Origin: Alloascoidea africana
Lineage: Eukaryota > Ascomycota > Alloascoideomycetes > Alloascoideales > Alloascoideaceae
Reading direction: 5' to 3'
Length of the DNA stretch: 64,000 nucleotides
Assembly: GCA_030581615.1 (NCBI GenBank)
Contig: JAKTTT010000002.1
Location: forward strand, 858,690-922,689
Position numbers and translations under genes: made by a program. Below, piece by piece: positions 1-64,000 of the stretch. The notes below the pieces were generated by a model, which was not told the origin of the DNA, made no database searches, and saw only the letters and a list, made by a program, of their open reading frames with translations. Position 1 is the first letter of the stretch. Each line of letters starts with the position of its first letter.

Positions 1-2
1 TC

Positions 3-3000
3 CAGATCCCGCGCCAGCCCGGCCAGCATAGCTATCACACCGTGCTGTCGCCGCCGGCCGGTGCTGACGGCGCTGTTGGATCCATGACGGCGGCGGCGAC
101 GGCTGGTGCCCCTGGTGTTGGTGTTGGTGTTGGTTCTGGTGCTGGTGTCGGTGTCGGTGCTGGTACTAATGCTGGTGCTGGGGGTGCTACTCCAACCGCT
201 ACACTCACCAACGTCCCCAGCACGGAGCCTGACGACGGCCAGAGCCCGGCAAGAAGCCTCAGTGCGCGCTCGTCCATCTCGTTGTCCCGAAACATGGAGT
301 CTGCCTACATCCCGCCGTCGCTCCAGCCGCTGCTATCGTTCCCAGTGGAGCCTGATTCCTCTCGCAAAACAATACCTTTGTTGAATAACAATGCAAATGA
401 CTCGACAATGGCAGGCTCTTCGGCCTCTGCTTCTGCTTCTGCTTCTCGTAAAGAACTCGGCACCAACTCTCCAGATACAAAGAGCTCTCCATCGACACGA
501 GGTGCCAACACCACTGGACACAATCCCAACATGAGCTTGGACAACAATAACAGCAATAGCAGCACAAATAGCAACAACACAGGCGATTCTTCTGGCAAAA
601 ACGACAACCCAAAAGATGTGGTCGGGAATGTAGAAGAAGGAGGCAAATACACGCGAATGCTCTACGACAAGTCGGGCCATCTCAGATATCTGGGTGAAAG
701 TAGTGCTCTGTCTCTACTTGCCCAGTCCAGAAAGATATTTCTTGCAAAATCAGGTCAATCGGTGTTTACTCAAGACCCCCAGCGCTTTCATCTGGTAGAT
801 ACCCCAGGTTACAGTCTCTCTGGCACTCGTTCGGATTCCCAACTTCCTGCGAAAGAGCTCGCTCTATACCTACTTTCTCGATTTGAAAAACATGTAAACA
901 TTGTAAATTACGCCGTCGATACAGCTGAGTTTAGAGACGAAATTCAGGACATTTACAGAAATCCCCTAAAGGCATCTCCCAGATCCATATGCATTCTAAA
1001 CCTAATCATGGCAATTGGGTCTTTTTTCGTACTAGCGGCGCATCAACAGAATACTCTAAGAATGACTTTTGCAAAAGATTTACAATCGTTTGTACTTTCC
1101 AAAATCGAAACTTTCCCAAGACTCTTTTTTGAAAATGGACTAAGTCTTTTGACGGATTGGTGCGAGGATGGCGAGCTTTGGATTGTACAAGCTTACCTAC
1201 TGGTCTTTCTTTTTTACCAAATCAGTTGTCAAAGAAACGCATCTTGGATAAATTTGGGTATTGGCATTCGCTATGCTCAGGCGTTGGGTCTGAATAGAAA
1301 GTACGTGAATCAAACTTTCAACAAAAGAGATTGTCTCCATAGAAGAAAAATCTGGAGATCGTTGTATATAGCAGACAGAATCTGTTCTTCCTATATGGGC
1401 CGACCCATAACTATTGATGATCGAGATTGGGATGATAAACCTTTCTTTGTGAATGATTTGGAACAGAGCAAGTCTATCCAATACCAAATGGTCAAAGTTA
1501 CGAGCATACTTGGTGAGATTTTACACGTTGTCTATACAAATGAGAAAATTAGCGCTGGAGAAGCAAAATTTCTAGCTGCAAAGTTGAAGCAATGGACTGA
1601 TGAATTACCTGCTGAACTTGAAGCCGGTGTACTATTTGAAGAGCCTACTGAATCCTTTTCGTTGAGTTTGAGAGAACGTCAATCGCTTTTGGTTTTACAT
1701 CTGACTCATTTACACACCGTGTTGCTCCTCTCCAGACCTTTTTTCTTCCATATTGTTTCACAGAAAAAGCAAACTGGTACTAATAACGGTCAGCAACAAC
1801 AATTTTCGGCTCTTAGTACCCAGTCAGATGTTCCATCCTCTTTTAATGGTCTCACAGAGTTTTTAAAAGCTTGTGTCCAATCGGCAATTTTATCTATCCG
1901 TCTTGTGGAAATGTTTATGGACCGGAGAGAACAACCTTTGAGACATCATGCTTTGATCTACTTTGTCTTCAACTCGGGACTAATTCTGGGTTTGCAAGAG
2001 ATGAACCAGATTTACTATGGATTAGGACCACGATGTCATTTGCTGAATCGTTCTATTCGAACTGCAATCAATATATTGGATTATTATGCAAAGATTGATC
2101 CAACGGGGAAGCGATACTGTAAGATTTTGATGAACGTGTACGAGGCACTAAATACAAATGGCTTGTTAACGCATATGGCGAGAGAAACGGAAAACATTCC
2201 ATTCAATGGATTATTTGAAATGTCTTGCTATACTGGTTGGTTCATGGTGACTGAAAAGAATTTGAATGTCGAGACTCAAGATGCAAAGAGTGATTCAGTT
2301 CCTTCTGAGCAATTGTTCCAGGAGCAGCGGCAACAACAGCAGCAACGTCAGAATCAAAATCAAAATCAAAATCAAAATCAACATCAAAGTCAGAATCAGA
2401 ATCAGAATCAGAATCAGAGCCAAGGACAAGGCCAAGGCCAAGACCTTCATGTACAAGTACCGAGCCAAAACCAGAGCCCAAATCTGTTGGCAGGTCAATA
2501 TAGCACCTCACAGGCAGTAGGGGATGCGCCACTGTCATTCACGCCACGGGCGTTCCATCCTGCTGCAACAATACCATCACGACAGCCACAACACCAGCCA
2601 CAGCAGCCTCAATCTCAATCCCAATCTCAGTCACAGTCACAATCACAGTCACAATCGCCGTTACAGCCACAACGGGCTGTAGTGGCTGGTGTGGCACCGT
2701 TTAATGGTGGTGGTGGCTATGGTGCAGAGTTGGCAGGTACCGATCCTATTCGAAATACCTCAATGAACAACGTTTCTGCACTGTTGGAGTTTGACAATTG
2801 GCTTTTCCCAACTTTTGAATCCGACATGAACATGAATCTCCAGTTTCCTACAGGAATGGCCAGCGGTGGTGGAGATTTTGCGAATGTAAATCCAGCAGCA
2901 GCAATGAATTCGAATCCAATGTCCGTGATGGCGATTAATGTTGGGACACAACAACTTACAGGTAGCAGTGGTTCAGGACAAGGAGGAATTGTAGATGCAA

Positions 3001-3215
3001 CTATTGGTTTATCGAGCAATAACGCCACTTCTATTCTTGGTCATGCCTCACGAGTTGATCCATCATCGGTTGTGGGTGATACCAATGCTGCTAGAGGTGT
3101 TACAAGTGGGAGCATACCCACGAATAAGTTAGTCAAGGTTCGAAATTACGATTCGATGAGCGAGTACCTGTACACCGACAATCCACAGGATATGATGATT
3201 GATAAAGAGTATTAA
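3..3215 (+). CDS. Zn2Cys6-family transcription factor, C-terminal part (5' truncated by window edge)
   Basis: The reading frame is open to the left edge of the window, so the start, and probably a Zn2Cys6 DNA-binding domain, lie outside; the first in-frame ATG is at 84. The visible ~1,070 residues begin with a Gly/Val/Ala repeat and Ser/Asn-rich stretches. A fungal_trans-like (PF04082-type) regulatory domain follows, roughly codons 290-500 counted from 42, with the typical RYAQALGLNRK, HRRKIWRSLYIADR and YMGRPITIDDRDW segments. The C-terminal third is low complexity, with QN, QG and QS repeats at about 2330-2440 and 2580-2660. Family membership rests on the fungal_trans motifs; no zinc cluster is visible here. 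It converges on the CoA-transferase gene. Its position beside an aromatic-type dioxygenase makes it a possible pathway regulator, but that is guesswork. Ortholog not recognised. Confidence 0.75.
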   Translation, partial: QIPRQPGQHSYHTVLSPPAGADGAVGSMTAAATAGAPGVGVGVGSGAGVGVGAGTNAGAGGATPTATLTNVPSTEPDDGQSPARSLSARSSISLSRNMESAYIPPSLQPLLSFPVEPDSSRKTIPLLNNNANDSTMAGSSASASASASRKELGTNSPDTKSSPSTRGANTTGHNPNMSLDNNNSNSSTNSNNTGDSSGKNDNPKDVVGNVEEGGKYTRMLYDKSGHLRYLGESSALSLLAQSRKIFLAKSGQSVFTQDPQRFHLVDTPGYSLSGTRSDSQLPAKELALYLLSRFEKHVNIVNYAVDTAEFRDEIQDIYRNPLKASPRSICILNLIMAIGSFFVLAAHQQNTLRMTFAKDLQSFVLSKIETFPRLFFENGLSLLTDWCEDGELWIVQAYLLVFLFYQISCQRNASWINLGIGIRYAQALGLNRKYVNQTFNKRDCLHRRKIWRSLYIADRICSSYMGRPITIDDRDWDDKPFFVNDLEQSKSIQYQMVKVTSILGEILHVVYTNEKISAGEAKFLAAKLKQWTDELPAELEAGVLFEEPTESFSLSLRERQSLLVLHLTHLHTVLLLSRPFFFHIVSQKKQTGTNNGQQQQFSALSTQSDVPSSFNGLTEFLKACVQSAILSIRLVEMFMDRREQPLRHHALIYFVFNSGLILGLQEMNQIYYGLGPRCHLLNRSIRTAINILDYYAKIDPTGKRYCKILMNVYEALNTNGLLTHMARETENIPFNGLFEMSCYTGWFMVTEKNLNVETQDAKSDSVPSEQLFQEQRQQQQQRQNQNQNQNQNQHQSQNQNQNQNQSQGQGQGQDLHVQVPSQNQSPNLLAGQYSTSQAVGDAPLSFTPRAFHPAATIPSRQPQHQPQQPQSQSQSQSQSQSQSQSPLQPQRAVVAGVAPFNGGGGYGAELAGTDPIRNTSMNNVSALLEFDNWLFPTFESDMNMNLQFPTGMASGGGDFANVNPAAAMNSNPMSVMAINVGTQQLTGSSGSGQGGIVDATIGLSSNNATSILGHASRVDPSSVVGDTNAARGVTSGSIPTNKLVKVRNYDSMSEYLYTDNPQDMMIDKEY

Positions 3216-4090
3216 CAAAAATATGTTATAAGCTTGAGAGCAAAAACAAACATAAAAAAAGCAAAAACTTTTGTGGACACTGCAAAGACATCGACGAAAA
3301 GGTATCTTTTTTTTTCCTTTCCCTTTCCCTTTTTTCTTTTTTATTCTTTCTGTATTAATCTTATGAGTTGGAATCGAGAGGGTCTAACAATAACGACTTT
3401 CAGAAATTGTATTCCTTTTATCCATCATGTTTTTCCTATTCCTATTCCTATTTATTTTCTTATTTATTTATTTACTTATTTATTTATGTTCAGAGTGAAG
3501 AAGAAAAGGCACCTCAAAAAATTCAAAACCAAAACGAAAACGAAAAATCAAAAAAGAGAGAAAAAAAAAACTTATGTATGTTCTTAAACAGATTTATTTT
3601 TTTTTTTTTTAAGAAAAAAAGAATCCCTGGTTTAAACAAACAAAACAAAAAGGGAGAGAAAGAAGAAAAGGTAATTATAAAAGAGACAATAATTTAATTA
3701 CGCAAAAAAGTCATTGATTTCTATTTCATCATCGTTAACTTTTTCTAAAAACATAACAATACTCCTGCGTAGTGCTAGTAGTTGTGAAAAAGGTGGTCGT
3801 GTGCCATTATATCAAACAAGTTTGTTTGTTTTTTTCTTTTTTTGTTTTGTTGTTTCCCCACAATTATAAAATGCCAAATAAAATGATAATGACAAATTCA
3901 AACAGTTTGATTCGTCAAAAAACAATGCCAAAACACATAAACCAAAAAATATTTAATAATAAATAGATAATAATTTGTGCCCCCACAAAAAGAAAATGAA
4001 AAAAAAATATGAAAAATATGAAAAATCTTCCAAAATCGTCGTAATAATAACAGCAATAATAAATAAAAGATGTCAAGCCACTTGGCGGTA
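3216..4090. other. Convergent intergenic region, T/A-rich
   Basis: This stretch separates the 3' ends of the transcription factor and CoA-transferase genes. It holds long poly-T and poly-A runs and a TTAT/TTAC tetranucleotide repeat at about 3450-3487, which could contain 3'-end processing signals. Short ORFs here are lysine/phenylalanine-rich artefacts of the homopolymers. No gene seen. Confidence 0.6.
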
Positions 4091-5824
4091 CTACTCGAAC
4101 CACTGGGGTCTATCGTACCCATTTGGTCGTGTGGCATGGTTAAACCCGTTTCGGTACAGATTCATCTTGACCACCGGTTTCAACAATGCAATTTCGCAAT
4201 TTTTGAAACCTGGACTTTTATGGGTTTCGATATATTTCGAGGAGTTGAATAGAGATGGATTTAGACGTTCAATAGAGTCTCGAACCGTTGAGGAAATCCT
4301 ATCAACGGAATCACAATAACGAAGTTGGAATACTTGAGGTGATTGCTTTGCCAAAATCTGCCGGAAAAGCTCATCGGGATAGGTTCCTTGCTTCATCAAC
4401 AACATGTCGTATTGTACAAGGGATGTCTGACCCCAGTAACTACCACCATAACGATTTCGATATAGGAGAGCAGTCATGGCAGCTATAGCTCCAAGACAAC
4501 CGGTGCCATAGTCAGACATGGGGAAAGGAGGCACCATGGGAGCACCTGTGCCCAACTTTAACCCTTGGGTCCAGGCAACTCCAGTAGCACAATCTGCAAT
4601 TTGTTGCCATCCGGGTCTTGAGCTCCATTCTCCTTGGAAGCCAAAGCAGTTTTCGGAAACGTAGATGTAACCCTTGTTACGGTGTCGAGCGAGTTTGGCA
4701 AGATTTTTGGGTCCGTAACCCAATTTATCAATAGCACCTGTACGGTATCCATCCACAACAATATCAGCATCTGCCAACAGTTCTTCAAAACGGGCTCTGT
4801 CGACAGGGTTTTTCAGATCGAGATCACAACAGTGTTTGCCCATGTTACAATCGACTTGGAAAAAGGGAACATCAGGAAGGGAAGATGAGCATGTAACCTT
4901 GAGCACCTCGGCGCCGTATTCTGCCAGAATCCTCGTTATGGTGGGGCCTGCGATGATGCGGCACAACTCCAAAACCTTGATGCCTTTCAAAATCTGTGGG
5001 GGTTTCCCTCTTGTAGTTCCACTTTCCTTATATTCTGGAAATGGGATAGGGGGAGTAGAATCTTCTAGTGTCTTTACACGCCAGTATGGTTCTTTCGATA
5101 TGGTTTTACCATGACTGGTCTGAACAAATTCCTCATGCTTGAGAGCAGTACAACCTGCCTGTCTATTATTGGCGTTCAAGTGTTCCAATTCCGATGCAGT
5201 GAAATTTGCAACTGCGCCTTGAATAGTCTCGATGACTTTTTCATAGTCGCCTTTCAACTGGGGCTGGAATGCAGGCAGTCCAATCATTTTCAAAGTTCGT
5301 GAAGCCTCTAAGGATCCGTGGATGTGGAAGTAATGGCCATCCTTGGTTCGGTACAGGTTTGCGCTCATGCGTCGGTATAGATCTGACTGGGCACGGTTTA
5401 TGTCTGTGGGCTTGAGCTTTGAGATGACTTTCTTATCCCGTTTGGATAAACCGTCGACTGTAGAGATGTATGCCATGAAGAGAAACATGAAAGCGTGTTG
5501 GACATCTATTTCAATCGCGAGGCGCTGGCGCTGAAGTTGATACTGATGCTGATTATGATTATGATTATGGTGATGATAGCCTTCATTTCCAAAACGAGCT
5601 TGGCCAACAGCCGCTGCAACGCAGGCCTCGATGCCCTTTAAGGCCGATATCGTCTCGGCCTGCTTTAGAGGGCAGGGGACAACGGGCTCAAAGTGGGAAG
5701 GATTTGTAAAGTAGACAGACCTTGAAAGCCGTCTTGCCGCGGAGGGCAAGGGCAGGCTGGGGTCGTTGATGAGAGACTCGAACAGGAGCTGTGCTTCGGA
5801 AGGGATGCTGTACTCGATAGTCAT
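4091..5824 (-). CDS. Family III (CaiB/BaiF-type) CoA-transferase
   Basis: A 577-residue protein starting at ATG 5824. The C-terminal half carries the family III CoA-transferase signature: GIKVLELCRIIAGPTITRIL, then LAEYGAEVLKV, then DADIVVDGYRTGAIDKLG. It continues with RPGWQQIADCATG, whose Asp (about residue 410) lies where the family's catalytic aspartate sits, and PMSDYGTGCLGAIAAMTALL. The N-terminal ~250 residues are less conserved and include a His/Asn/Gln-rich run (HHHNHNHNQHQ) near residue 84. Members move CoA between acyl-CoA and free carboxylic acids or racemise 2-methylacyl-CoA; the substrate cannot be read from sequence. It is transcribed away from the intradiol dioxygenase, which suggests co-regulation and possibly CoA activation of a ring-cleavage product. 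The classical 3-oxoadipate CoA-transferase belongs to family I, so this is not that enzyme. Confidence 0.85.
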   Translation of the reverse strand: MTIEYSIPSEAQLLFESLINDPSLPLPSAARRLSRSVYFTNPSHFEPVVPCPLKQAETISALKGIEACVAAAVGQARFGNEGYHHHNHNHNQHQYQLQRQRLAIEIDVQHAFMFLFMAYISTVDGLSKRDKKVISKLKPTDINRAQSDLYRRMSANLYRTKDGHYFHIHGSLEASRTLKMIGLPAFQPQLKGDYEKVIETIQGAVANFTASELEHLNANNRQAGCTALKHEEFVQTSHGKTISKEPYWRVKTLEDSTPPIPFPEYKESGTTRGKPPQILKGIKVLELCRIIAGPTITRILAEYGAEVLKVTCSSSLPDVPFFQVDCNMGKHCCDLDLKNPVDRARFEELLADADIVVDGYRTGAIDKLGYGPKNLAKLARHRNKGYIYVSENCFGFQGEWSSRPGWQQIADCATGVAWTQGLKLGTGAPMVPPFPMSDYGTGCLGAIAAMTALLYRNRYGGSYWGQTSLVQYDMLLMKQGTYPDELFRQILAKQSPQVFQLRYCDSVDRISSTVRDSIERLNPSLFNSSKYIETHKSPGFKNCEIALLKPVVKMNLYRNGFNHATRPNGYDRPQWFE

Positions 5825-6681
5825 TTATTGAAGGAGATGGAGGAGAATGATGAAATGGGCATTTGGAGGAGAGAAGGGGGAGCAGGACTTTATATATCGT
5901 TCGTTGCTGTGTGCCTTAAATGACCACTCAGGCCCAGTAACAGTGACAGATATCAGGCTCAGGCTCGGAGAGTATTTGTTTTGTGCGTTGCGATAGGAGA
6001 ACAAAAACTCGCTTTTGCTTTCGCTTTCGCTTTCGCTTTTCGCTTTTCGCTTGTCGCTTTTCGCTTTTTTGCATTCTGGTTGTTCGCTTGTGCTTTTACG
6101 AGGCCTATTTAATCGCTTCCCCTCCCCCGGATAAACAGCACAGACACCCGACGCACAGAACCGTTGGCGGCGGGTAAGTGCCCGGGCGTCGGGTACGCGC
6201 ACCCGGCGGCTGTCTGCGCGGGGCTTCGGTGTCTCTGTTTCTGGTTCTGGTTCTGGTTCTATTTCTATTTCCTGGGGCACGCGCTGGAAACAATCCTCCA
6301 TCGGGTCTCTGGCGAAAGCCAGCTTCACGACTTTCCCGTGCCCCCTGTGCTGGCCTCTGCTGGCCTCCGCTGGTGGTGGCCCTTCGCGCTCGCGTCCGCC
6401 GTCTCTTCCTCCCAGCGAGCAGTTTCGCCTGCTCGCTCTCCTGCTCTGTAGACGTGTTTATGCCATGTAGACTGCTGATCTTTCCCGAAAGCAGAATCCC
6501 GGGCTGGCCAATCAAGGGCCCACGTTTGCGAGGACAGGAGACAACCCCCGTAATTGGCCTCCCCTCATTTTTTTTTCCCTGAGCTTTGCACCGTCCACCT
6601 TCTCCAGAAGAGAACCAGCGTTAGAGAGCGAGCGTTGTGGAATATTAAGTGTAACTAGTGCGTAAAACACAAGAGACGAAA
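5825..6681. promoter_or_regulatory. Divergent promoter of CoA-transferase and dioxygenase
   Basis: An 857-bp region between two divergent start codons. It holds a pyrimidine-rich GCTTTC/GCTTTTC repeat at about 6010-6068, a GGTTCT repeat near 6242-6260 and a GC-rich segment around 6165-6215. Within the GC-rich part is a perfect palindrome at 6190-6205 (CGGGT, six bases, ACCCG). A TATATA lies near 5891 on the CoA-transferase side. Short ORFs on both strands here are composition artefacts. Confidence 0.6.
6190..6205. promoter_or_regulatory. Candidate Zn2Cys6 operator, CGG-N10-CCG palindrome
   Basis: The sequence CGGGTACGCGCACCCG has perfect 5-bp inverted arms. It fits the CGG-Nx-CCG layout bound by dimeric Zn2Cys6 regulators, with the N10 spacing used by Put3-type factors. 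It lies about 480 bp upstream of the dioxygenase ATG and 365 bp upstream of the CoA-transferase ATG, so it could serve both. Function is inferred from pattern only, and the local GC richness raises the chance of a coincidental match. Confidence 0.35.
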
Positions 6682-7608
6682 ATGACCCAGGAGTTCACCG
6701 ACCACGTTATCGCGGCCATCGGGCCCAAGGCCACGCCGCGCCACCGGGCGCTGCTGTCGTCGCTGATTCAACACGTCCACGACTTTGCGAGAGAGAACGC
6801 CGTCACCGTGGACGAATGGATGGCGGCCATGGCGTTCCTTAACCGGATGGGCCAGATCTCAGACGACAAGCGCGACGAGGCGATCCTCGTATCCGACGTC
6901 CTGGGGCTGGAGGCGCTGGTCGACGCCCAGACCAACAGAGCCTGTGCGCACCAGACCTCCTCGTCCATCCTGGGGCCCTTCTACCGCCCGGGCGCGCCCG
7001 TGTACCGCAACGGCGGCTCCATCGTCCTCAAGGACGTGGGCGGCGAGCCCACGCTGGTCTCCGGCACCGTGTCCGACACGGACGGCCGGCCGCTCGCGGG
7101 CGCCATGGTCGAGGTCTGGCAGTGTGCTCCCAACGGCCTGTACGAGCAGCAGGACGAGAACCAGCCCGACTTCAACCTCAGGGGCACCTTCTTCACCGAT
7201 GAGCAGGGCAGATACTCGCTCGTGTGTCTGCGCCCCACGGCCTATCCGATTCCGCACGATGGGCCCGCGGGTCTGCTCCTCCAGATGATGGATCACCATT
7301 CCATGCGGCCCAGCCATATCCACTACAAGGTCTCCCATCCGCGTCACCATCCGCTGGTTACGCAGATCTACGATTCGGAGGACAAGTACGTCGAGGACGA
7401 TTCCGTCTTTGCCGTGAAACAGGACTGTATCGTCCATTTTGCCCCTTGTCAATGCCCTCTCCTTAAAGCAAAGGGCATTGTTTACGAGCTAAACTACAAC
7501 ATTGTCCTTGCTACCGATGAATTGATTCGATCCGCTAGAGATCGAGTCCAGCGCGAACAAAATTTGCGTCAGGCTTCTGCTAAATGTAAGCGAGCTTCCT
7601 ATTTGTAA
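6682..7608 (+). CDS. Intradiol ring-cleavage dioxygenase, hydroxyquinol/catechol 1,2-dioxygenase type
   Basis: A 308-residue protein. I place the start at ATG 6682; the frame is open slightly further upstream but without an ATG. It has the N-terminal dioxygenase segment and the intradiol core: SSILGPFYRPGAP (about 93-106), GAMVEVWQCAPNGLYEQQ, RPTAYPIPHDGP and RPSHIHYKV. The four Fe(III) ligands are visible as Tyr154, Tyr188, His212 and His214. Such enzymes open catechol or hydroxyquinol between the hydroxyls, giving muconate or maleylacetate for the 3-oxoadipate route. The length and the RP-Y-PIPHDGPAG context suit hydroxyquinol dioxygenases better than protocatechuate enzymes, but substrate choice is inferred. 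The ORF is GC-rich in its first two thirds compared with neighbours. No signal peptide is seen; cytosolic. Confidence 0.9.
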   Translation: MTQEFTDHVIAAIGPKATPRHRALLSSLIQHVHDFARENAVTVDEWMAAMAFLNRMGQISDDKRDEAILVSDVLGLEALVDAQTNRACAHQTSSSILGPFYRPGAPVYRNGGSIVLKDVGGEPTLVSGTVSDTDGRPLAGAMVEVWQCAPNGLYEQQDENQPDFNLRGTFFTDEQGRYSLVCLRPTAYPIPHDGPAGLLLQMMDHHSMRPSHIHYKVSHPRHHPLVTQIYDSEDKYVEDDSVFAVKQDCIVHFAPCQCPLLKAKGIVYELNYNIVLATDELIRSARDRVQREQNLRQASAKCKRASYL

Positions 7609-9519
7609 GCTATATCATTTCCTCATCCGTCCCCCCTCCTCCTCCTCCTCTGTTTCAAAACCGAAACCAGTCAATTGTTGAATTTACAATACAGATTCAC
7701 AAGGATTCCTTCCTTTGAATTTTACGACGGTTTAAACTTGGGGATCGAGAGAAAAAGAATGATGAAGCTTGCTTTGCATTACACATATGTAATAATGCTG
7801 TGACGTTTTCTGCTAATATTTTTGGGTTTGGTTTTCTTCCCCTCCAAAGAAAAATGCAGAATCAAGATTTCTCCTGCTTTATGATATTGTTGGTTTGTTG
7901 TTTTGGTAATTTTTTTTTTATATTTTTTTTTATGTTGCTTGTTTAAAGACTGCATGTCTGGGAGGTTTGAGCTGGGTTCATTAACATTTTTTTTTTTTCA
8001 CAACAAAAAGAAAGTAAAAAGTCCTTTGATTCTTGATGAATATTTAAATACAGGCAGCGCAAATATAAGGGAAACTATATTTTTAAAGAACAAAGTGTAG
8101 TTGAATGTATCTATCATTCGTTATTAATAATAGGGGAGAATTTCTCACTCCCATATAATCATCACTTTTCTGATGTTTCTTGCTTGATCTGCTTCGGCAA
8201 GGTTTCTATATTGTCGATGGATAAGCAGAAGCACAGATCATGAATAGACGGTCATGGAAGAATCAGTGAAGAAACAAAAGCAAAAAAAAGAGTGGATATG
8301 AATATTTTTATTTATTTTATTATGAATAGGAATAGAAACATTTGTGAATCACAGAGAAGAAGCAGAAGCAATTTCTTCGTGTGGGGATTGAGTATACACA
8401 GTATTCGAAAGGAACAATAGACAAAAATTCATTATAAACCTAGTACTTTCGCTTCGGCTTTAAGCGATGTCATTATTAATACTGGTGTTCCAGATATAGC
8501 CGTCTCCTTGAGATGATGACGATGATGATTTCAGGAAGAAATCGTTTGCGTTTGTGTTTGTGTTTACGCTTTGTTTTCTTGTTTATTCTATTTGATTTCA
8601 ATTGGCCCCGTTAAAACAGTACAAACGTTTTCAAGAAATGACCAGCAAGTCATTGATATATTATAACCGACAAGTGAAGGCCACATTCATTTTCATTTTC
8701 ATTTTCATGTTCATCTTCATTTACACATAAGCTTTCACTTTCACTTACTCTTACACTTACACTTCTAGAAACAATTTCACCATCACCGATTATTTGTACC
8801 CCATCTCCTCTTTTCATTCGGGGAGTTTTTCTTTCTTAAATTGGTAAAAAAATCGTAAAAAAAAATATGCCAGCCAGCAAAAGACCGAGATCCAAAACAA
8901 ACACACCCAACTTTTGATGACGGGAAATGCACCAAGTCGGACTTGTGTTACCTTTCAATGACTTGTTCCCTCTTTTCCTTCTGTCTTTTTAATAATACAA
9001 CGCTCGTAAAGATATTTTGCCGATTTCATCTATAAGCGCCTGCGCCGTTATTGACAGATTCTGTTTTTTGTTTCGGACTGCTACAATTACGTATATAGAT
9101 CCTTCGGATATCTGTCTCTGTCTCTGTCTCTGTCTCTGACCACCTCATCCCCACATTGGTGAAACCACCTTTGCGCCGCCGCAACACTGCAAGTTGACCT
9201 AGCGCTGGAAGAAGGAGGAGGCAAGAGGTCAAGGGACTCGTTGCCAGAACTGGTGATCCTCCTCTTCTCTGTGTATCCGGGTGCGGACCCCCTCCTCCCC
9301 TCCTTAGATGGATATAATTCATTATTTTGGCCTTGTTCTTTTTTCCCTCCCGGAGGACTGGTCTCATCTACTCCACATCAGACCACTGCCTTGGTTCCGT
9401 AGCAAGTGGAGGTGTTACCGCCGCTGCTTGTCTTGAAAAAAGAACTCACGATATTGGTCGCACTTTCCCGATACACACCCCCAACAACCTTTATTGCTGT
9501 TTCTCAACATCAATTCCAA
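7609..9519. other. Intergenic region with simple repeats
   Basis: About 1.9 kb without a supportable gene. It contains a CCT microsatellite near 7630-7650, a TTCATT/TTCACT hexamer repeat at about 8684-8765 and a CTGTCT repeat at about 9111-9138. ORFs here are short and lack recognisable motifs. The right part is presumably the promoter of the NTF2-like gene. Confidence 0.5.
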
Positions 9520-10089
9520 ATGTCAAGGTCAATTCCAACCTCAAACCCGAAACCATTGGATGATTGTCCTCTGCTCAAGGAAATCGCGGGTAATCCTGCT
9601 CTATCCGAGTTTATAACCTCGTTTTACGCAGCAAGTGATCATATGCCTCCTGAAACCACACCTACCTCCAAATCTAAATCTAACTCGAGCTCTACCACTG
9701 CCACTGGTTCAGTTTCGCGTACGGGCTCCCGAGTAGCAGATCCCTACCTCGCATATTTCACTCCCGATGCCCACGTATTGATTGGTTCCTCTCGAGCAGA
9801 AGGACACGAAGAAATTGCAGAGTGGAGACAAAAATCATGGCAAAACGTTCAAAAAAGGAAACATGTTGTTCAATCTGTGAATTACCTTAATGCTAATGCA
9901 CCCATAGAACTCAACTTGACTGGAATCGTAGAGATTTCAATAACCAATGGAGAAACTGTCGTTCTAAATTGGACCGGTATAATGAAGATTGGAAATGTGG
10001 GTAAAATCGAGTTTTATACAGTTTTTATAAATTATAGCCAAGTAAAAGAAGCAATGGAAAGAGCCAAGGCTAAAGCTTCTTTGATATAA
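9520..10089 (+). CDS. NTF2/SnoaL-like fold protein
   Basis: A 189-residue protein starting at ATG 9520; the frame extends upstream only through non-ATG codons. The layout fits the NTF2/SnoaL-like superfamily: an N-terminal helix (PALSEFITSFYAASD), a loop expanded by a Ser/Thr-rich insert, then LAYFTPDAHVLIGSSRAEGH and strands ending in TVVLNWTGIMKIGN and KIEFYTVFINY. In fungi, stand-alone proteins of this kind are often small-molecule binding or of unknown function. It is the next gene after the dioxygenase, so a link to aromatic metabolism is possible but not shown. The specific family is not recognised. Confidence 0.65.
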   Translation: MSRSIPTSNPKPLDDCPLLKEIAGNPALSEFITSFYAASDHMPPETTPTSKSKSNSSSTTATGSVSRTGSRVADPYLAYFTPDAHVLIGSSRAEGHEEIAEWRQKSWQNVQKRKHVVQSVNYLNANAPIELNLTGIVEISITNGETVVLNWTGIMKIGNVGKIEFYTVFINYSQVKEAMERAKAKASLI

Positions 10090-13000
10090 TGATTAATGTG
10101 CAAGAAAAAACGGCCTAGATGTCTAAAATAGAATAGTTTGATAGCCTAGTTTGTGTTCCTTGGTTCCTCTTCTACTTTTAGATATTCTGTAATAACAATA
10201 AATGAAAAGGAAACCTATATTAGAGACTCTGAATAAAAGGCCAAAAAAAAAAAAGAAAGAAAGAAAGGCTTTACATTCTTTTAGTCGAGGTTTGGACGCT
10301 GAGAATCCTGCATCCATTTTAATCGAAGCTTTTGGTTCTATTTCATTATCCTTAACCAAAAATGCTTCATTCACATCTTCGTTTATTTTTGACTCTTAAA
10401 TGGTGTTCTTTTCCATGCTTTTTTTTTTTGTATTAGCATAACCTCTCAATCAATATTGTTATGCATGATGGGCGTTTACAAATTTTGCCTTTGGCCTTTG
10501 GCCTTTTCGCATTTTGCATTTTGCATTTTTTACTTCCAAAATTGGTCATCTTGTGCATACCCGAACCGAAAGAAACTGCTCCAAAGGGTAAAAATAGGTA
10601 AAGCGATATATAACTTGCCACGTTTCGTCTCCTTTTTCAATTTTACTTTTCTTTAAGAAAGAAGGAAAAGAAAATGATGGTATGGATAGGTACAACAACA
10701 TATGAATTGAAATTTCTTTGAAACAAGCCTTAATTTTGTTCTGTTTGGTTCGTTCCGGGTACAGAGGAAATGAAAAGAGAATGCAGGTCTTTTCTCTTTC
10801 GGCTATGTTTGGTAAAAAACAAAATAACTATTCGCCTTATCCGACCTATTGTACTGGTGAAAATGAATGAAATTCGAAGTTACATTCATGACCTTCATAT
10901 TCGAAAATGAACAAAAATGGTTCAAAAAGCGAACAAAAAAAAGTATTACAACTAACGCTAATATCATTATTATTTTTTAGTTCTTGTTATGATCACATAC
11001 AAATTTTAGTTGTTATTATGAATGAGAGGGAAACTGATGAGGCTGTTGGCGGTTTATGCCTATAGAACAAGACAAAACCGAGAATCTTAATTCGGAACAC
11101 GTGGAGAATTAGAATTATAACCCACTGGACACTTGGCCTTGATAAACATTGAGGAGCTTAGTTAATTTTGGTGTATATGCGTACCTTGAGATGACTAGGA
11201 GGCGCCTTCGCATAGTTTGTTATCGCTTTGAGTAGCTTGAACTATTGTACAATATTTGTTTATCTCGGCTAGAATAAAGATGAAAAAGTATCAATTCAGA
11301 ACAAAAATGGGTAAAAAAGTGTATTATCGTCTTTGAGTATCTACAAATCTAAGAAAATCTAGGGTAATTTGGGTCTAACCTCCTGTTCTATCAAAGAAAG
11401 TGCTTCTATCTATCGTGAAATGTCGCAATAGACCGATGGAGTCATTGAGAAGCAAAAACCTTGACACCGGCACGGTTACTCCTACATCTTGTGTCTTTCT
11501 ATTGCTTTAGAGGCGAATAAAATGTCATCATCTATATCGGCTTCTCAAAGTCGGGTATAAACCTCATAAAGGAGATCTAATTTTGTGTTAGAAACAAAGA
11601 GCCGGATATCCATCTACATACAAGTTTCTCTTCTCTTACATATATACAATTTTTAAAAATCTAATAGTTGGATACGTGATATTTGTGAAAAGCAACGCAC
11701 AATTTGAATTCTGAGATTATAGAGAACGGATGTACAAGTATATTGAAGGGTTAATGATTATGACAGCTAAAACGGTGACGATAATAGAAAAGAATGATAT
11801 ATTCCTAGCCCCTTTTTATCATTATACATCAGGTTTCAAGAAAAACTCTTGCAAGAGAAAAAGCACGGCCTAATATAAAAATGGTGCATATGTTGGCAGC
11901 ACTCAACAACTTTAGTTTTCTGATAACCACTGAAAGAATCGTTCAAATTCCAATTCTGTTGGATCTATAGAGATACTTTACAACTAAATAGATCAAAGCT
12001 TTTATAATTTGTAAAGTCTCGGGTGAAAAAACACAGGAATGTTGCGTTTGATGACATGGACCCTCTCCTCCGTATTCCGTGTCATCACTTGCCAGCCCCC
12101 ATTTCAAAGCCACAGCTACAGGAGACTAGCCCTTATACGTGTAATGACGGTGGGCCATCGGTTATTACCTTGTGAAGAGAGGAGAGGCGAAGAGCATCCC
12201 TATCACACAAGGACCATAAAAACGTGCACAGTTCTTTTGTGCATTACAGAAGCGGTTTTCCTTCTCTCTTTGGCAATATATAATGGTATGGAAATGTGTG
12301 TCTACTGTTTACAAGTACAGTAAACTGCATTTATAAAAAACGATAAACCACAAATCTACGTTGGCTGTTGCCATCCAGTTATTAATTTTTCGATATGCAC
12401 TTTGATCGGATATCTGTTTCTTGCCACAACTATGGCCACAATTGAGTGCTCCTTGTTTTTTCAGTTTTATTTCGGTCATTATCCTATTACAGCCGGTGAT
12501 GTCATTTGCGTTTAATTGATGATTCAAAAACCATGCGGGGTTATAATGATTTAAAACATGTATTTGCTTGGCTGGTGAACTTGCTTTTTTATACGGGTTT
12601 GTCGCTAAAGATTACTCTAACTAGGCAAATTATCCTCATTTGTTTAATATGGAAATGAAGAGGAGAAAGAGTGTATTTGCTAACTTTGATCGCAAGAATC
12701 GAACTGGATTAGAAATACCGGGTATTAGAATTGTTCACGTAGTTACACATTCAACAAAAAAAGAAATGCGATAAGCGTATCCAAGTAAAACTCTTAATTT
12801 TTATTTTTCCAATTGTTCATTATAAACAAAACCTACAATTGGAATTTTTCTGTACTCAATTGCCCGGAAATTCTGGAAAACTAGTGCCCAATTTTCTAGG
12901 GTCTGGAAACTCTTTGAAAAACAAACCAGACTGTTGCCCCAAGTGCTAACTATTACAAGACATTTTAAAAAAACTTCTTGGCTTTTATAGGTCATGGTTT

Positions 13001-14521
13001 CGCCATCTTTAGTATCATTACCATCATTTCCCCCTTTTTTGTTTACCCCGTAGGAATTAATGTCATTGATGAGAAGTTGGCAACTGAAGGCATTACTAAC
13101 TCTCCCTTGAAAGCGAAAAATACACTCAGTACAATCTCTCAGGAGAAAAAAGCCTTACTTAAAATTTCCACTATGTCAATTCTGTCAAGTCCGAAGATGA
13201 GTAATGATTCTTGAAAAGAATGCAAATGGAAGTTACTGTGGTTTTTTTATCCCGTTCTTGTTTCTCTTCAAGACAAAAATAGTTGTCATTCTGTGAATTC
13301 CTTGCCACTAAAGTTGCTAGAATCTGACTCCAAGTCTTACAAGTCACAGACACAAATCTCGATCTTTTCCAACAATTCCCTTTTTCTCACTAGTTGAATG
13401 CTAGATCATGGAACCCCAAAGGCCATCATTACTACACCGAATCATGCTTCCCGTATAGATCATTAGACCAGATGCATAGAAGTGGTGTCCTTTTCTCCCT
13501 TAAAACTAACACATTTCTTTCAACCTACAGAAAACTTTATAAAACTTTCTTTGTCTAGTGTGAATTATCACCTTTTATTCTTTTCGCCCGGTTTTAAAAG
13601 CTAAAGCGCTACAGCAGAGAACCTATGATACTCATCATTTTGGCTTTCGGTTGCACATGCACAGCATACAATCTTTGACAAACAATGAATATCCCCCAAC
13701 CAAGAAATTCGAGTCTTTGAGTGTTTCTGAAAACAAAAGAGAGCGGCTATCTACTTCATCTCATATTCACATTCAAAGCATGCTGTCAAGCGCAAACTTA
13801 GAAAGCCAGGCTTTGAGAACATTCCACCGTTGCACATTTCAATTCTTCCAGATCTCAAGCACCTGGCATTATGCTCCCATTGTAGATTGGCACGCTTTAC
13901 AGTTTAATTTTGAATCATTCTAACGAGATATTGAGGATCCCAATTCAAGATTTTATTCCCTAAACTCAATTTTCATGTCATCCAATAGTCCTTGAACAAG
14001 ATCATGCAGATAGGTAAAGCTTGACAGGATGGGTGCTCCTACACACATTGGCTTGTATTACTAGTATACCGGCAAAGATCCATAAAGCTCCAAATCCATT
14101 TCTGTCGCGACAAACAGTCCTTGTCAAAGACTAAACACGATAAGAAATCGTCAATATGGTTTCAATCATATTCCCTTTCTTCTTGTCTTAGGTTCATTAA
14201 TCCTTCATGCATCTATCTGGAACCTTAGCGTGACACACACTCACTGGGTCCGACTTAAACTTCAGGATCAGGTCACTGTCATATCTATCCATCAATAAGA
14301 CCGCCATCTCCGATCTGGGAACAAAAAAATAAACACCAGAATGGTGATTGGATCGTTACTCAAAAAAACGGATAATATAATAATTAACCATTAAAAACGA
14401 TTACAAAAAACAATGGCTATCTACTATTAGAATAGGGTTGAAAACTACTGAACAAAAATGTTAAAACACCACCTTCATTCTCGTTTTTCAAGATCCATCC
14501 AGCGCTTATGATCGATCATAT
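10090..14521. other. 4.4-kb gene-poor region
   Basis: No supportable gene on either strand. The longest ORFs (12039-12323 and 13651-13923 on +, 12309-12527 on -) lack motifs and have composition like their surroundings. A GCCTTTGGCC / GCATTTT repeat lies near 10490-10535. A possible 3' splice site with a branch-like TGCTAAC lies near 12950-12988, but no convincing upstream exon was found. The region could hold ncRNA, regulatory DNA or decayed genes. Confidence 0.45.
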
Positions 14522-15159
14522 CTATTTGTACTTTTTGTAGTATTTCCTATAATCAAAAAATTGTTAGTAGAAAGTCTTTGTTTTACTTTTTGTGGCAAAC
14601 GAAAATAGATATAAAAGGTCAACTTACTGGACAAGAAATCCATCCACAAGAACGACAGCAGTAATTCCAGCGGCGACAACAGCTGCACCTTTTGTGCTCA
14701 AAGAGTTGTAAAATCTGCTTTGTTGTATGTTGGTTTTGTTCAAAAGCAAAGCAGTGCCACCAACGAGCACAATCAAAGCTTGTGAAGAAACAACTGGATT
14801 CTTCAATTCCTCTTTAGCTGAAACGACAGCAGTTTGGGTCTTTTCATTCGCAACAAGTGCCTTGGATTTGATGAATTCAACTACTTTTGTAAAAAACGTC
14901 TTTACTTCCTTGCCAACTTCCCCAGCTTCATTCTCTAGTTTTTCAAGAGTAGATTTCGCTTTGTTTATCTCATCAGATTCAGTTGCCTTTTCAACTTCCT
15001 TCTGAACAGTTTCAGCTGTGTCATTGATGGCTTGTTCAATCTTTTCTTGTGATGTTCTATGTGACCACAGAAGGACAGGTTAGAATGCATAGAAGGATAG
15101 ATCTGCCAGATCTCGTAGATTGCAGTAGTCTATAACTGCTATTTGGCCACTTACGACAT
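14522..15159 (-). CDS. OM14-like mitochondrial outer-membrane protein (3 exons)
   Basis: Spliced by eye from three exons: 15155-15159 (only ATGTC), 14628-15056 and 14522-14546. The introns (15057-15154 and 14547-14627) have GTAAGT donors and CTAAC or TACTAAC branch sites. The product has 152 residues. The N-terminal ~85 are charged and Glu/Lys-rich, probably helical (SQEKIEQAIND, VQKEVEKATES, KSTLEKLENEAGEV). Two hydrophobic segments follow (about 92-106 and 121-143), then a basic tail KYYKKYK. This resembles the C-terminal region of OM14-type fungal outer-membrane proteins; the KNPVV, GG and D-G-F-L-V-Q-Y pattern supports it, but the match is from memory. It is divergent from RPS2. Alternative: another small tail-anchored membrane protein. 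Confidence 0.6.
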
Positions 15160-15989
15160 TGGGTTGTATTTCTTTTAAGAGTTAGTAATCGGTTAGGAGT
15201 GGTAGGAAAAGCACCAGAGTGGTAGTAGTAGAAGTCCGAGACGGATAGTAAAGAGAAAAAGAGTGCCCGACCGACGAACTTCCACTGATATAAAGTTATC
15301 ACCCGTCCTCAGGTGTCCGCGCACAGACGCAAGCAGCACGCTATTGTTCTATGGGGGGACCAAATGGCAATCATGACAGCTCCAGTACTAAATCCAGGGG
15401 AACGATGGCGAGGCCCTCACTCATCATCACTAGTCCACTTCTCATAGACTTGCCCATCGTTCTCGTCTCCTCCAGAACCTGTATGGGGATATAGCAACTC
15501 TCATTGTCCCTCCTCCCAGTAGGGTATCACGCGATAAAGCGCGAAAAGTTCAATAGGCATTTCTTGCTCTTACCCTCTCTTTTTTAGCACTTTTTACACA
15601 GCACAATACCAAAAGGCTATTTAAAAAGATCTATTCCTTCTAAAATACAGAAAATAGATAGAAAAATGGTTCAAATTGTCCTCTGTCTCAGTTTATTGTT
15701 ATCATGCCTATCCCCTTTCACATGAATCTGGGAATTGGGCAGGGTAACAACAGCAAATGTTGCAGGGTCTGGACCCCAATCTTGATTGATGAAGGGTTGT
15801 TGTGGAATCACGTGCGTATGTTAGGGCTTTACAACCAGGTCGAAGCAAGAGCTTCCGAAATAGGGCGGTATAGATTTTACTCTAGGCGCTCTGTTTGATA
15901 GACCTTACTCTTCATTAGTTCACCCCTCCACAAGTTTTACAGAAACATCATCCACTCGACTATATTCGACAATCAGTACCTACGACAAG
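15160..15989. promoter_or_regulatory. Divergent promoter of OM14-like gene and RPS2
   Basis: An 830-bp region between two divergent start codons. The RPS2-proximal part holds the TCACGTG/TTAGGG module annotated separately and pyrimidine-rich stretches. The 64-codon ORF at 15704-15898 overlaps that module and is not considered a gene. Confidence 0.6.
15808..15829 (+). promoter_or_regulatory. Cbf1/Tbf1-type ribosomal protein promoter module (RPS2)
   Basis: TCACGTG at 15808-15814 is followed after six bases by TTAGGGCTT at 15821-15829, about 160 bp upstream of the RPS2 ATG. CACGTG is the Cbf1 E-box and TTAGGG the Tbf1 core; this pair drives ribosomal protein genes in yeasts that do not use the Rap1-centred arrangement of S. 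cerevisiae. The same pair in the same order and orientation lies upstream of RPL7. Confidence 0.7.
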
Positions 15990-16811
15990 ATGGAACAACA
16001 GCAAAAACCAAGAAGAGGTGGATTTGGAGGACGCAATAGAGGTCGTCGATCCAACCGTCAAGAAGAGAAGGGATGGCAACCAGTTACCAAACTTGGCAGA
16101 CTTGTCAAGGCTGGAAAGATTGGTTCTCTTGAGGAGATTTACCTTCACGCTCTCCCCATCAAGGAGTACCAGATTGTTGATCAATTCCTCCCAACTTTGA
16201 AGGATGAGGTCATGAAGGTAAGCGAGCTTTGTGGAAAATTTCGTAGTCTTTCCTGTTTGTTAAGGACACATCTAACAGTTTTCATTTGAAAATTTCAACA
16301 GATCAAACCAGTTCAGAAGCAGACCCGTGCCGGTCAAAGAACAAGATTTAAGGCTGTTGTCCTTGTCGGAGATGCTAACGGCCACGTTGGTCTCGGAATC
16401 AAGAGTGCCAAGGAAGTCGCAACTGCTATTCGCGCTGCCATCATCATTGCCAAACTTTCAGTTATCCCCGTTAGAAGAGGTTACTGGGGTACCAATTTGG
16501 GTCAACCACACTCCTTGGCCAGCAAGACCACAGGAAAGTGCGGTTCCGTCACTGTCAGACTTATCCCTGCTCCCCGTGGTACTGGTGTCGTTGCTTCTCC
16601 CGCTGTTAAGAAGCTTCTTGAGTTTGGTGGTGTCGAGGATGCATACACTTCTTCTTCCGGTTCCACAAGAACTATTGAGAACACACTGAAGGCTACTTTC
16701 ATTGCCGTTGGAAACACATATGGATTCCTGACCCCCAACCTCTGGAAAGAGACACCTATTGTCCCATCTCCTTTGGATGTATACAGCAACTATGGATCCA
16801 AGGCTGTTTAA
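15990..16811 (+). CDS. RPS2: 40S ribosomal protein S2 (uS5)
   Basis: Two exons, 15990-16217 and 16302-16811, joined across an 84-bp intron (GTAAGC donor, TCTAAC branch, CAACAG acceptor), encode 245 residues. The N-terminus is Arg/Gly-rich ([13 protein letters not shown]) as in eukaryotic S2. It is followed by [11 protein letters not shown], the S5 double-stranded RNA-binding region ([18 protein letters not shown] pattern) and the C-terminal [20 protein letters not shown] and [12 protein letters not shown]. Length is close to the usual ~250. The protein helps shape the mRNA entry channel and decoding fidelity of the small subunit. The leucine in GFLTPN is encoded by CTG, which supports the standard code. 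Start: the first ATG, in good context (AAGATGG). Confidence 0.97.
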
Positions 16812-18137
16812 ATAGCTTAATCTTTCCTTTGTAGTTTAATTGATATAACCATGTGAGATTGGCTTTATGAAGCTTTGAAGTTTTTGCATTTGAGATTGGT
16901 TTTCCAGTGTGTTATCTGAGTAGCATTTTCCACGCATGTTATACTGTGCATGTGTTTTTCCTATTTGTGTTCCATATGACAGAACAGTCGAGCTTATCTT
17001 GAAGTCTGAAATAAGTTCCTCGGGGTGGTAGTTTCCATTAAGATGTCAGATTAACGCACTTTTTTATTGTGTTCCTATATGTTAACCTGCATTCTCATTA
17101 AAAGGGATTCCTAAGGATCAAAATTTTTCTTTCACAATGCATCGCTGGTTAAAGACCATCATTCAAGATACTATAATTAAAGGAGATTGGGTGATAGCTA
17201 AGAAGGAAAAAGCTTCCAATGAAATTAAAAGAAAATTAAGAGTAGACGTTCAGTATTGGAATATGAGTTTAGGAGAATCTTGAAGTATTAACTTGGAATT
17301 GTTCACTTCTCAACACCAACAGAAACAAATGTCATTGTTTAAGTAAAGTTAACTGAATCTGTTTCTTGTCAATAATTATCAATTCAATTTTTAGCCATGC
17401 ATTTTCTCTTTTCTAGAAAGTTTAGTGGCTTTATGTTAGAATGTAGCATTTCAAAAGAAACTTGAAGAAAGCGTAGGTTCACATTTGAAGGTTCACATTT
17501 CAAATGTGTTAAAAACCACGAACCACCATCACACTTTTAGGAATTTATAAGGAGGATGTTGAGCGTGTAATTGCATTTTCGAATAAGAGAGCTAAAAATA
17601 CAACCGTTTACATTTTTGATCATTGAAGCAACCAGACTACAGCGCTACTCCGGTCAGAATTCTTCATTGGAAAAGGAAAACTGTAGGAAATTCAATTTCC
17701 CCAAAAGAAGCTTGATTAGAAGAAGAAATAGATATGAGTTCAGGCGCATATTCTAGTTTAGCTTTTTTTAAAGGGAGAGGAATTGGTCTTTCCATATTTT
17801 TCATGCAATCAAAGAGACGATTTCTTTAGCCAGAAAAGCCCGTACTTTGTCTTGAGCTCTACTAAAAATCCTTTGACCATGACGCTTAGGACCTCTCCCG
17901 GTAGAATGAGCATATAGAAGACTGTATTTTCATTCATGAGGAACTGTCTCAAATACTCGGTCTTGTCAACCTTTCCTTTAGGAAAAGTCTAGTTCTATGA
18001 TAAGGAGAAAGCTTGTGTCTATTCTCTTTATGGCAAATACCAGTCAAAAGAGCAACATCTATTTTCATTATCAAGCAAAATGCGACAAAGGATTAGAATT
18101 TTCAAGTTAAGAGGTTTATCATACATTATTTATAAAT
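16812..18137. other. Convergent intergenic region between RPS2 and RPL7
   Basis: About 1.3 kb between two convergent ribosomal protein genes, unusually long for shared 3' regions. I see no gene with recognisable motifs. A 48-codon ORF at 17137-17283 on + (MHRWLKTIIQD start) is lysine-rich and too short to judge. A duplicated GTTCACATTTGAAGGTTCACATTTCAAATGTG-like stretch occurs near 17475-17510. Confidence 0.45.
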
Positions 18138-19155
18138 CTAGTTCATAGCCTTAACTAACTGATTGATAAACTCTTCTCTGTTACCAGTTGAACCACCCTC
18201 GATAAAGTGCTTGAACTTTCTTGGAACACCCCAGCCACCAGATGGGTTAGACAACTTGAAGGGCCACAAAAAGTTGTTGGCCTGCTTGAAGTTGGGACCG
18301 ACGGTGTAGATTTCGTGGATCAGATCCTCAATAGATTCAATTCCATACTTGCCAAGAGATGCAGCAATGATGGCATTATCAGTCAAAGGAATTCTCTGCT
18401 GGTTAATCTTTCCATAACCACGCTTGTAAATCAACTTGCGGACGGTAGCAAGGTTGGGGTAACCGTAAGCGACGTAGGGCTCAACCAAACGCAACAATTC
18501 GGAGGTAGCCTTGGTGACACGGACGAAAACTCCACTGTTGATTTGGAGAAGACGCAAGAGCTGCAAAACCTTTCTTGGTTTTGGAGGAATCTTGTTGATA
18601 CCCTTGATACGAACAACGAAAACCAACTTGGGCTCTTCAGCGACGTAGTAAGCGTTGTTGGCCTTGGCCTCGCGCTTAGCATCAATGACAGATCGCTCAG
18701 CAGCCTTGTACTCCTCCTGGTATTTGGCAGTTCTCTCAGCAATGGCCTTTCTTGCGGCTTGTCTGACCTTCTTGGAAGCAGCCTTCTCCTCGGCCTGCTT
18801 GGCGGCAGCAGCCTGAATAGCCTTTTCCTTCTTGATCACGGATTCTGGGACAACAATGTCCTGGTTTGATAGACTAAATGAAAAAGCATGTTAATCTCAG
18901 TTTTACGGTGAAATATTCACTAGATATGGGTTCCAATATGACGATAATGAGGGTAGAGATATTGTGTGGAAAGTAAAGTAACTGGTTTTCAATAAATTGT
19001 TCGATTCATCTACTTTTCCAGCTCTGAAAATCTCGTTTTTATGACCATGCCAGTTCATTCTGTTGATGTTTTCGGCGTATACTCTAAACCCCAATCGCTC
19101 ATAGAAGAAAACTGTTTCAATATGAATGTCCCACAAAAACATACGCCTTAACCAT
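18138..19155 (-). CDS. RPL7: 60S ribosomal protein L7 (uL30)
   Basis: Two exons: 19145-19155 (ATGGTTAAGGC) and 18138-18873, across a 271-bp intron with GTATGT donor and TTTAG acceptor. Joined, they give [19 protein letters not shown] and a 248-residue L7. The body is near-identical to yeast Rpl7: [67 protein letters not shown] and the C-terminal [17 protein letters not shown]. cerevisiae L7 has 244 residues. The first exon is my inference from splice signals and frame; the main exon is certain. The intron is far longer than others in the window and could host a snoRNA, as RPL7 introns do in S. cerevisiae. Confidence 0.95.
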
Positions 19156-19890
19156 TTTTGCCGATGTCGTTATGCTGATGAATTAGCAGAGGAACAAACT
19201 AGAGAGTCAAAACTGATGATGCAAAATGTCAGATACAGTGTCTTCCATTTTAGGAAGGCCTATAGCCCTAATACATATCACGTGACAACAACAAAATGTA
19301 GTTTATAACCCGGCTTTTCAAGATTCAAACCCCAGAAGGCGATGAAATGGATATTGTGTAGATCACAAAAAGCATGAAATCTCTAGTGTCCTCTAAAAGC
19401 GCTTTCAATTGGCGTCAAAACTATTACATCTGTTCCGTAAATCATGAGCTAAAAGGATATTTGCTTGCTGATAAAGCATAAAGATTATCTCACTTCAAGT
19501 GCCCAGTTTTGTGCAAAATTCATGTTTGGAAGCATTTACAATGGAGGCTTACTTCTAGTATTTGCAGATTGTCACTGACAGTAAGCGCAGAGTAGCATGT
19601 TGACAGGAATCAGGATGGCAAGAGATATAGGGAAAAATTCCTAACTACATATTCACCAATTTTGGTCTTATAGATATTCTTTTTACAGGACTAAAGAACG
19701 TGTAAGACCACTCTAACATGCCTTTCAACTGCTGTCTCAACCGTAAGCCTCCTTAGTGAATACTTCCCACCATATTTGGACGTTGGAGAATATTTGATGC
19801 ATTTACCCGGATCGGCCTACCAATTAAATTGGCGTATTATCAGCATCTTCTTTCCCAATCCCAGGAGCTTTAAAAAGTTACCTGTAAAAA
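19156..19890. promoter_or_regulatory. Divergent region between RPL7 and the FAD-linked dehydrogenase
   Basis: 735 bp holding the RPL7 promoter module near its left end and otherwise AT-rich sequence presumed to include the promoter of the dehydrogenase gene. No gene or repeat seen. Confidence 0.5.
19264..19285 (-). promoter_or_regulatory. Cbf1/Tbf1-type ribosomal protein promoter module (RPL7)
   Basis: Read on the minus strand, TCACGTG is followed after seven bases by TTAGGGCT, about 110 bp upstream of the proposed RPL7 ATG. This repeats the RPS2 module with nearly the same spacing and orientation. Its position also supports placing the first RPL7 exon at 19145-19155. Confidence 0.7.
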
Positions 19891-21580
19891 ATGGCATCAC
19901 GAGCGAGACTGTTTACTCCTATTTTGCGGGCTGGTTTATCGCCTTTGGGCCGGAGATCTTTCATGAGGGCTGTCTTGTGCCAACATGGGATTAATGGTTC
20001 TAGGATTAGTCATTTGAGTCACGTCAGATCATACTCTTCAAAACTGAAAAATGTAAAATTGACTAGAGAGACTTACGACATCAAGAGAAATGAACAGTTT
20101 GCTAAGGTATGATTTTGTTTGCTGTTTAACTTGGGGGCACAGTATGAGAATTGATCTAATGCTCTGAGAATAGTTGACTGAGGCTGATATTGCTCATTTC
20201 GGTTCGCTTTTACAACAGTCGGACATAATCACAGATACCGACGATCTTGCATTTTTCAATGAGGACTGGATGAGAAAGTACAGAGGTAGTTCCTCCCTAG
20301 TCTTAAAGCCCCGGACAACGAAACAAGTATCCGAGATTTTAAAGTATTGCAATGAGCGAAAACTAGCCGTTGTCCCACAAGGTGGAAATACAGGTCTTGT
20401 TGGAGGCTCTGTCCCTGTATTTGACGAAATTATCGTTAGTTTAACAAACATGAACAAAGTTCGGTCGTTTGACAAGTTTAGCGGGATTTTGAAAGCTGAT
20501 GCTGGATGCATTTTGGAAACTACAGATGAATTTTTGGCATCAAACGGATACATCTTCCCGCTGGACTTGGGAGCTAAAGGCTCATGCCACATAGGAGGTA
20601 ACGTAGCCACGAATGCTGGCGGGTTGCGGTTATTGAGATATGGAAGCCTACACGGCACTGTACTGGGTCTTGAGGTTGTTCTTGCTGATGGAACAATCTT
20701 GGACTCGATGCATTCGTTGAGAAAGGATAACACAGGTTATGATTTGAAGCAGCTTTTTATTGGATCTGAAGGAACTTTAGGTGTAATTACTGGTGTATCT
20801 ATTCTCTGTCCCAAAAGGCCCAAGGCAAATAATGTTGCATTTTTGGGCTGTGAATCTTACGATGACGTTCAAAAAGCATTTGTGCGCTCCAAAGATGAGC
20901 TCGGGGAAGTTTTGTCAGCCTTTGAGTTTATGGACGCTGAAAGTATCAAACTGACTGATGAGCATATGAACCTTGCTCGTCCAATAGGAGATGAGCACCG
21001 TTTTTTCGTTTTGATTGAGACGAGTGGGTCAAACAAAGACCATGACGACGAAAAGCTGGAAAGTTTCTTGGAAAATGCAATGACAGAAGGTATTGTCAAC
21101 GATGGAGTCGTTGCACAGGACGAAACTCAGCTTAAGGATTTGTGGAGGTGGAGAGAGACCATTCCAGAAGCAAGTACGGCGGCTGGAGGTGTATACAAAT
21201 ACGATGTTTCATTGCCTATTGACTCTCTATACAGCTTGGTTACAGCAACGAAAGCAAGGCTGGCGGAGCACAATGTTCTTGGCAATACCGATGAGTTTCC
21301 CGTTAAAGATGCCATCGGGTATGGACATCTCGGTGATGGCAACCTCCATCTCAACGTTTGTGTTCGAAGGTACGATAAACAAGTTGAGAAATTACTGGAG
21401 CCATTCGTGTATGAATTTGTACAGAAACATAAGGGATCTATATCTGCTGAGCATGGCTTGGGTTTTCAGAAGAGGAATTATATTGGATACAGTAAGGACG
21501 AGACCAACATTCGCATTATGAAGGAAATAAAAGCAAGTTTCGACAAAAACTCAATAATGAACCCATACAAATATCTATAA
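19891..21580 (+). CDS. DLD2: Mitochondrial D-2-hydroxyglutarate / D-lactate dehydrogenase (FAD-linked)
   Basis: Exons 19891-20106 and 20174-21580, with a 67-bp intron (GTATGA donor, AATAG acceptor), give 540 residues; yeast Dld2 has 530. The N-terminus is a typical mitochondrial presequence, rich in Arg and Ser and lacking acids ([20 protein letters not shown]). The FAD-binding_4 domain is visible as [20 protein letters not shown] and [15 protein letters not shown]. The FAD-oxidase C-terminal domain ends with [16 protein letters not shown] and [14 protein letters not shown]. These match the Dld2/Dld3/D2HGDH group, which oxidises D-2-hydroxyglutarate, in Dld3 coupled to pyruvate reduction. The presequence favours the mitochondrial paralog (Dld2). 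The exact substrate (D-lactate or D-2-HG) is inferred. Confidence 0.92.
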
Positions 21581-21807
21581 TTTTTAAGCGCTGAAATTGC
21601 TTGTTTTTGTTTGATGTAAATGGTGGAATACACACAATAGATATATATCTGTTTCACTTTCTAGTTATTGACATTAATCAGCATGAACGCACCTTAGAAA
21701 ATAACCAAAATGTAAGCATTAAGAATATTCTAAAGGTAATTGTAAAAATCATCTCATGGGCAAAGAGTACTTCGGTATCGTTATATATCCGTTTCATAAA
21801 AACTCAA

Positions 21808-22332
21808 TCAGGAAAACCTCTTGTTCTGTTCAGCAATCACTTCTTCATATTGCGGGGGAGGACCATCGACATTCAAGTTTGGACCAGAGGATGGACCAGC
21901 ATCAAGAGCGCCATAATTACCAACAGGATTAGGGGGGGTTATTTGGGTTTGCTGATCTCGCACAGCGGCTGCTTGAGAATATCCAGAATTGGGAGCTTGA
22001 GCTGAATTCTGGTTGTTATATACCGTTGGAGAAGGAATATCCTGTCGTTGTTGAGAGTTGTAAATGTAGTATTGATGATAATGTCTCGTATTGTCGTCAT
22101 TTAACGAATTATTTTGAGCTTCCTCATCCACAAATACATACTCAAAGCTCTCCTCTGGGTACTTTGAGATGATGTACCAAGAGTGTATCATGCCTGGAAC
22201 ATACCCCAAACAGCACAAAGCTATGTTGATAAGGGAGTCGGCCGAACAGAGCCCCCGTCGAATCCAGACAGGAAAAGGGGGGAAGAAAACGGCAATGATC
22301 ACCAGGATAAAATCACAGCAACATAGACACAT
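21808..22332 (-). CDS. Sna3/Sna4-like PMP3-family membrane protein with PPxY motif
   Basis: A 174-residue protein if translation starts at ATG 22332 (MCLCCCDFIL), the position matching Sna4; 19 further residues are open upstream. The N-terminal ~55 residues are a Pmp3/UPF0057 domain with two hydrophobic segments, FFPPFPVWIRRG and NIALCCLGYVPGMIHSWYII. The long hydrophilic tail is Asn/Gln/Tyr-rich and ends with PPPQYEEV, a PPxY motif at residues 159-162. In yeast, Sna3 and Sna4 use such motifs to bind the WW domains of the Rsp5 ubiquitin ligase and enter the vacuole through multivesicular bodies. Sna4 is the closer match by the Cys-rich start. It is convergent with the dehydrogenase. Confidence 0.85.
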   Translation of the reverse strand: MCLCCCDFILVIIAVFFPPFPVWIRRGLCSADSLINIALCCLGYVPGMIHSWYIISKYPEESFEYVFVDEEAQNNSLNDDNTRHYHQYYIYNSQQRQDIPSPTVYNNQNSAQAPNSGYSQAAAVRDQQTQITPPNPVGNYGALDAGPSSGPNLNVDGPPPQYEEVIAEQNKRFS

Positions 22333-23172
22333 TTCCGCGGTCCGAAGGGGAAAAAAAGATCTGGCTGGTGGTGCGTGAAATAAGTTCAAGTTAATCAGAA
22401 GTTATCTGTTGGAAAGTGATGATGACTTCAAGATTTTGGTGGCGTCCTACAGTTCCCAGATCTTATAGTATTTGTACCAAATCCCGATGCTTTATTTTCA
22501 CCTGCTTTTTCAACCTTACTTGACCTCCTTTTGTCCCAGTCCCCTTCCGAGTTTTGCACTTTTCATATCGTAGGATTTACTGGGTTTCTGTCTTTAGCCA
22601 TACTTTAATTGTTATTGGATCAGAAAGACTTCTCTCTGTTGGACTTGGGATGACGCTAAGAACGTTCTTGGGTGTGATCCTACAATCTTTCAAGTCCTAC
22701 TCTACGTGAGTAGCTTAGATCTTAGAAGGTATATTGGACATCAACTGGCGAATTTAGGTACCCTTCGAACAATTCAGTCAATATACAATAAGATCAGTAT
22801 GCTTCAGGCGTTCTGTGCTCACTCAGAAGGAGTAGTTAAATCTTCGACCTTCCAATCATACTGCCAGTTAAATATAAAATAGAAATCTATATTAATCTCA
22901 AGCATCTGTTCTGGGGATTTTCTTAGTTTATCAGTTGTCTGATCCGTGTATTGGTTTACATTTTACGTCAAAAGATTTTGATTTGCCCTGATGGACACGG
23001 GACATCGATTTGTGACGTCAAACAAGGTGACTTCATTCATTAGAATGCAATGTGGGATTTGGCTGATCGGCACTTTTTGTAGACAATGAACCAGAACCAT
23101 TATATATCTATATGATGAAGAATTGTCAACTATGTGAAAACAGGACCTGTATAATCAATTATGGATTTACAG
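22333..23172. other. Intergenic region 5' of the SNA-like gene
   Basis: About 840 bp between the SNA-like start and the VMA7 stop. Pyrimidine-rich sequence precedes the SNA-like ATG. No further gene or repeat seen. Confidence 0.5.
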
Positions 23173-23683
23173 TTACTCTCCAAACAATCGGCGAACTCTT
23201 CGTAAAACAGAGTCTTTTTCAGGGTCTATAAACGACAATTGGTTAGAACAAAATATGTACAAGTCGGGTTGAGAATTCTTACCATATGGATGGTCTTTTG
23301 CAGGAATTTCTAGAACTGCGGGAAAGGCCTGTGTATATGAATCAATTTGGTATCTTATCTTATCGGCAACCTAAGGAACAAGAGAAGAGGTCAATTGTCG
23401 AAACTTTAAAAGCAGGCTTTGCTTAGTAGAATTTCCAAAGAAAAACGGAACTAACATGTTGGTTAATCAACACAATGGCAATGTCTTTTCGTTTTGATGT
23501 AAACTCCTGGAAAGCGTTGTTGATGTCTTCGCTACTGGTTTTAGCATCAACGACCACAAAATTCTTCTTCTTTTCAGCGTCCTGTGTTATATGACCCACT
23601 CCAGCGAGTAGCATTCCAGTTACGGTGTCTTCATCGCCAATCACAGCGAGAAAGTTTCGATCTTGATATTGCTCGGAGGTCAT
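23173..23683 (-). CDS. VMA7: V-type ATPase subunit F
   Basis: Three exons: 23456-23683, 23283-23370 and 23173-23225. The introns are 85 bp (GTTAGT donor, CTTAG acceptor) and 57 bp (GTAAGA donor, TTTATAG acceptor). The joined product has 122 residues against 118 in yeast Vma7. Recognisable segments are [60 protein letters not shown] and the C-terminal [12 protein letters not shown]. Subunit F sits in the V1 central stalk and couples ATP hydrolysis to rotor movement. The start at 23683 ([10 protein letters not shown]) puts the protein at family length; upstream in-frame codons are unlikely to be used. Confidence 0.95.
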
Positions 23684-24547
23684 CTTCTCAGGGAGGGGAC
23701 AACTATAATGATTGGGGGAGCGGTTTCTAGGTGTGAATCCCACCATCAATGGGTGAGGTTACCCTCCAGACTCATACATGTGGTAGGGCAGTGTCAAGAT
23801 CTCTCTAGATCGCAACCACACAGTGCGTGTTTAGAGCTCACTCTAAACCTCTAAAAGAACTGCAGAATAGTTAATTAGACCTCACACTTTTGTTGAAATG
23901 CCGAGCAGAAGAGTAGCGTATGTGATGGCATATAAAATCAATAGTAAGAGGTGTCCTATGCCACTTAGAATACGAGCAAATGCTTATGTCTGAGAACAAA
24001 CACCACAGCCGGAAGGAAAAGCTGAGATAAATTCCAATTATTGTCTCTGTTTACTGGGTTAGCTGATCATAAAATAAAGGACTAAAAATGCTAGATAGCT
24101 GGAATGAGAATGGAATCAATAATTCTTCCTCAAGCCAGAGCAAAAACATAACGATTTTAAGTCCATAATGAGATCGGAAAAGAAAGAAACGAGTCAATAA
24201 TTTATTTCACCTTGGATATCGTGTCCATCACATGGTTTTTATTAACGAATAGACGACCCCTTCATTATCTTTAGGAGGGTTCATGGATCATTCCTACAAT
24301 CAGATTTCAAATTCTTAAGTAATGCTTTACAATCTATACAATTGAGATGTTGGAAGAGAAACAATACAATGCTTAGCTTGAATCTGCTTTGACCAAGTAA
24401 GAATAAATTCAATCACGTAAAGTAACAAAAAATGTCTCATGGAGAACAAATTATCCACTATCTAATATATAGCATCCAAGGAGTTAAACAAAAAGATAAA
24501 TCAGTCATCAATTTTTCATCAAATGTTCATAATCATTTGGCAGCTCC
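23684..24547. other. Intergenic region, no gene seen
   Basis: About 860 bp of AT-rich sequence upstream of VMA7 and downstream of the B12D-like gene. No ORF with recognisable motifs. Confidence 0.45.
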
Positions 24548-24844
24548 TCATGTGCTCTGCACAGCTTCTTCATAGCCATAATCAAGTGGCTGCTGGTGTC
24601 TCTTTAATCTTAGAGTATTATCAGTTCGGAACTTCTTGACAGAAAAGTAAATTCCCGAGCAGAAACTGATTCCCATTACAGTAAATAAGGGTAATAGTTC
24701 AATAGGAGGTCCGTAAGATGCTTTGGTAACATGCTTCTATAGGCAAGCAAATGGTAATTAGCTAAAGACCAAATCATGGGGAATCATTCAAAAGCCATGA
24801 AATCCACTTACAGAAGCGTTCAAAAGGAGATTAGTTGGTCTCAT
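24548..24844 (-). CDS. Small B12D/NDUFA4 (MLRQ)-like mitochondrial membrane protein, two exons
   Basis: A 73-residue protein from exons 24812-24844 and 24548-24736, joined across a 75-bp intron with GTAAGT donor and CTATAG acceptor. The first exon gives MRPTNLLLNAS; the second continues KHVTKASYGPPIELLPLFTV. It has one hydrophobic helix (about residues 24-42), a short basic loop and TDNTLRLKR. The pattern of P-L-F before the helix and a T-x-R-L-R-type segment after it resembles the B12D/MLRQ family (NDUFA4-related), small proteins of the mitochondrial inner membrane associated with the respiratory chain. The gene is too short to be found by ORF length alone. Assignment is from remembered family pattern; another small mitochondrial protein is possible. 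Confidence 0.6.
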
Positions 24845-26940
24845 TTGTATTGTTCGATTTTAAATATAGGTCAGCGGTTGTTTTTTATTGATGTTCAATG
24901 ACTTGAGAAAGGAGAGATGTGAAGAAAAGAATTGGAGAAAGGCAAGTTTTATAGTAAGAACGCCAGCTCAGTCGATAATGATCCAATTGGATAGTGCCTA
25001 AACATTGTATAGGAGGTTACTCAAACAGGTAAAAAAGATGTCTGGTGATTTTGACGGGTTTGCGGGTCGCAAAAGCCTAGACGGATTGCTTGAGGAGGTG
25101 ATAATGTATGGAGGGTGGCCTTATTGATGAGCATGCGTGGTACGATTTTACGGTTTTAGTTTAAATCTTAAAGCAGAACTACTGAGATCGCATTCATTGT
25201 AAGTCATTCTTGCCTAGGAAATGATTGGACATTTGCTGATGACCACGCCTCTCGTTCCAACTAGACTCTTAAAATTCTCAGCTTCTCCTCAGTGTGATCT
25301 AAAATGTTTCCCATACATTATGAACTGGGGCGCCTGGCTATGGTCATTATAAGCGAGAATATTATGAAGACACTTCACAGCGCATGGGTGATGGCAGGCA
25401 CAGTAGTTTTTGTCTTTATGGATCTCTTGTATTTTGTTGTTGCCGCAGGTATTTCACTGAATCTTGCTTATAAACACAGCTCCACTATTTAGGTTGTTTT
25501 TTCATATGACGTACGCATCTCATTTCCAGATACGATAGGAGAGAAAATGTTCAGTTCTATTGTTGTGTTATCTTTAGCAATCAAGATAGACGACTAGTAA
25601 AAGCACCAAATTTTGAAGTTCTTATCGTGTTTTAAACTTGATAATGCTGTTTGACGGATCAACTTAAACAATGAAGACAATTTTGGTGGTTTTTGTGTTA
25701 TTCCATTTTAGGCTTGTTTAAGAGTTTGGTCACTACCAATGCGCTGATAGAAACTGGACTTTCTAGATGTGACGCGAGCGCTAAACGATGGTTTTTGAAG
25801 CCTTTCCCTTTCCACGTCCGCGTTTAATATCATTATTTTCAAGCCCTTTTTTGCTGACATGTTTACACCGCGATTGTAGATGAAAACCAGCTGGTCAGTG
25901 CCTCACGTTCTTTCCCTATTTATACTCAAGTCCATTAAGGCTCGATAAAACTTTCCACTAGGATTTTTGCATGCTATTCTTGTTCATTAAGTTTAGAGAA
26001 AGATCGACTTGCTAATTGCGATTACAGTTGACACATCAAGAGCATTACATAGAAAGTTCATTGAAACAAGTAGACATCGTAAACTAGTTTGTCGAAACTT
26101 GAAGATTGGCCGATTTTATGAGAACAATCAGGAGTATAAAGCATTGTTCTTTGAAACAGTAACCACAGATTTAGAAATCAAATAAACACCGTCTTTGCTC
26201 TCAGCAAGTTTCGGTATACAGATTAGAAAGTTAAAGCTGCATTATGCCCCAAAGAGTTTGTGGGAAGCAATACCTCTAATCTTAGAATTTAGTGAAAATT
26301 GTAGCAGTAATCAAAAGTTGAAACGCGTATGGCAAAGCGGAGCATCTATTGGCGTCTGCTGTCTACAATGATTGAACTTGTGTTGAGGATTATGCAGGAA
26401 CTCCAATTCCCAAAATTGAAGCTGCATTCGTAAGCTCATCTCACCTCTTCTGGTATTCGTTTTTCGTGAAAAACGTCTACCATTGCGAGACTTTGAGATT
26501 CCAAATCCACATAAGTCTTCTTCTTTCTATATAGGATCGACTGATAAAGGGAAGAACCAGGAAAACTCTAAGCATTTTATTGGAACAAGCCAAGGGCATT
26601 CTGACACCCAATAATACAAAATGACTAGCATTTTTTGAATCAAAAGTGACTGTAGTTAAAAGTTAGGGGCGGGAAAACTACTAGAAAAGATTTATTTGTC
26701 CCATTACGTGAAAGATAGAGAAATAGAACTTCAAACTTAAGCATCTGTTCTTTGAATCTCAACTTTTCGCCAACATTATTTTAAGACAGAATGCTTTTTC
26801 AAGCAGATGAAAAGTAGAAGAGCTTAAAGATCTGCAATCTATACCAAACACACCTTTCAAGTCTACTATGAGTCAGTACTCCGAGCAGTTAAATGTCAAT
26901 TTTAACAAAGTATTACACATAAGTCTTAATTCATCTTTTC
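24845..26940. other. 2.1-kb intergenic region, no gene assigned
   Basis: No recognisable gene. Three small ORFs were noted: one from ATG 25039 (MSGDFDGFAGRKSLDG start), a 62-codon ORF at 25304-25492 with a hydrophobic stretch, and an open stretch near 26230-26370. None shows a known motif or a convincing splice structure. Confidence 0.4.
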
Positions 26941-28498
26941 CTAGGGATGAATAGGTATAAAGTTTCCAACTATACAACTAGGAATGTTATAACGGTCCCT
27001 ACGAACGGTAAAACTAAAGCAGCATGCTTTCCTCTTCCTTCCGTTTCTGGTCCTCAGATTACAACTCGTTAAAACAGCTTTCTGTCCAGAATCGAAAGCT
27101 ATATCACCATACTTTTCCCAGTAGTTGACTGCACTTTCCTCACTCATTAACTCATAAATGGCCAGCTTTCCATCTCTCAGATCGTCAACAGACACTTCAA
27201 CAAGCCCTGCGAATTCTTTGTTTCCACGATAAATTTCTCCTGTACGCCGCCATAAACATGCTGGGATGGCCATGGAAGTGAAGACTCTGTCGTAATCTAG
27301 AAGCATTCTTTCAAAAACTTCCTCGACCAGGACTAAATCGACATCTTTTAAGGTCTTTGCGATTGCTCTGAATGCAGGCCGGAAGATAGATAAAGGCTTG
27401 AGAATTCTCTGACGAGAAGAATGATTCATGTAATTATCCATATACTTTTGAAGTCTTGCGTAACCTTTAGCATAGTTGAACGGCTGAAGCAATCCCGCTT
27501 CTAGCTTTGCACTAATAACTTGTTTCAACCGTTCCTCTGGACTAATCTCTGTCGTGGGATCAGCAGCAGTAAGAAAAAATTTATCTCGCGCAGAATCTGA
27601 TATCTCCACATTTCCAGTGGTGCCACTACTTAGACCAGGTCCAGCTGATAAGGTCAGTAAAGGATTTGAGTTTGTTCTCATATCACCAAAAGATTCGAGT
27701 CCCAATCCAAGCCGCATGGCTTGTTCAAGATTTGAACCTGGTAGATAATCTGGTCCGGCTATGCTACTTAAGCTCGCAACATCAACGGGTTCATCAATCA
27801 ACGAGAGGAAATCGTTTAATGAAGAAAATTCGCTGTTTACATTCTCTGAGTAGAAAACCGGCGTTCGTCCGAAACCATATTGCTGAAGCAGAGACTGTTG
27901 AGATTGAGACTGAGGTTGTTGGTGATGAGGTGGGACAGTATTCGGTAAAGGCTTTTGAAGGCTTGTTGAGCTAACATTGTCTATCGATGGCTGAGGCTGG
28001 AATCGTGAAAGTGATGGAAGCACAGAAGTGTTTGAAACCGCATTATTGTTGTATACCACAGGCATATTAGTTCTAGGGGCCTCATTCTGTATTGCTGGCT
28101 GATCTTTTGCAGAGTCTTTCGGGGAAGGTGGAGTTTCGTCTCTACACAAGTGCCCAATATCCCGCTTAACACATCTTTTGCAAGGACGACCTGCACAATT
28201 ACAGTCGGTTAACGGGGTCAAAAAGTCAGAGATACATATCAAAAATAGACTTACCTTCATCACAGGGCATATGAGATCGTCGACAGTAAATACAGGCTAT
28301 TGGGGTTGGTCAGAAGAGAATCGTGACGCGCCGCTTGAGCACATAATTACCACTTACCTTTGGCAACCTTCTTACGTCGTGGCTTCTTCTTGGGAGGCTC
28401 TTGAGATACACCTATGTTGTAAATATTAATAAACGGTCCACACAATTCGACAAAATCCAAAGTAATCAATTACACAGCATACCTTTGTTTTGATCCAT
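26941..28498 (-). CDS. ERT1: Zn2Cys6 regulator with PAS domain, ERT1/RDS2 (AcuK/AcuM) family
   Basis: Four exons: 28483-28498, 28358-28411, 28255-28296 and 26941-28190, with introns of 71, 61 and 64 bp and standard donors (GTATGC, GTAAGT, GTAAGT). The product has 453 residues. The zinc cluster is complete only after splicing: Cys25, 28, 35, 41, 44 and 53 (CX2CX6CX5CX2CX8C), preceded by a basic run KKKPRRKK. The C-terminal region from about residue 320 carries the family's PAS-type domain: LDYDRVFTSMAIPACLWRRT, GEIYRGNKEFAGLV, DGKLAIYELMSEES and FDSGQKAVLTSCNLR. In yeast and Aspergillus this family controls gluconeogenic and non-fermentable carbon genes. The middle is Gln/Ser-rich. It shares a very short promoter with COX11. 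Whether it is ERT1 or RDS2 sensu stricto is undecided. Confidence 0.88.
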
Positions 28499-28639
28499 AT
28501 TGTTCACTAGTGCGATCATCAAACGGATCCTACTCAGTATTCAAAGTGTGGGGGAGGGTGCACGGGTGTTTCGAAGAGAACAAACAGTGGACATGTTGGT
28601 TTGAGAATTGGACCAAACTTGAAGAAAGTACGGTATCAA
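28499..28639. promoter_or_regulatory. 141-bp bidirectional promoter, ERT1-type regulator / COX11
   Basis: Only 141 bp separate the ATG of the ERT1-type gene (28498, minus) from the COX11 ATG (28640, plus). A GTGGGGGAGGG tract lies near 28547-28557. Pairing a respiratory-carbon regulator with a cytochrome oxidase assembly factor over one promoter suggests co-expression; that is inference. Confidence 0.55.
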
Positions 28640-29509
28640 ATGTTGCAATCACCTCTTAGATTCGTCTACCTATCTGCATTAAAGGGTGCTCGGCCCCTGG
28701 CATATCAAAGACTATGTACTCGGCCTCAATATGCTTTTTTTTCTTCCATCTCGCACTTACAAGAGGAAAAATCATCAGATCGTCAACCACCACCACCTCC
28801 TCCTCAAAGAAAGACTATAAAACTGACATCAGAAGAAGCTCGAGCACTATACAATAAATACCAGCAAGAGAAACAAGGTGAAAAATCACGAACAATTGCT
28901 TACTACACTGCCTCGCTAGGAATATTATTTTTGGCCCTTGCTTACGCTGCTGTTCCTGTGTATAGGGCAATTTGTCAGAGGACAGGATGGGGTGGCGTGC
29001 CCATCACAGATAGCTCTAAATTCACCCGTGATAAGCTTGTCCCAGTTGATATCAACAGACGAATAAGGGTCAAGTTTTCTGGAGAAGTGAGCAGTATCTT
29101 GCCATGGAAGTTTACCCCCCAGCAAAGGGAGGTGAGCGTTCTGCCTGGAGAAACCGCTCTGGCATTTTACAAGGCTAGGAACAACTCTGACAGCGACATT
29201 ATTGGCATGGCTACATATAGCGTCACACCAGATGTGGCAGCTCCCTATTTTAACAAGATTCAGTGTTTTTGTTTCGAGGAGCAAAAGCTGATTGCTGGAG
29301 AGGAGGTTGACATGCCTGTTTTCTTCTTTTTGGATCCAGAGTTTGCGAAAGATCCTAATTTGAGAAATGTGGATGATATTATTTTGCATTATACGTTCTT
29401 CAAGGCTCATTATGATGACACTGGTTCTATTACGGCAGATAACGCTATTAACTATGCGCCAACAGAAAAGGAACTACGAGAGCAGTATAAAGATTTGAGC
29501 AACAGTTGA
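28640..29509 (+). CDS. COX11: Cytochrome c oxidase assembly protein, copper chaperone
   Basis: A 289-residue protein from ATG 28640. The frame is open a little further upstream (28601) but only from a TTG. The N-terminus is Arg/Tyr-rich and acid-poor, as in mitochondrial presequences. One transmembrane segment lies at about 86-104 (YYTASLGILFLALAYAAVPVY), and Cys112 follows. The C-terminal intermembrane-space domain has the copper-binding CFCF motif (Cys209, Cys211) and a VDMPVFFFLDPEF segment. Cox11 delivers copper to the CuB site of Cox1. A PPPPPP run separates presequence and helix. Length is close to the yeast protein (300). Confidence 0.96.
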   Translation: MLQSPLRFVYLSALKGARPLAYQRLCTRPQYAFFSSISHLQEEKSSDRQPPPPPPQRKTIKLTSEEARALYNKYQQEKQGEKSRTIAYYTASLGILFLALAYAAVPVYRAICQRTGWGGVPITDSSKFTRDKLVPVDINRRIRVKFSGEVSSILPWKFTPQQREVSVLPGETALAFYKARNNSDSDIIGMATYSVTPDVAAPYFNKIQCFCFEEQKLIAGEEVDMPVFFFLDPEFAKDPNLRNVDDIILHYTFFKAHYDDTGSITADNAINYAPTEKELREQYKDLSNS

Positions 29510-29938
29510 AAAGCGAAAAAAATAACACATGATATGTATATAGTTTGAGACATGAGCACGTAAATTTCATTACAAATGACTGACGTGTAAGTAGATATCA
29601 CCAATCTTGATTCAATTGTTTAATGATGGATGGTTGGAGGGATCCAACATCTAAGATACCTTTTTGACCGTAGATGAGATCAAGGAGATACCATCATTAC
29701 AGAGATACAGATATCTGATACTCAAAGTAAAGAAGTCAGTTCCAATGAGGTCATGGGTTCAATTTGTGCCATTATTTTATGCGCATTCTGAGTCTTGTTA
29801 TTTTCCGTAGGCTCTTAAGGAGTCCATTGCACCAGAACACATTACTTCAAAAAATGAAAATACATGTATATTTCTCCTTTTGCTCTAAGAACCTGTTTTA
29901 ACCATCTATATTCTCTAGAACTAGAAAAAAATTGCTCT
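29510..29938. other. Convergent 3' region of COX11 and the oxodicarboxylate carrier
   Basis: 429 bp of AT-rich sequence between convergent stop codons. No gene or repeat seen. Confidence 0.5.
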
Positions 29939-31137
29939 CTATTGTAATGTCCTGAAAAAGTCCATACAGGTGGTGAACACCACCAGTAAAATACCCCCAC
30001 CAGGACCTAGTCTCAGTACTTTGGGAACGAAACCCTTGTAGAGAGCAGTGAAACCTTCCTCTTTGTATATGATTGCCAAACTAGGATAGGCCCAATTATA
30101 CTTGGGAACAACGCCAACAACCTTTGGAGCATTCTGGATACGCGATTTCACAACATCAAATGGAGTATTTAGGATTGTACCAACAGTACCACCAATAGCA
30201 CCGCTGACAAGATCATTGGCCGTCTTCTGAGTTGAGGTTTCAGCTTTTGGAAGCAGTTCTCGTACTTTGAAAATTACGCCAAAATATCCCGCGTTCCAGG
30301 AAATGTGTCGCCAGAGAGTGGACTCCATGCCTTTGTACATGGTAAGTATTCCCTCATTTTTCACGGTCTTCACAATCACGTCTATCAGGCCATTGTATTT
30401 TCCGACTGAAGATTTATCTTGGAGTCTAATCTTGACCAATTCAAAAGGTACCACCACCACCGCTTCAGTGGCTCCAGCCGCTGCCCCTGTAAGGATCGAC
30501 AACTGCTGGTTCATGGTGGTGACGCCAAATGCATTTCTAAAGACTTTCCCCCACTCATCATTTGCTGCGAACTTGGTTGCACTTTATGCATGTTAGCAGA
30601 TCAGATTTGGGTTTAGACAGCTTTCCGTCATATGAGCTCAAACTCTACATACCGCTTTGGGGCTTCCATCAAAATAGGGGCTGTAATCCCTCTATACAGA
30701 GTCCTCACACTGTCCCTGGCATTAGTACCGAGTTGAAAAATAGCGATGCAAAAAATTGAAGCAGTGTAAATACCCTTCTTGTTTGACTATCTTGGAGAAA
30801 CAATCCAGCATGCCAGTATAGGCCCCACTCCCAGCCGCGCCTTTTCCTACTTGAAGCTGTACTCTAGTCTTGACAACATCAAGAGGGTACATCACCGTTA
30901 TCTATAGCATTAGGAATGTTAGACAGTGTTTCCATTTTAACCAGCTTCTCGCAGAATAAACTTCTATACCTCTGAGATGCCAGCAATGGCACCTGAGAAA
31001 AACTGATAAATGAAGGGAAGTGCTATGGAAAGGAAGGTTAGTGCATGTAGGATGAAACAGTACATGGCACAATATACATCATCATGATGCTTTATCTCTG
31101 TCGTTTCACACTTACGCTTATCTGAAGCAGCGGACAT
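29939..31137 (-). CDS. ODC1: Mitochondrial 2-oxodicarboxylate carrier (five exons)
   Basis: Five exons: 31116-31137, 30970-31022, 30774-30901, 30653-30709 and 29939-30581. The introns are 93, 68, 64 and 71 bp. Joined, they give 300 residues, the usual carrier length. Three mitochondrial-carrier repeats are visible with Px[DE]xx[KR] signatures: YPLDVVKTRVQ, VPFELVKIRLQD and TPFDVVKSRIQN. Segments typical of Odc1/Odc2 include APILMEAPKRATKFAANDEW and FGVTTMNQQLSIL. The protein exchanges 2-oxoadipate and 2-oxoglutarate across the inner membrane, linking lysine and glutamate metabolism. Only the last exon forms a long ORF; the other four were joined by splice signals and family alignment. Every junction restores the expected frame. 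ODC1 and ODC2 cannot be told apart here. Confidence 0.95.
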
Positions 31138-32204
31138 GTCTATATGATGGAAGGAAAAAAGAAAGTGAAGAAGAGAAAAAAAATCGAAGTATCCATTATT
31201 ATAAAGGAGTGTCCTAGGCGTGAAAATTAACAAAAAACCAACCAGAATCCCGAATTATAATAACCACTTAGGCACACACGCTTGTAGCTGGCTATTCCGG
31301 GTAAGATCGGGGCCCTATTAAAAACGCAGCTTGCAGCTTCAAATGGAAGGTGGGGAGTGTGGGGGGTCTGCTGCTGAAAATGCCCGGAATGGCCAGGAAC
31401 CGCTCCGAGACGCCCCGAGGCTGGAAAAAAGGGCTCTGTCGGGATCACCATCTCGGCCGGGGAGTTGAAAAACTCGCTGCTGTTGGTTTTCGATGTTCAT
31501 GTTGAACTGGGTATGTGTATTACCCGGTGGTGGAGGTTCAGGTCTTGAGACAAGCACCCCGTCTCTAGATGCTCTAGAGACGGGATGCTCTAGAGACAGG
31601 GACAAACACTAAACTAGGCAGATGGAGAGAACACATGTAGTTTGATAGATGTTCTAATAGTTCTTCCGGACAATAGACGCCAACAATCTTAGCCTCCGCA
31701 GGGAAACGTCAGATCGTTGGCAGTAGAAAAAAATTTGAGAGATCGTCTAATTAAGTCTAAATACCGCACCAAGATTGGTCTACATAAGAAAATAGTGGTA
31801 TGCGATCCCTGATAAGAACTCCGAAAACTTGCAACGCGGCGGGTCTTTACATTTTGATTTTGTGAGGATGGTTCGGTGCGTCTCTAGCCGATGCCACTGT
31901 ATTCCCACATCCATATTTTCAATTCCAAAAGTTGAAGGAGCAATTATGATGATCTTCAATTCCATCACTAGTCGTCTGTATTGCAACGAAAGCAAGAGCC
32001 GATTCATAGACTTTTTTCTTCACTTTCCTATCCAAAACTACAAACCACAGAAGAAATGTTAGTTCACGCTCCTCCTGCGTTTAAGTTCAAACTCCACACC
32101 AATGCTCTACTTTCACTTTCACTTTTTCAAAACCAGTCCGGGTAACACACTTGAACCTTCTCCAATATGACAATGCATCGACACGCCTACAATATCATCA
32201 CGAA
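31138..32204. promoter_or_regulatory. Divergent region between the carrier gene and BRE2
   Basis: About 1.07 kb between divergent starts. It has a G-rich segment near 31345-31430 and a perfect 12-bp-arm palindrome at 31558-31584, whose half repeats once more directly to its right. TTCACTTTCACTTT repeats lie near 32110. No gene seen. Confidence 0.5.
31558..31584. repeat. 27-bp palindrome, 12-bp arms
   Basis: CCCGTCTCTAGA, three bases, TCTAGAGACGGG; the arms match perfectly. A further copy of the right half (ATGCTCTAGAGAC) follows at 31585-31597. It lies roughly mid-way between two divergent promoters. Function unknown. Confidence 0.6.
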
Positions 32205-33833
32205 ATGTCAGAAAGCAAACGGACTACGCCGCAGATAGAAACAAAAGAAAGGGAGCGGGAATCTGACAGCCCAATACCGCGGGTATCGCGTGTTCGAAAA
32301 GTGCTTAGATACAAGCCTTGGCCATACACGCTCCAGGAACTTCTTACTCCACTCTCATCTCCTCCAATGCACCAGGTCTCCATCTCTCCGGTTCCAAATA
32401 TCAATTTTTACCATACAGAAGATCATCCTTATAACAAAAGAGGGTTTAAATATGTGCCCTGCCACCCAAACCCTCTGTTACCCTCGGTAAAGTATTCAGC
32501 TACAGATTTCGAGCCGTATTTGGCAAGGTCTGATTTGATGGACCGCAGTTCAAATCTGTTTATCGACAAGAGTTATACTGTTATCACAACTGAAAAGGGC
32601 TTCAGATCAACACGCACTAATGTTGGGGTTTCTGAAGGAAAATGGTATATGGAATTTAAGATTGTAAAAAGTAATGCACCTAGTACACGATTGGAGAGCA
32701 TTTTGGCAAATGGCAGCTTGTCGAGCTCTATAACGGGTGTTGAGACTCCAAACGGAAGCGGAAGTCCAAGCATAGGAAACAATACGCCTTTATCACCATC
32801 TCCGGATCCGTCTACGCGATCAAATACCCCGACTTCCCAACGACAACAGAAATTGCATGTACCGGATACAAATTCTCAGTTTCAATCTCGTTCGCGAACA
32901 CATACTCCTACACCAAACCCAGGAGCAACAATCGATGGACACATTAGACTAGGCTATGCTCGTAGAGAAGCGAGTATAGAGGCACCGGTTGGATATGATG
33001 CGTATGGTTATGGAATACGCGATGCAACTGGCCAGAAAGTTCATTTATCACGACCTTCAGATTTCATGGAACCATTTGGCACAGGCGATGTTATTGGACT
33101 ATTGATTTGTCTACCAAGCCTTGAGAAACAGAGAGAGTGGATTCGTTTAAAGAACAGCGATATCAAATTAGAGGATCAAATTGACGTATTCAGAGATAGA
33201 ATCCCAATCACCTATAAAGGAAACATGTACTTTGAACAGATTGAGTATACTCCTTCCAAAGATATGGACCGGTTGATATACCCCATCCCGGAGAACGAGA
33301 TGAAAAAGCAGAAAACAGAAGAAAATGGATCAGCAGCAGGAAGAGCAACAAAAAAGAAATTTACCCCCGAGGTTTTACCTGGTTCTTACATCAAGGTTTA
33401 CAAGAATGGCAGATATATGGGTTGCCCATTCACCGACCTAACAGCATTTTTACCACCTTATTCAAAGCCACTCCCTTCCTTAGCCTCCCTTAATCCCACC
33501 CTTTCAGCAAACAAAAAGGATACATTTGATGACGGATCTCTTGGGTACTATCCTATGGTTAGCTCTTATAGAGGTGGAGTGGCACAGTTTACGCTAGGTC
33601 CAGATTTTGAATGTGTTCCATCCAATACCAAGGAAATGGAGCAGGAACAAGGCGAAGAAGATGATATTCTTGCAGAAGAAGACATAGCATTGGGGTTAAA
33701 AAACGGAACTATCAGGCCGTTTTCTGAAAGATATGATGAACAGATCGCAGAGGATGTAACTTGGGATATTATCACTGAGATTGAATCCACTGAGCTGGAC
33801 AAATTAGAGGAAGCAGGTATATCTTATCCATAA
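32205..33833 (+). CDS. BRE2: COMPASS subunit Bre2/Ash2-like (SPRY domain)
   Basis: A 542-residue protein from ATG 32205; the frame upstream lacks an earlier in-frame ATG. Its SPRY domain begins near YTVITTEKGFRSTRTNVGV and SEGKWYMEFKIVKS. A Ser/Thr/Pro-rich insert of about 75 residues interrupts it, and it resumes at HIRLGYARREASIEAPVGYD, YGYGIRDATGQKVHLSRP and GTGDVIGLLICLP, with a C-terminal GPDFECVP segment. This split SPRY with the RREA-x-x-APVG-DAYGY motif is characteristic of Ash2/Bre2, the COMPASS subunit needed for histone H3 Lys4 methylation. There is an acidic segment near residues 480-500. No zinc finger is visible, as in yeast Bre2 rather than animal Ash2L. Confidence 0.92.
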   Translation: MSESKRTTPQIETKERERESDSPIPRVSRVRKVLRYKPWPYTLQELLTPLSSPPMHQVSISPVPNINFYHTEDHPYNKRGFKYVPCHPNPLLPSVKYSATDFEPYLARSDLMDRSSNLFIDKSYTVITTEKGFRSTRTNVGVSEGKWYMEFKIVKSNAPSTRLESILANGSLSSSITGVETPNGSGSPSIGNNTPLSPSPDPSTRSNTPTSQRQQKLHVPDTNSQFQSRSRTHTPTPNPGATIDGHIRLGYARREASIEAPVGYDAYGYGIRDATGQKVHLSRPSDFMEPFGTGDVIGLLICLPSLEKQREWIRLKNSDIKLEDQIDVFRDRIPITYKGNMYFEQIEYTPSKDMDRLIYPIPENEMKKQKTEENGSAAGRATKKKFTPEVLPGSYIKVYKNGRYMGCPFTDLTAFLPPYSKPLPSLASLNPTLSANKKDTFDDGSLGYYPMVSSYRGGVAQFTLGPDFECVPSNTKEMEQEQGEEDDILAEEDIALGLKNGTIRPFSERYDEQIAEDVTWDIITEIESTELDKLEEAGISYP

Positions 33834-33881
33834 TATGTACTATAACAGGTCAGCGAATAGGGGGAAAAATGAAACGCTTTC

Positions 33882-34787
33882 TTAAGCTCTGTACAATGCA
33901 ATTGCCTCTTCTCCAACGCTATAATGATTGTTATCTGCCCAGTCCGAGTTGCAGTTCTCATTAGGACACGAGCTTCCAAAAGCGGTGAAATGGAGATTTG
34001 CGCATTCTGTATGATATCGTACTTTGCAATTCAGATTTGCACATCTGATTCCAACAGTCACAATTTCCTGGCATCCATTACACTTTCGCAAGATAAACTT
34101 GTCCTTGTCTTCGTCTTCTAACCCTTCCTCGTGCTCCTCAGGATTAGCATTTGCAGAATCCCCGTGTGAATATCTATTCTTCAAGTATTCTCTTAATTCT
34201 CCCATAGAGCGCACAGCAAGACTGTATATTCCACGATCGGAACATTGAAGCCATCCATTGTCAACCAGAATATCCAGAGTTCTCTGTACATCACTCTTTG
34301 GTCTCGCATCCAGATTCAAAGCCTTTGTACCACCAATTGCAAACACTTCATTCCGCGTAACGGTTCCATTTACGTTGATCTCTGAATTTGCACCTGTTCC
34401 AAATATATAATCCAGAATCATTTTAAAGTAAACAATCTCAGTGACACCCAAATCTGTTGCTCGTTGTGTTGGGTCATCACTGATCAGGTTGACGAAAATG
34501 TAATACAAATCCCTTGAGGTTTGGTCCAACACCCGTCTAATCTCGTAGTTTGACCATTTCAAACGCTTGTTTATCTCCTTGACATACTCATCGAGTCTAT
34601 CCTGCTGTTCCATTAAATCCGCACCTTCCAATGGGTCCACTCCTTTTTCACCATCTTCGGTAGAATTGGAGGCCGCGATCAGCTTTGAAAACGTCGAGAG
34701 GGCCATCTGAGAATGGACACATCTCATGGCTATGAGATATTGCACCAGGGCTCTGTGGACATCGGAATACTCCTTGGCGGACGTCAT
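33882..34787 (-). CDS. NSE1: SMC5-SMC6 complex subunit Nse1 (RING-like)
   Basis: A 301-residue protein if the ATG at 34787 is used (MTSAKEYSDVHRALVQYLIA); the frame upstream starts only with TTG. The N-terminal winged-helix region has VHRALVQYLIAMRC and a central EIVYFKMILDYIF segment. The C-terminus carries a variant RING of C4HC3 type, with Cys pairs in CNGC, RCANLNC, HTEC and CPNENC. This order matches Nse1, which binds Nse3 and supports the SUMO/ubiquitin-linked repair functions of the SMC5/6 complex. It converges on BRE2 with only 48 bp between stops. Confidence 0.9.
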   Translation of the reverse strand: MTSAKEYSDVHRALVQYLIAMRCVHSQMALSTFSKLIAASNSTEDGEKGVDPLEGADLMEQQDRLDEYVKEINKRLKWSNYEIRRVLDQTSRDLYYIFVNLISDDPTQRATDLGVTEIVYFKMILDYIFGTGANSEINVNGTVTRNEVFAIGGTKALNLDARPKSDVQRTLDILVDNGWLQCSDRGIYSLAVRSMGELREYLKNRYSHGDSANANPEEHEEGLEDEDKDKFILRKCNGCQEIVTVGIRCANLNCKVRYHTECANLHFTAFGSSCPNENCNSDWADNNHYSVGEEAIALYRA

Positions 34788-35021
34788 AAACAGGTCTTTC
34801 TTCGCATCTGGCGTGTGCAAATAATCGCGTCTCTATCTTTTCATTTTGGCGTTTTACGCGCGGTGGTCATTTGTACCTCCACACACCCTACTCTGGTTTT
34901 TTAACCAACCTCCAGCTCAAAAACACGCTGGCCTGTCAAGATTCAAGTGCTACTTCTAAGCTGCGACAAAGAGCAAAAATAAATAAGCAAGCACAACGTT
35001 GAAAGGCAGACGAGATAGAGC

Positions 35022-36214
35022 ATGGCTTTTTTCAACAGGTATCAGGACCAGAATCCAACAACCTCCAACCTGCAATTTTACCAATCGCAGTATGGGGCCG
35101 GTGGAGGCATAGGCTCAACACCCTCTACATCTGGCATGGGAATAGGAGGAGGATCTGTGGGCGCCGGTAGTGGCAGCAGCGGTACGTTTGGAGCTGGAAT
35201 AGGCGCTCAATCACAACAGCAATCGCATATTCCGCTGGGCAATGAAGGGCGATCTGGAGGTGGCCATGGGGCCGGTGGTTTTGGTGGAGCTAGTATTGGC
35301 GGTGCTGGTGGGATAAGAGGTGCGAATCCCCTTGCTGGAAATATCAATGCGGCCAGGGTTGGCGGTGTTGATCCTCAGTATGGTGGATTTGGAATGGATA
35401 TTGGAGGCAACATTGGGACCGATGCGGATGGTCTTTCCAAAGGCTGGCTGGCAGCTTTTGGAACTAGCGGATATCCTGGAGAACCTCCATTATTGGATGG
35501 TAAGTGTGTTTGGTGCAAATATTTGTTTGCTGAAGTAGCTAATCCGAACTGCTTTTGTTTAATGTTCAGAACTGGGTATCAATTTTCAACACATCAAAGC
35601 TAAAGTAAGTGGTCATTCGATTTGGGAAACAAATATGTTGAAGATGCTAACCAGCCAATTGCTAGACACTGGCGGTTCTTAACCCGATGGGAAGGATAGC
35701 TCCTGATATTATGGCAGACTCCGATATGGCTGGACCGCTGCTTTTTTGTCTTTTATTTGGTACATTTCTGTTATTTGTAAGTTGACTTGATAAGCTCCTT
35801 TTGCGATCAACAGCTTTTTCGCTAACCCCATCATAATAGTCTGGCAAAGTCCATTTTGGATACATCTACGGCGTTGCATTCTTCGGTACAATTTCCCTTC
35901 ATCTTATATTTACACTGATGTCACAACAAAAAATCGAAATAAGTCGTACGGCAAGTGTTATAGGATACTGTATGCTGCCGCTGGTGATTCAGAGCTTTTT
36001 TGGCATATTTATCGCCATGGATAATGCAATCGGATACATAATCTCCGCCCTGGTTATCTTTTGGTGCACCTATTCCGCGTCTGGGTTTTTCGTTGCCGTG
36101 CTTCAGTTAAACAATGTGAGGGTTTTGGTCGCTTACCCTTTGGCTATATTTTACACGATTTTTGCAATCATGACCATTTTTGTGGAGGCTACAGTGTCAA
36201 AGAAAACGAGCTGA
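35022..36214 (+). CDS. YIP1: Golgi/ER vesicle protein Yip1 (four exons)
   Basis: Exons 35022-35499, 35570-35604, 35666-35776 and 35840-36214, with introns of 70, 61 and 63 bp and GTAAGT donors; product 332 residues. The first ~150 residues are Gly/Ser-rich and low complexity (GGASIGGAGGIRGAN). The conserved part starts EPPLLDELGINFQHIKAKTL and VLNPMGRIAPDIMADSDMAG, followed by five predicted membrane segments (PLLFCLLFGTFLLF, GYIYGVAFFGTISLHLIF and others). This is the classical Yip1 pattern. The protein binds Rab GTPases (Ypt1, Ypt31) and acts in ER-to-Golgi transport. The glycine-rich N-terminus is longer than in S. cerevisiae (248 residues). Confidence 0.95.
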
Positions 36215-36742
36215 TAAGATAGACAGCAACTCATCTTAGGAAGAATAAGAAGATTTGGCTTATGAGAAACAATACTGTTCGACGTATGGAGCTGATTCCT
36301 CTTTTTCGTCTAGACAGTGATTGTTTGGTACAATGGGTCTAAAGGGGCTATTTTAGTTTTCACATGCTTTCGGTGTATTTTTCCACTGCCGCCGGGTCTT
36401 TGTGTTGTCTTTTCTTAAAACCAAGAGGCTTGAAAATTTCCATTTACTCGTCCATACATTTATCCATTTTGCTATCTGTTTTTAAGGACGTCGCAGGACG
36501 CCAATTGGGAACCAAATTATTGTATCATACTTCATCTTTCAAATTTATTAATATTAGTTTTTTCTCTCTGACACAGGAAATAGAAGAGAATTGGCGCGGA
36601 AATATTCTATGCCTACAACAGGTTATTTCTAATCGTATGAATTCAGACCACCCAACTATCGTATATACATCAAAACAAAAAGAAACCGGGATAAGATAAA
36701 AGAAAAATAATAACCCCAAAGAATACATATAGTTATAGCAAC
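36215..36742. other. Convergent intergenic region
   Basis: 528 bp between the stops of YIP1 and the MFS gene. No gene or repeat seen. Confidence 0.5.
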
Positions 36743-38674
36743 TCATCTCCCTTGAAAACCGTTATCAGCAAGTAGTGGGGTACTTTCATCTGTAAATCCT
36801 GGATCCGAAGCAACATGAGTGCTTGAATTTGCTCCTTTGCTAAAAGTGAAGGAAGTAGAACGAAGACCTTTCACAGGTGCCGTTTCTGGTTCCGTCTCAA
36901 TAAGCCCAGCCAAATCTTCATTGTCGTCCACAAGTTCAAGATGCTCAGGTTGGAAGAAGAAAGTGGATACCAAGACTGGTACCATTACAGCGATAACAAC
37001 CAAAAAGAACATGTTAGGCCTGGTTTTGACTGTAATTGAATAGACGTAAAGAAACAGAGCAGGCGTGAAAGTAGACACAACACTATTCAAGAGTGCCAAA
37101 GCTCCTTGAAGTTCTCCAATTCTATGTGAAGGTGTGTGCTTTACCAATGCAGTTTGTAAAGCAGGGCTTATTGTACTTCCCAGTGCGGTGAAAATGGTGC
37201 AGGCGATAAACTGGTGACCGTTTGATGCAAGGAAAAGCAGCAGATAACCCACAACTTCAATAGATACGCCCATTCGTATCATTGTCACGTCAATCTTGTC
37301 CAGGTTTGCCGAATCCACTGTGAATATACGATGCAAAAGTTTGAGCATTAAGGGTAGTACCACAAGTAAAATCACAACGCGGCTGGCACCAACAATAGAT
37401 AAAAAGTAGCTTGTGTCCTTTGCCGACCACTTGAACGCATACGAGGTGTAGAGAATTAGAATGTTGCCCAGTCCCATAGCACATCCCATAAAAACAACCT
37501 GAATAACAAGCAGAATAGTCATGTTGACCTTTGCAGTTCCTGTCCTCAGCTTCTTATTATTCCAGAAAAATATACCAAGAGGTTCAATCAGATTGAGCTC
37601 TTTAAGATATTCCTTCCAGGTCATGTGTGGCCTGGGGAGCTTACTCAACCTTCTTGCCCTCTCCCTTCTAAAAGAATGTATACTTTGTGATCTCATTTTA
37701 GCCTTTGGCGTTCTCGACTCCGGGATAACAATTAATAGGAAAACCAAGCGTATAACGAGAAACGTTAGAGCAAAATACATAGCGCCATAAACCGTGCCGG
37801 TGAGTTGAATGACATAACCGCCCGCCATGGGGCCCAAAAACATGCCTAGGAAGAGCACGGCCATCATTCTCCCAAAATACTTGGGCCTGTCTTCGGCACT
37901 AAGACAATCAGCAACGTATGAATTCTGCATGGCGGAGCCAGTAGTTGCCAAACCTTCAATCACAGCACAGATAACTAGGACATAGGGACTCAACTGACGC
38001 TGGATGCCTGTTATAGAGAGAAACGATATAGGACCCAAAATGTCCATTATAGCTGTGTATACCATGATCGGCTTACGACCAATTCTGTCGCTCAGTTTAC
38101 CAAGACGAGGGTTAATGATTATGTTTAAAATTCCCGTAGTCATGGTGTTGATCAGTTGTACTTTTGAAGTGGTTATCTGGATCTGTGGAGAATAGCATAT
38201 TTCCGGGAGTCTATCCTGGTTGCTGTTAAAGTTATCCGATCCATCACCGTCTCCTACCAAGCTGTTCTGGCAGACAAAGCGAATGAGAAGGTTGATCATG
38301 GAAGAGATCATAGCACCCTTTGCCACTGCTCCAAAGGTCTCAACAATGGCCAGCAGTGAGACCCTTGGTCTATAGTACCACACCATATTTCGGTGATCGT
38401 TAAGCATGTCCTGATGGAATGTATCATTTTCATCGTCTGATAGGAACACAGAATCGGATTCTTGTGGTATTTCATCAGTACTGCCTGAGCCTCTGATCTG
38501 GCGAACCTGGACTGTTGGGCTTTTCTTACCGCTCACCGAATCCACAGCGTTGCTGCAGGAGCCACCACTATTGATACTCGAAATAGAATCGTGATGGAGA
38601 ATAGCGGGACCCCTCTCCGCGGAAGCACGGCCAGAGCCAGTACGTTTAGATCTGGCCTTTGAATCCTTTGACAT
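36743..38674 (-). CDS. Major facilitator superfamily transporter, Tet/TCR-like, long acidic N-terminus
   Basis: A 643-residue protein from ATG 38674. About 105 hydrophilic, Ser-rich residues precede the first membrane segment (SLLAIVETFGAVAKGAMISS). The MFS motif A is clear between helices 2 and 3 (GKLSDRIGRKPIMVYTAIMD). YVADCLSAEDRPKYFGRMMA and FLGMFLGPMAGGYV match the DHA1/Tet-type half. A basic central loop (HSFRRERARRLSKLPRPH) separates the two six-helix halves, and the tail is acidic. The layout is like fungal vacuolar or plasma-membrane MFS proteins of the Ycr023c/MFSD14 type; the substrate is unknown. Confidence 0.85.
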   Translation of the reverse strand: MSKDSKARSKRTGSGRASAERGPAILHHDSISSINSGGSCSNAVDSVSGKKSPTVQVRQIRGSGSTDEIPQESDSVFLSDDENDTFHQDMLNDHRNMVWYYRPRVSLLAIVETFGAVAKGAMISSMINLLIRFVCQNSLVGDGDGSDNFNSNQDRLPEICYSPQIQITTSKVQLINTMTTGILNIIINPRLGKLSDRIGRKPIMVYTAIMDILGPISFLSITGIQRQLSPYVLVICAVIEGLATTGSAMQNSYVADCLSAEDRPKYFGRMMAVLFLGMFLGPMAGGYVIQLTGTVYGAMYFALTFLVIRLVFLLIVIPESRTPKAKMRSQSIHSFRRERARRLSKLPRPHMTWKEYLKELNLIEPLGIFFWNNKKLRTGTAKVNMTILLVIQVVFMGCAMGLGNILILYTSYAFKWSAKDTSYFLSIVGASRVVILLVVLPLMLKLLHRIFTVDSANLDKIDVTMIRMGVSIEVVGYLLLFLASNGHQFIACTIFTALGSTISPALQTALVKHTPSHRIGELQGALALLNSVVSTFTPALFLYVYSITVKTRPNMFFLVVIAVMVPVLVSTFFFQPEHLELVDDNEDLAGLIETEPETAPVKGLRSTSFTFSKGANSSTHVASDPGFTDESTPLLADNGFQGR

Positions 38675-41129
38675 TGAAGCCGACAAAGATGGTTATCGCT
38701 TCCGATTCTGTTAGAGATAGAGGTCTGGAGACAGCGGAGGAGTGAGCGGGCGAGTGTTTGGGAGCAGCGAGAAAAAAGACGGACAAGAGCAAAAAGTTAG
38801 AGATTCTAGGGCAGCGGCTCAAATCTTATCATGTGCTATTGCATGGTTCACGATCCTTTGAAAACAGGCCGTACGGGTTTAGCTTTGATCACCAATTTCC
38901 GAGCAGCACTTGGGCTTCTAGTGCTCTAGTCACAAATACTGGAGCTGCTGGACGACGTGGTAAAGGTGTGTTTTTGAGATCCGGAAAATCATGGATTTAA
39001 TCCGAAGAGGTTTGAATACAAAAGCAATAGCCAGTTAGCAAACTGCTTGAAAGAGACTAGGGCTTAGGTGTGAGTTTTTGGTCTCACGCGCTAAAATAGC
39101 CTCCCCAGGGTAGTTTACGATAAGAGGTTATCTAATTAAAAATGAACGATTTACATGGGTTTATTGCTGTTTAACATGATAAGCATACAGAGGGAAAAGC
39201 TAATACCGATTGCTATGGATTGCGAATCCTGTCCCTGTACTAGGATCATCTGGTCTACAAACAGGATAAGAATCCACAGAATGGCGGATAATCCAGTATA
39301 TTTTACCTTCGCATCGCTCCGAGACACTGTTCCAATTGTGGAAGGTGGAGTTGTAACACAGAAACCTATTGTGTTTTGTTCAAGCATTGTTTTGCCCAAG
39401 GCCCTTCTTCCTTGTCAAGCGGCGCTTGCTTTTGATCTGAAGCAGAATTATTATCTGTTCATTCCACTTGGCCACCCACTGCCTGGGTCTAACCATTGGA
39501 CCATCAGCTTGGTCATGCACCATCTTTAAAATGTTGGTTTGGTTAAGGGGAACGAGCTGATAATTCGCCGTATTCTTACTAGTAGAATATAAAATATGAC
39601 CATGGTTAATGTTTGATTCAGTGAATTGGGAATTGTAGAGCTAAGTGATCTGAGCGAGACTGAGGGTCAGAGCGTTACCCGACACAGTCTATTATGCCTG
39701 GGAAGCCTGATCCAAAATCTGATCTAGATCTAGAAACAAGGTGCCTGGTTGAAAGAGCTTGAGACAGGAAATGGGCTTTAGAACTCAAAACTTGGGAAGA
39801 AAAGGCGATGGCCTTATGAAGGGTCCAACTCGAGGATTCAACGCCACAGGTAGATGAGAGCGATGCAGATAACCAAGCCCACAACTAGGCGAATTCCTCT
39901 TTGAACACTGATGAAATGATGAAAAAAATCAAATATGATTGAAATACGAGACATGCGCACGTATCACCTTCTATTTGTGTCATGGTCGTCAATTGACAAT
40001 TGTACAAAAACATGAAAAAGTTCGAACCACCGGGGATCTGAAGGTATTTCTCCCGCCTAGGGCTTGAACGCCCTTAGGCCACAGCAGAAATACATATTCT
40101 TTCTACCATCACTTGATATCCAGAATAAGCTGGATGTATGTACGAACTAATCCCTTATGCTTTTAAATTCGGTAATGTGGTATCAAGAGTAATCGCACGT
40201 CCAAGTTTGGCTGGCTTGCTCGGGTGGCTCTATTCAACTAAGTTAGCGATAAGATTTAGTGTAGATTACTGCCCCCTCAAATCCTTCTCGCCTATGGAGG
40301 GACTAAATGCCCAGCTATGGCAACAGCCTGGCGATGAGAGGCGCATTCCGGACTCCGTAGAAGCCTTCGTGTCCATCCCATTTTCACGCTCAGGAGACAG
40401 TTCCAATGTCTTTCACTTTCGCAAAGACGCAGGTTTGCCGAGGAGCCCAGATGCGCTTTCGAGCGTGTCGATTGGCCCACGGGCGACCAGGGCAGGGTAA
40501 GGCCGAACTTCGGAGACGGGCTGCAGTATCTCTCATGCAGCGAACATCGCATGCTTGTGAGGATGGCGATGGCGGGAAGCATAAGAACGGCCGAGCATGA
40601 GACGAAACGAGAGCAAATACCGCTCTGGCTGTGTCTGGAAGCGAGCAGGAAGCGAGCAGGAAGCGATCTGTGAGAGAGCAGAGGCTCCAAAGCGGCAAGC
40701 GGGCTCCTTCAAAACCACTTTTATCTATCGATCGAAATCGGATTGCGGCGGCTGAAATGCCCCCCGCTCCCCACTTTCCTTTTCGGTGTGCACTCGTCAC
40801 CTGAGCTACTGGCCATCGCTTTTTCTGCTGATAGCATTGTGGATGTTTCTCTTTTTATTTATTTTTGACTTTTTAGTTTTTTCTCTTTTTTCTTTTTTTT
40901 TTGGGCTTCTGCCAGGTCGTGGTGTGTCGGAATTTCTCATAAGCTCATCCTATTTTATTGAGGACACAAAGTACTGATGCATATAAAAAACACTTTTGCT
41001 GCCATTTTCTTTCCCTTCTTTCCTCAACTTCTGTTCCGCTCCACCTCTTCCTCTTCTGAATGATTCAACAGTCATAGTTTGTGGCATTCGTTCCGAAACG
41101 CCTAGATCTAGGAGAATAATATAGTGAAC
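38675..41129. other. 2.4-kb intergenic region
   Basis: No confident gene. A minus-strand 82-codon ORF at 39151-39399 ends in two hydrophobic stretches but begins with a TTG and lacks a clear first exon. The 40270-40760 part is GC-richer than its surroundings, with ORFs in several frames on both strands, and carries an AAGCGAGCAGG tandem repeat near 40638-40665. A hairpin at 40044-40093 is described under findings. The right end is presumably the promoter of the first F-box gene. Confidence 0.45.
40044..40093. repeat. Nested inverted repeat (hairpin)
   Basis: The outer arms GTATTTCT and AGAAATAC pair perfectly at the two ends of 50 bases. Inside, CCTAGGGC and GCCCTTAGG form a second stem. Read on the minus strand, it includes an A-box-like TGGCCTAAGGG; a B-box-like GGTTCGAAC and a T5 run lie just beyond. 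It does not fold as a standard tRNA. Confidence 0.5.
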
Positions 41130-42683
41130 ATGACAGTCGCTCTGCCTGACCTTCCAGATGATGTGCTTGAGCACATCATCCAGCATCTCAACATTGTTGA
41201 TTTCTACACCCTTAGCCGCTGTTGTAAGAAACTGACCCATCTTTCCAGCCCTGAATATCGGTATAGCCATAGCCTTATACGAGACTCTTTAAGACGAGAA
41301 GACCCTTTTATTGAAAGGCATAATGGTGAAACATGGCACAATGTCGCAAGCGCATTTAGGAAAACCTCTGCAAATGTGAATACCAGTATCGACATTTCGG
41401 ATCTGAGTCTCTACACCGAACCTACACCAGAAGAGTGGATTAAAAATCGATTGCCTTCAGCTCCTGGCCACAAGATAGTGGATAATTTGTACCTTACCCG
41501 TTATGGACGGCTAATGATTGATAAATCTTTCAACACCGATGTATGTCTTTTGTCAAATAAACCCAAAGAGATGATACTATATCACTTCAACAGTGCAGAA
41601 AAAACAGTGCACAAAAAGGACAAAGAGAGCCTACTCGAAATGGTGCCATTCGCAGACACTATCAGAAATATCACTGATGAAAGTGTGCAGGCCCTCACTG
41701 CAAACAATACAGGCATGGTCATCACCTATGACAGTTACTATCTTGACTACTCAACCCCAATGTCTCTAAGCAGTCTAACCTCCATCATATCTCCTTCGCA
41801 TCACTGGAGATTTGACCCTCCTTGTGTCTATGAGAATATGAACATTTCATTTGGAATAAAAGGGGATGTGGTGTATCTGTTGAGCGAAGCCTTGACTAGT
41901 GATAATATTTATCTGACTGCATATATCCGAGGGGAAAACTTGAAAGAGCCCTCAGCAATACTTTGGAGAACCACTTTTTACCCTAAATCCAAAATTTGTC
42001 CTTCAAGCATGTCTGTTCACGATGGTTATATTCTAGTCACTATAGATTCTGGAAGAGACCTTAGTATGGAAGAAGATAAAAAATGTCAACTCATCTTTGT
42101 CTTTGATGTTGAAACTGGCGAATTTATTGGCACAAGCAAAAATGAGCTTGAGTGCTCAAACTATAGGGTTATAGGACCAAATGTGTTTTGCGATCATTTG
42201 AAAGAGTACTTTAGTGGAAATGGTGTCAACGGAAGTTATCGATTGCTCTCAAAATCCTTGGTTGATTTATTAAGAGAGTTGGACACTACTACATTTAAAA
42301 GTTTGTTGGTGACTGAGACTTTTACTGAATCTGTTACCTCTCCTTGTGGGCTTGCCTTTTTCAACAAGTTACTCCCCGCATCTTGCTCGAAGCCATGGAA
42401 GGTGGTTGTTGAACTACGTGAGAATCCAGATAAGAATGTTCTTAACGGTCACATATCCTGGTCACATAGTGGGAAATATTTAACTGTTTACAGATCTGTG
42501 AGCAATACTGCAGCCTCGTCTACATTTGAAGCCTCAGGATTTGATTACCTATTTCTTTACAACATTGAGACTGGAGAAAAGCACTTTTACAAAAATTGTA
42601 GCTTTGAATCTCCAAAATACCTCTTAATTGACGACGCGCTTCGAGTTTATTCTCTTGACGATAGCTATGTTCAGTCACTCTAG
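41130..42683 (+). CDS. F-box protein with conserved C-terminal region, paralog 1
   Basis: A 517-residue protein from ATG 41130. An F-box of about 40 residues is at the N-terminus (LPDLPDDVLEHIIQHLNIVD, then FYTLSRCCKKLTHL). The remaining ~460 residues share ordered blocks with the protein at 46327-48069: DISDLSLYTEPTPEEW, LSSLTSIISPSHHWRFDPPC, LIFVFDVETGEFIGT, RVIGPNVFCDHLKE, PWKVVVELRE, LTVYRSVSN and DYLFLYNIETGEKHFYK. The repeated strand-like YLF-YNIETGE phrases suggest a beta-propeller-like fold, but no known repeat is recognised. F-box proteins usually link substrates to SCF ubiquitin ligases through Skp1, so the C-terminal region would be the substrate side. The upstream frame has only a GTG, so ATG 41130 is preferred. 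Confidence 0.75.
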   Translation: MTVALPDLPDDVLEHIIQHLNIVDFYTLSRCCKKLTHLSSPEYRYSHSLIRDSLRREDPFIERHNGETWHNVASAFRKTSANVNTSIDISDLSLYTEPTPEEWIKNRLPSAPGHKIVDNLYLTRYGRLMIDKSFNTDVCLLSNKPKEMILYHFNSAEKTVHKKDKESLLEMVPFADTIRNITDESVQALTANNTGMVITYDSYYLDYSTPMSLSSLTSIISPSHHWRFDPPCVYENMNISFGIKGDVVYLLSEALTSDNIYLTAYIRGENLKEPSAILWRTTFYPKSKICPSSMSVHDGYILVTIDSGRDLSMEEDKKCQLIFVFDVETGEFIGTSKNELECSNYRVIGPNVFCDHLKEYFSGNGVNGSYRLLSKSLVDLLRELDTTTFKSLLVTETFTESVTSPCGLAFFNKLLPASCSKPWKVVVELRENPDKNVLNGHISWSHSGKYLTVYRSVSNTAASSTFEASGFDYLFLYNIETGEKHFYKNCSFESPKYLLIDDALRVYSLDDSYVQSL

Positions 42684-45600
42684 ACTTTGCCCCTTTTTCT
42701 TTTTCTTTTTTTGATGACTTGGCATATATTCATTTTCATTTAGTATTTGCTTTTGTGACGTTACGCTATATGAATAGTTGGCTTGGATTAGGTCTATAGA
42801 AACATCTGTCTGTGTTATTGTTTTAATGCTTTGATTTTCTTCTTTTTTATTTGAACATTTTAGATAGTCATCATACCAGAGTGCATTAAACCTTTGAAAT
42901 GAAAAGTTTAGTTAAATGCTGCTGTAAAAACATGAAATGTTTCAATGCTCTTTACACACTGCTTCTACGGATTCATCTGGTGAAAATCGGCAATCCAGGA
43001 GCTCATCGCTCGTCTTTGATAAACTTTTTGCAACCAGATTCATGAAATTGGCCATCATATTCTATCTCTTCAGTCAATTGGTGTAATTCACATCAAAACA
43101 AAGCTGTCTTGTTGAAAGAAGTGGAATGTACAGGTGCCACCAAGGCGCTATCCTATAAAGCAAAATCATTTCAAAAAATTCACACCTGATTCATCTTGAA
43201 AGTATAGAATCTTTCATTTCAATGTCTTCAAGTCAAGTAACTTCATTTTATCGTGTTTTTCTTCGCTTCTTATTTCCTTTTCTATTCCATTTCTTTGTTC
43301 CATCAAGAATTCTGATTTTGGCTTTCTTTACTAATAGTATTTAATCATGTCTATGGCATTATGATTATCTAAATGTGAAACTAGCAGAGATTTGAAGGAG
43401 ATTTTTGAAAATCCTCTCTTGAGAATAACCTTAGACACGCCCTCTCGGATACCGCATTTCGCTAGCTGTGCCAAAAAAGTTCCAGTTGTCACAAGAAATA
43501 TTATGTCGAGGTGCAGATCGGATAATTGTAGTTGGCTTAAAAGCACAACCCTTGATCGTGGTCGCCTAATACTCTTTTGGTACATGAAGCTTTACAGCTC
43601 TGTATTAAATACAAGATTTGGTTTGTTAGATTCTCGGGTTGAATGAAACGCTTTTCAATTCAGTTTTCTTGTTGACTTAGGAGACTGTTAATAATAAAGG
43701 GTACAAACCACGGAGAAAACTGGTTCCTAAATTTGGACATCTGACAAATTAGGAACCCTGCCCTCGGAATTGATTTCAAAGTCACACGTGCTGATAAGCA
43801 ATGGTAGGGCGGCTTTGGAAGAACTTCATAGCTCTTTGAATTGCCCAAAGTGAAAGACTCTTTAGGATTCCTTTTAAAAGCAATGAATACTTTAGAAGAT
43901 ATCATCTGAATACATCCCAAGAAGGTCATTGAGATGGAACGATTCTTCAATGCTAGAGCATTCCATAGTCACAAATTGTGATTATAGACAATTATCGCTT
44001 TTAAACATTCAACTAGGAAAACTTTCTTCTCCTTGTTTGTTGATTTCAATTTTATAGACCACTTCTGACAAATAGAAGTTGCTACGCTAACATCTTGCGG
44101 ACTACACAGTGTCATATCGGGGATCATCGGAATTACTACATGTTCAGACAATGCGTAAGATCTCGATGAAAATAGAATTTGACCCCTTATACAATTTCCA
44201 TGATCAATTCATGATAGGGATTGTCATGGGAGAATCAGCAATATCTATCATGTCCCTTTGTAAACGATTGGCAAAACGGTTAGAACAGTGTGTACGATTT
44301 TATAGCAGAGCTGCAATAAACAAAACATCAAAAAGTTTAGATAAAGAGAACAGCGAGTTGATAAAAAATTGATGAAAATGCCCAGCTGGGAGCAGGAAGA
44401 GCGATCATCTGACAACAAATGTTTTCGGAACAGGAAAAGGCTCTTCATCCGGTTTTCACCGACATGATAAATCAATTGGTGCTATGACTTTCATCATTAG
44501 AACATGATTTTCCTCTATAGAAGGATTTTAATCGCTTTAGTAACAACGAAACTAGATAGTTTTGCAATAATCTTCTCATCGGGTTTGATTGTTCAAAAGA
44601 ATGGTCAGATCATCTCGTTCAGAATGAATTTGAAGGGACCTGAGTGATTCAAAGAATGTAGAAGCGCTACTGAATCAATAACAGATTCTAATTATTCTTA
44701 AGGTTGTAAAACTATAGATGCATCGATCATAATCAACTCATCTCATCTCGCTTCTTGCACAACGCACGACTTGCCCTTGCATACCATTGGTATACCCAGT
44801 TTTTGGTCAAGAATCTTAACCTTACCTACTACTTTCAAGATTCTTTGCAAAACAATTCAAGTTTTTTGTAAAATATTCCATCGTAAACGGTACAAACTAC
44901 AGAATTGGAAAGAATGTATCATCTCACCACTGTTTTGTTAAGTAGTGAACTGAAGATCCATCAGTGTTCTATTAACATCTCAATCGGATACCTGAAGAGG
45001 CGAATAAAACCCGATTTTGTAAAGCATATATTTCCAAGATTTTTTCCCCTCGAACGTCTTCGGGCATTGAGTGGGCATCTTTTAGGAGAACCCAAAACAC
45101 TTTAAACGCATATTTCAAGCATTTTGGAAACACAAAGAAGAAGCAACAGATTACTGAGAGTCTCCTTGATCACAAAATGCCTTTTCCTTTAATGTTTAGT
45201 TCTTCAAGCAATTAAAATCAAAATACAAAGATATTTGTGGAGTAGAGTGGAATTAAAGATGAACATATCGCACTAATTAGGTACCCAGAGCTGTTGTCTC
45301 TCATCCCATATTCTCGCACCGAAATTTGGGTTATTGTTTTAGTATGCAACCTAAGCACATTTTCAGCACCACTGAATCTTAATGCAATCATTTTTTACAT
45401 AGTAAAAATCCTTTGTCATTCGTGAAACTGATATAGCTCTTTAATTGTGGAATAGATGTAGAGACATAATGAGTGTAATGTAAGGATGTTTCCAGACAAC
45501 GAACCAAATGCTAGAAAATTTGGTAGACATCTCCACACTCTCCAACTTCAACCCAGCACAGAACTCACATCGTAGGGCCAGTTGTTAGGGAGGCGGAACT

Positions 45601-46326
45601 CCAGTATTATTACAACGGTTTCAACAGACCCAAAATACATTTACCTCCCTATCGTAATTGTCATTGAGAAGATGACCCAAGAAAGTGGAGATAATTGCTT
45701 GCTGTGATGTCTCTACCCCTTTCTCCACATTCTGGTGAAATGAAAAACGACAGTTCTCTAAAATTTGTATGAACAGTACGAAGAAACGGAGAAAAAGTAG
45801 ATCTAGCTGCTACTGCTAGTGCTTGTCATATCATAGTCGAACAGAAAAGAAAAAAAAAAGAACCGGATAGGTAAAAGAAGTAAAAATTCTTTGGGATAGA
45901 ACCAGGGTAGTAAACACGTTTGGCATACCAGCAATACTGAACGCTTCGGAATCTCATCATGTACTTTCTGAAGGCTTTAGGAATTATCATACGCTATCGC
46001 CTACGTGCTTTTCATTATCATTATGCCCACATTTTGTTATACCACCTTTATCGCAGATCAGAAATATCTCCACGATTTGTAACAATTATGTTCCACCTGC
46101 TAATAATAAAGACCTTAAAAAGTAGAGTGAGCGATTTAAGATCATTCAAATGAGAATTGTATCGAAAGAGGCTTTTGATCTGGGCTGATTGTGATAAGAG
46201 CTCTTTGTCCTGCTTGTGGTACTTCCATGCATTATAAGAATTATACATTTCCTATATCCTCAAGTGAGTTAGGCCCTCAAGATTTCTATTCTACTGGCTC
46301 TTCTTTCTCTCATCTTATCTCACACT
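42684..46326. other. 3.6-kb region between the F-box paralogs
   Basis: No supportable gene. ORFs up to 96 codons lack motifs and start codons in good context. I looked for remnants of a third F-box copy by its block motifs and saw none. The last ~150 bp are the promoter of the second F-box gene. Confidence 0.45.
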
Positions 46327-48069
46327 ATGATCCTCACCGACCTTCCAGAAGATATCATCGAGCTGGTGATAGAAAAACTACCAGTAGCAGATTTCTACAG
46401 TCTTAGCTTCACTTGTAAAGACCTATCGAAATACTTTTGGAGCTCAAACAGCCACTACAACCACCTTGTTAAAAATGTGCTATTCAATGAAAATCCATTC
46501 ATAAAAAAAGAACCAGACACAAATTTATGGTGTGAAACCGCAGAAAGGTTTACACAGGTTTCTGGAAATCTGAAGAAAACTGTTGACTTCAGTGATCTCA
46601 ATCTATATTCTGCCCCAGGTGCTGGCGAGTGGGCTAATCTCTCCGCAACCAACGGTCTCGATGAGGCCAGGCCAACCAAACGGGCAAACAACATTGTAGA
46701 CGGTATTAGCATTGGAAAATATGGCTGCTTTCAGGTGGACATGAGAAACAGAACCAAGAGATCAATCACCAATAACAAGTATGATGAGCTCACTCTTAAC
46801 GATCTTGGCACTGGCGTCTTGAAGAGGTATCGAAAGAATAGCAACGGCACGAGCAATGGCCTGTTGAGCCTGGTCCCCCGGTCTTACAATGTGAGCGGAA
46901 ACGAGAGACCTGCTTCCAATGTCCAAGCGATGCTCACCAAAGATCTAAAAGACGGGGGAATGATCATATCTTTTGAAATGGTCAGTAGCAGCTATTCCCG
47001 CTATTATTCAGATTCTTCATTGCTTGCCCTTTCCAGCCTTACGTCGATATCTTCACCTGTTTCACACAACTGGCGCTTTGAGCCACCTTGCTTCTTTGCC
47101 GATATGAAGGTTGACTATTTTACATTTGAAAAAACAGCATTTTTAATGACGTTAGATCCACGCAGTGGCTATCCATGTGTCTCTGCATACGAGACCGTAC
47201 CAGCAGAAGCACAAAGAACAGGGTCCTCTCGAAAACTGTGGACAACGACAGTTCAGTATAGAGATCATAAAATTCTGCAAAGCAGTTTCTTTGCGAATGA
47301 ACACTTTGCTTTCTTTATGCTAGAAAGCACTCCACAAAGCACCTACGATAGGAATGACAACAGCTTAATTAATGAGAACCTGCTGTTTGTTCTTTCTACC
47401 GAAACTGGCCGACTTTTAGGCACCTATTCGAACTGTATACTTGACAGTAATAATACACATTCTATGAGATATAAAATAGTCGGTTCAAACGTTTTCTGCG
47501 ATCGCTTCAGCAAATCCGAACGTTTACCTTTTGCTTATGGACTGCACCAAGGAAACTACAGTTTGTTATGCAAACCCTTGACTGAATTTCTGACCGAAAT
47601 GGATACAGAAACTCACTTCAAAATAGTGCAAACCAAATCTGGTAAGGGAAAACTGTTAAAAGCGATTCGTACAGGAGAACAGAGACAATGCAACCGCCGA
47701 AATTTTAATCCAGAATCCAGGGGAATGTCCATTTTGAGCAAATGGAAAGCTTCAAATGCAGAAAAAGCAAGCTTAACGGGATCTCCTTGGAACTTAGTGG
47801 TAACTGTTAGGGAAGGAAAGAACCAACGATGGCTAAACAACAGAATTGTAACTTCTCTTGATGATACATTTCTGACTGTTTATAGATGCACCAATGACAA
47901 TAACCCATTGCAAAAACATTTATGGGCAAATTACCTCTTTGTCTATAATCTAAAGACTTCGGACAAGAGGTTTTACAAGTTTCCATGTCTTGACAGCGCT
48001 AATAACATCGATAAAGACTTTTGCATTCTAGTCGATGAGAAGCTGAATTTTGAGACTCTGTCCGAGTGA
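46327..48069 (+). CDS. F-box protein with conserved C-terminal region, paralog 2
   Basis: A 580-residue protein from ATG 46327. The N-terminal F-box reads ILTDLPEDIIELVIEKLPVA and DFYSLSFTCKDLSKYF. The rest aligns block by block with the protein at 41130-42683: DFSDLNLYSAPGAGEW, LSSLTSISSPVSHNWRFEPP, LLFVLSTETGRLLGTY, KIVGSNVFCDRFSK, PWNLVVTVRE, FLTVYRCTND and NYLFVYNLKTSDKRFYK. It is longer by a loop of about 40 residues (GKLLKAIRTGEQRQ and following) before the PWNLVV block. The two copies are in the same orientation 3.6 kb apart and are strongly diverged, so this is an old tandem duplication or a larger dispersed family. Function unknown beyond a probable SCF role. Confidence 0.78.
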   Translation: MILTDLPEDIIELVIEKLPVADFYSLSFTCKDLSKYFWSSNSHYNHLVKNVLFNENPFIKKEPDTNLWCETAERFTQVSGNLKKTVDFSDLNLYSAPGAGEWANLSATNGLDEARPTKRANNIVDGISIGKYGCFQVDMRNRTKRSITNNKYDELTLNDLGTGVLKRYRKNSNGTSNGLLSLVPRSYNVSGNERPASNVQAMLTKDLKDGGMIISFEMVSSSYSRYYSDSSLLALSSLTSISSPVSHNWRFEPPCFFADMKVDYFTFEKTAFLMTLDPRSGYPCVSAYETVPAEAQRTGSSRKLWTTTVQYRDHKILQSSFFANEHFAFFMLESTPQSTYDRNDNSLINENLLFVLSTETGRLLGTYSNCILDSNNTHSMRYKIVGSNVFCDRFSKSERLPFAYGLHQGNYSLLCKPLTEFLTEMDTETHFKIVQTKSGKGKLLKAIRTGEQRQCNRRNFNPESRGMSILSKWKASNAEKASLTGSPWNLVVTVREGKNQRWLNNRIVTSLDDTFLTVYRCTNDNNPLQKHLWANYLFVYNLKTSDKRFYKFPCLDSANNIDKDFCILVDEKLNFETLSE

Positions 48070-48232
48070 ACACGAACATTAACTACATAATTTTTTTACT
48101 GGTACTTGGGGACATGCTAGACACTCTTTCAATTCGAGCTTATAATTTTGACGAACCTTTACGTGAACATTAATATCATTTTACAATACATAGTCATTGA
48201 AAAAGAATACACACATTTGGGAATCTATTTTG

Positions 48233-51157
48233 CTAGATTTTTGAAATCCCTTGAACCTTTAAATATTTGTTGAAAGCAACGCTACCCCCGCCAAACTTCT
48301 TTAAAATAAGTAGTGCTTTCAAAGAGTCCATTCCAAACTTGTATTTTTGATTGAAGAAGGCAGGGTCGGGAGAAAACTCCACAGTATTTTCTAGCTCGGA
48401 ACTAATCGCATTCGAAATAAGAGCAGCTGTAGTGGCAGCATCTGCTTCGTCGCCAGTATTTCTCAAAGAACCCCGAGAATACTGGAAGTTAAGCGTTGCT
48501 AAGTCGGGCATTCGAGAATCCGGTGGAAAGTTGCTTGAGTGATACAAAGATGTAGAAGACCGTCCTCCTGACCTTCCACTATTATTGAAGTAGGAAACAT
48601 CACTTGAACCAGACTCTAAACCAATCGTAAAAAAGTGATGTAGGCAGATATGCGAAGAAATAGGAATAGAAAGAAAATCCTTGGCTATACTGTGTAGAAT
48701 ACCCCAATATTTGCCTTCATCGCGCCACCAGGCAAAAGGGCCTTTCTCCGTTGCACGAGAATTAGATTCAATATAGGTTATCAAATCGCTCGCATAAAGA
48801 TTAAACTGATGAGCCATTTCTACCACATTTCCATGATCTGAATCTTGTACGCTTACAGAGTTGGCAGATTCATGGCTTTGCGTTCCATATATTACAGGGT
48901 CAAGAAAAGCTGAGTCAATAACATCTGTGGATGTAGTAGAATTTGTGACTGCTGTTGAAGTTGAAGTTGATGGATTGGTTGTTACCAATTGACTTGCCGA
49001 TGAAGGAGGAAGAGGCGCCTTTTCTTTCAATGGCTCTGCTGCCAGGCTGACGTATTTCTCCAAGAACTGGATAATAGGGTTCAGAAAGTCTTCCTGCTGG
49101 GTTTGATTATCTGGGAACGTGGAGTTGATTAAAGAAGGCTGTAATAAAGAACTTAACATAAATATTGGTGAGTTTGCTACCCTGTTGTGGTAACTCTCAA
49201 ATAGCTTCAATGCGGAATCAGCACTATCGGCAATTGCGTCTTCAATGTTTGAAAAAAGATCTAACTTCGACTTTATTGAAAACAAGTGACTATAAATAAA
49301 CCCAGCATTAGTGTATATCAATGCAATGCTACTTGATGGAAGGGAGGTCATCACGAGAAGCTGCTGAATTGGTCGTAGTATCGAGGAAATTGTCAACAAA
49401 GATGACCATTGGTCATCAGTTAAACTAAACTGAGAAGAATTATCCAATGATTCTGAATATTGCTGAATAGAAGCCTTGTATAGTGAAATTAGTTCAGTTA
49501 CTTGAGGAATACATTTTCGGATATCAGTAACCTTTGCTATTTCTGCGAACGGATTGATCATTGTACTAGATGTCGTCTCCAGTGCATTTACCGCACTGCT
49601 GGCACCAGGAGAAGAGCCATGTTCTAAAGAATATGGTAAGGAATAATTGCCATAATTATCACCCAGGTCAATTGGCAGACATTTCAACCAGCGTTCTTCA
49701 TCTTGCGAAATTTGCTTCAAAAAGGTTTCAATTTTCAAAAACACTGAGCGGCATGGAGATTCATCTTTGTCAAACAAACTTGAGACCAGACTGGTGTAAA
49801 CTTGCTCCAAAACGTAGTCAACAGATGAAAACAACGGAAGATCTTGTAGCCATTTTCTCTTCTCTTCCGAAGGGGAAAAATACTCTGTAGCTATCCTAGA
49901 AGTGACATGTTTAATGACTTCGGTTGGATTAGCCACAACTGTCAAGATTTTGTTCTTCATGTTGTAAAAATCAAGCACCTTTACAAGTTTCTCATACAAC
50001 TCGTTTCCAACCTGTTTAGAGGAAAGGTCAATGCCCAAACTGAAAGTTAAAACGTCAAGCACATATAAACATTTTCGGAAATCATTGTCAATGAGCGAAG
50101 CCATAATCACAAACACCGCCTGATTTCTTGATGTAACCCAGTAGTCCAGAGTAATAGTGACGCCAGATTGTACACCACCAATCTTTGACCTTACCTCTTC
50201 CTTATACTGCTCATATGTCTTTGTTGAGTATTGTTCAATAACCGAGGAATTGATATCATGCTCTGCTAAAGAAGGCTGTCCCTTTGCAAGCAAACCAAAG
50301 AAAGAAGGGTTGCAAATATCTTGGAATGAGGTATCGGTAGCCGCTACCAGATCCAAAATCTTGGAAAAAAACTTGTCTCTGAAGCTGGACGTGGTAATGT
50401 CACTTCCAGGCTGACTGTTCTCTGCAGATTTTTCGGTTTTTCTGGACTCTCCCTCAATTTCAACTGGAAAATGGGGTTCTTTATCATAGTAAACCATTCT
50501 AGATTTAGCAGCCCTGGGTTGGACTTTCTCGTCATCTGCAAGAGTCAATTTCTCTCCTTTACTACTCCAATAATAGTCACCATGGTTTCCTTTAACAGAG
50601 AGGTGCTTTTTGAGCTTTGAATTGTTTTCGTATCTTGTGCTCTCCTTAGCAACAGTTCTTCTGCAATGACGACATACCCAAAGCACATCTGAAAAGTCAT
50701 CATTAGCAGGATCATCGTTGCCAACTTTCTCACCAATGAGTTCATAGTGCGTGTAAGTCCAATTCTTTTTCCTTCCAGATTGTACACCTGAATTATGCCT
50801 TTCTATAAACTTTTTGTAACTAGTAGGTAGCTTGGACCTCTTTGGTGTTGATTGTACACCCGCAGATCCTTCCGAATCGTCCCTTTTTGCATTGTATCTG
50901 TTTTCATCTTCAAAGCGTCGTTTGACTCCAGCGGCTACGGCAGCCGAGGCTATAACAGACGCAGAGGCACTATCATGAGCAACCTCGTCTGGATTTGCAC
51001 TGGAGGCGGCTGCGGCGTTGTTCGAAGACGCGATTGCCTTGATTAACGACATGGCCGTCTCGTTAACGTCGTCGGGAACGTCATCATCGATGCGAGCATC
51101 CTTCTCGTGGCCTGGATGCAGAGACGGATGGAGGACACTACTGATATCGTCGTTCAT
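48233..51157 (-). CDS. BED-finger, hAT transposase-derived protein (candidate domesticated gene)
   Basis: An uninterrupted 974-residue protein from ATG 51157. The order is: a low-complexity N-terminus with an acidic start and Ala/Ser runs; a BED-type zinc finger at about 132-200 (Cys162, Cys165, His185, His192); a hAT RNase H-like region starting at TITLDYWVTSRNQAVFVIMA (Asp338 in the first catalytic position); and a hAT C-terminal dimerisation-like region with GPFAWWRDEGKYWGILHSIA and DFLSIPISSHICLHHFF. The usual T-D-N-A motif of the second Asp reads VVANP (Ala409). The SER-x-F-S motif that I take to carry the Glu reads CLHHFFT. So two of three predicted catalytic acids seem lost while the frame is intact. 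No terminal inverted repeats are visible in the flanks. A host function (DNA binding or regulation) is likely but unknown. Confidence 0.8.
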   Translation of the reverse strand: MNDDISSVLHPSLHPGHEKDARIDDDVPDDVNETAMSLIKAIASSNNAAAASSANPDEVAHDSASASVIASAAVAAGVKRRFEDENRYNAKRDDSEGSAGVQSTPKRSKLPTSYKKFIERHNSGVQSGRKKNWTYTHYELIGEKVGNDDPANDDFSDVLWVCRHCRRTVAKESTRYENNSKLKKHLSVKGNHGDYYWSSKGEKLTLADDEKVQPRAAKSRMVYYDKEPHFPVEIEGESRKTEKSAENSQPGSDITTSSFRDKFFSKILDLVAATDTSFQDICNPSFFGLLAKGQPSLAEHDINSSVIEQYSTKTYEQYKEEVRSKIGGVQSGVTITLDYWVTSRNQAVFVIMASLIDNDFRKCLYVLDVLTFSLGIDLSSKQVGNELYEKLVKVLDFYNMKNKILTVVANPTEVIKHVTSRIATEYFSPSEEKRKWLQDLPLFSSVDYVLEQVYTSLVSSLFDKDESPCRSVFLKIETFLKQISQDEERWLKCLPIDLGDNYGNYSLPYSLEHGSSPGASSAVNALETTSSTMINPFAEIAKVTDIRKCIPQVTELISLYKASIQQYSESLDNSSQFSLTDDQWSSLLTISSILRPIQQLLVMTSLPSSSIALIYTNAGFIYSHLFSIKSKLDLFSNIEDAIADSADSALKLFESYHNRVANSPIFMLSSLLQPSLINSTFPDNQTQQEDFLNPIIQFLEKYVSLAAEPLKEKAPLPPSSASQLVTTNPSTSTSTAVTNSTTSTDVIDSAFLDPVIYGTQSHESANSVSVQDSDHGNVVEMAHQFNLYASDLITYIESNSRATEKGPFAWWRDEGKYWGILHSIAKDFLSIPISSHICLHHFFTIGLESGSSDVSYFNNSGRSGGRSSTSLYHSSNFPPDSRMPDLATLNFQYSRGSLRNTGDEADAATTAALISNAISSELENTVEFSPDPAFFNQKYKFGMDSLKALLILKKFGGGSVAFNKYLKVQGISKI

Positions 51158-51581
51158 CTCAGCACGTCGCTTCGCTCTGGCTGGTTCCGTAAGGTTGCGA
51201 TCGCAAGTTTAGGAGTGTGTCTCTTCCGTGTGTCAGAACACCCACACGCCCACCATGCCTGCAGGCGTGGAAATTGACCCGGTAGAGACAAAAGTCCCGA
51301 GTTATCTGATGGGAGAGCAAATTAAAGAGAATAAAACTTCCAGAAAAGGAAGAAATACATGAAAAGTTGATTTAGTAGGAGCTTCGATCATCTCCTTCTT
51401 TTGCTCCTTTGCTGTGGGTGTTGTGTGCAGAGATAGCGACCTACCAATTGATAAGGAAAGAGACCTATCAGACCAAACTAAACCCTCTTATCGCCATTTC
51501 TCTGTGCCGAGCATTTTCGGAATACTAGCTCTCACAAAACCGTTTAAACATTTTGGCTGGCCGTTACCCACTTATTGACGA
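51158..51581. promoter_or_regulatory. Divergent promoter, hAT-derived gene / PQ-loop gene
   Basis: 424 bp between divergent start codons. A GTGTGTC/GTGTGTCAG repeat lies near 51216-51232 and a GCCTGCAGGCGTGG stretch at about 51258-51271. No terminal inverted repeat matching the other side of the hAT-derived gene was found. Confidence 0.5.
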
Positions 51582-52364
51582 ATGGTTTCTGTGGCTGCTA
51601 ATGTTCTCGCGACTATAGGAACAGTGCTATGGTGTATTCAGCTCCTTCCCCAGATTTACTTCAACTGGAAAAGAAAGAACTGTGAAGGCCTTCCACCGTC
51701 AATGCTTTTTTTATGGGCTTTTTCTGGTCTGCCTTTTTCAGTGTATTTTCTGATTCAGGATGCGAGTATACCTTTGAGAGTACAGCCACAGCTGTTCACT
51801 TTTCTCGCCATGGTTGGATGGGCTCAATGTATCTATTATCCACCAATTGACTATGGCCTGAAAAAAACAATGCTGAACGTGTTTGCATTTGTCTTTGTCG
51901 CTCTTGCTTTTGAGTTGCCCAGCATTTTATGTCTTCGACCTGTTTATCGAAGAGGAACTGAGTGGCCAAACCTCATCTATGGCGTATTTGCCTCAATCCT
52001 ACTGGTTATCGGCCTCCTGCCACCCTACTTCGAGCTGGCCAAAAGGAAAGGCAAAGTTGTTGGAATCAACTTTATTTTTCTATTCATGGATAATCTTGGG
52101 GCAATTTTTAGCTTTTTGTCGTTGATCATTGATGATCCTACTTCCGATATCATGGGGATGATCCTCTATCTGCTAGTGATGGTTGTAGAATGGGGCATAT
52201 TTTTGAGTCATATCATATGGATGATCCGTTTTCGTCAGTACTCTCACGGTTGGATATTTGGTTGCTACACTGACGAAGAAATGGCGGCGAAGATAGAAGC
52301 AGAGGAGGCCGAGGCCTTGGAAACTGGTGTAGAAAGGGTCTCGGGAAAGAGCGATCGGAAGTGA
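51582..52364 (+). CDS. PQ-loop repeat membrane protein
   Basis: A 260-residue protein with about seven hydrophobic segments. The first PQ-loop motif is complete (IQLLPQIYFNWKRKNCEGLP, Pro23-Gln24). The second repeat reads LLPPYFELAKRKGKVVGIN, with Pro147-Pro148 in place of Pro-Gln. A lone Asp in the following DNLGAIFSF helix is typical. PQ-loop proteins include lysosomal and vacuolar amino-acid exporters and other small-solute carriers; this one belongs to a fungal branch whose substrate I do not recognise. The C-terminal tail is Glu/Ala-rich (EEMAAKIEAEEAEALE). It is divergent from the hAT-derived gene. Confidence 0.82.
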   Translation: MVSVAANVLATIGTVLWCIQLLPQIYFNWKRKNCEGLPPSMLFLWAFSGLPFSVYFLIQDASIPLRVQPQLFTFLAMVGWAQCIYYPPIDYGLKKTMLNVFAFVFVALAFELPSILCLRPVYRRGTEWPNLIYGVFASILLVIGLLPPYFELAKRKGKVVGINFIFLFMDNLGAIFSFLSLIIDDPTSDIMGMILYLLVMVVEWGIFLSHIIWMIRFRQYSHGWIFGCYTDEEMAAKIEAEEAEALETGVERVSGKSDRK

Positions 52365-52853
52365 TTCAATCAGAGCGTTTTTACTGAGAATCATTAACAT
52401 TGCCCTTTTGCTATTAAGATAGGCACAAGCTTCTGCTTTCCCTTTATGACTTTTTGTTTGTTTTGTTCCATATTGGTAACTCATTATTATTAGAGTACCA
52501 GTATTTTCCTATTCACTTCAAGCAATGTCTTACTAGAGATTGTATATCAGTGTCAAAGGCAGAAACTATTAGATATTTCTTCTCAACTTTTGCCAAATAC
52601 GTTGTTTGCCAATATAGGCTTTCAAGTTATCAGAGTTCCGCGCAAAATCAGAAATACCAGAGGAAAAAGCACTCTGAAAGCTACATTCCAATGACCCTGA
52701 AAAATCACATCTAACTCCAAAAAACAGCTAAATGTATAAGGACGAAGGGAATGAGATGTAAAGCCAGAGCTTTATGTATTATATATATGCAATAAATCGA
52801 ATGCTATTAATCCAACTCAGTTGCTCTCAGTATCACTTTCCAAGTATTTACTT
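52365..52853. other. Convergent intergenic region
   Basis: 489 bp between the stops of the PQ-loop and J-domain genes. No gene or repeat seen. Confidence 0.5.
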
Positions 52854-55800
52854 CTACAGTTGAGGCTCGCCAATAACCTCATCTTTCACTTTCAACATCC
52901 GCTGATAATCTCTCATGACATTAATGTGCGCCCTGACAGCTTCATTCCAAAGCACCTTGACCTGCGAATCTAATTGTATAGCTTCCAAATATACATCAAG
53001 ATCATCTTTTAGCTTTCCAGTTCCAGAGACAAAAGCTTTAGGGTTCATATAATTTAAAATTGTATCCGAATCACCTCGGACCCGACTCTCGTGGTATTCA
53101 TTCATAGATTGCTGATACTCAATCCATTGTTTCATGTAATGTTCCATGCTTGTGATATAAGCGTCCCAGTTTGGCCAAAATTCAGAAGGACTCACTGCAG
53201 TTAATGTTGATGATGGGAGCTGTGGAGCTAGTGGAGGCGTCAGCTTGAAAATAGTCTGCTTTAACCCTAACGACTCCAAGTTGGTTCTTGGTTGTTGCTG
53301 TGTGTGATTCTGAGATTGAGATTCAGAGGCTGAATTATTCTGCGTTCCATCCCAACTGGCAATTCCCGGGCCACTTTTTTCTGAAGATGTGGTTGGCGCT
53401 GCCGGCGATGGCTTAAAAATCCGGGGCAAAGTAGAATTGACTGGTGTAAATGTAGTTTCAAACTTGCCATTCCCACCCTGTTTCATGCCAAAATTGAATC
53501 CAGGGATTTTGGGAAAGGCCTCTTTAATGTCATCTTTACCGTATGTGTAATCTTTTTTAGCACGAGGTTTCGACTTTGGTCTTTCAGTTTTCGAAGGTGA
53601 CACATTGTTTATAGATTCAAAGACATCGTCAAAGTCAAAATTGCCAGTAGTCTGTGTGAAAGGAGGAATATTCTTCAAATCGTTTAGGCTCGTAGTCACT
53701 TTTGACTTTTGTTTGGTACCAGTGCCATTTTCATTTTTGGTGTTCAGGTTGGATCCAGAAGGTGAGCCAAAGTCTGCAAACTTGAAACCAGAGAATGGAG
53801 ATGACGACTTATTAGGAGATGAGATACCGCCATCGGTGGGGAAAAACGACTCATTAGCCTCATCATCTCGGTTATTCCCTCGCTTAGATGGCGAACTCTT
53901 TACTGTAGAGCCCGCAACTGGACGGGAAGGTTTATTGGCACTGGGAGTGCCACGAGAGACAAAAGGGTCATGCTTCTCGGGAGCAAAAGCGGTTGGCCTT
54001 CCGGGAGTATTTGCGTGCCTGTGAAACACTCTCGTCTTTAAAGGTGAATTCGTTCTCCTTGTCGAGCTCGCACTATTCAAAAATGGTTTGAACAACGGAT
54101 CGTTGTATTTGTTATTTGTGGAAGCAGTCCTTGAAGAGCTCGGCGTTGGATTCGCAAGGTTATTCAGTACCTTATTGAAATCGATATTGTCAGGAAACCA
54201 ATTCGATGCCGAACTAAATGGACTAGCAGCCGATGTGTCATGCATGCTAGCATCAGCGTCCTCCATCTCCACCGTATTGTTACCGGAAGCCTCTGAAGAA
54301 TGTGAAGATTGTGGCGATTCCATTTGAGGATTAGCTTCCGTTGCATCTTCATTTGGTTTTCGGTGCTCATAATCTTTTCCCTTTGTTGGCTTGTTCTCTT
54401 TTGAAGTTTTATCCTCTGCAAAAGCAAATTTACCGTTGGAACTAAAAGTATTGTTTTTGAAAGATCCTTGTTGGCTATGCAAAGCTGGATTCAAAGGCGA
54501 CGTATTAAACGGTTTGTAACTTGCCGGCTTAGATGGCGACGGCGTTGACCTTTGTTGCTTATCAAAACCATCAAAGTTAAATCCAGTACTAAAAGAATCG
54601 TAGCTCGAGTTGGAATGATCAGTATTGTATGTTGGTTTTTCAGCCTGTTGCTGAGAAGCATTAGCATTTGTATCAGCCTTAGTCCCAGCAGCCGATTCCG
54701 ACCCAGAACGGGATTGAGGCTTCAACGGCGGTTTAAACAATGGGGATGAAAATTCAAATTTCCCAGACGGTTTACTTGGAGAAGGAGTGTCTGTCTTCTT
54801 AAAATTTTGATTATCTGGAGAGGAGAAGGAGAATCTCGAAGATGTCGGAGTATTAAAGTCAAACCCAGTAGACCCTGAGGGGACAGAGGAGGTTCTACCT
54901 TCCTTGGTCGTCTTGAAAGTAGGCCTTGTTTTTGTGCTTTTGGCTCCGGGAGGACTGAAACTTCCAAATTTAATGTTTGCAAACATGCTCTTTAATTCGT
55001 CATCATTATCGATATCATTAGCAGCGTTATTATTCATTTGACTGGAAGAGGGAACTTCACCATCTTTCTTTAAACCATCAGAAGTCGACTCCCTTTTAGA
55101 GGAAGCTGCTGACTTGCTTCTCCCTTTTGGAGAAACGTAAACGCGTTCACCTTTAAAAGTGAACCGAGGTTTGGTCCCCTCATCTTTCTTTGATGTAGAT
55201 TTAGCATTATCTTCATCACCGTCGCTGCTGTTACTGGTGGCATGCTTATTATTGGGTTCTCCTTCGGTCCAACTAGTCTTTTTTGGTGATGCAGAAGCTG
55301 AACCCGAAGCAGACGGGGCCTGAGAGGTTGAAGATGGAACCTTTACGTTTGGCGATTTCCCAGGATACATTTTCTCTGTAGATCTGTATGCATATGCTGT
55401 GGAAGAAGTTGTCCACTTATCATCGTTAGTACTAGACATAAACGATGTTTCCTTTTCCTTTTCTGCTCTAGCGCTCTTATGTTGAGAGTAGGCACTTTTT
55501 GGAGTGTTATTGTTACTGCTACTTTTGTTGGTTGAACTACTCCTAGTGCTCGATTTGCTTTTTGGCGTCTCACTTCTGTTGGAGTACGAGTTAGCAGGTT
55601 TTGATTTGGGCTTTGATTGCTCTTTCTTATAGAATTGGTCGTATGGTTCCCATGGATCCTCAGTGAAGCGAGTGTATTTCCATTTCTGTTTGGAAGTATT
55701 GTTAGATTTCCCCTTTGTACCAGAGTTGAAAAAATTGGAAGCGCCGCTGGAAAAGTCGCTATCGTCATAAAAAGAAGAACCCGAACCGTTAGAAGCTTGC

Positions 55801-56090
55801 CAGTAACTCTGTTGTTTGGATTTCGAAGAGTTGTAGTTGGCTTTTTTGCTAGACTCGTAAGAAGAAGATTTTCTGGAAAGGTCGTAGACCCGCCTCTTTG
55901 AAGAATCAAGGAGCGTGTCATAGGCCAGAACAATGATCTTGAACTTTTCAACAAATTCTGGATCATTATTATTTTTGTCTGGGTGGTATCTGAGAGCGAG
56001 CTTCCTATAAGACTTTTTGATTTCATCTACAGAAGCCGTTGAGGGCACTTCAAGGACTTTATAGTAGTCATGCTTGGGGGAAGATACCAT
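52854..56090 (-). CDS. Large J-domain protein with long low-complexity middle
   Basis: A 1078-residue protein from ATG 56090. The J-domain is at residues 8-70, with the catalytic HPD at 36-38 ([16 protein letters not shown]) and [15 protein letters not shown] closing helix IV. About 800 residues of Ser/Asn/Lys-rich, low-complexity sequence follow, containing many short F-S-x-P, FDF, FNF and FKFADFGS phrases that recall nucleoporin FG-type spacing but without true FG repeats. A more ordered, probably helical C-terminal region of ~150 residues ends the protein ([32 protein letters not shown]). No G/F zinc-finger region of class I DnaJ is present, so it is class III: a J-domain that recruits Hsp70 to a specialised site. 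The site is unknown. Confidence 0.85.
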
Positions 56091-57338
56091 ATCAAGTTAC
56101 AGAACCCACTAAAACAAAGCCCAATTAGAAAAGGTAGAATAAGAGATACAAACTCTTGGAGAAAAGTCAGTATAGGGCTGGATGTTTAGTGGATGATGGA
56201 GAACGAAAGGGGAAAAAACCAAGGCAGATGGAAGCGTGGAAGGAGGAGGGCTTTTGGGAAAAGACACTCACGCTTGAACTGGACACGTCCAGCCACCTCA
56301 ACCTCTCCTCCAGCCCAGAGAGCGATGCCTGGCCGACGCGTTTTTTCGGAGCTGGAGCGAATCTACCCGCGTGTAGAAGCCTTTTATTTCTATGTGTATT
56401 CAAGTTTGCGTTCTGGGGGCTCATGAAATGGCACAGTAGATGTAAACCAAAGATCTGGGCATCCCCAGACAGGAAGTCCGGCTCGGATAAGAGAGCTTCA
56501 AGAGATGCCAGCACAGCTAGGATGAGCAGTAGCTAGTACTTGTTGCCTCTGAATTGCAATTGGATTTCGCCCATCAATTTTCTCCTTTTTAGGAAAACAT
56601 CCCAATGGGTTCAGCGCTTCCGAGTTTACGCGAAGGATAGGAACAACTTGTCTCTGTCCTTGTGAATTTGCAGCAGCATTTGGTATTGTGTTGTTAATGC
56701 TTGAATGGCTCTGGTATAGTCTCCCAGTATGTCCCTTTTATCCTTCTATTATTCTTACTAAATTCGGTCGGCTTTAGCAAAAAGACCAACTTCCTTGGAA
56801 TGCACCTTTTTTGCGGTAGTAAAGTATCAATTAAAAAGCGTTGGCTGATGTACTTAGATTTGCTAATTAGCCGTTGTGTTGCGAACAATCACATCAACAG
56901 AAACCCATGATGGCAGTATATACACATTTCTGGGTTCCCGAAAAGATAGTCCTTCTGTATACAAGGCTCTATTTTCTATTATCTTGTAATGTTAGGCGTT
57001 TAGATCAACATAAAACCGAATTAGTTCTGGTTAATCATTAAAGACTGGAAAAAATTCCTGTGTAAAGACGCTGATAAGAGTTCTAGTCCTACTCCTGGGT
57101 CATCCAGATCAGTACCGATCCTTCCCGACGCTGTCCACAATTCTACGCTATTTAAACAGGTTCGACCCCTCTACTAGTTTATCCTCATATAAGCTAGATA
57201 GTGAACACTGATCTTACTTCAGAATCGGCACAGTGGCTTTATATGACGCCCAAAGAGCCGCAACGGTGATACAATTTCCTTAACCTCCTTTCTTTTTCTT
57301 TTTCTTCCATTCTTCTTCTTGGTTATCCAGCTCCAATA
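56091..57338. other. 1.25-kb intergenic region
   Basis: Divergent space between the J-domain gene and the AIG2-like gene. The ORFs at 56156-56536 (+) and 56167-56514 (-) are mirror images of a GC-richer patch and lack ATG starts or motifs. A B-box-like GGTTCGACCCC near 57159 lacks a matching A-box. No gene seen. Confidence 0.45.
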
Positions 57339-57839
57339 ATGACTACCGATCAAGGGACTATTTCGTCTAATGGCAATTCTACAGTGGAACAGTCGCAAGA
57401 AATCAATGAAACGAGTATCCCGTCTTTCTTCTATGGCACGCTTATGCATTTGACTGTGCTATCTTTGGTAATCCAGGAACCCGATCCCAAAGCTTGCTTA
57501 ACGATTCATAATGCAATACTCCCAAACTATAAACGAAGAAAAGTAATCGATGAGCCATACCCTGCCATCTTGATTGGCAGGTCCTTAGACTCGGTGCCAG
57601 GGCATGTCGTTTACAATTTGACCACAGCACACTTAAGACGACTAGACGCTTTCGAAGGTGATGAGTATTCGCGTGAGCTGTTATCGTTATGCGATCTCGA
57701 CTCGGGCGAGAGTGTAAAAGCATGGTGCTATGTCTGGAAGGATGATACCAGAAGGATTAGCGATATTGAGTGGAATTTAGAAACTTTTAGAAAGGAAAAT
57801 GTCCAGGAATGGGCAAACTCCCATTCTGAAAAAGCTTGA
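57339..57839 (+). CDS. AIG2-like gamma-glutamyl(amine) cyclotransferase family protein
   Basis: A 166-residue protein from ATG 57339. After about 28 disordered residues it has the family's substrate-binding motif FFYGTLM, then YPAILIGRSLDSVPGHVVYN, and the catalytic-glutamate region LRRLDAFEGDEYSRELL, where the Glu of FEGDEY is the predicted catalytic residue. This is the gamma-glutamylcyclotransferase-like (GGCT/AIG2) fold. Members release 5-oxoproline from gamma-glutamyl amines or peptides; the exact substrate is unknown. Start codon in good context (AATAATG). It is the last host protein gene before the transposon-rich end. Confidence 0.88.
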   Translation: MTTDQGTISSNGNSTVEQSQEINETSIPSFFYGTLMHLTVLSLVIQEPDPKACLTIHNAILPNYKRRKVIDEPYPAILIGRSLDSVPGHVVYNLTTAHLRRLDAFEGDEYSRELLSLCDLDSGESVKAWCYVWKDDTRRISDIEWNLETFRKENVQEWANSHSEKA

Positions 57840-58130
57840 GATGATTTTGCTTTTGGCTGCGATGTCATAGAGGAAGACTTGGTGAATAGATGTACCAGTT
57901 ACAAATGGGGTTCCCCGATCTAGATAAAGTTTTGTGCACATGTCTCATCCGGACTTTTACAAAATAGAAAGACTTATCAAAAGTATTGGGTAGACAAGAG
58001 TTTTGCGACACAAACAATACTGGAATCTAAGCTAGGCCTTCAAGCAGTCGTGGGCTACAGGACGTAAAACTGTACAAAAGCTTTACTAAGCAATTAATAA
58101 TCAAGGGGATTTCTTATAAAGAATGTCTTA

Positions 58131-59248
58131 ACGTAGTTCACATGCGAGCGGCGCACCTTTCACAATTCTACCGAACTCCTTATTTAACTATTAATTTCTT
58201 CTGCCACATAACATGTATTCAAATTCTAAAGAAGCCAATCTCCTCCTTGAAATCCAGGCTATCAAACAAGACCCAACACTTAGCATCCGGAAAGCAGCCC
58301 AGATCTACTCTGTCACTCATACAATCTTACGCGCCAGAATGAACAGACGACACGCTCACGCTGATATTCCTGCCAATTCGATGAGATTAGGTCTGCTAGA
58401 AGAAGAGACTCTAGTCAAGTTCATCCTTGACTTTGGTGCAGGAGGATTTTCTTCCCGCCTCTCTGGTGTTGAAGATATGGCCAATCTCCTGCTCGCAGAG
58501 CATGAGGGTAGAGGCACCGGGGAGCACACTTTGTCAAGCGACAACCAGAGCTCAAGACACGCTTTAATCGCACATACGACTACCAGAGGGCTCAATGTGA
58601 AGATCCAGACGAGATAAACGCGTGGTTTCGGCTTTTAGCGAATGTGAGAGCCAAGCATGGTGTTGCTGATGCGGGTTTCTATAACTTGGGTCTCTTCGAC
58701 ACCACAGACCCTTCCACAAGCCACTTCACAGTCTGCCTACACCAAAGATCGAATTTCTCGACACCAGACCAGCTCTCCAACATTAATTTATGAAGCTATT
58801 GACAAGATTGTTAAAGGAGCTCGGTCTTTTATGCACCAGGTGGCCCACCTGCGTGCTGAGAACAATTCACTTCGCGAGGCTAATGAGAGACTTAGCAAGT
58901 GCCGGAGGGCTAAAAAGACAAGCATCACAGCAAGGTGAAGCCCTTTCGGTGGGAGAAGGTCAAGACTTTATAGCTCAGAAGGAGGCTGATAAGTAGGTAG
59001 CTCATGAAACAAGGCAATCTGGTAGTCGGTCGAGGCGAGCTGTGGCGACTGTTCGGCGATGTCGTATTTGCGGGAAAGCTGGTCATAATTTGCGGACTTG
59101 TACAAAAGATGTAGAAATGTCTGGAGATTCAGATAAGGGTAATAGCGAGTAGATTTTTATTGTGGTTGTGTTTTAATTGTCTGTTAAATTACGATAGGTT
59201 GTGAAAGGTGCCGCTCGCTTGGGTGCGCCGCTCGCATGTGCACTACGT
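58131..59248 (+). mobile_element. Internally deleted pogo/Tan1-like DNA transposon
   Basis: A 1,118-bp element. Its terminal inverted repeats are 27 bp long with one mismatch (58131-58157 and 59222-59248), beginning ACGTAG and ending GGCGCACC when read inwards. It is flanked on both sides by TA (58129-58130 and 59249-59250), the target duplication expected for Tc1/mariner-pogo elements. The inside encodes remnants of a transposase. At the right end, GTGAAAGGTGCCGCTCGC (59201-59218) repeats the subterminal part of the inverted repeat just before the terminal one. Confidence 0.9.
58213..59152 (+). pseudogene. pogo/Tan1-like transposase remnant, DDE core missing
   Basis: Three frames are needed to read it. 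From 58213 an N-terminal psq-type HTH is visible (IRKAAQIYSVTHTILRARMN). Then, after a frame change near 58520, comes the CENP-B-type HTH end (KTRFNRTYDYQRAQCEDPDE). The C-terminal tail typical of these transposases lies at about 58787-58940 (EAIDKIVKGARSFMHQVAHL, AENNSLREANERL). After another frame change a zinc knuckle CX2CX4HX4C (CRICGKAGHNLRTC) ends before the stop at 59150-59152. The central catalytic DDE region of about 200 or more residues is absent. Not functional; it could be mobilised only by an intact relative. Confidence 0.85.
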
Positions 59249-59557
59249 TATTGTCTTCCAAAAAAAAGGGAATCTCCCTGCTGTATATAGTTTTCTTATA
59301 CCATCCAAATCATCTACAAAATAGTAAAGAAAATAGTGGGTATCGTTGAGTATGTCGAGAATCTGTTGAAGAATTCCGAGATCTCAAAGGAAGGACATGA
59401 ATGATCAAAATCAATGATCAAAATGAATTATCAAATAGATCATTCATGACAAGGTTGCCTAAAAACAAACAGATAATATAAATAGAATCTCGTAAAGTAC
59501 AAAAAGAATAAAACGAAAGTTTTTATTGGCAAAATAGGAATTCCTTTACATCTAATA

Positions 59558-59747
59558 TGTGAGAGAACAGAACCTCTGTTCTGAACTCTCAAGTTTATGG
59601 CTCGAAAGATTGACATTAAGTAGCTTAAGAAGAAGAAAACTAAAAACACAAACAAAGTTCTATTTATACTCTTTGGTTTCAGTCTCATTCTTACACACAT
59701 TCTTGAAAATACTGAGCCTTTTGTTTATAAGAATCACAATTCTTACA
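59558..59747 (+). mobile_element. Solo LTR, ~190-bp family, copy B1
   Basis: Runs from TGTGAGAGAACAGAACC to ATTCTTACA (190 bp). It is closely similar to the copy at 62870-63058 on the other strand. It starts 7 bp to the right of the family A LTR. Flanking pentamers (TAATA and ACACA) do not match, so it may be rearranged or old. Confidence 0.7.
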
Positions 59748-59790
59748 ACACAATGTAAGAGTTCGGGCACTCTTACTAGGAACAACCTCC

Positions 59791-60846
59791 TGTTGGAACC
59801 CGGTGTTGCCAGGTCTCCTCTCTGAGACTGGAATTACCGGTAAAACTATCACGAAAGTGATTTAAAAGAAAAACTTGTTATCTTTATTAAAAAGTGGCGA
59901 AAAGATGCCCTTATATAGTCTTCGGCGACTATTATATGTTTGGGTTCACAATGTAGAATCTGGCTTGTATAATTAAAGTACAAATAACAGTCTAAACTGA
60001 GCTTGCCCTGTTCACTAGAAGGGGACAAGTCTCTTCCTTATATATTCGTAACTATCAACTAAACCTTTCCCTTTGTGTTCTAGTCTGTTAGCAACTAAAC
60101 CTTTCCTTCTGCTCTAGTCTTGTGTGAGCTAAGCGACTTTGTAGTCTTTGCGTGACTCAAAGTCTCTTGCACATAGCAACCTTATAACAGCGACAGATAA
60201 ATATGGTATACGAGCAAATTAAAAAGTAAAAGTATTGCTAACAACAAAAGAGTATAGATTGATAGCAATTGAGAAAGAAAAACATAAAGTTAATAAGAGA
60301 CTAACGAAGTAGTTAGTAAAAGAAGATAAAGTAGAGACGACAGAGCAATAATCGTCACATTTTCTCCCCCCTTTCTTCCAAGTCGTCCTCGACTTGGTCG
60401 TTAACCATAGAAGATTGTACCCATGAATTCCACTGGTCAGAAAGAGTTTTCAAGATTTGAGAGTCAGCTTGTGAGAATATCCACAATGGTATGGGTGTAA
60501 CGAGAGTTGGATCGCACTCAGACCAGGTAACATAGGAGAATTCTAGTTCTCTGTTGATTCCTAGCATTGAATTCATTTCATTAGTTCGAACCAGTTGCTC
60601 TTGTTCTGTTTTGGGAGGATTTTTGAGGTAAGCAGGAGACTTGATGAAAGGTTTGATCCATTTCCTATTGATAATCGTGTGTTTCTTAGTTATTGTTGGC
60701 AAGTCTAGTTCCACAGCGTTTTCTCCACAGCGCTTTACAGTTCTAAAGGGACCAAAATAGATAGGCTTGAGTTTGTGAAATCGTCCCCTTTCGATATACG
60801 CATCTTTGTGGAGTAATACATATTTACCGACTTCGTATATCGAAAG
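59791..60846 (-). mobile_element. Ty3/gypsy fragment: integrase C-terminus, polypurine tract and 3' LTR
   Basis: Read on the minus strand, the coding remnant (60846 to 60355) is followed directly by a polypurine tract (about 60360-60377, GAAAGGGGGGAGAAAA). An LTR starts at 60359 with TGTGACGATTATTGC. The LTR probably ends near 59791, where the plus strand reads TGTTGG, giving a TG...CA LTR of about 570 bp; this left boundary is tentative. A TATATA lies within it near 60038. The 5' LTR and most of the internal region are missing. Confidence 0.75.
60355..60846 (-). pseudogene. Ty3/gypsy integrase C-terminal fragment
   Basis: An open frame of about 163 codons on the minus strand, with no start of its own, ending at the stop TGA (60355-60357). 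It contains the integrase C-terminal pattern: YEVGKYVLLHKDAYIERG, LKPIYFGPFRTVKRCGENA, VELDLPTI and NRKWIKPF. This is the 'L-P-x-G-P-F-x-V-x-x' block of gypsy integrases that precedes the element's end. The last codons overlap the polypurine tract. The catalytic D,D35E core is absent. Confidence 0.8.
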
Positions 60847-60955
60847 GGGACGATTTCACAAACTCAAGCCTATCTATTTTGATCCCTTTAGAACTGTAAA
60901 GCGCTGTGGAGAAAACGCTGTGGAACTAGACTTGCCAACAATAACTAAGAAACAC
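60679..60955. repeat. Inverted repeat with 122-bp arms in the integrase fragment
   Basis: Arms 60679-60800 and 60834-60955 are near-perfect reverse complements; I noted one mismatch (GGTCCC against GATCCC). They flank a 33-base centre. The right arm is a plus-strand copy of the integrase C-terminal segment, cut off after the KKH codons. Confidence 0.85.
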
Positions 60956-60960
60956 AGGAT

Positions 60961-61056
60961 TATCAAGAATACGCCATAGAGTTCCAATTACTACTCTCCA
61001 AGATGGGAGAAGACTGGGTCTCGGAGGAATTAACAAGTTTTTCTTCTAAATCCCTT
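60961..61056 (+). pseudogene. Retrotransposon gag-like fragment
   Basis: The plus strand reads YQEYAIEFQLLLSKMGEDWV, then SEELTSFSSKSLP and a stop. The pattern of a helix ending in a fixed F-x-x-G/S-L-P phrase is typical of gypsy-type gag capsid regions. It is joined directly to the right arm of the inverted repeat, so gag and integrase pieces now lie side by side through deletion or rearrangement. About 30 codons only. Confidence 0.5.
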
Positions 61057-61069
61057 CCGTGATACACAC

Positions 61070-61261
61070 TGTTAGAGAACAGAACCTCAGCTCTGAACTC
61101 TCAGGTAGTGGGTTTGGTTCATAAAACTTTCATTAAAGTAACTTGTAGAAAAGAACAAGGAAACTACAGAAACTAACTTTAAATACACAACAGCAGTATT
61201 CATTTTACACATGTGACCAAATGTGCTATCAAAACAAAGAGTAAAAATCATAATTCTTACA
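61070..61261 (+). mobile_element. Solo LTR, ~190-bp family, copy C1
   Basis: Runs from TGTTAGAGAACAGAACC to ATTCTTACA (192 bp) and pairs with the copy at 63489-63680 on the other strand. Flanking pentamers are CACAC and CACAA (4 of 5 matching). The next LTR (family A) begins 6 bp to the right. Confidence 0.7.
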
Positions 61262-61266
61262 CACAA

Positions 61267-61627
61267 TGTAGCGAAACCCCTATTTTGCCAATATTAACTT
61301 CTTTTTATTTTAACTTTACGAGATTCTACTTATAATATTCGTTCACTTTACGAGGATCTACCTATATTTGTCTGTTTATTTTAAAGAACCTTTTTATGAA
61401 TGAGTTGTCGATCATTCATCTGATTATTCAGGACCTTATTGGGATATATCGGAACTCTTCAACAGATTCTCGATATACAGACTGATTCCCACTTTATTGA
61501 TTAATCTATTTTGTTATTTTCCTTTTTGAAGACAGAAGACTATATTAATGGGATGAAATCCCCTATTTTTACAAAAGGAACAATAAAGATATTTTGAATA
61601 AGAATCCCCTTTTTAGAATCTATTACA
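61267..61627 (+). mobile_element. Solo LTR, family A copy 2
   Basis: 361 bp from TGTAGCGAAACCCC to TCTATTACA on the plus strand. It is the inverted partner of the copy at 61631-62060, with which it shares about 230 bp at near identity. The two lie tail to tail with only GTG between them. Confidence 0.7.
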
Positions 61628-61630
61628 GTG

Positions 61631-62060
61631 TGTAAAAGACACTAACGAAGGGGATTCTTATTCAAAATATCTTTATTGTTCCTTTTGTAAAAATAGGGGA
61701 TTTCATCCCATTAATATAGTCTTCTGTCTTCAAAAAGGAAAATAACAAAATAGATTAATCAATAAAGTGGGAATCAGTCTGTATATCGAGAATCTGTTGA
61801 AGAGTTCCGATATATCCCAATAAAGTCCTGAATGATCAGATGAATGATCGACAGGTCATTCATAACAAGGTTCTTTAACATAAATAGACAAAGATAGGTA
61901 GATCCTTGTTAAGTAAACGAGTCTTACAAGTAGGATCTCGTAAAGCGAAAGAATATTATAAGTAAAAGCTCGTAAAGTGAAAGAACATTATAAGTAAAAG
62001 CTCGTAACGAGAAAAACAAAAAAAAGGAGTTAATATTGACAAAGTAGGAGTTCCGTTACA
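61631..62060 (-). mobile_element. Solo LTR, family A copy 3, next to tRNA-Val
   Basis: 430 bp; on the minus strand it runs from TGTAACGGAACTCC to TCTTTTACA. It is longer than the other copies because of a tandem repeat near 61940-62010 (AAGTAAAAGCTCGTAAAG units). Its boundary is only 11 bp upstream of the tRNA-Val gene, the position favoured by tRNA-targeting LTR retrotransposons. Confidence 0.7.
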
Positions 62061-62071
62061 ACAGCATCAGT

Positions 62072-62145
62072 GGTTCGATGGTCTAGTTGGTTATGGCATC
62101 TGCTTAACACGCAGAACGTCCCCAGTTCGATCCTGGGTCGAATCA
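62072..62145 (+). tRNA. tRNA-Val (AAC)
   Basis: 74 nt. The acceptor stem GGTTCGA pairs with TCGAATC, followed by discriminator A. The anticodon loop is TTAACAC within stem TCTGC/GCAGA, giving anticodon AAC. The T-arm has CCAGTTCGATCCTGG with a perfect stem. A-box TGGTCTAGTTGG and B-box GTTCGATCC are intact, and TTTTTT follows as a Pol III terminator. It has no intron and is very close to yeast tRNA-Val(AAC). Confidence 0.97.
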
Positions 62146-62486
62146 ACTTTTTTATTACTAGAAAATGTCTCCTTATCAAAAAAATATTTGAAACCTACCA
62201 TAATATACTACTCATTCCAAATGATCTAGTATTTTACACCTTCTATACCGATAAAGCTGGAAGGTATCAAGCTTTTACAGTATATCAACGACTAGAAGAT
62301 CAGAAATAACTCTAACATAAAGTTTGAACTTTTCCTTATCTCCAACAGGAATTAACATCAATTTTTGAGCTCTAAAATCTCATTACTCGAGTTCCACAAA
62401 CATCTCTTCTGGAACCCAGTTTCATAGGTGCTGCTATTTCAGTTGTCAATCTTACAAAAAGATAAGGCTGATTATCAAAAATCAAC
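62146..62486. other. Spacer between two tRNA genes
   Basis: 341 bp with no LTR or gene recognised. The ORF at 62070-62309 overlaps the tRNA and is not real. Confidence 0.5.
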
Positions 62487-62558
62487 CTCCGAAACGGGGA
62501 ATTGAACCCCGATTTGCCCGGTGAGAGCGGACCGTGCTAGCCATTACACTATTTCGGA
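62487..62558 (-). tRNA. tRNA-Glu (CTC)
   Basis: 72 nt on the minus strand. The acceptor stem TCCGAAA pairs with TTTCGGA, with discriminator G. The anticodon loop reads CTCTCAC in stem GGTCC/..., giving anticodon CTC. The T-arm CGGGGTTCAATTCCCCG is perfect. A-box TAGTGTAATGG and B-box GGTTCAATTCC are intact. No intron. It faces tRNA-Val. Confidence 0.94.
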
Positions 62559-62869
62559 ATGAACTCTCATTGTAAGAGAAATGATTCTCTTGATCTCTGA
62601 TTGGTTCTATTTAGTTTTAGTTATTCACATTCGCTCTCAGTTACCTTTCTCTTGCCTTAAGTTTACATTCAGTAACTACAAGCGATTATTCTAATAATCC
62701 TTTAGTTGCTCACTTAGTTTCTAGTTCTATATAAAGAGGCCTTTCTCCCCAAGTCTTGGGAGGAGGCATCAAACACTGAATACATTTTCTTTCCTGTTTC
62801 TTCTGAACCTTTGAGCCCTGTTTATCCCCTTGTAGTAAGTGAATCCCCTGGCATTCATCTTACACTCAT
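62559..62869. other. Sequence 5' of tRNA-Glu, LTR-like promoter features
   Basis: About 310 bp. CTATATAAAGAGGCC near 62729 looks like a TATA box, as found in LTRs, but I could not define TG...CA ends. It may be another degraded LTR; no gene seen. Confidence 0.35.
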
Positions 62870-63058
62870 TGTAAGAATTATGATTCTTATGAACAAAAAG
62901 CTCAGTATATTCAAGAATGGTGTAATAATGAGACTGAAGCCAAATAGTATAAATAGAACTTTGTTTGTATATTTAGTTTTCTTCTTCTTAAGCTACTTAA
63001 TGACAATCTTTTGAGCCATAAACTTGAGAGTTCAGAACAGAGGTTCTGTTCTCTCACA
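62870..63058 (-). mobile_element. Solo LTR, ~190-bp family, copy B2, with target duplication
   Basis: 189 bp; on the minus strand it runs from TGTGAGAGAACAGAACC to ATTCTTACA. It is flanked by a perfect 5-bp direct repeat CTCAT (62865-62869 and 63059-63063), which fixes both ends and shows it is an integrated LTR that lost its internal region by recombination. Confidence 0.88.
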
Positions 63059-63063
63059 CTCAT

Positions 63064-63338
63064 CTTGAGAGTCAGTCAGGCACCTGCAACGATGGGATCG
63101 AGGGAAGGGGTGAGATCAGGGAAAGGTGGTTATGGGTGAGTTCGAAAGAAAGGCTTACACTTGTTAATAGTAATGTAAAAAGTTGTAGAAGTTATTTTTC
63201 TCTTTTTATTTTCTTGTCCTCTCTATATCACTAGCAACAAGAGGTTTTTATATAGTTTTCAGCCTTCAGCGGCTATTCCTAATCATCTAAGTCAAAACTA
63301 AATATTACAAATCAAAACCATCATCATCAGTTGTCACA
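63064..63338 (-). mobile_element. Possible LTR related to the gypsy 3' LTR
   Basis: On the minus strand, TGTGACAACTGATG at 63338 resembles the gypsy LTR start (TGTGACG). Further along, CTATATAAAAACCTC forms a TATA-like site and GCCGCTGAAGGCTGAAAACTAT parallels the gypsy LTR's CGCCGAAGACTAT. The other end is not defined. Probably a solo or partial LTR of a related family. Confidence 0.4.
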
Positions 63339-63488
63339 ACTCCAAGTCATACGACTCGACTGTATAACTGAATAAAGATCATATGTTGGCAAGGCCAGCA
63401 CGAGCTAGCTGGCAGGGGTCCTGATGGTTAGACTAGGGTTCCCAGCGTGAACCCTTGAAGGTTTGGTGAAGAAACCTTCACACTCATG

Positions 63489-63680
63489 TGTAAGAATTCT
63501 GATTCTTACTCTTTGTTTGTATCGCACAACTGGTCACATGTGTAAAATGACTACTGTTGTTGTGTATTTAAAGTTAGTTTCTGTAGTTTCCTTGTTCTTT
63601 TCTACAAGTTACTTTAATGAAAGTTTTAAGAACAAAATCCACAACCTAAGAGTTCAGAGCTGAGGTTCTGTTCTCTTGCA
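63489..63680 (-). mobile_element. Solo LTR, ~190-bp family, copy C2
   Basis: 192 bp; on the minus strand it runs from TGCAAGAGAACAGAACC to ATTCTTACA. CATG occurs immediately on both sides (63485-63488 and 63681-63684), a probable 4-bp target duplication. It pairs with copy C1 on the other strand. Confidence 0.75.
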
Positions 63681-64000
63681 CATGGTAGCGATGCTTAAAG
63701 GGGATCCCGATGCCAGCATCACCAAGGTTTACCTCTATTTTGTTTTTGATCTTTGACTGTGGGACAAGGAGTCGCCACCAAGATAAAGGGGTAGCCACCA
63801 AGAATGTGGGCCCATATTTTTACACATTAACCATCACCCGTGGGATATCCAGAAAGAGAATCGCCATAGAAGGTGACGGAGTTGGCCGTTAGAATGCGGG
63901 CTCTGAAGAAAAATGGTTTGAATGGAATTTTATTGAAGAAAGTTGGAAAACCTTTTGTGTTATGGTATTGCATCCCTGACGAGGACAGATTTGAAGGTTG
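63681..64000. other. Right edge, unassigned
   Basis: 320 bp with a GCCACCAAGAT / GCCACCAAGAA direct repeat near 63774 and 63795. No gene or defined LTR boundary; may continue as part of another element beyond the window. Confidence 0.4.

Follow-up and report, generated by a model that had tools for sequence, protein, structure and literature searches.

The question raised by this locus is whether a long open reading frame of evident transposon ancestry still encodes a transposase, is the relic of one, or has become a gene of its host. The frame lies in a stretch of 64,000 nucleotides from Alloascoidea africana, which we refer to as the window, and an earlier note, made from the letters of the sequence, had described it as an intact hAT-derived gene that had apparently lost two of its three catalytic acids. 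We conclude that its product is probably a catalytically dead, hAT-derived host protein, which would serve as a nuclear DNA-binding multimer rather than as a nuclease. The features on which this conclusion is based are collected in Table 1.

The frame is intact, as had been claimed, and runs open on the minus strand from its ATG through 974 codons. Its codon score is 0.096, compared with values of -0.106 to 0.034 in the five other frames of the same segment, which contain from 36 to 79 stops each. This score falls inside the range of 0.003 to 0.228 found for 17 other genes of the window and favors the reading of a host gene, but the component of the score that reflects synonymous choice is small (0.017), which counts against that reading. 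Among solved chains, the RPL7 encoded in the window scores highest with that of K. lactis and next with that of S. cerevisiae. The sole CTG codon of the RPL7 gene in the window aligns with a leucine common to K. lactis and S. cerevisiae, and the standard genetic code is therefore used. Two further genes of the window may be recorded here. The segment from 52854 to 56090 encodes a protein of 1078 residues with a DnaJ domain at its N-terminus and no further match above the cut-off. An intradiol (hydroxyquinol/catechol) dioxygenase gene at 6655-7605 has a GC3 of 0.77, compared with 0.36 to 0.56 in 17 other genes; its best match among 31 bacterial loci shows 43% identity, and its top match in the PDB is 8r2v.

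Table 1. Features of the hAT-derived gene and its flanks, in window coordinates.
Feature	Position	Strand	Basis
Gap of 163 bases separating the stop of the hAT-derived gene from that of the convergent F-box gene 46327-48069	48070-48232	none	no TIR found
hAT-derived ORF, ATG to stop, 974 codons	48233-51157	minus	frame open; codon score; GC3 0.38
hAT dimerisation segment (WW...SIPISS...CLHHF), residues 805-842	48632-48745	minus	PF05699; Hermes score reached by 0/1000 query shuffles
Leu839 at the catalytic Glu position (Hermes E572)	48641-48643	minus	2/3 MAFFT modes and hhalign
RNase-H-like first half (putative), residues 330-430	49868-50170	minus	Hermes alignment; DUF659 13.0 bits, sub-threshold; low-confidence model b-b-b-a
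Ala409 at the Hermes D248 position	49931-49933	minus	2/4 alignments (Smith-Waterman, MAFFT genafpair)
Asp338, kept first catalytic Asp (Hermes D180)	50144-50146	minus	4/4 alignments covering the position
CCHH finger, BED-like, C162-C165-H185-H192	50582-50674	minus	zf-BED 15.1 bits, sub-threshold, cut segment 105-260 only
Basic, nuclear-localisation-like stretch (KRR...AKR, PKRSK), residues 79-109	50831-50923	minus	pattern scan; predicted function
Gap of 424 non-coding bases shared by the hAT-derived gene and the divergent PQ-loop gene 51582-52364	51158-51581	none	no TIR found

As judged from the sequence, the evidence for hAT ancestry appears to reside mainly in the C-terminal segment of the protein, with the region of the Asp-x-Trp motif adding support. 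When the whole 974-residue protein was scanned, the Pfam family Dimer_Tnp_hAT (PF05699) matched with an E of 0.0028 and 17.9 bits, under the cut-off of 21.4, and when residues 770 to 870 were excised the match rose to 22.0 bits, over this cut-off; none of eight shuffles of the excised segment matched the family. Compared with the housefly transposase Hermes, the C-terminal segment outscored 1000 of 1000 query-segment shuffles, and hhalign aligned this segment only, with an E of 0.016, missing the Asp region. These results bear out the hAT-like dimerisation region of the earlier note. The resemblance of the Asp region to Hermes is modest and is counted against the preferred reading: 20 of 1000 shuffles of the query segment scored at least as high as the observed match, as did 30 of 300 shuffles of Hermes compared with the whole protein.

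The BED zinc finger claimed for the N-terminus must be qualified. The four ligands are present, but the zf-BED profile was matched at noise level (E 0.024, with a cut-off of 20.6) and only when the segment had been cut out, and this too weighs against the preferred reading. In the same segment, SMI1_KNR4 scored no lower (16.1 bits, E 0.018). A cut segment covering the Asp region matched DUF659 at an E of 0.083, the cut-off for this family being 34.7 bits, and SP24 reached 14.3 bits in that scan; the DUF659 match is likewise at noise level and counts against the preferred reading. Neither zf-BED nor DUF659 was listed for the whole protein even at an E of 10; in the cut segments these sub-threshold matches occur in the expected order. 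Among the 36 other open reading frames of the window that were scanned, at thresholds of 0.01 or 0.1, no hAT or BED family was listed, and a sequence search of the PDB with the 974-residue protein gave just two matches, both weak, with E values of 0.72 and 1.5. A single-sequence AlphaFold model of residues 250-974 was rejected, with a pLDDT of 35. A second model, of residues 320-436 (pLDDT 52), has its elements ordered b-b-b-a-a at low confidence, and none of its 588 Foldseek matches reached an E of 0.001. The weak matches include RuvC and hexokinase, which have RNase-H-like folds; most of the others do not. Both models are too poor for the placement of individual residues.

The catalytic residues were considered in alignments with Hermes, made with Smith-Waterman, with three modes of MAFFT (genafpair among them) and with hhalign. 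We take the catalytic positions of Hermes to be D180, D248 and E572, and the letters at these positions in its PDB chain are D, D and E. The corresponding stretches of the 974-residue protein read L337-D338-Y-W340, A409-N-P-T and C838-L839-H840-H841. The first-position Asp that had been proposed in LDYW is upheld, since D180 falls on D338 in every alignment that covers it; Hermes W182 falls on W340 with Smith-Waterman and in all three MAFFT modes. The substitution of the second Asp by Ala409 stands in part: no alignment places an acid there, but two of the four relevant alignments, both from MAFFT, set D248 on Ser420 instead, and this variable placement is counted against the preferred reading. 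Much the same applies to the claim that the motif bearing the Glu now reads CLHH. This was recovered with Leu839 as tabulated, but the third MAFFT mode sets E572 on A908, and the Smith-Waterman match ends just before the Glu position. Every Hermes alignment that we made lacked an acid at the second-Asp and Glu positions, and the complete D/D/E triad is thus absent, with D338 kept, A409 or S420 in second place and L839 or A908 in third. A CxxH downstream of the second Asp is missing as well, the one CxxH of the whole protein being the CLHH at 838, and Hermes W319 finds no Trp partner in any of the three MAFFT modes. A further point that counts against the preferred reading is that two of these modes set R586 and R588, the basic residues with which Hermes contacts its TIRs, on K938 and K940. 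The first K or R past L839 is R862, and it is on this residue that the third mode sets R588.

It may be argued that the protein still works as a transposase and that its active site, being displaced or of an unusual kind, is set wrongly by sequence alignment. It is uncertain where the second Asp belongs, and acids are located nearby, at E413 and E848. However, hhalign runs without a gap from the SIPISS anchor to Leu839, no CxxH lies between the two segments, and no TIR pair was found in the 3-kb flanks. We consider an active enzyme to be very improbable.

The claim that terminal inverted repeats do not flank the gene was confirmed for the 3-kb flanks, in which six settings yielded no TIR pair of 10-16 bp accompanied by an exact 8-bp duplication. 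Inverted repeats that match exactly over 10 to 14 bp were about as frequent in these flanks as in shuffled sequence. The gene is single in the 64-kb window, with no second copy of the protein encoded there, which favors the preferred reading. Counted against it, no relatives were returned from the viral contigs and genome contigs that were searched, nor from the viral contigs when a hAT consensus served as the query. An alternative is that the locus is a dead or stranded transposon copy, devoid of host function, the frame of which has not yet decayed. That the copy count covers only the 64-kb window speaks in favor of this idea. Set against it, the frame remains open over 974 codons although both acids, the CxxH and the W319 position have changed, no TIR pair was found, and only short gaps separate the gene from its two neighbors. 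A stranded copy is therefore unlikely.

The earlier note had also stated that all other transposon-related sequences of the window are broken. This was checked in part, and two short fragments were found. A short open reading frame at 58195-58614 matches HTH_psq with 22.2 bits (Pfam cut-off 20.4) and is possibly the remnant of a pogo-like transposase. The second fragment, at 60358-60855, matches SH3_Tf2-1 (5.7e-08), presumably the end of a Ty3/gypsy-type integrase, and lies within a cluster of inverted repeats that extends from 59300 to 63700. Two near-palindromes, one at 61309-61950 (94%) and one at 60668-60966 (98%), lie in this cluster, together with arms of longer range that pair 59558-59696 with 62920-63058 and 61074-61263 with 63487-63676, and with genes for tRNA-Val and tRNA-Glu. 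The cluster could consist of nested LTR remnants or represent a centromere-like region.

As a whole, domestication is the most economical reading, because the catalytic residues have been lost while the gene is intact in a host-like setting. The earlier note had reached domestication by comparison with the Kat1/Roc genes of Kluyveromyces; the catalytic loss and the host-like setting sustain that part of its argument, but it had missed VID22/ENV11, the nearest precedent. In the sequence of events that we propose, a budding yeast would have turned a whole hAT transposase gene into one of its own genes, whose product lost the acids needed for DNA cutting but retained the dimerisation scaffold and an N-terminus that resembles a zinc finger. 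The product would likely enter the nucleus, bind DNA and act as a multimeric protein of chromatin or transcription in the manner of VID22/ENV11, presumably to the benefit of the host. Judging by the motifs that survive, namely the finger, the basic stretches of residues 79-109 and the dimerisation segment, a nuclear DNA-binding scaffold would be the simplest reading. By analogy, and as a point against the preferred reading, it should not be taken for granted that the 974-residue protein contacts DNA with its finger, because the binding of G4 DNA by Vid22 is independent of its BED domain, according to the available text of PMC8682794. Scans for G4, TTAGGG and Rap1-like motifs found nothing inside the gene or in the gap on either side of it.

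The closest published precedent of the 974-residue protein is VID22/ENV11 and not Kat1. In the portion of PMC2675101 available to us, it is suggested that VID22/YGR071C (ENV11) may go back to an older hAT domestication, and orthologues are described at the syntenic position in many yeasts, SAKL0H03916g being one example; the yeast relatives of this kind are typically about 900 residues long and occupy one locus kept in synteny. The parts available of two other papers give Vid22 a BED finger (PMC8682794, PMC9272169) together with an RNaseH-like domain (PMC8682794), and describe a complex of Vid22 with Env11 and Tbf1 (PMC8682794, PMC9272169). One form that our preferred explanation may take is that the gene is the VID22/ENV11 orthologue itself, a fast-evolving, ancient domesticated hAT gene with Tbf1 as its partner in chromatin. 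The general plan of the two proteins, with relatives of about 900 residues and a BED finger and RNaseH-like domain in Vid22, is in keeping with this (PMC2675101, PMC8682794, as far as their available text extends). For direct comparison we used a provisional Vid22 sequence, which was checked at its ends and in its finger only. This sequence matches zf-BED with 15.3 bits as a whole protein, also sub-threshold, close to the value for the segment in Table 1, and the spacing CX2CX19H is common to both, with C87, C90 and H110 in Vid22 corresponding to C162, C165 and H185. Against orthology, overall similarity to this sequence, with residues 641-790 masked, does not exceed chance, with 24 of 300 shuffles scoring at least as high, and in four matched regions from 489 to 1737 of 2000 shuffles equaled or exceeded the observed score. 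The strongest blastp match has an E of 0.005 and the strongest hhalign match an E of 0.03; both align the N-terminal part of one protein with the C-terminal part of its partner, and a score about as high was reached by one of 12 hhalign controls. Further, the hAT dimerisation match has no counterpart in the provisional Vid22 sequence. Nor was shared gene order seen: ROM1/2, ELO3, UPF3 and SMD1, which we take to be the neighbors of VID22/ENV11, were not seen among the recognised genes of the 37 open reading frames scanned, although synteny can decay between families. Orthology with VID22 is possible, at rather less than an even prospect.

The same comparison can be turned around. More hAT sequence is kept in the 974-residue protein than in the provisional Vid22 sequence, which favors the reading that a yeast hAT element was domesticated independently in this lineage, with no relation to VID22. 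The spacing from the finger to the first Asp is 176 residues, near that of Kat1 (180, from C130 to D310) and greater than that of Hermes (129, from C51 to D180), but spacing by itself is weak evidence. We regard an independent domestication as a real contender, if somewhat less than an even prospect. Narrower than this, because a chromatin role is added, is the proposal that the whole length of a yeast hAT was domesticated apart from VID22/ENV11, RSF1 and Kat1, with the catalytic centre lost, the finger and oligomerisation scaffold kept, and the product now a chromatin protein; we advance it tentatively. The lineage and role had been called distinct in the earlier note, and this is not established, because VID22/ENV11 is a closer published precedent.

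A literature search made without the species name found no description of a gene recognisable as 48233-51157, which is a weak negative, and in the main text available of PMC10799480, a screen for co-opted transposable elements across the fungal kingdom, the word hAT does not appear. A second search, on ROC together with Kat1, returned no paper that uses the word ROC. An intact yeast gene that descends from a transposase, with a cutting site that looks destroyed, is a useful case, for which VID22/ENV11 provides a precedent. A protein that is recognisably hAT and lacks the acids could be an intermediate on the path from active hAT transposases to Vid22-like chromatin proteins. Should it prove to belong with VID22, the date of the VID22 domestication can be narrowed; if it falls outside, it would represent a further independent co-option in a lineage that is poor in DNA transposons.

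It remains to compare the gene with known systems. VID22/ENV11 shares with it a proposed hAT origin, relatives of about 900 residues and the status of a host gene kept in synteny (PMC2675101, in the part available), and differs in that the hAT dimerisation match is confined to the 974-residue protein and that similarity to the provisional Vid22 sequence is at the level of chance. RSF1 (YMR030W) of S. cerevisiae was counted, with VID22/ENV11, as a published yeast precedent in favor of the preferred reading. According to the available text of PMC2675101 it is a truncated domesticated hAT with a dN/dS of 0.22, and is therefore likewise a hAT-derived yeast regulator under constraint, but it has 376 residues, is without the region that most resembles hAT and, per its authors, has no BED finger. 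Kat1 of Kluyveromyces lactis resembles our gene in being a hAT-derived yeast gene with a BED domain and a similar spacing from finger to Asp. As described in the accessible part of PMC4763223, however, Kat1 is catalytically active and drives MAT switching, requiring D310, D328 and E895 for DNA cleavage and its CxxH for hairpins; its gene also carries a programmed -1 frameshift (PMC5499181, in part). Kat1 thus retains the acids and the CxxH and cuts DNA, whereas the 974-residue protein appears, on the alignments, to be without acids at the second-Asp and Glu positions. DAYSLEEPER/SLEEPER and the ZBED genes are hAT-derived host genes too, but belong to plants and vertebrates and represent separate domestications, as far as the sources available to us describe them. 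Finally, Hermes aligns with the 974-residue protein in both the C-terminal dimerisation segment and the Asp-x-Trp motif, but is itself active in transposition and has its catalytic acids as well as TIRs.
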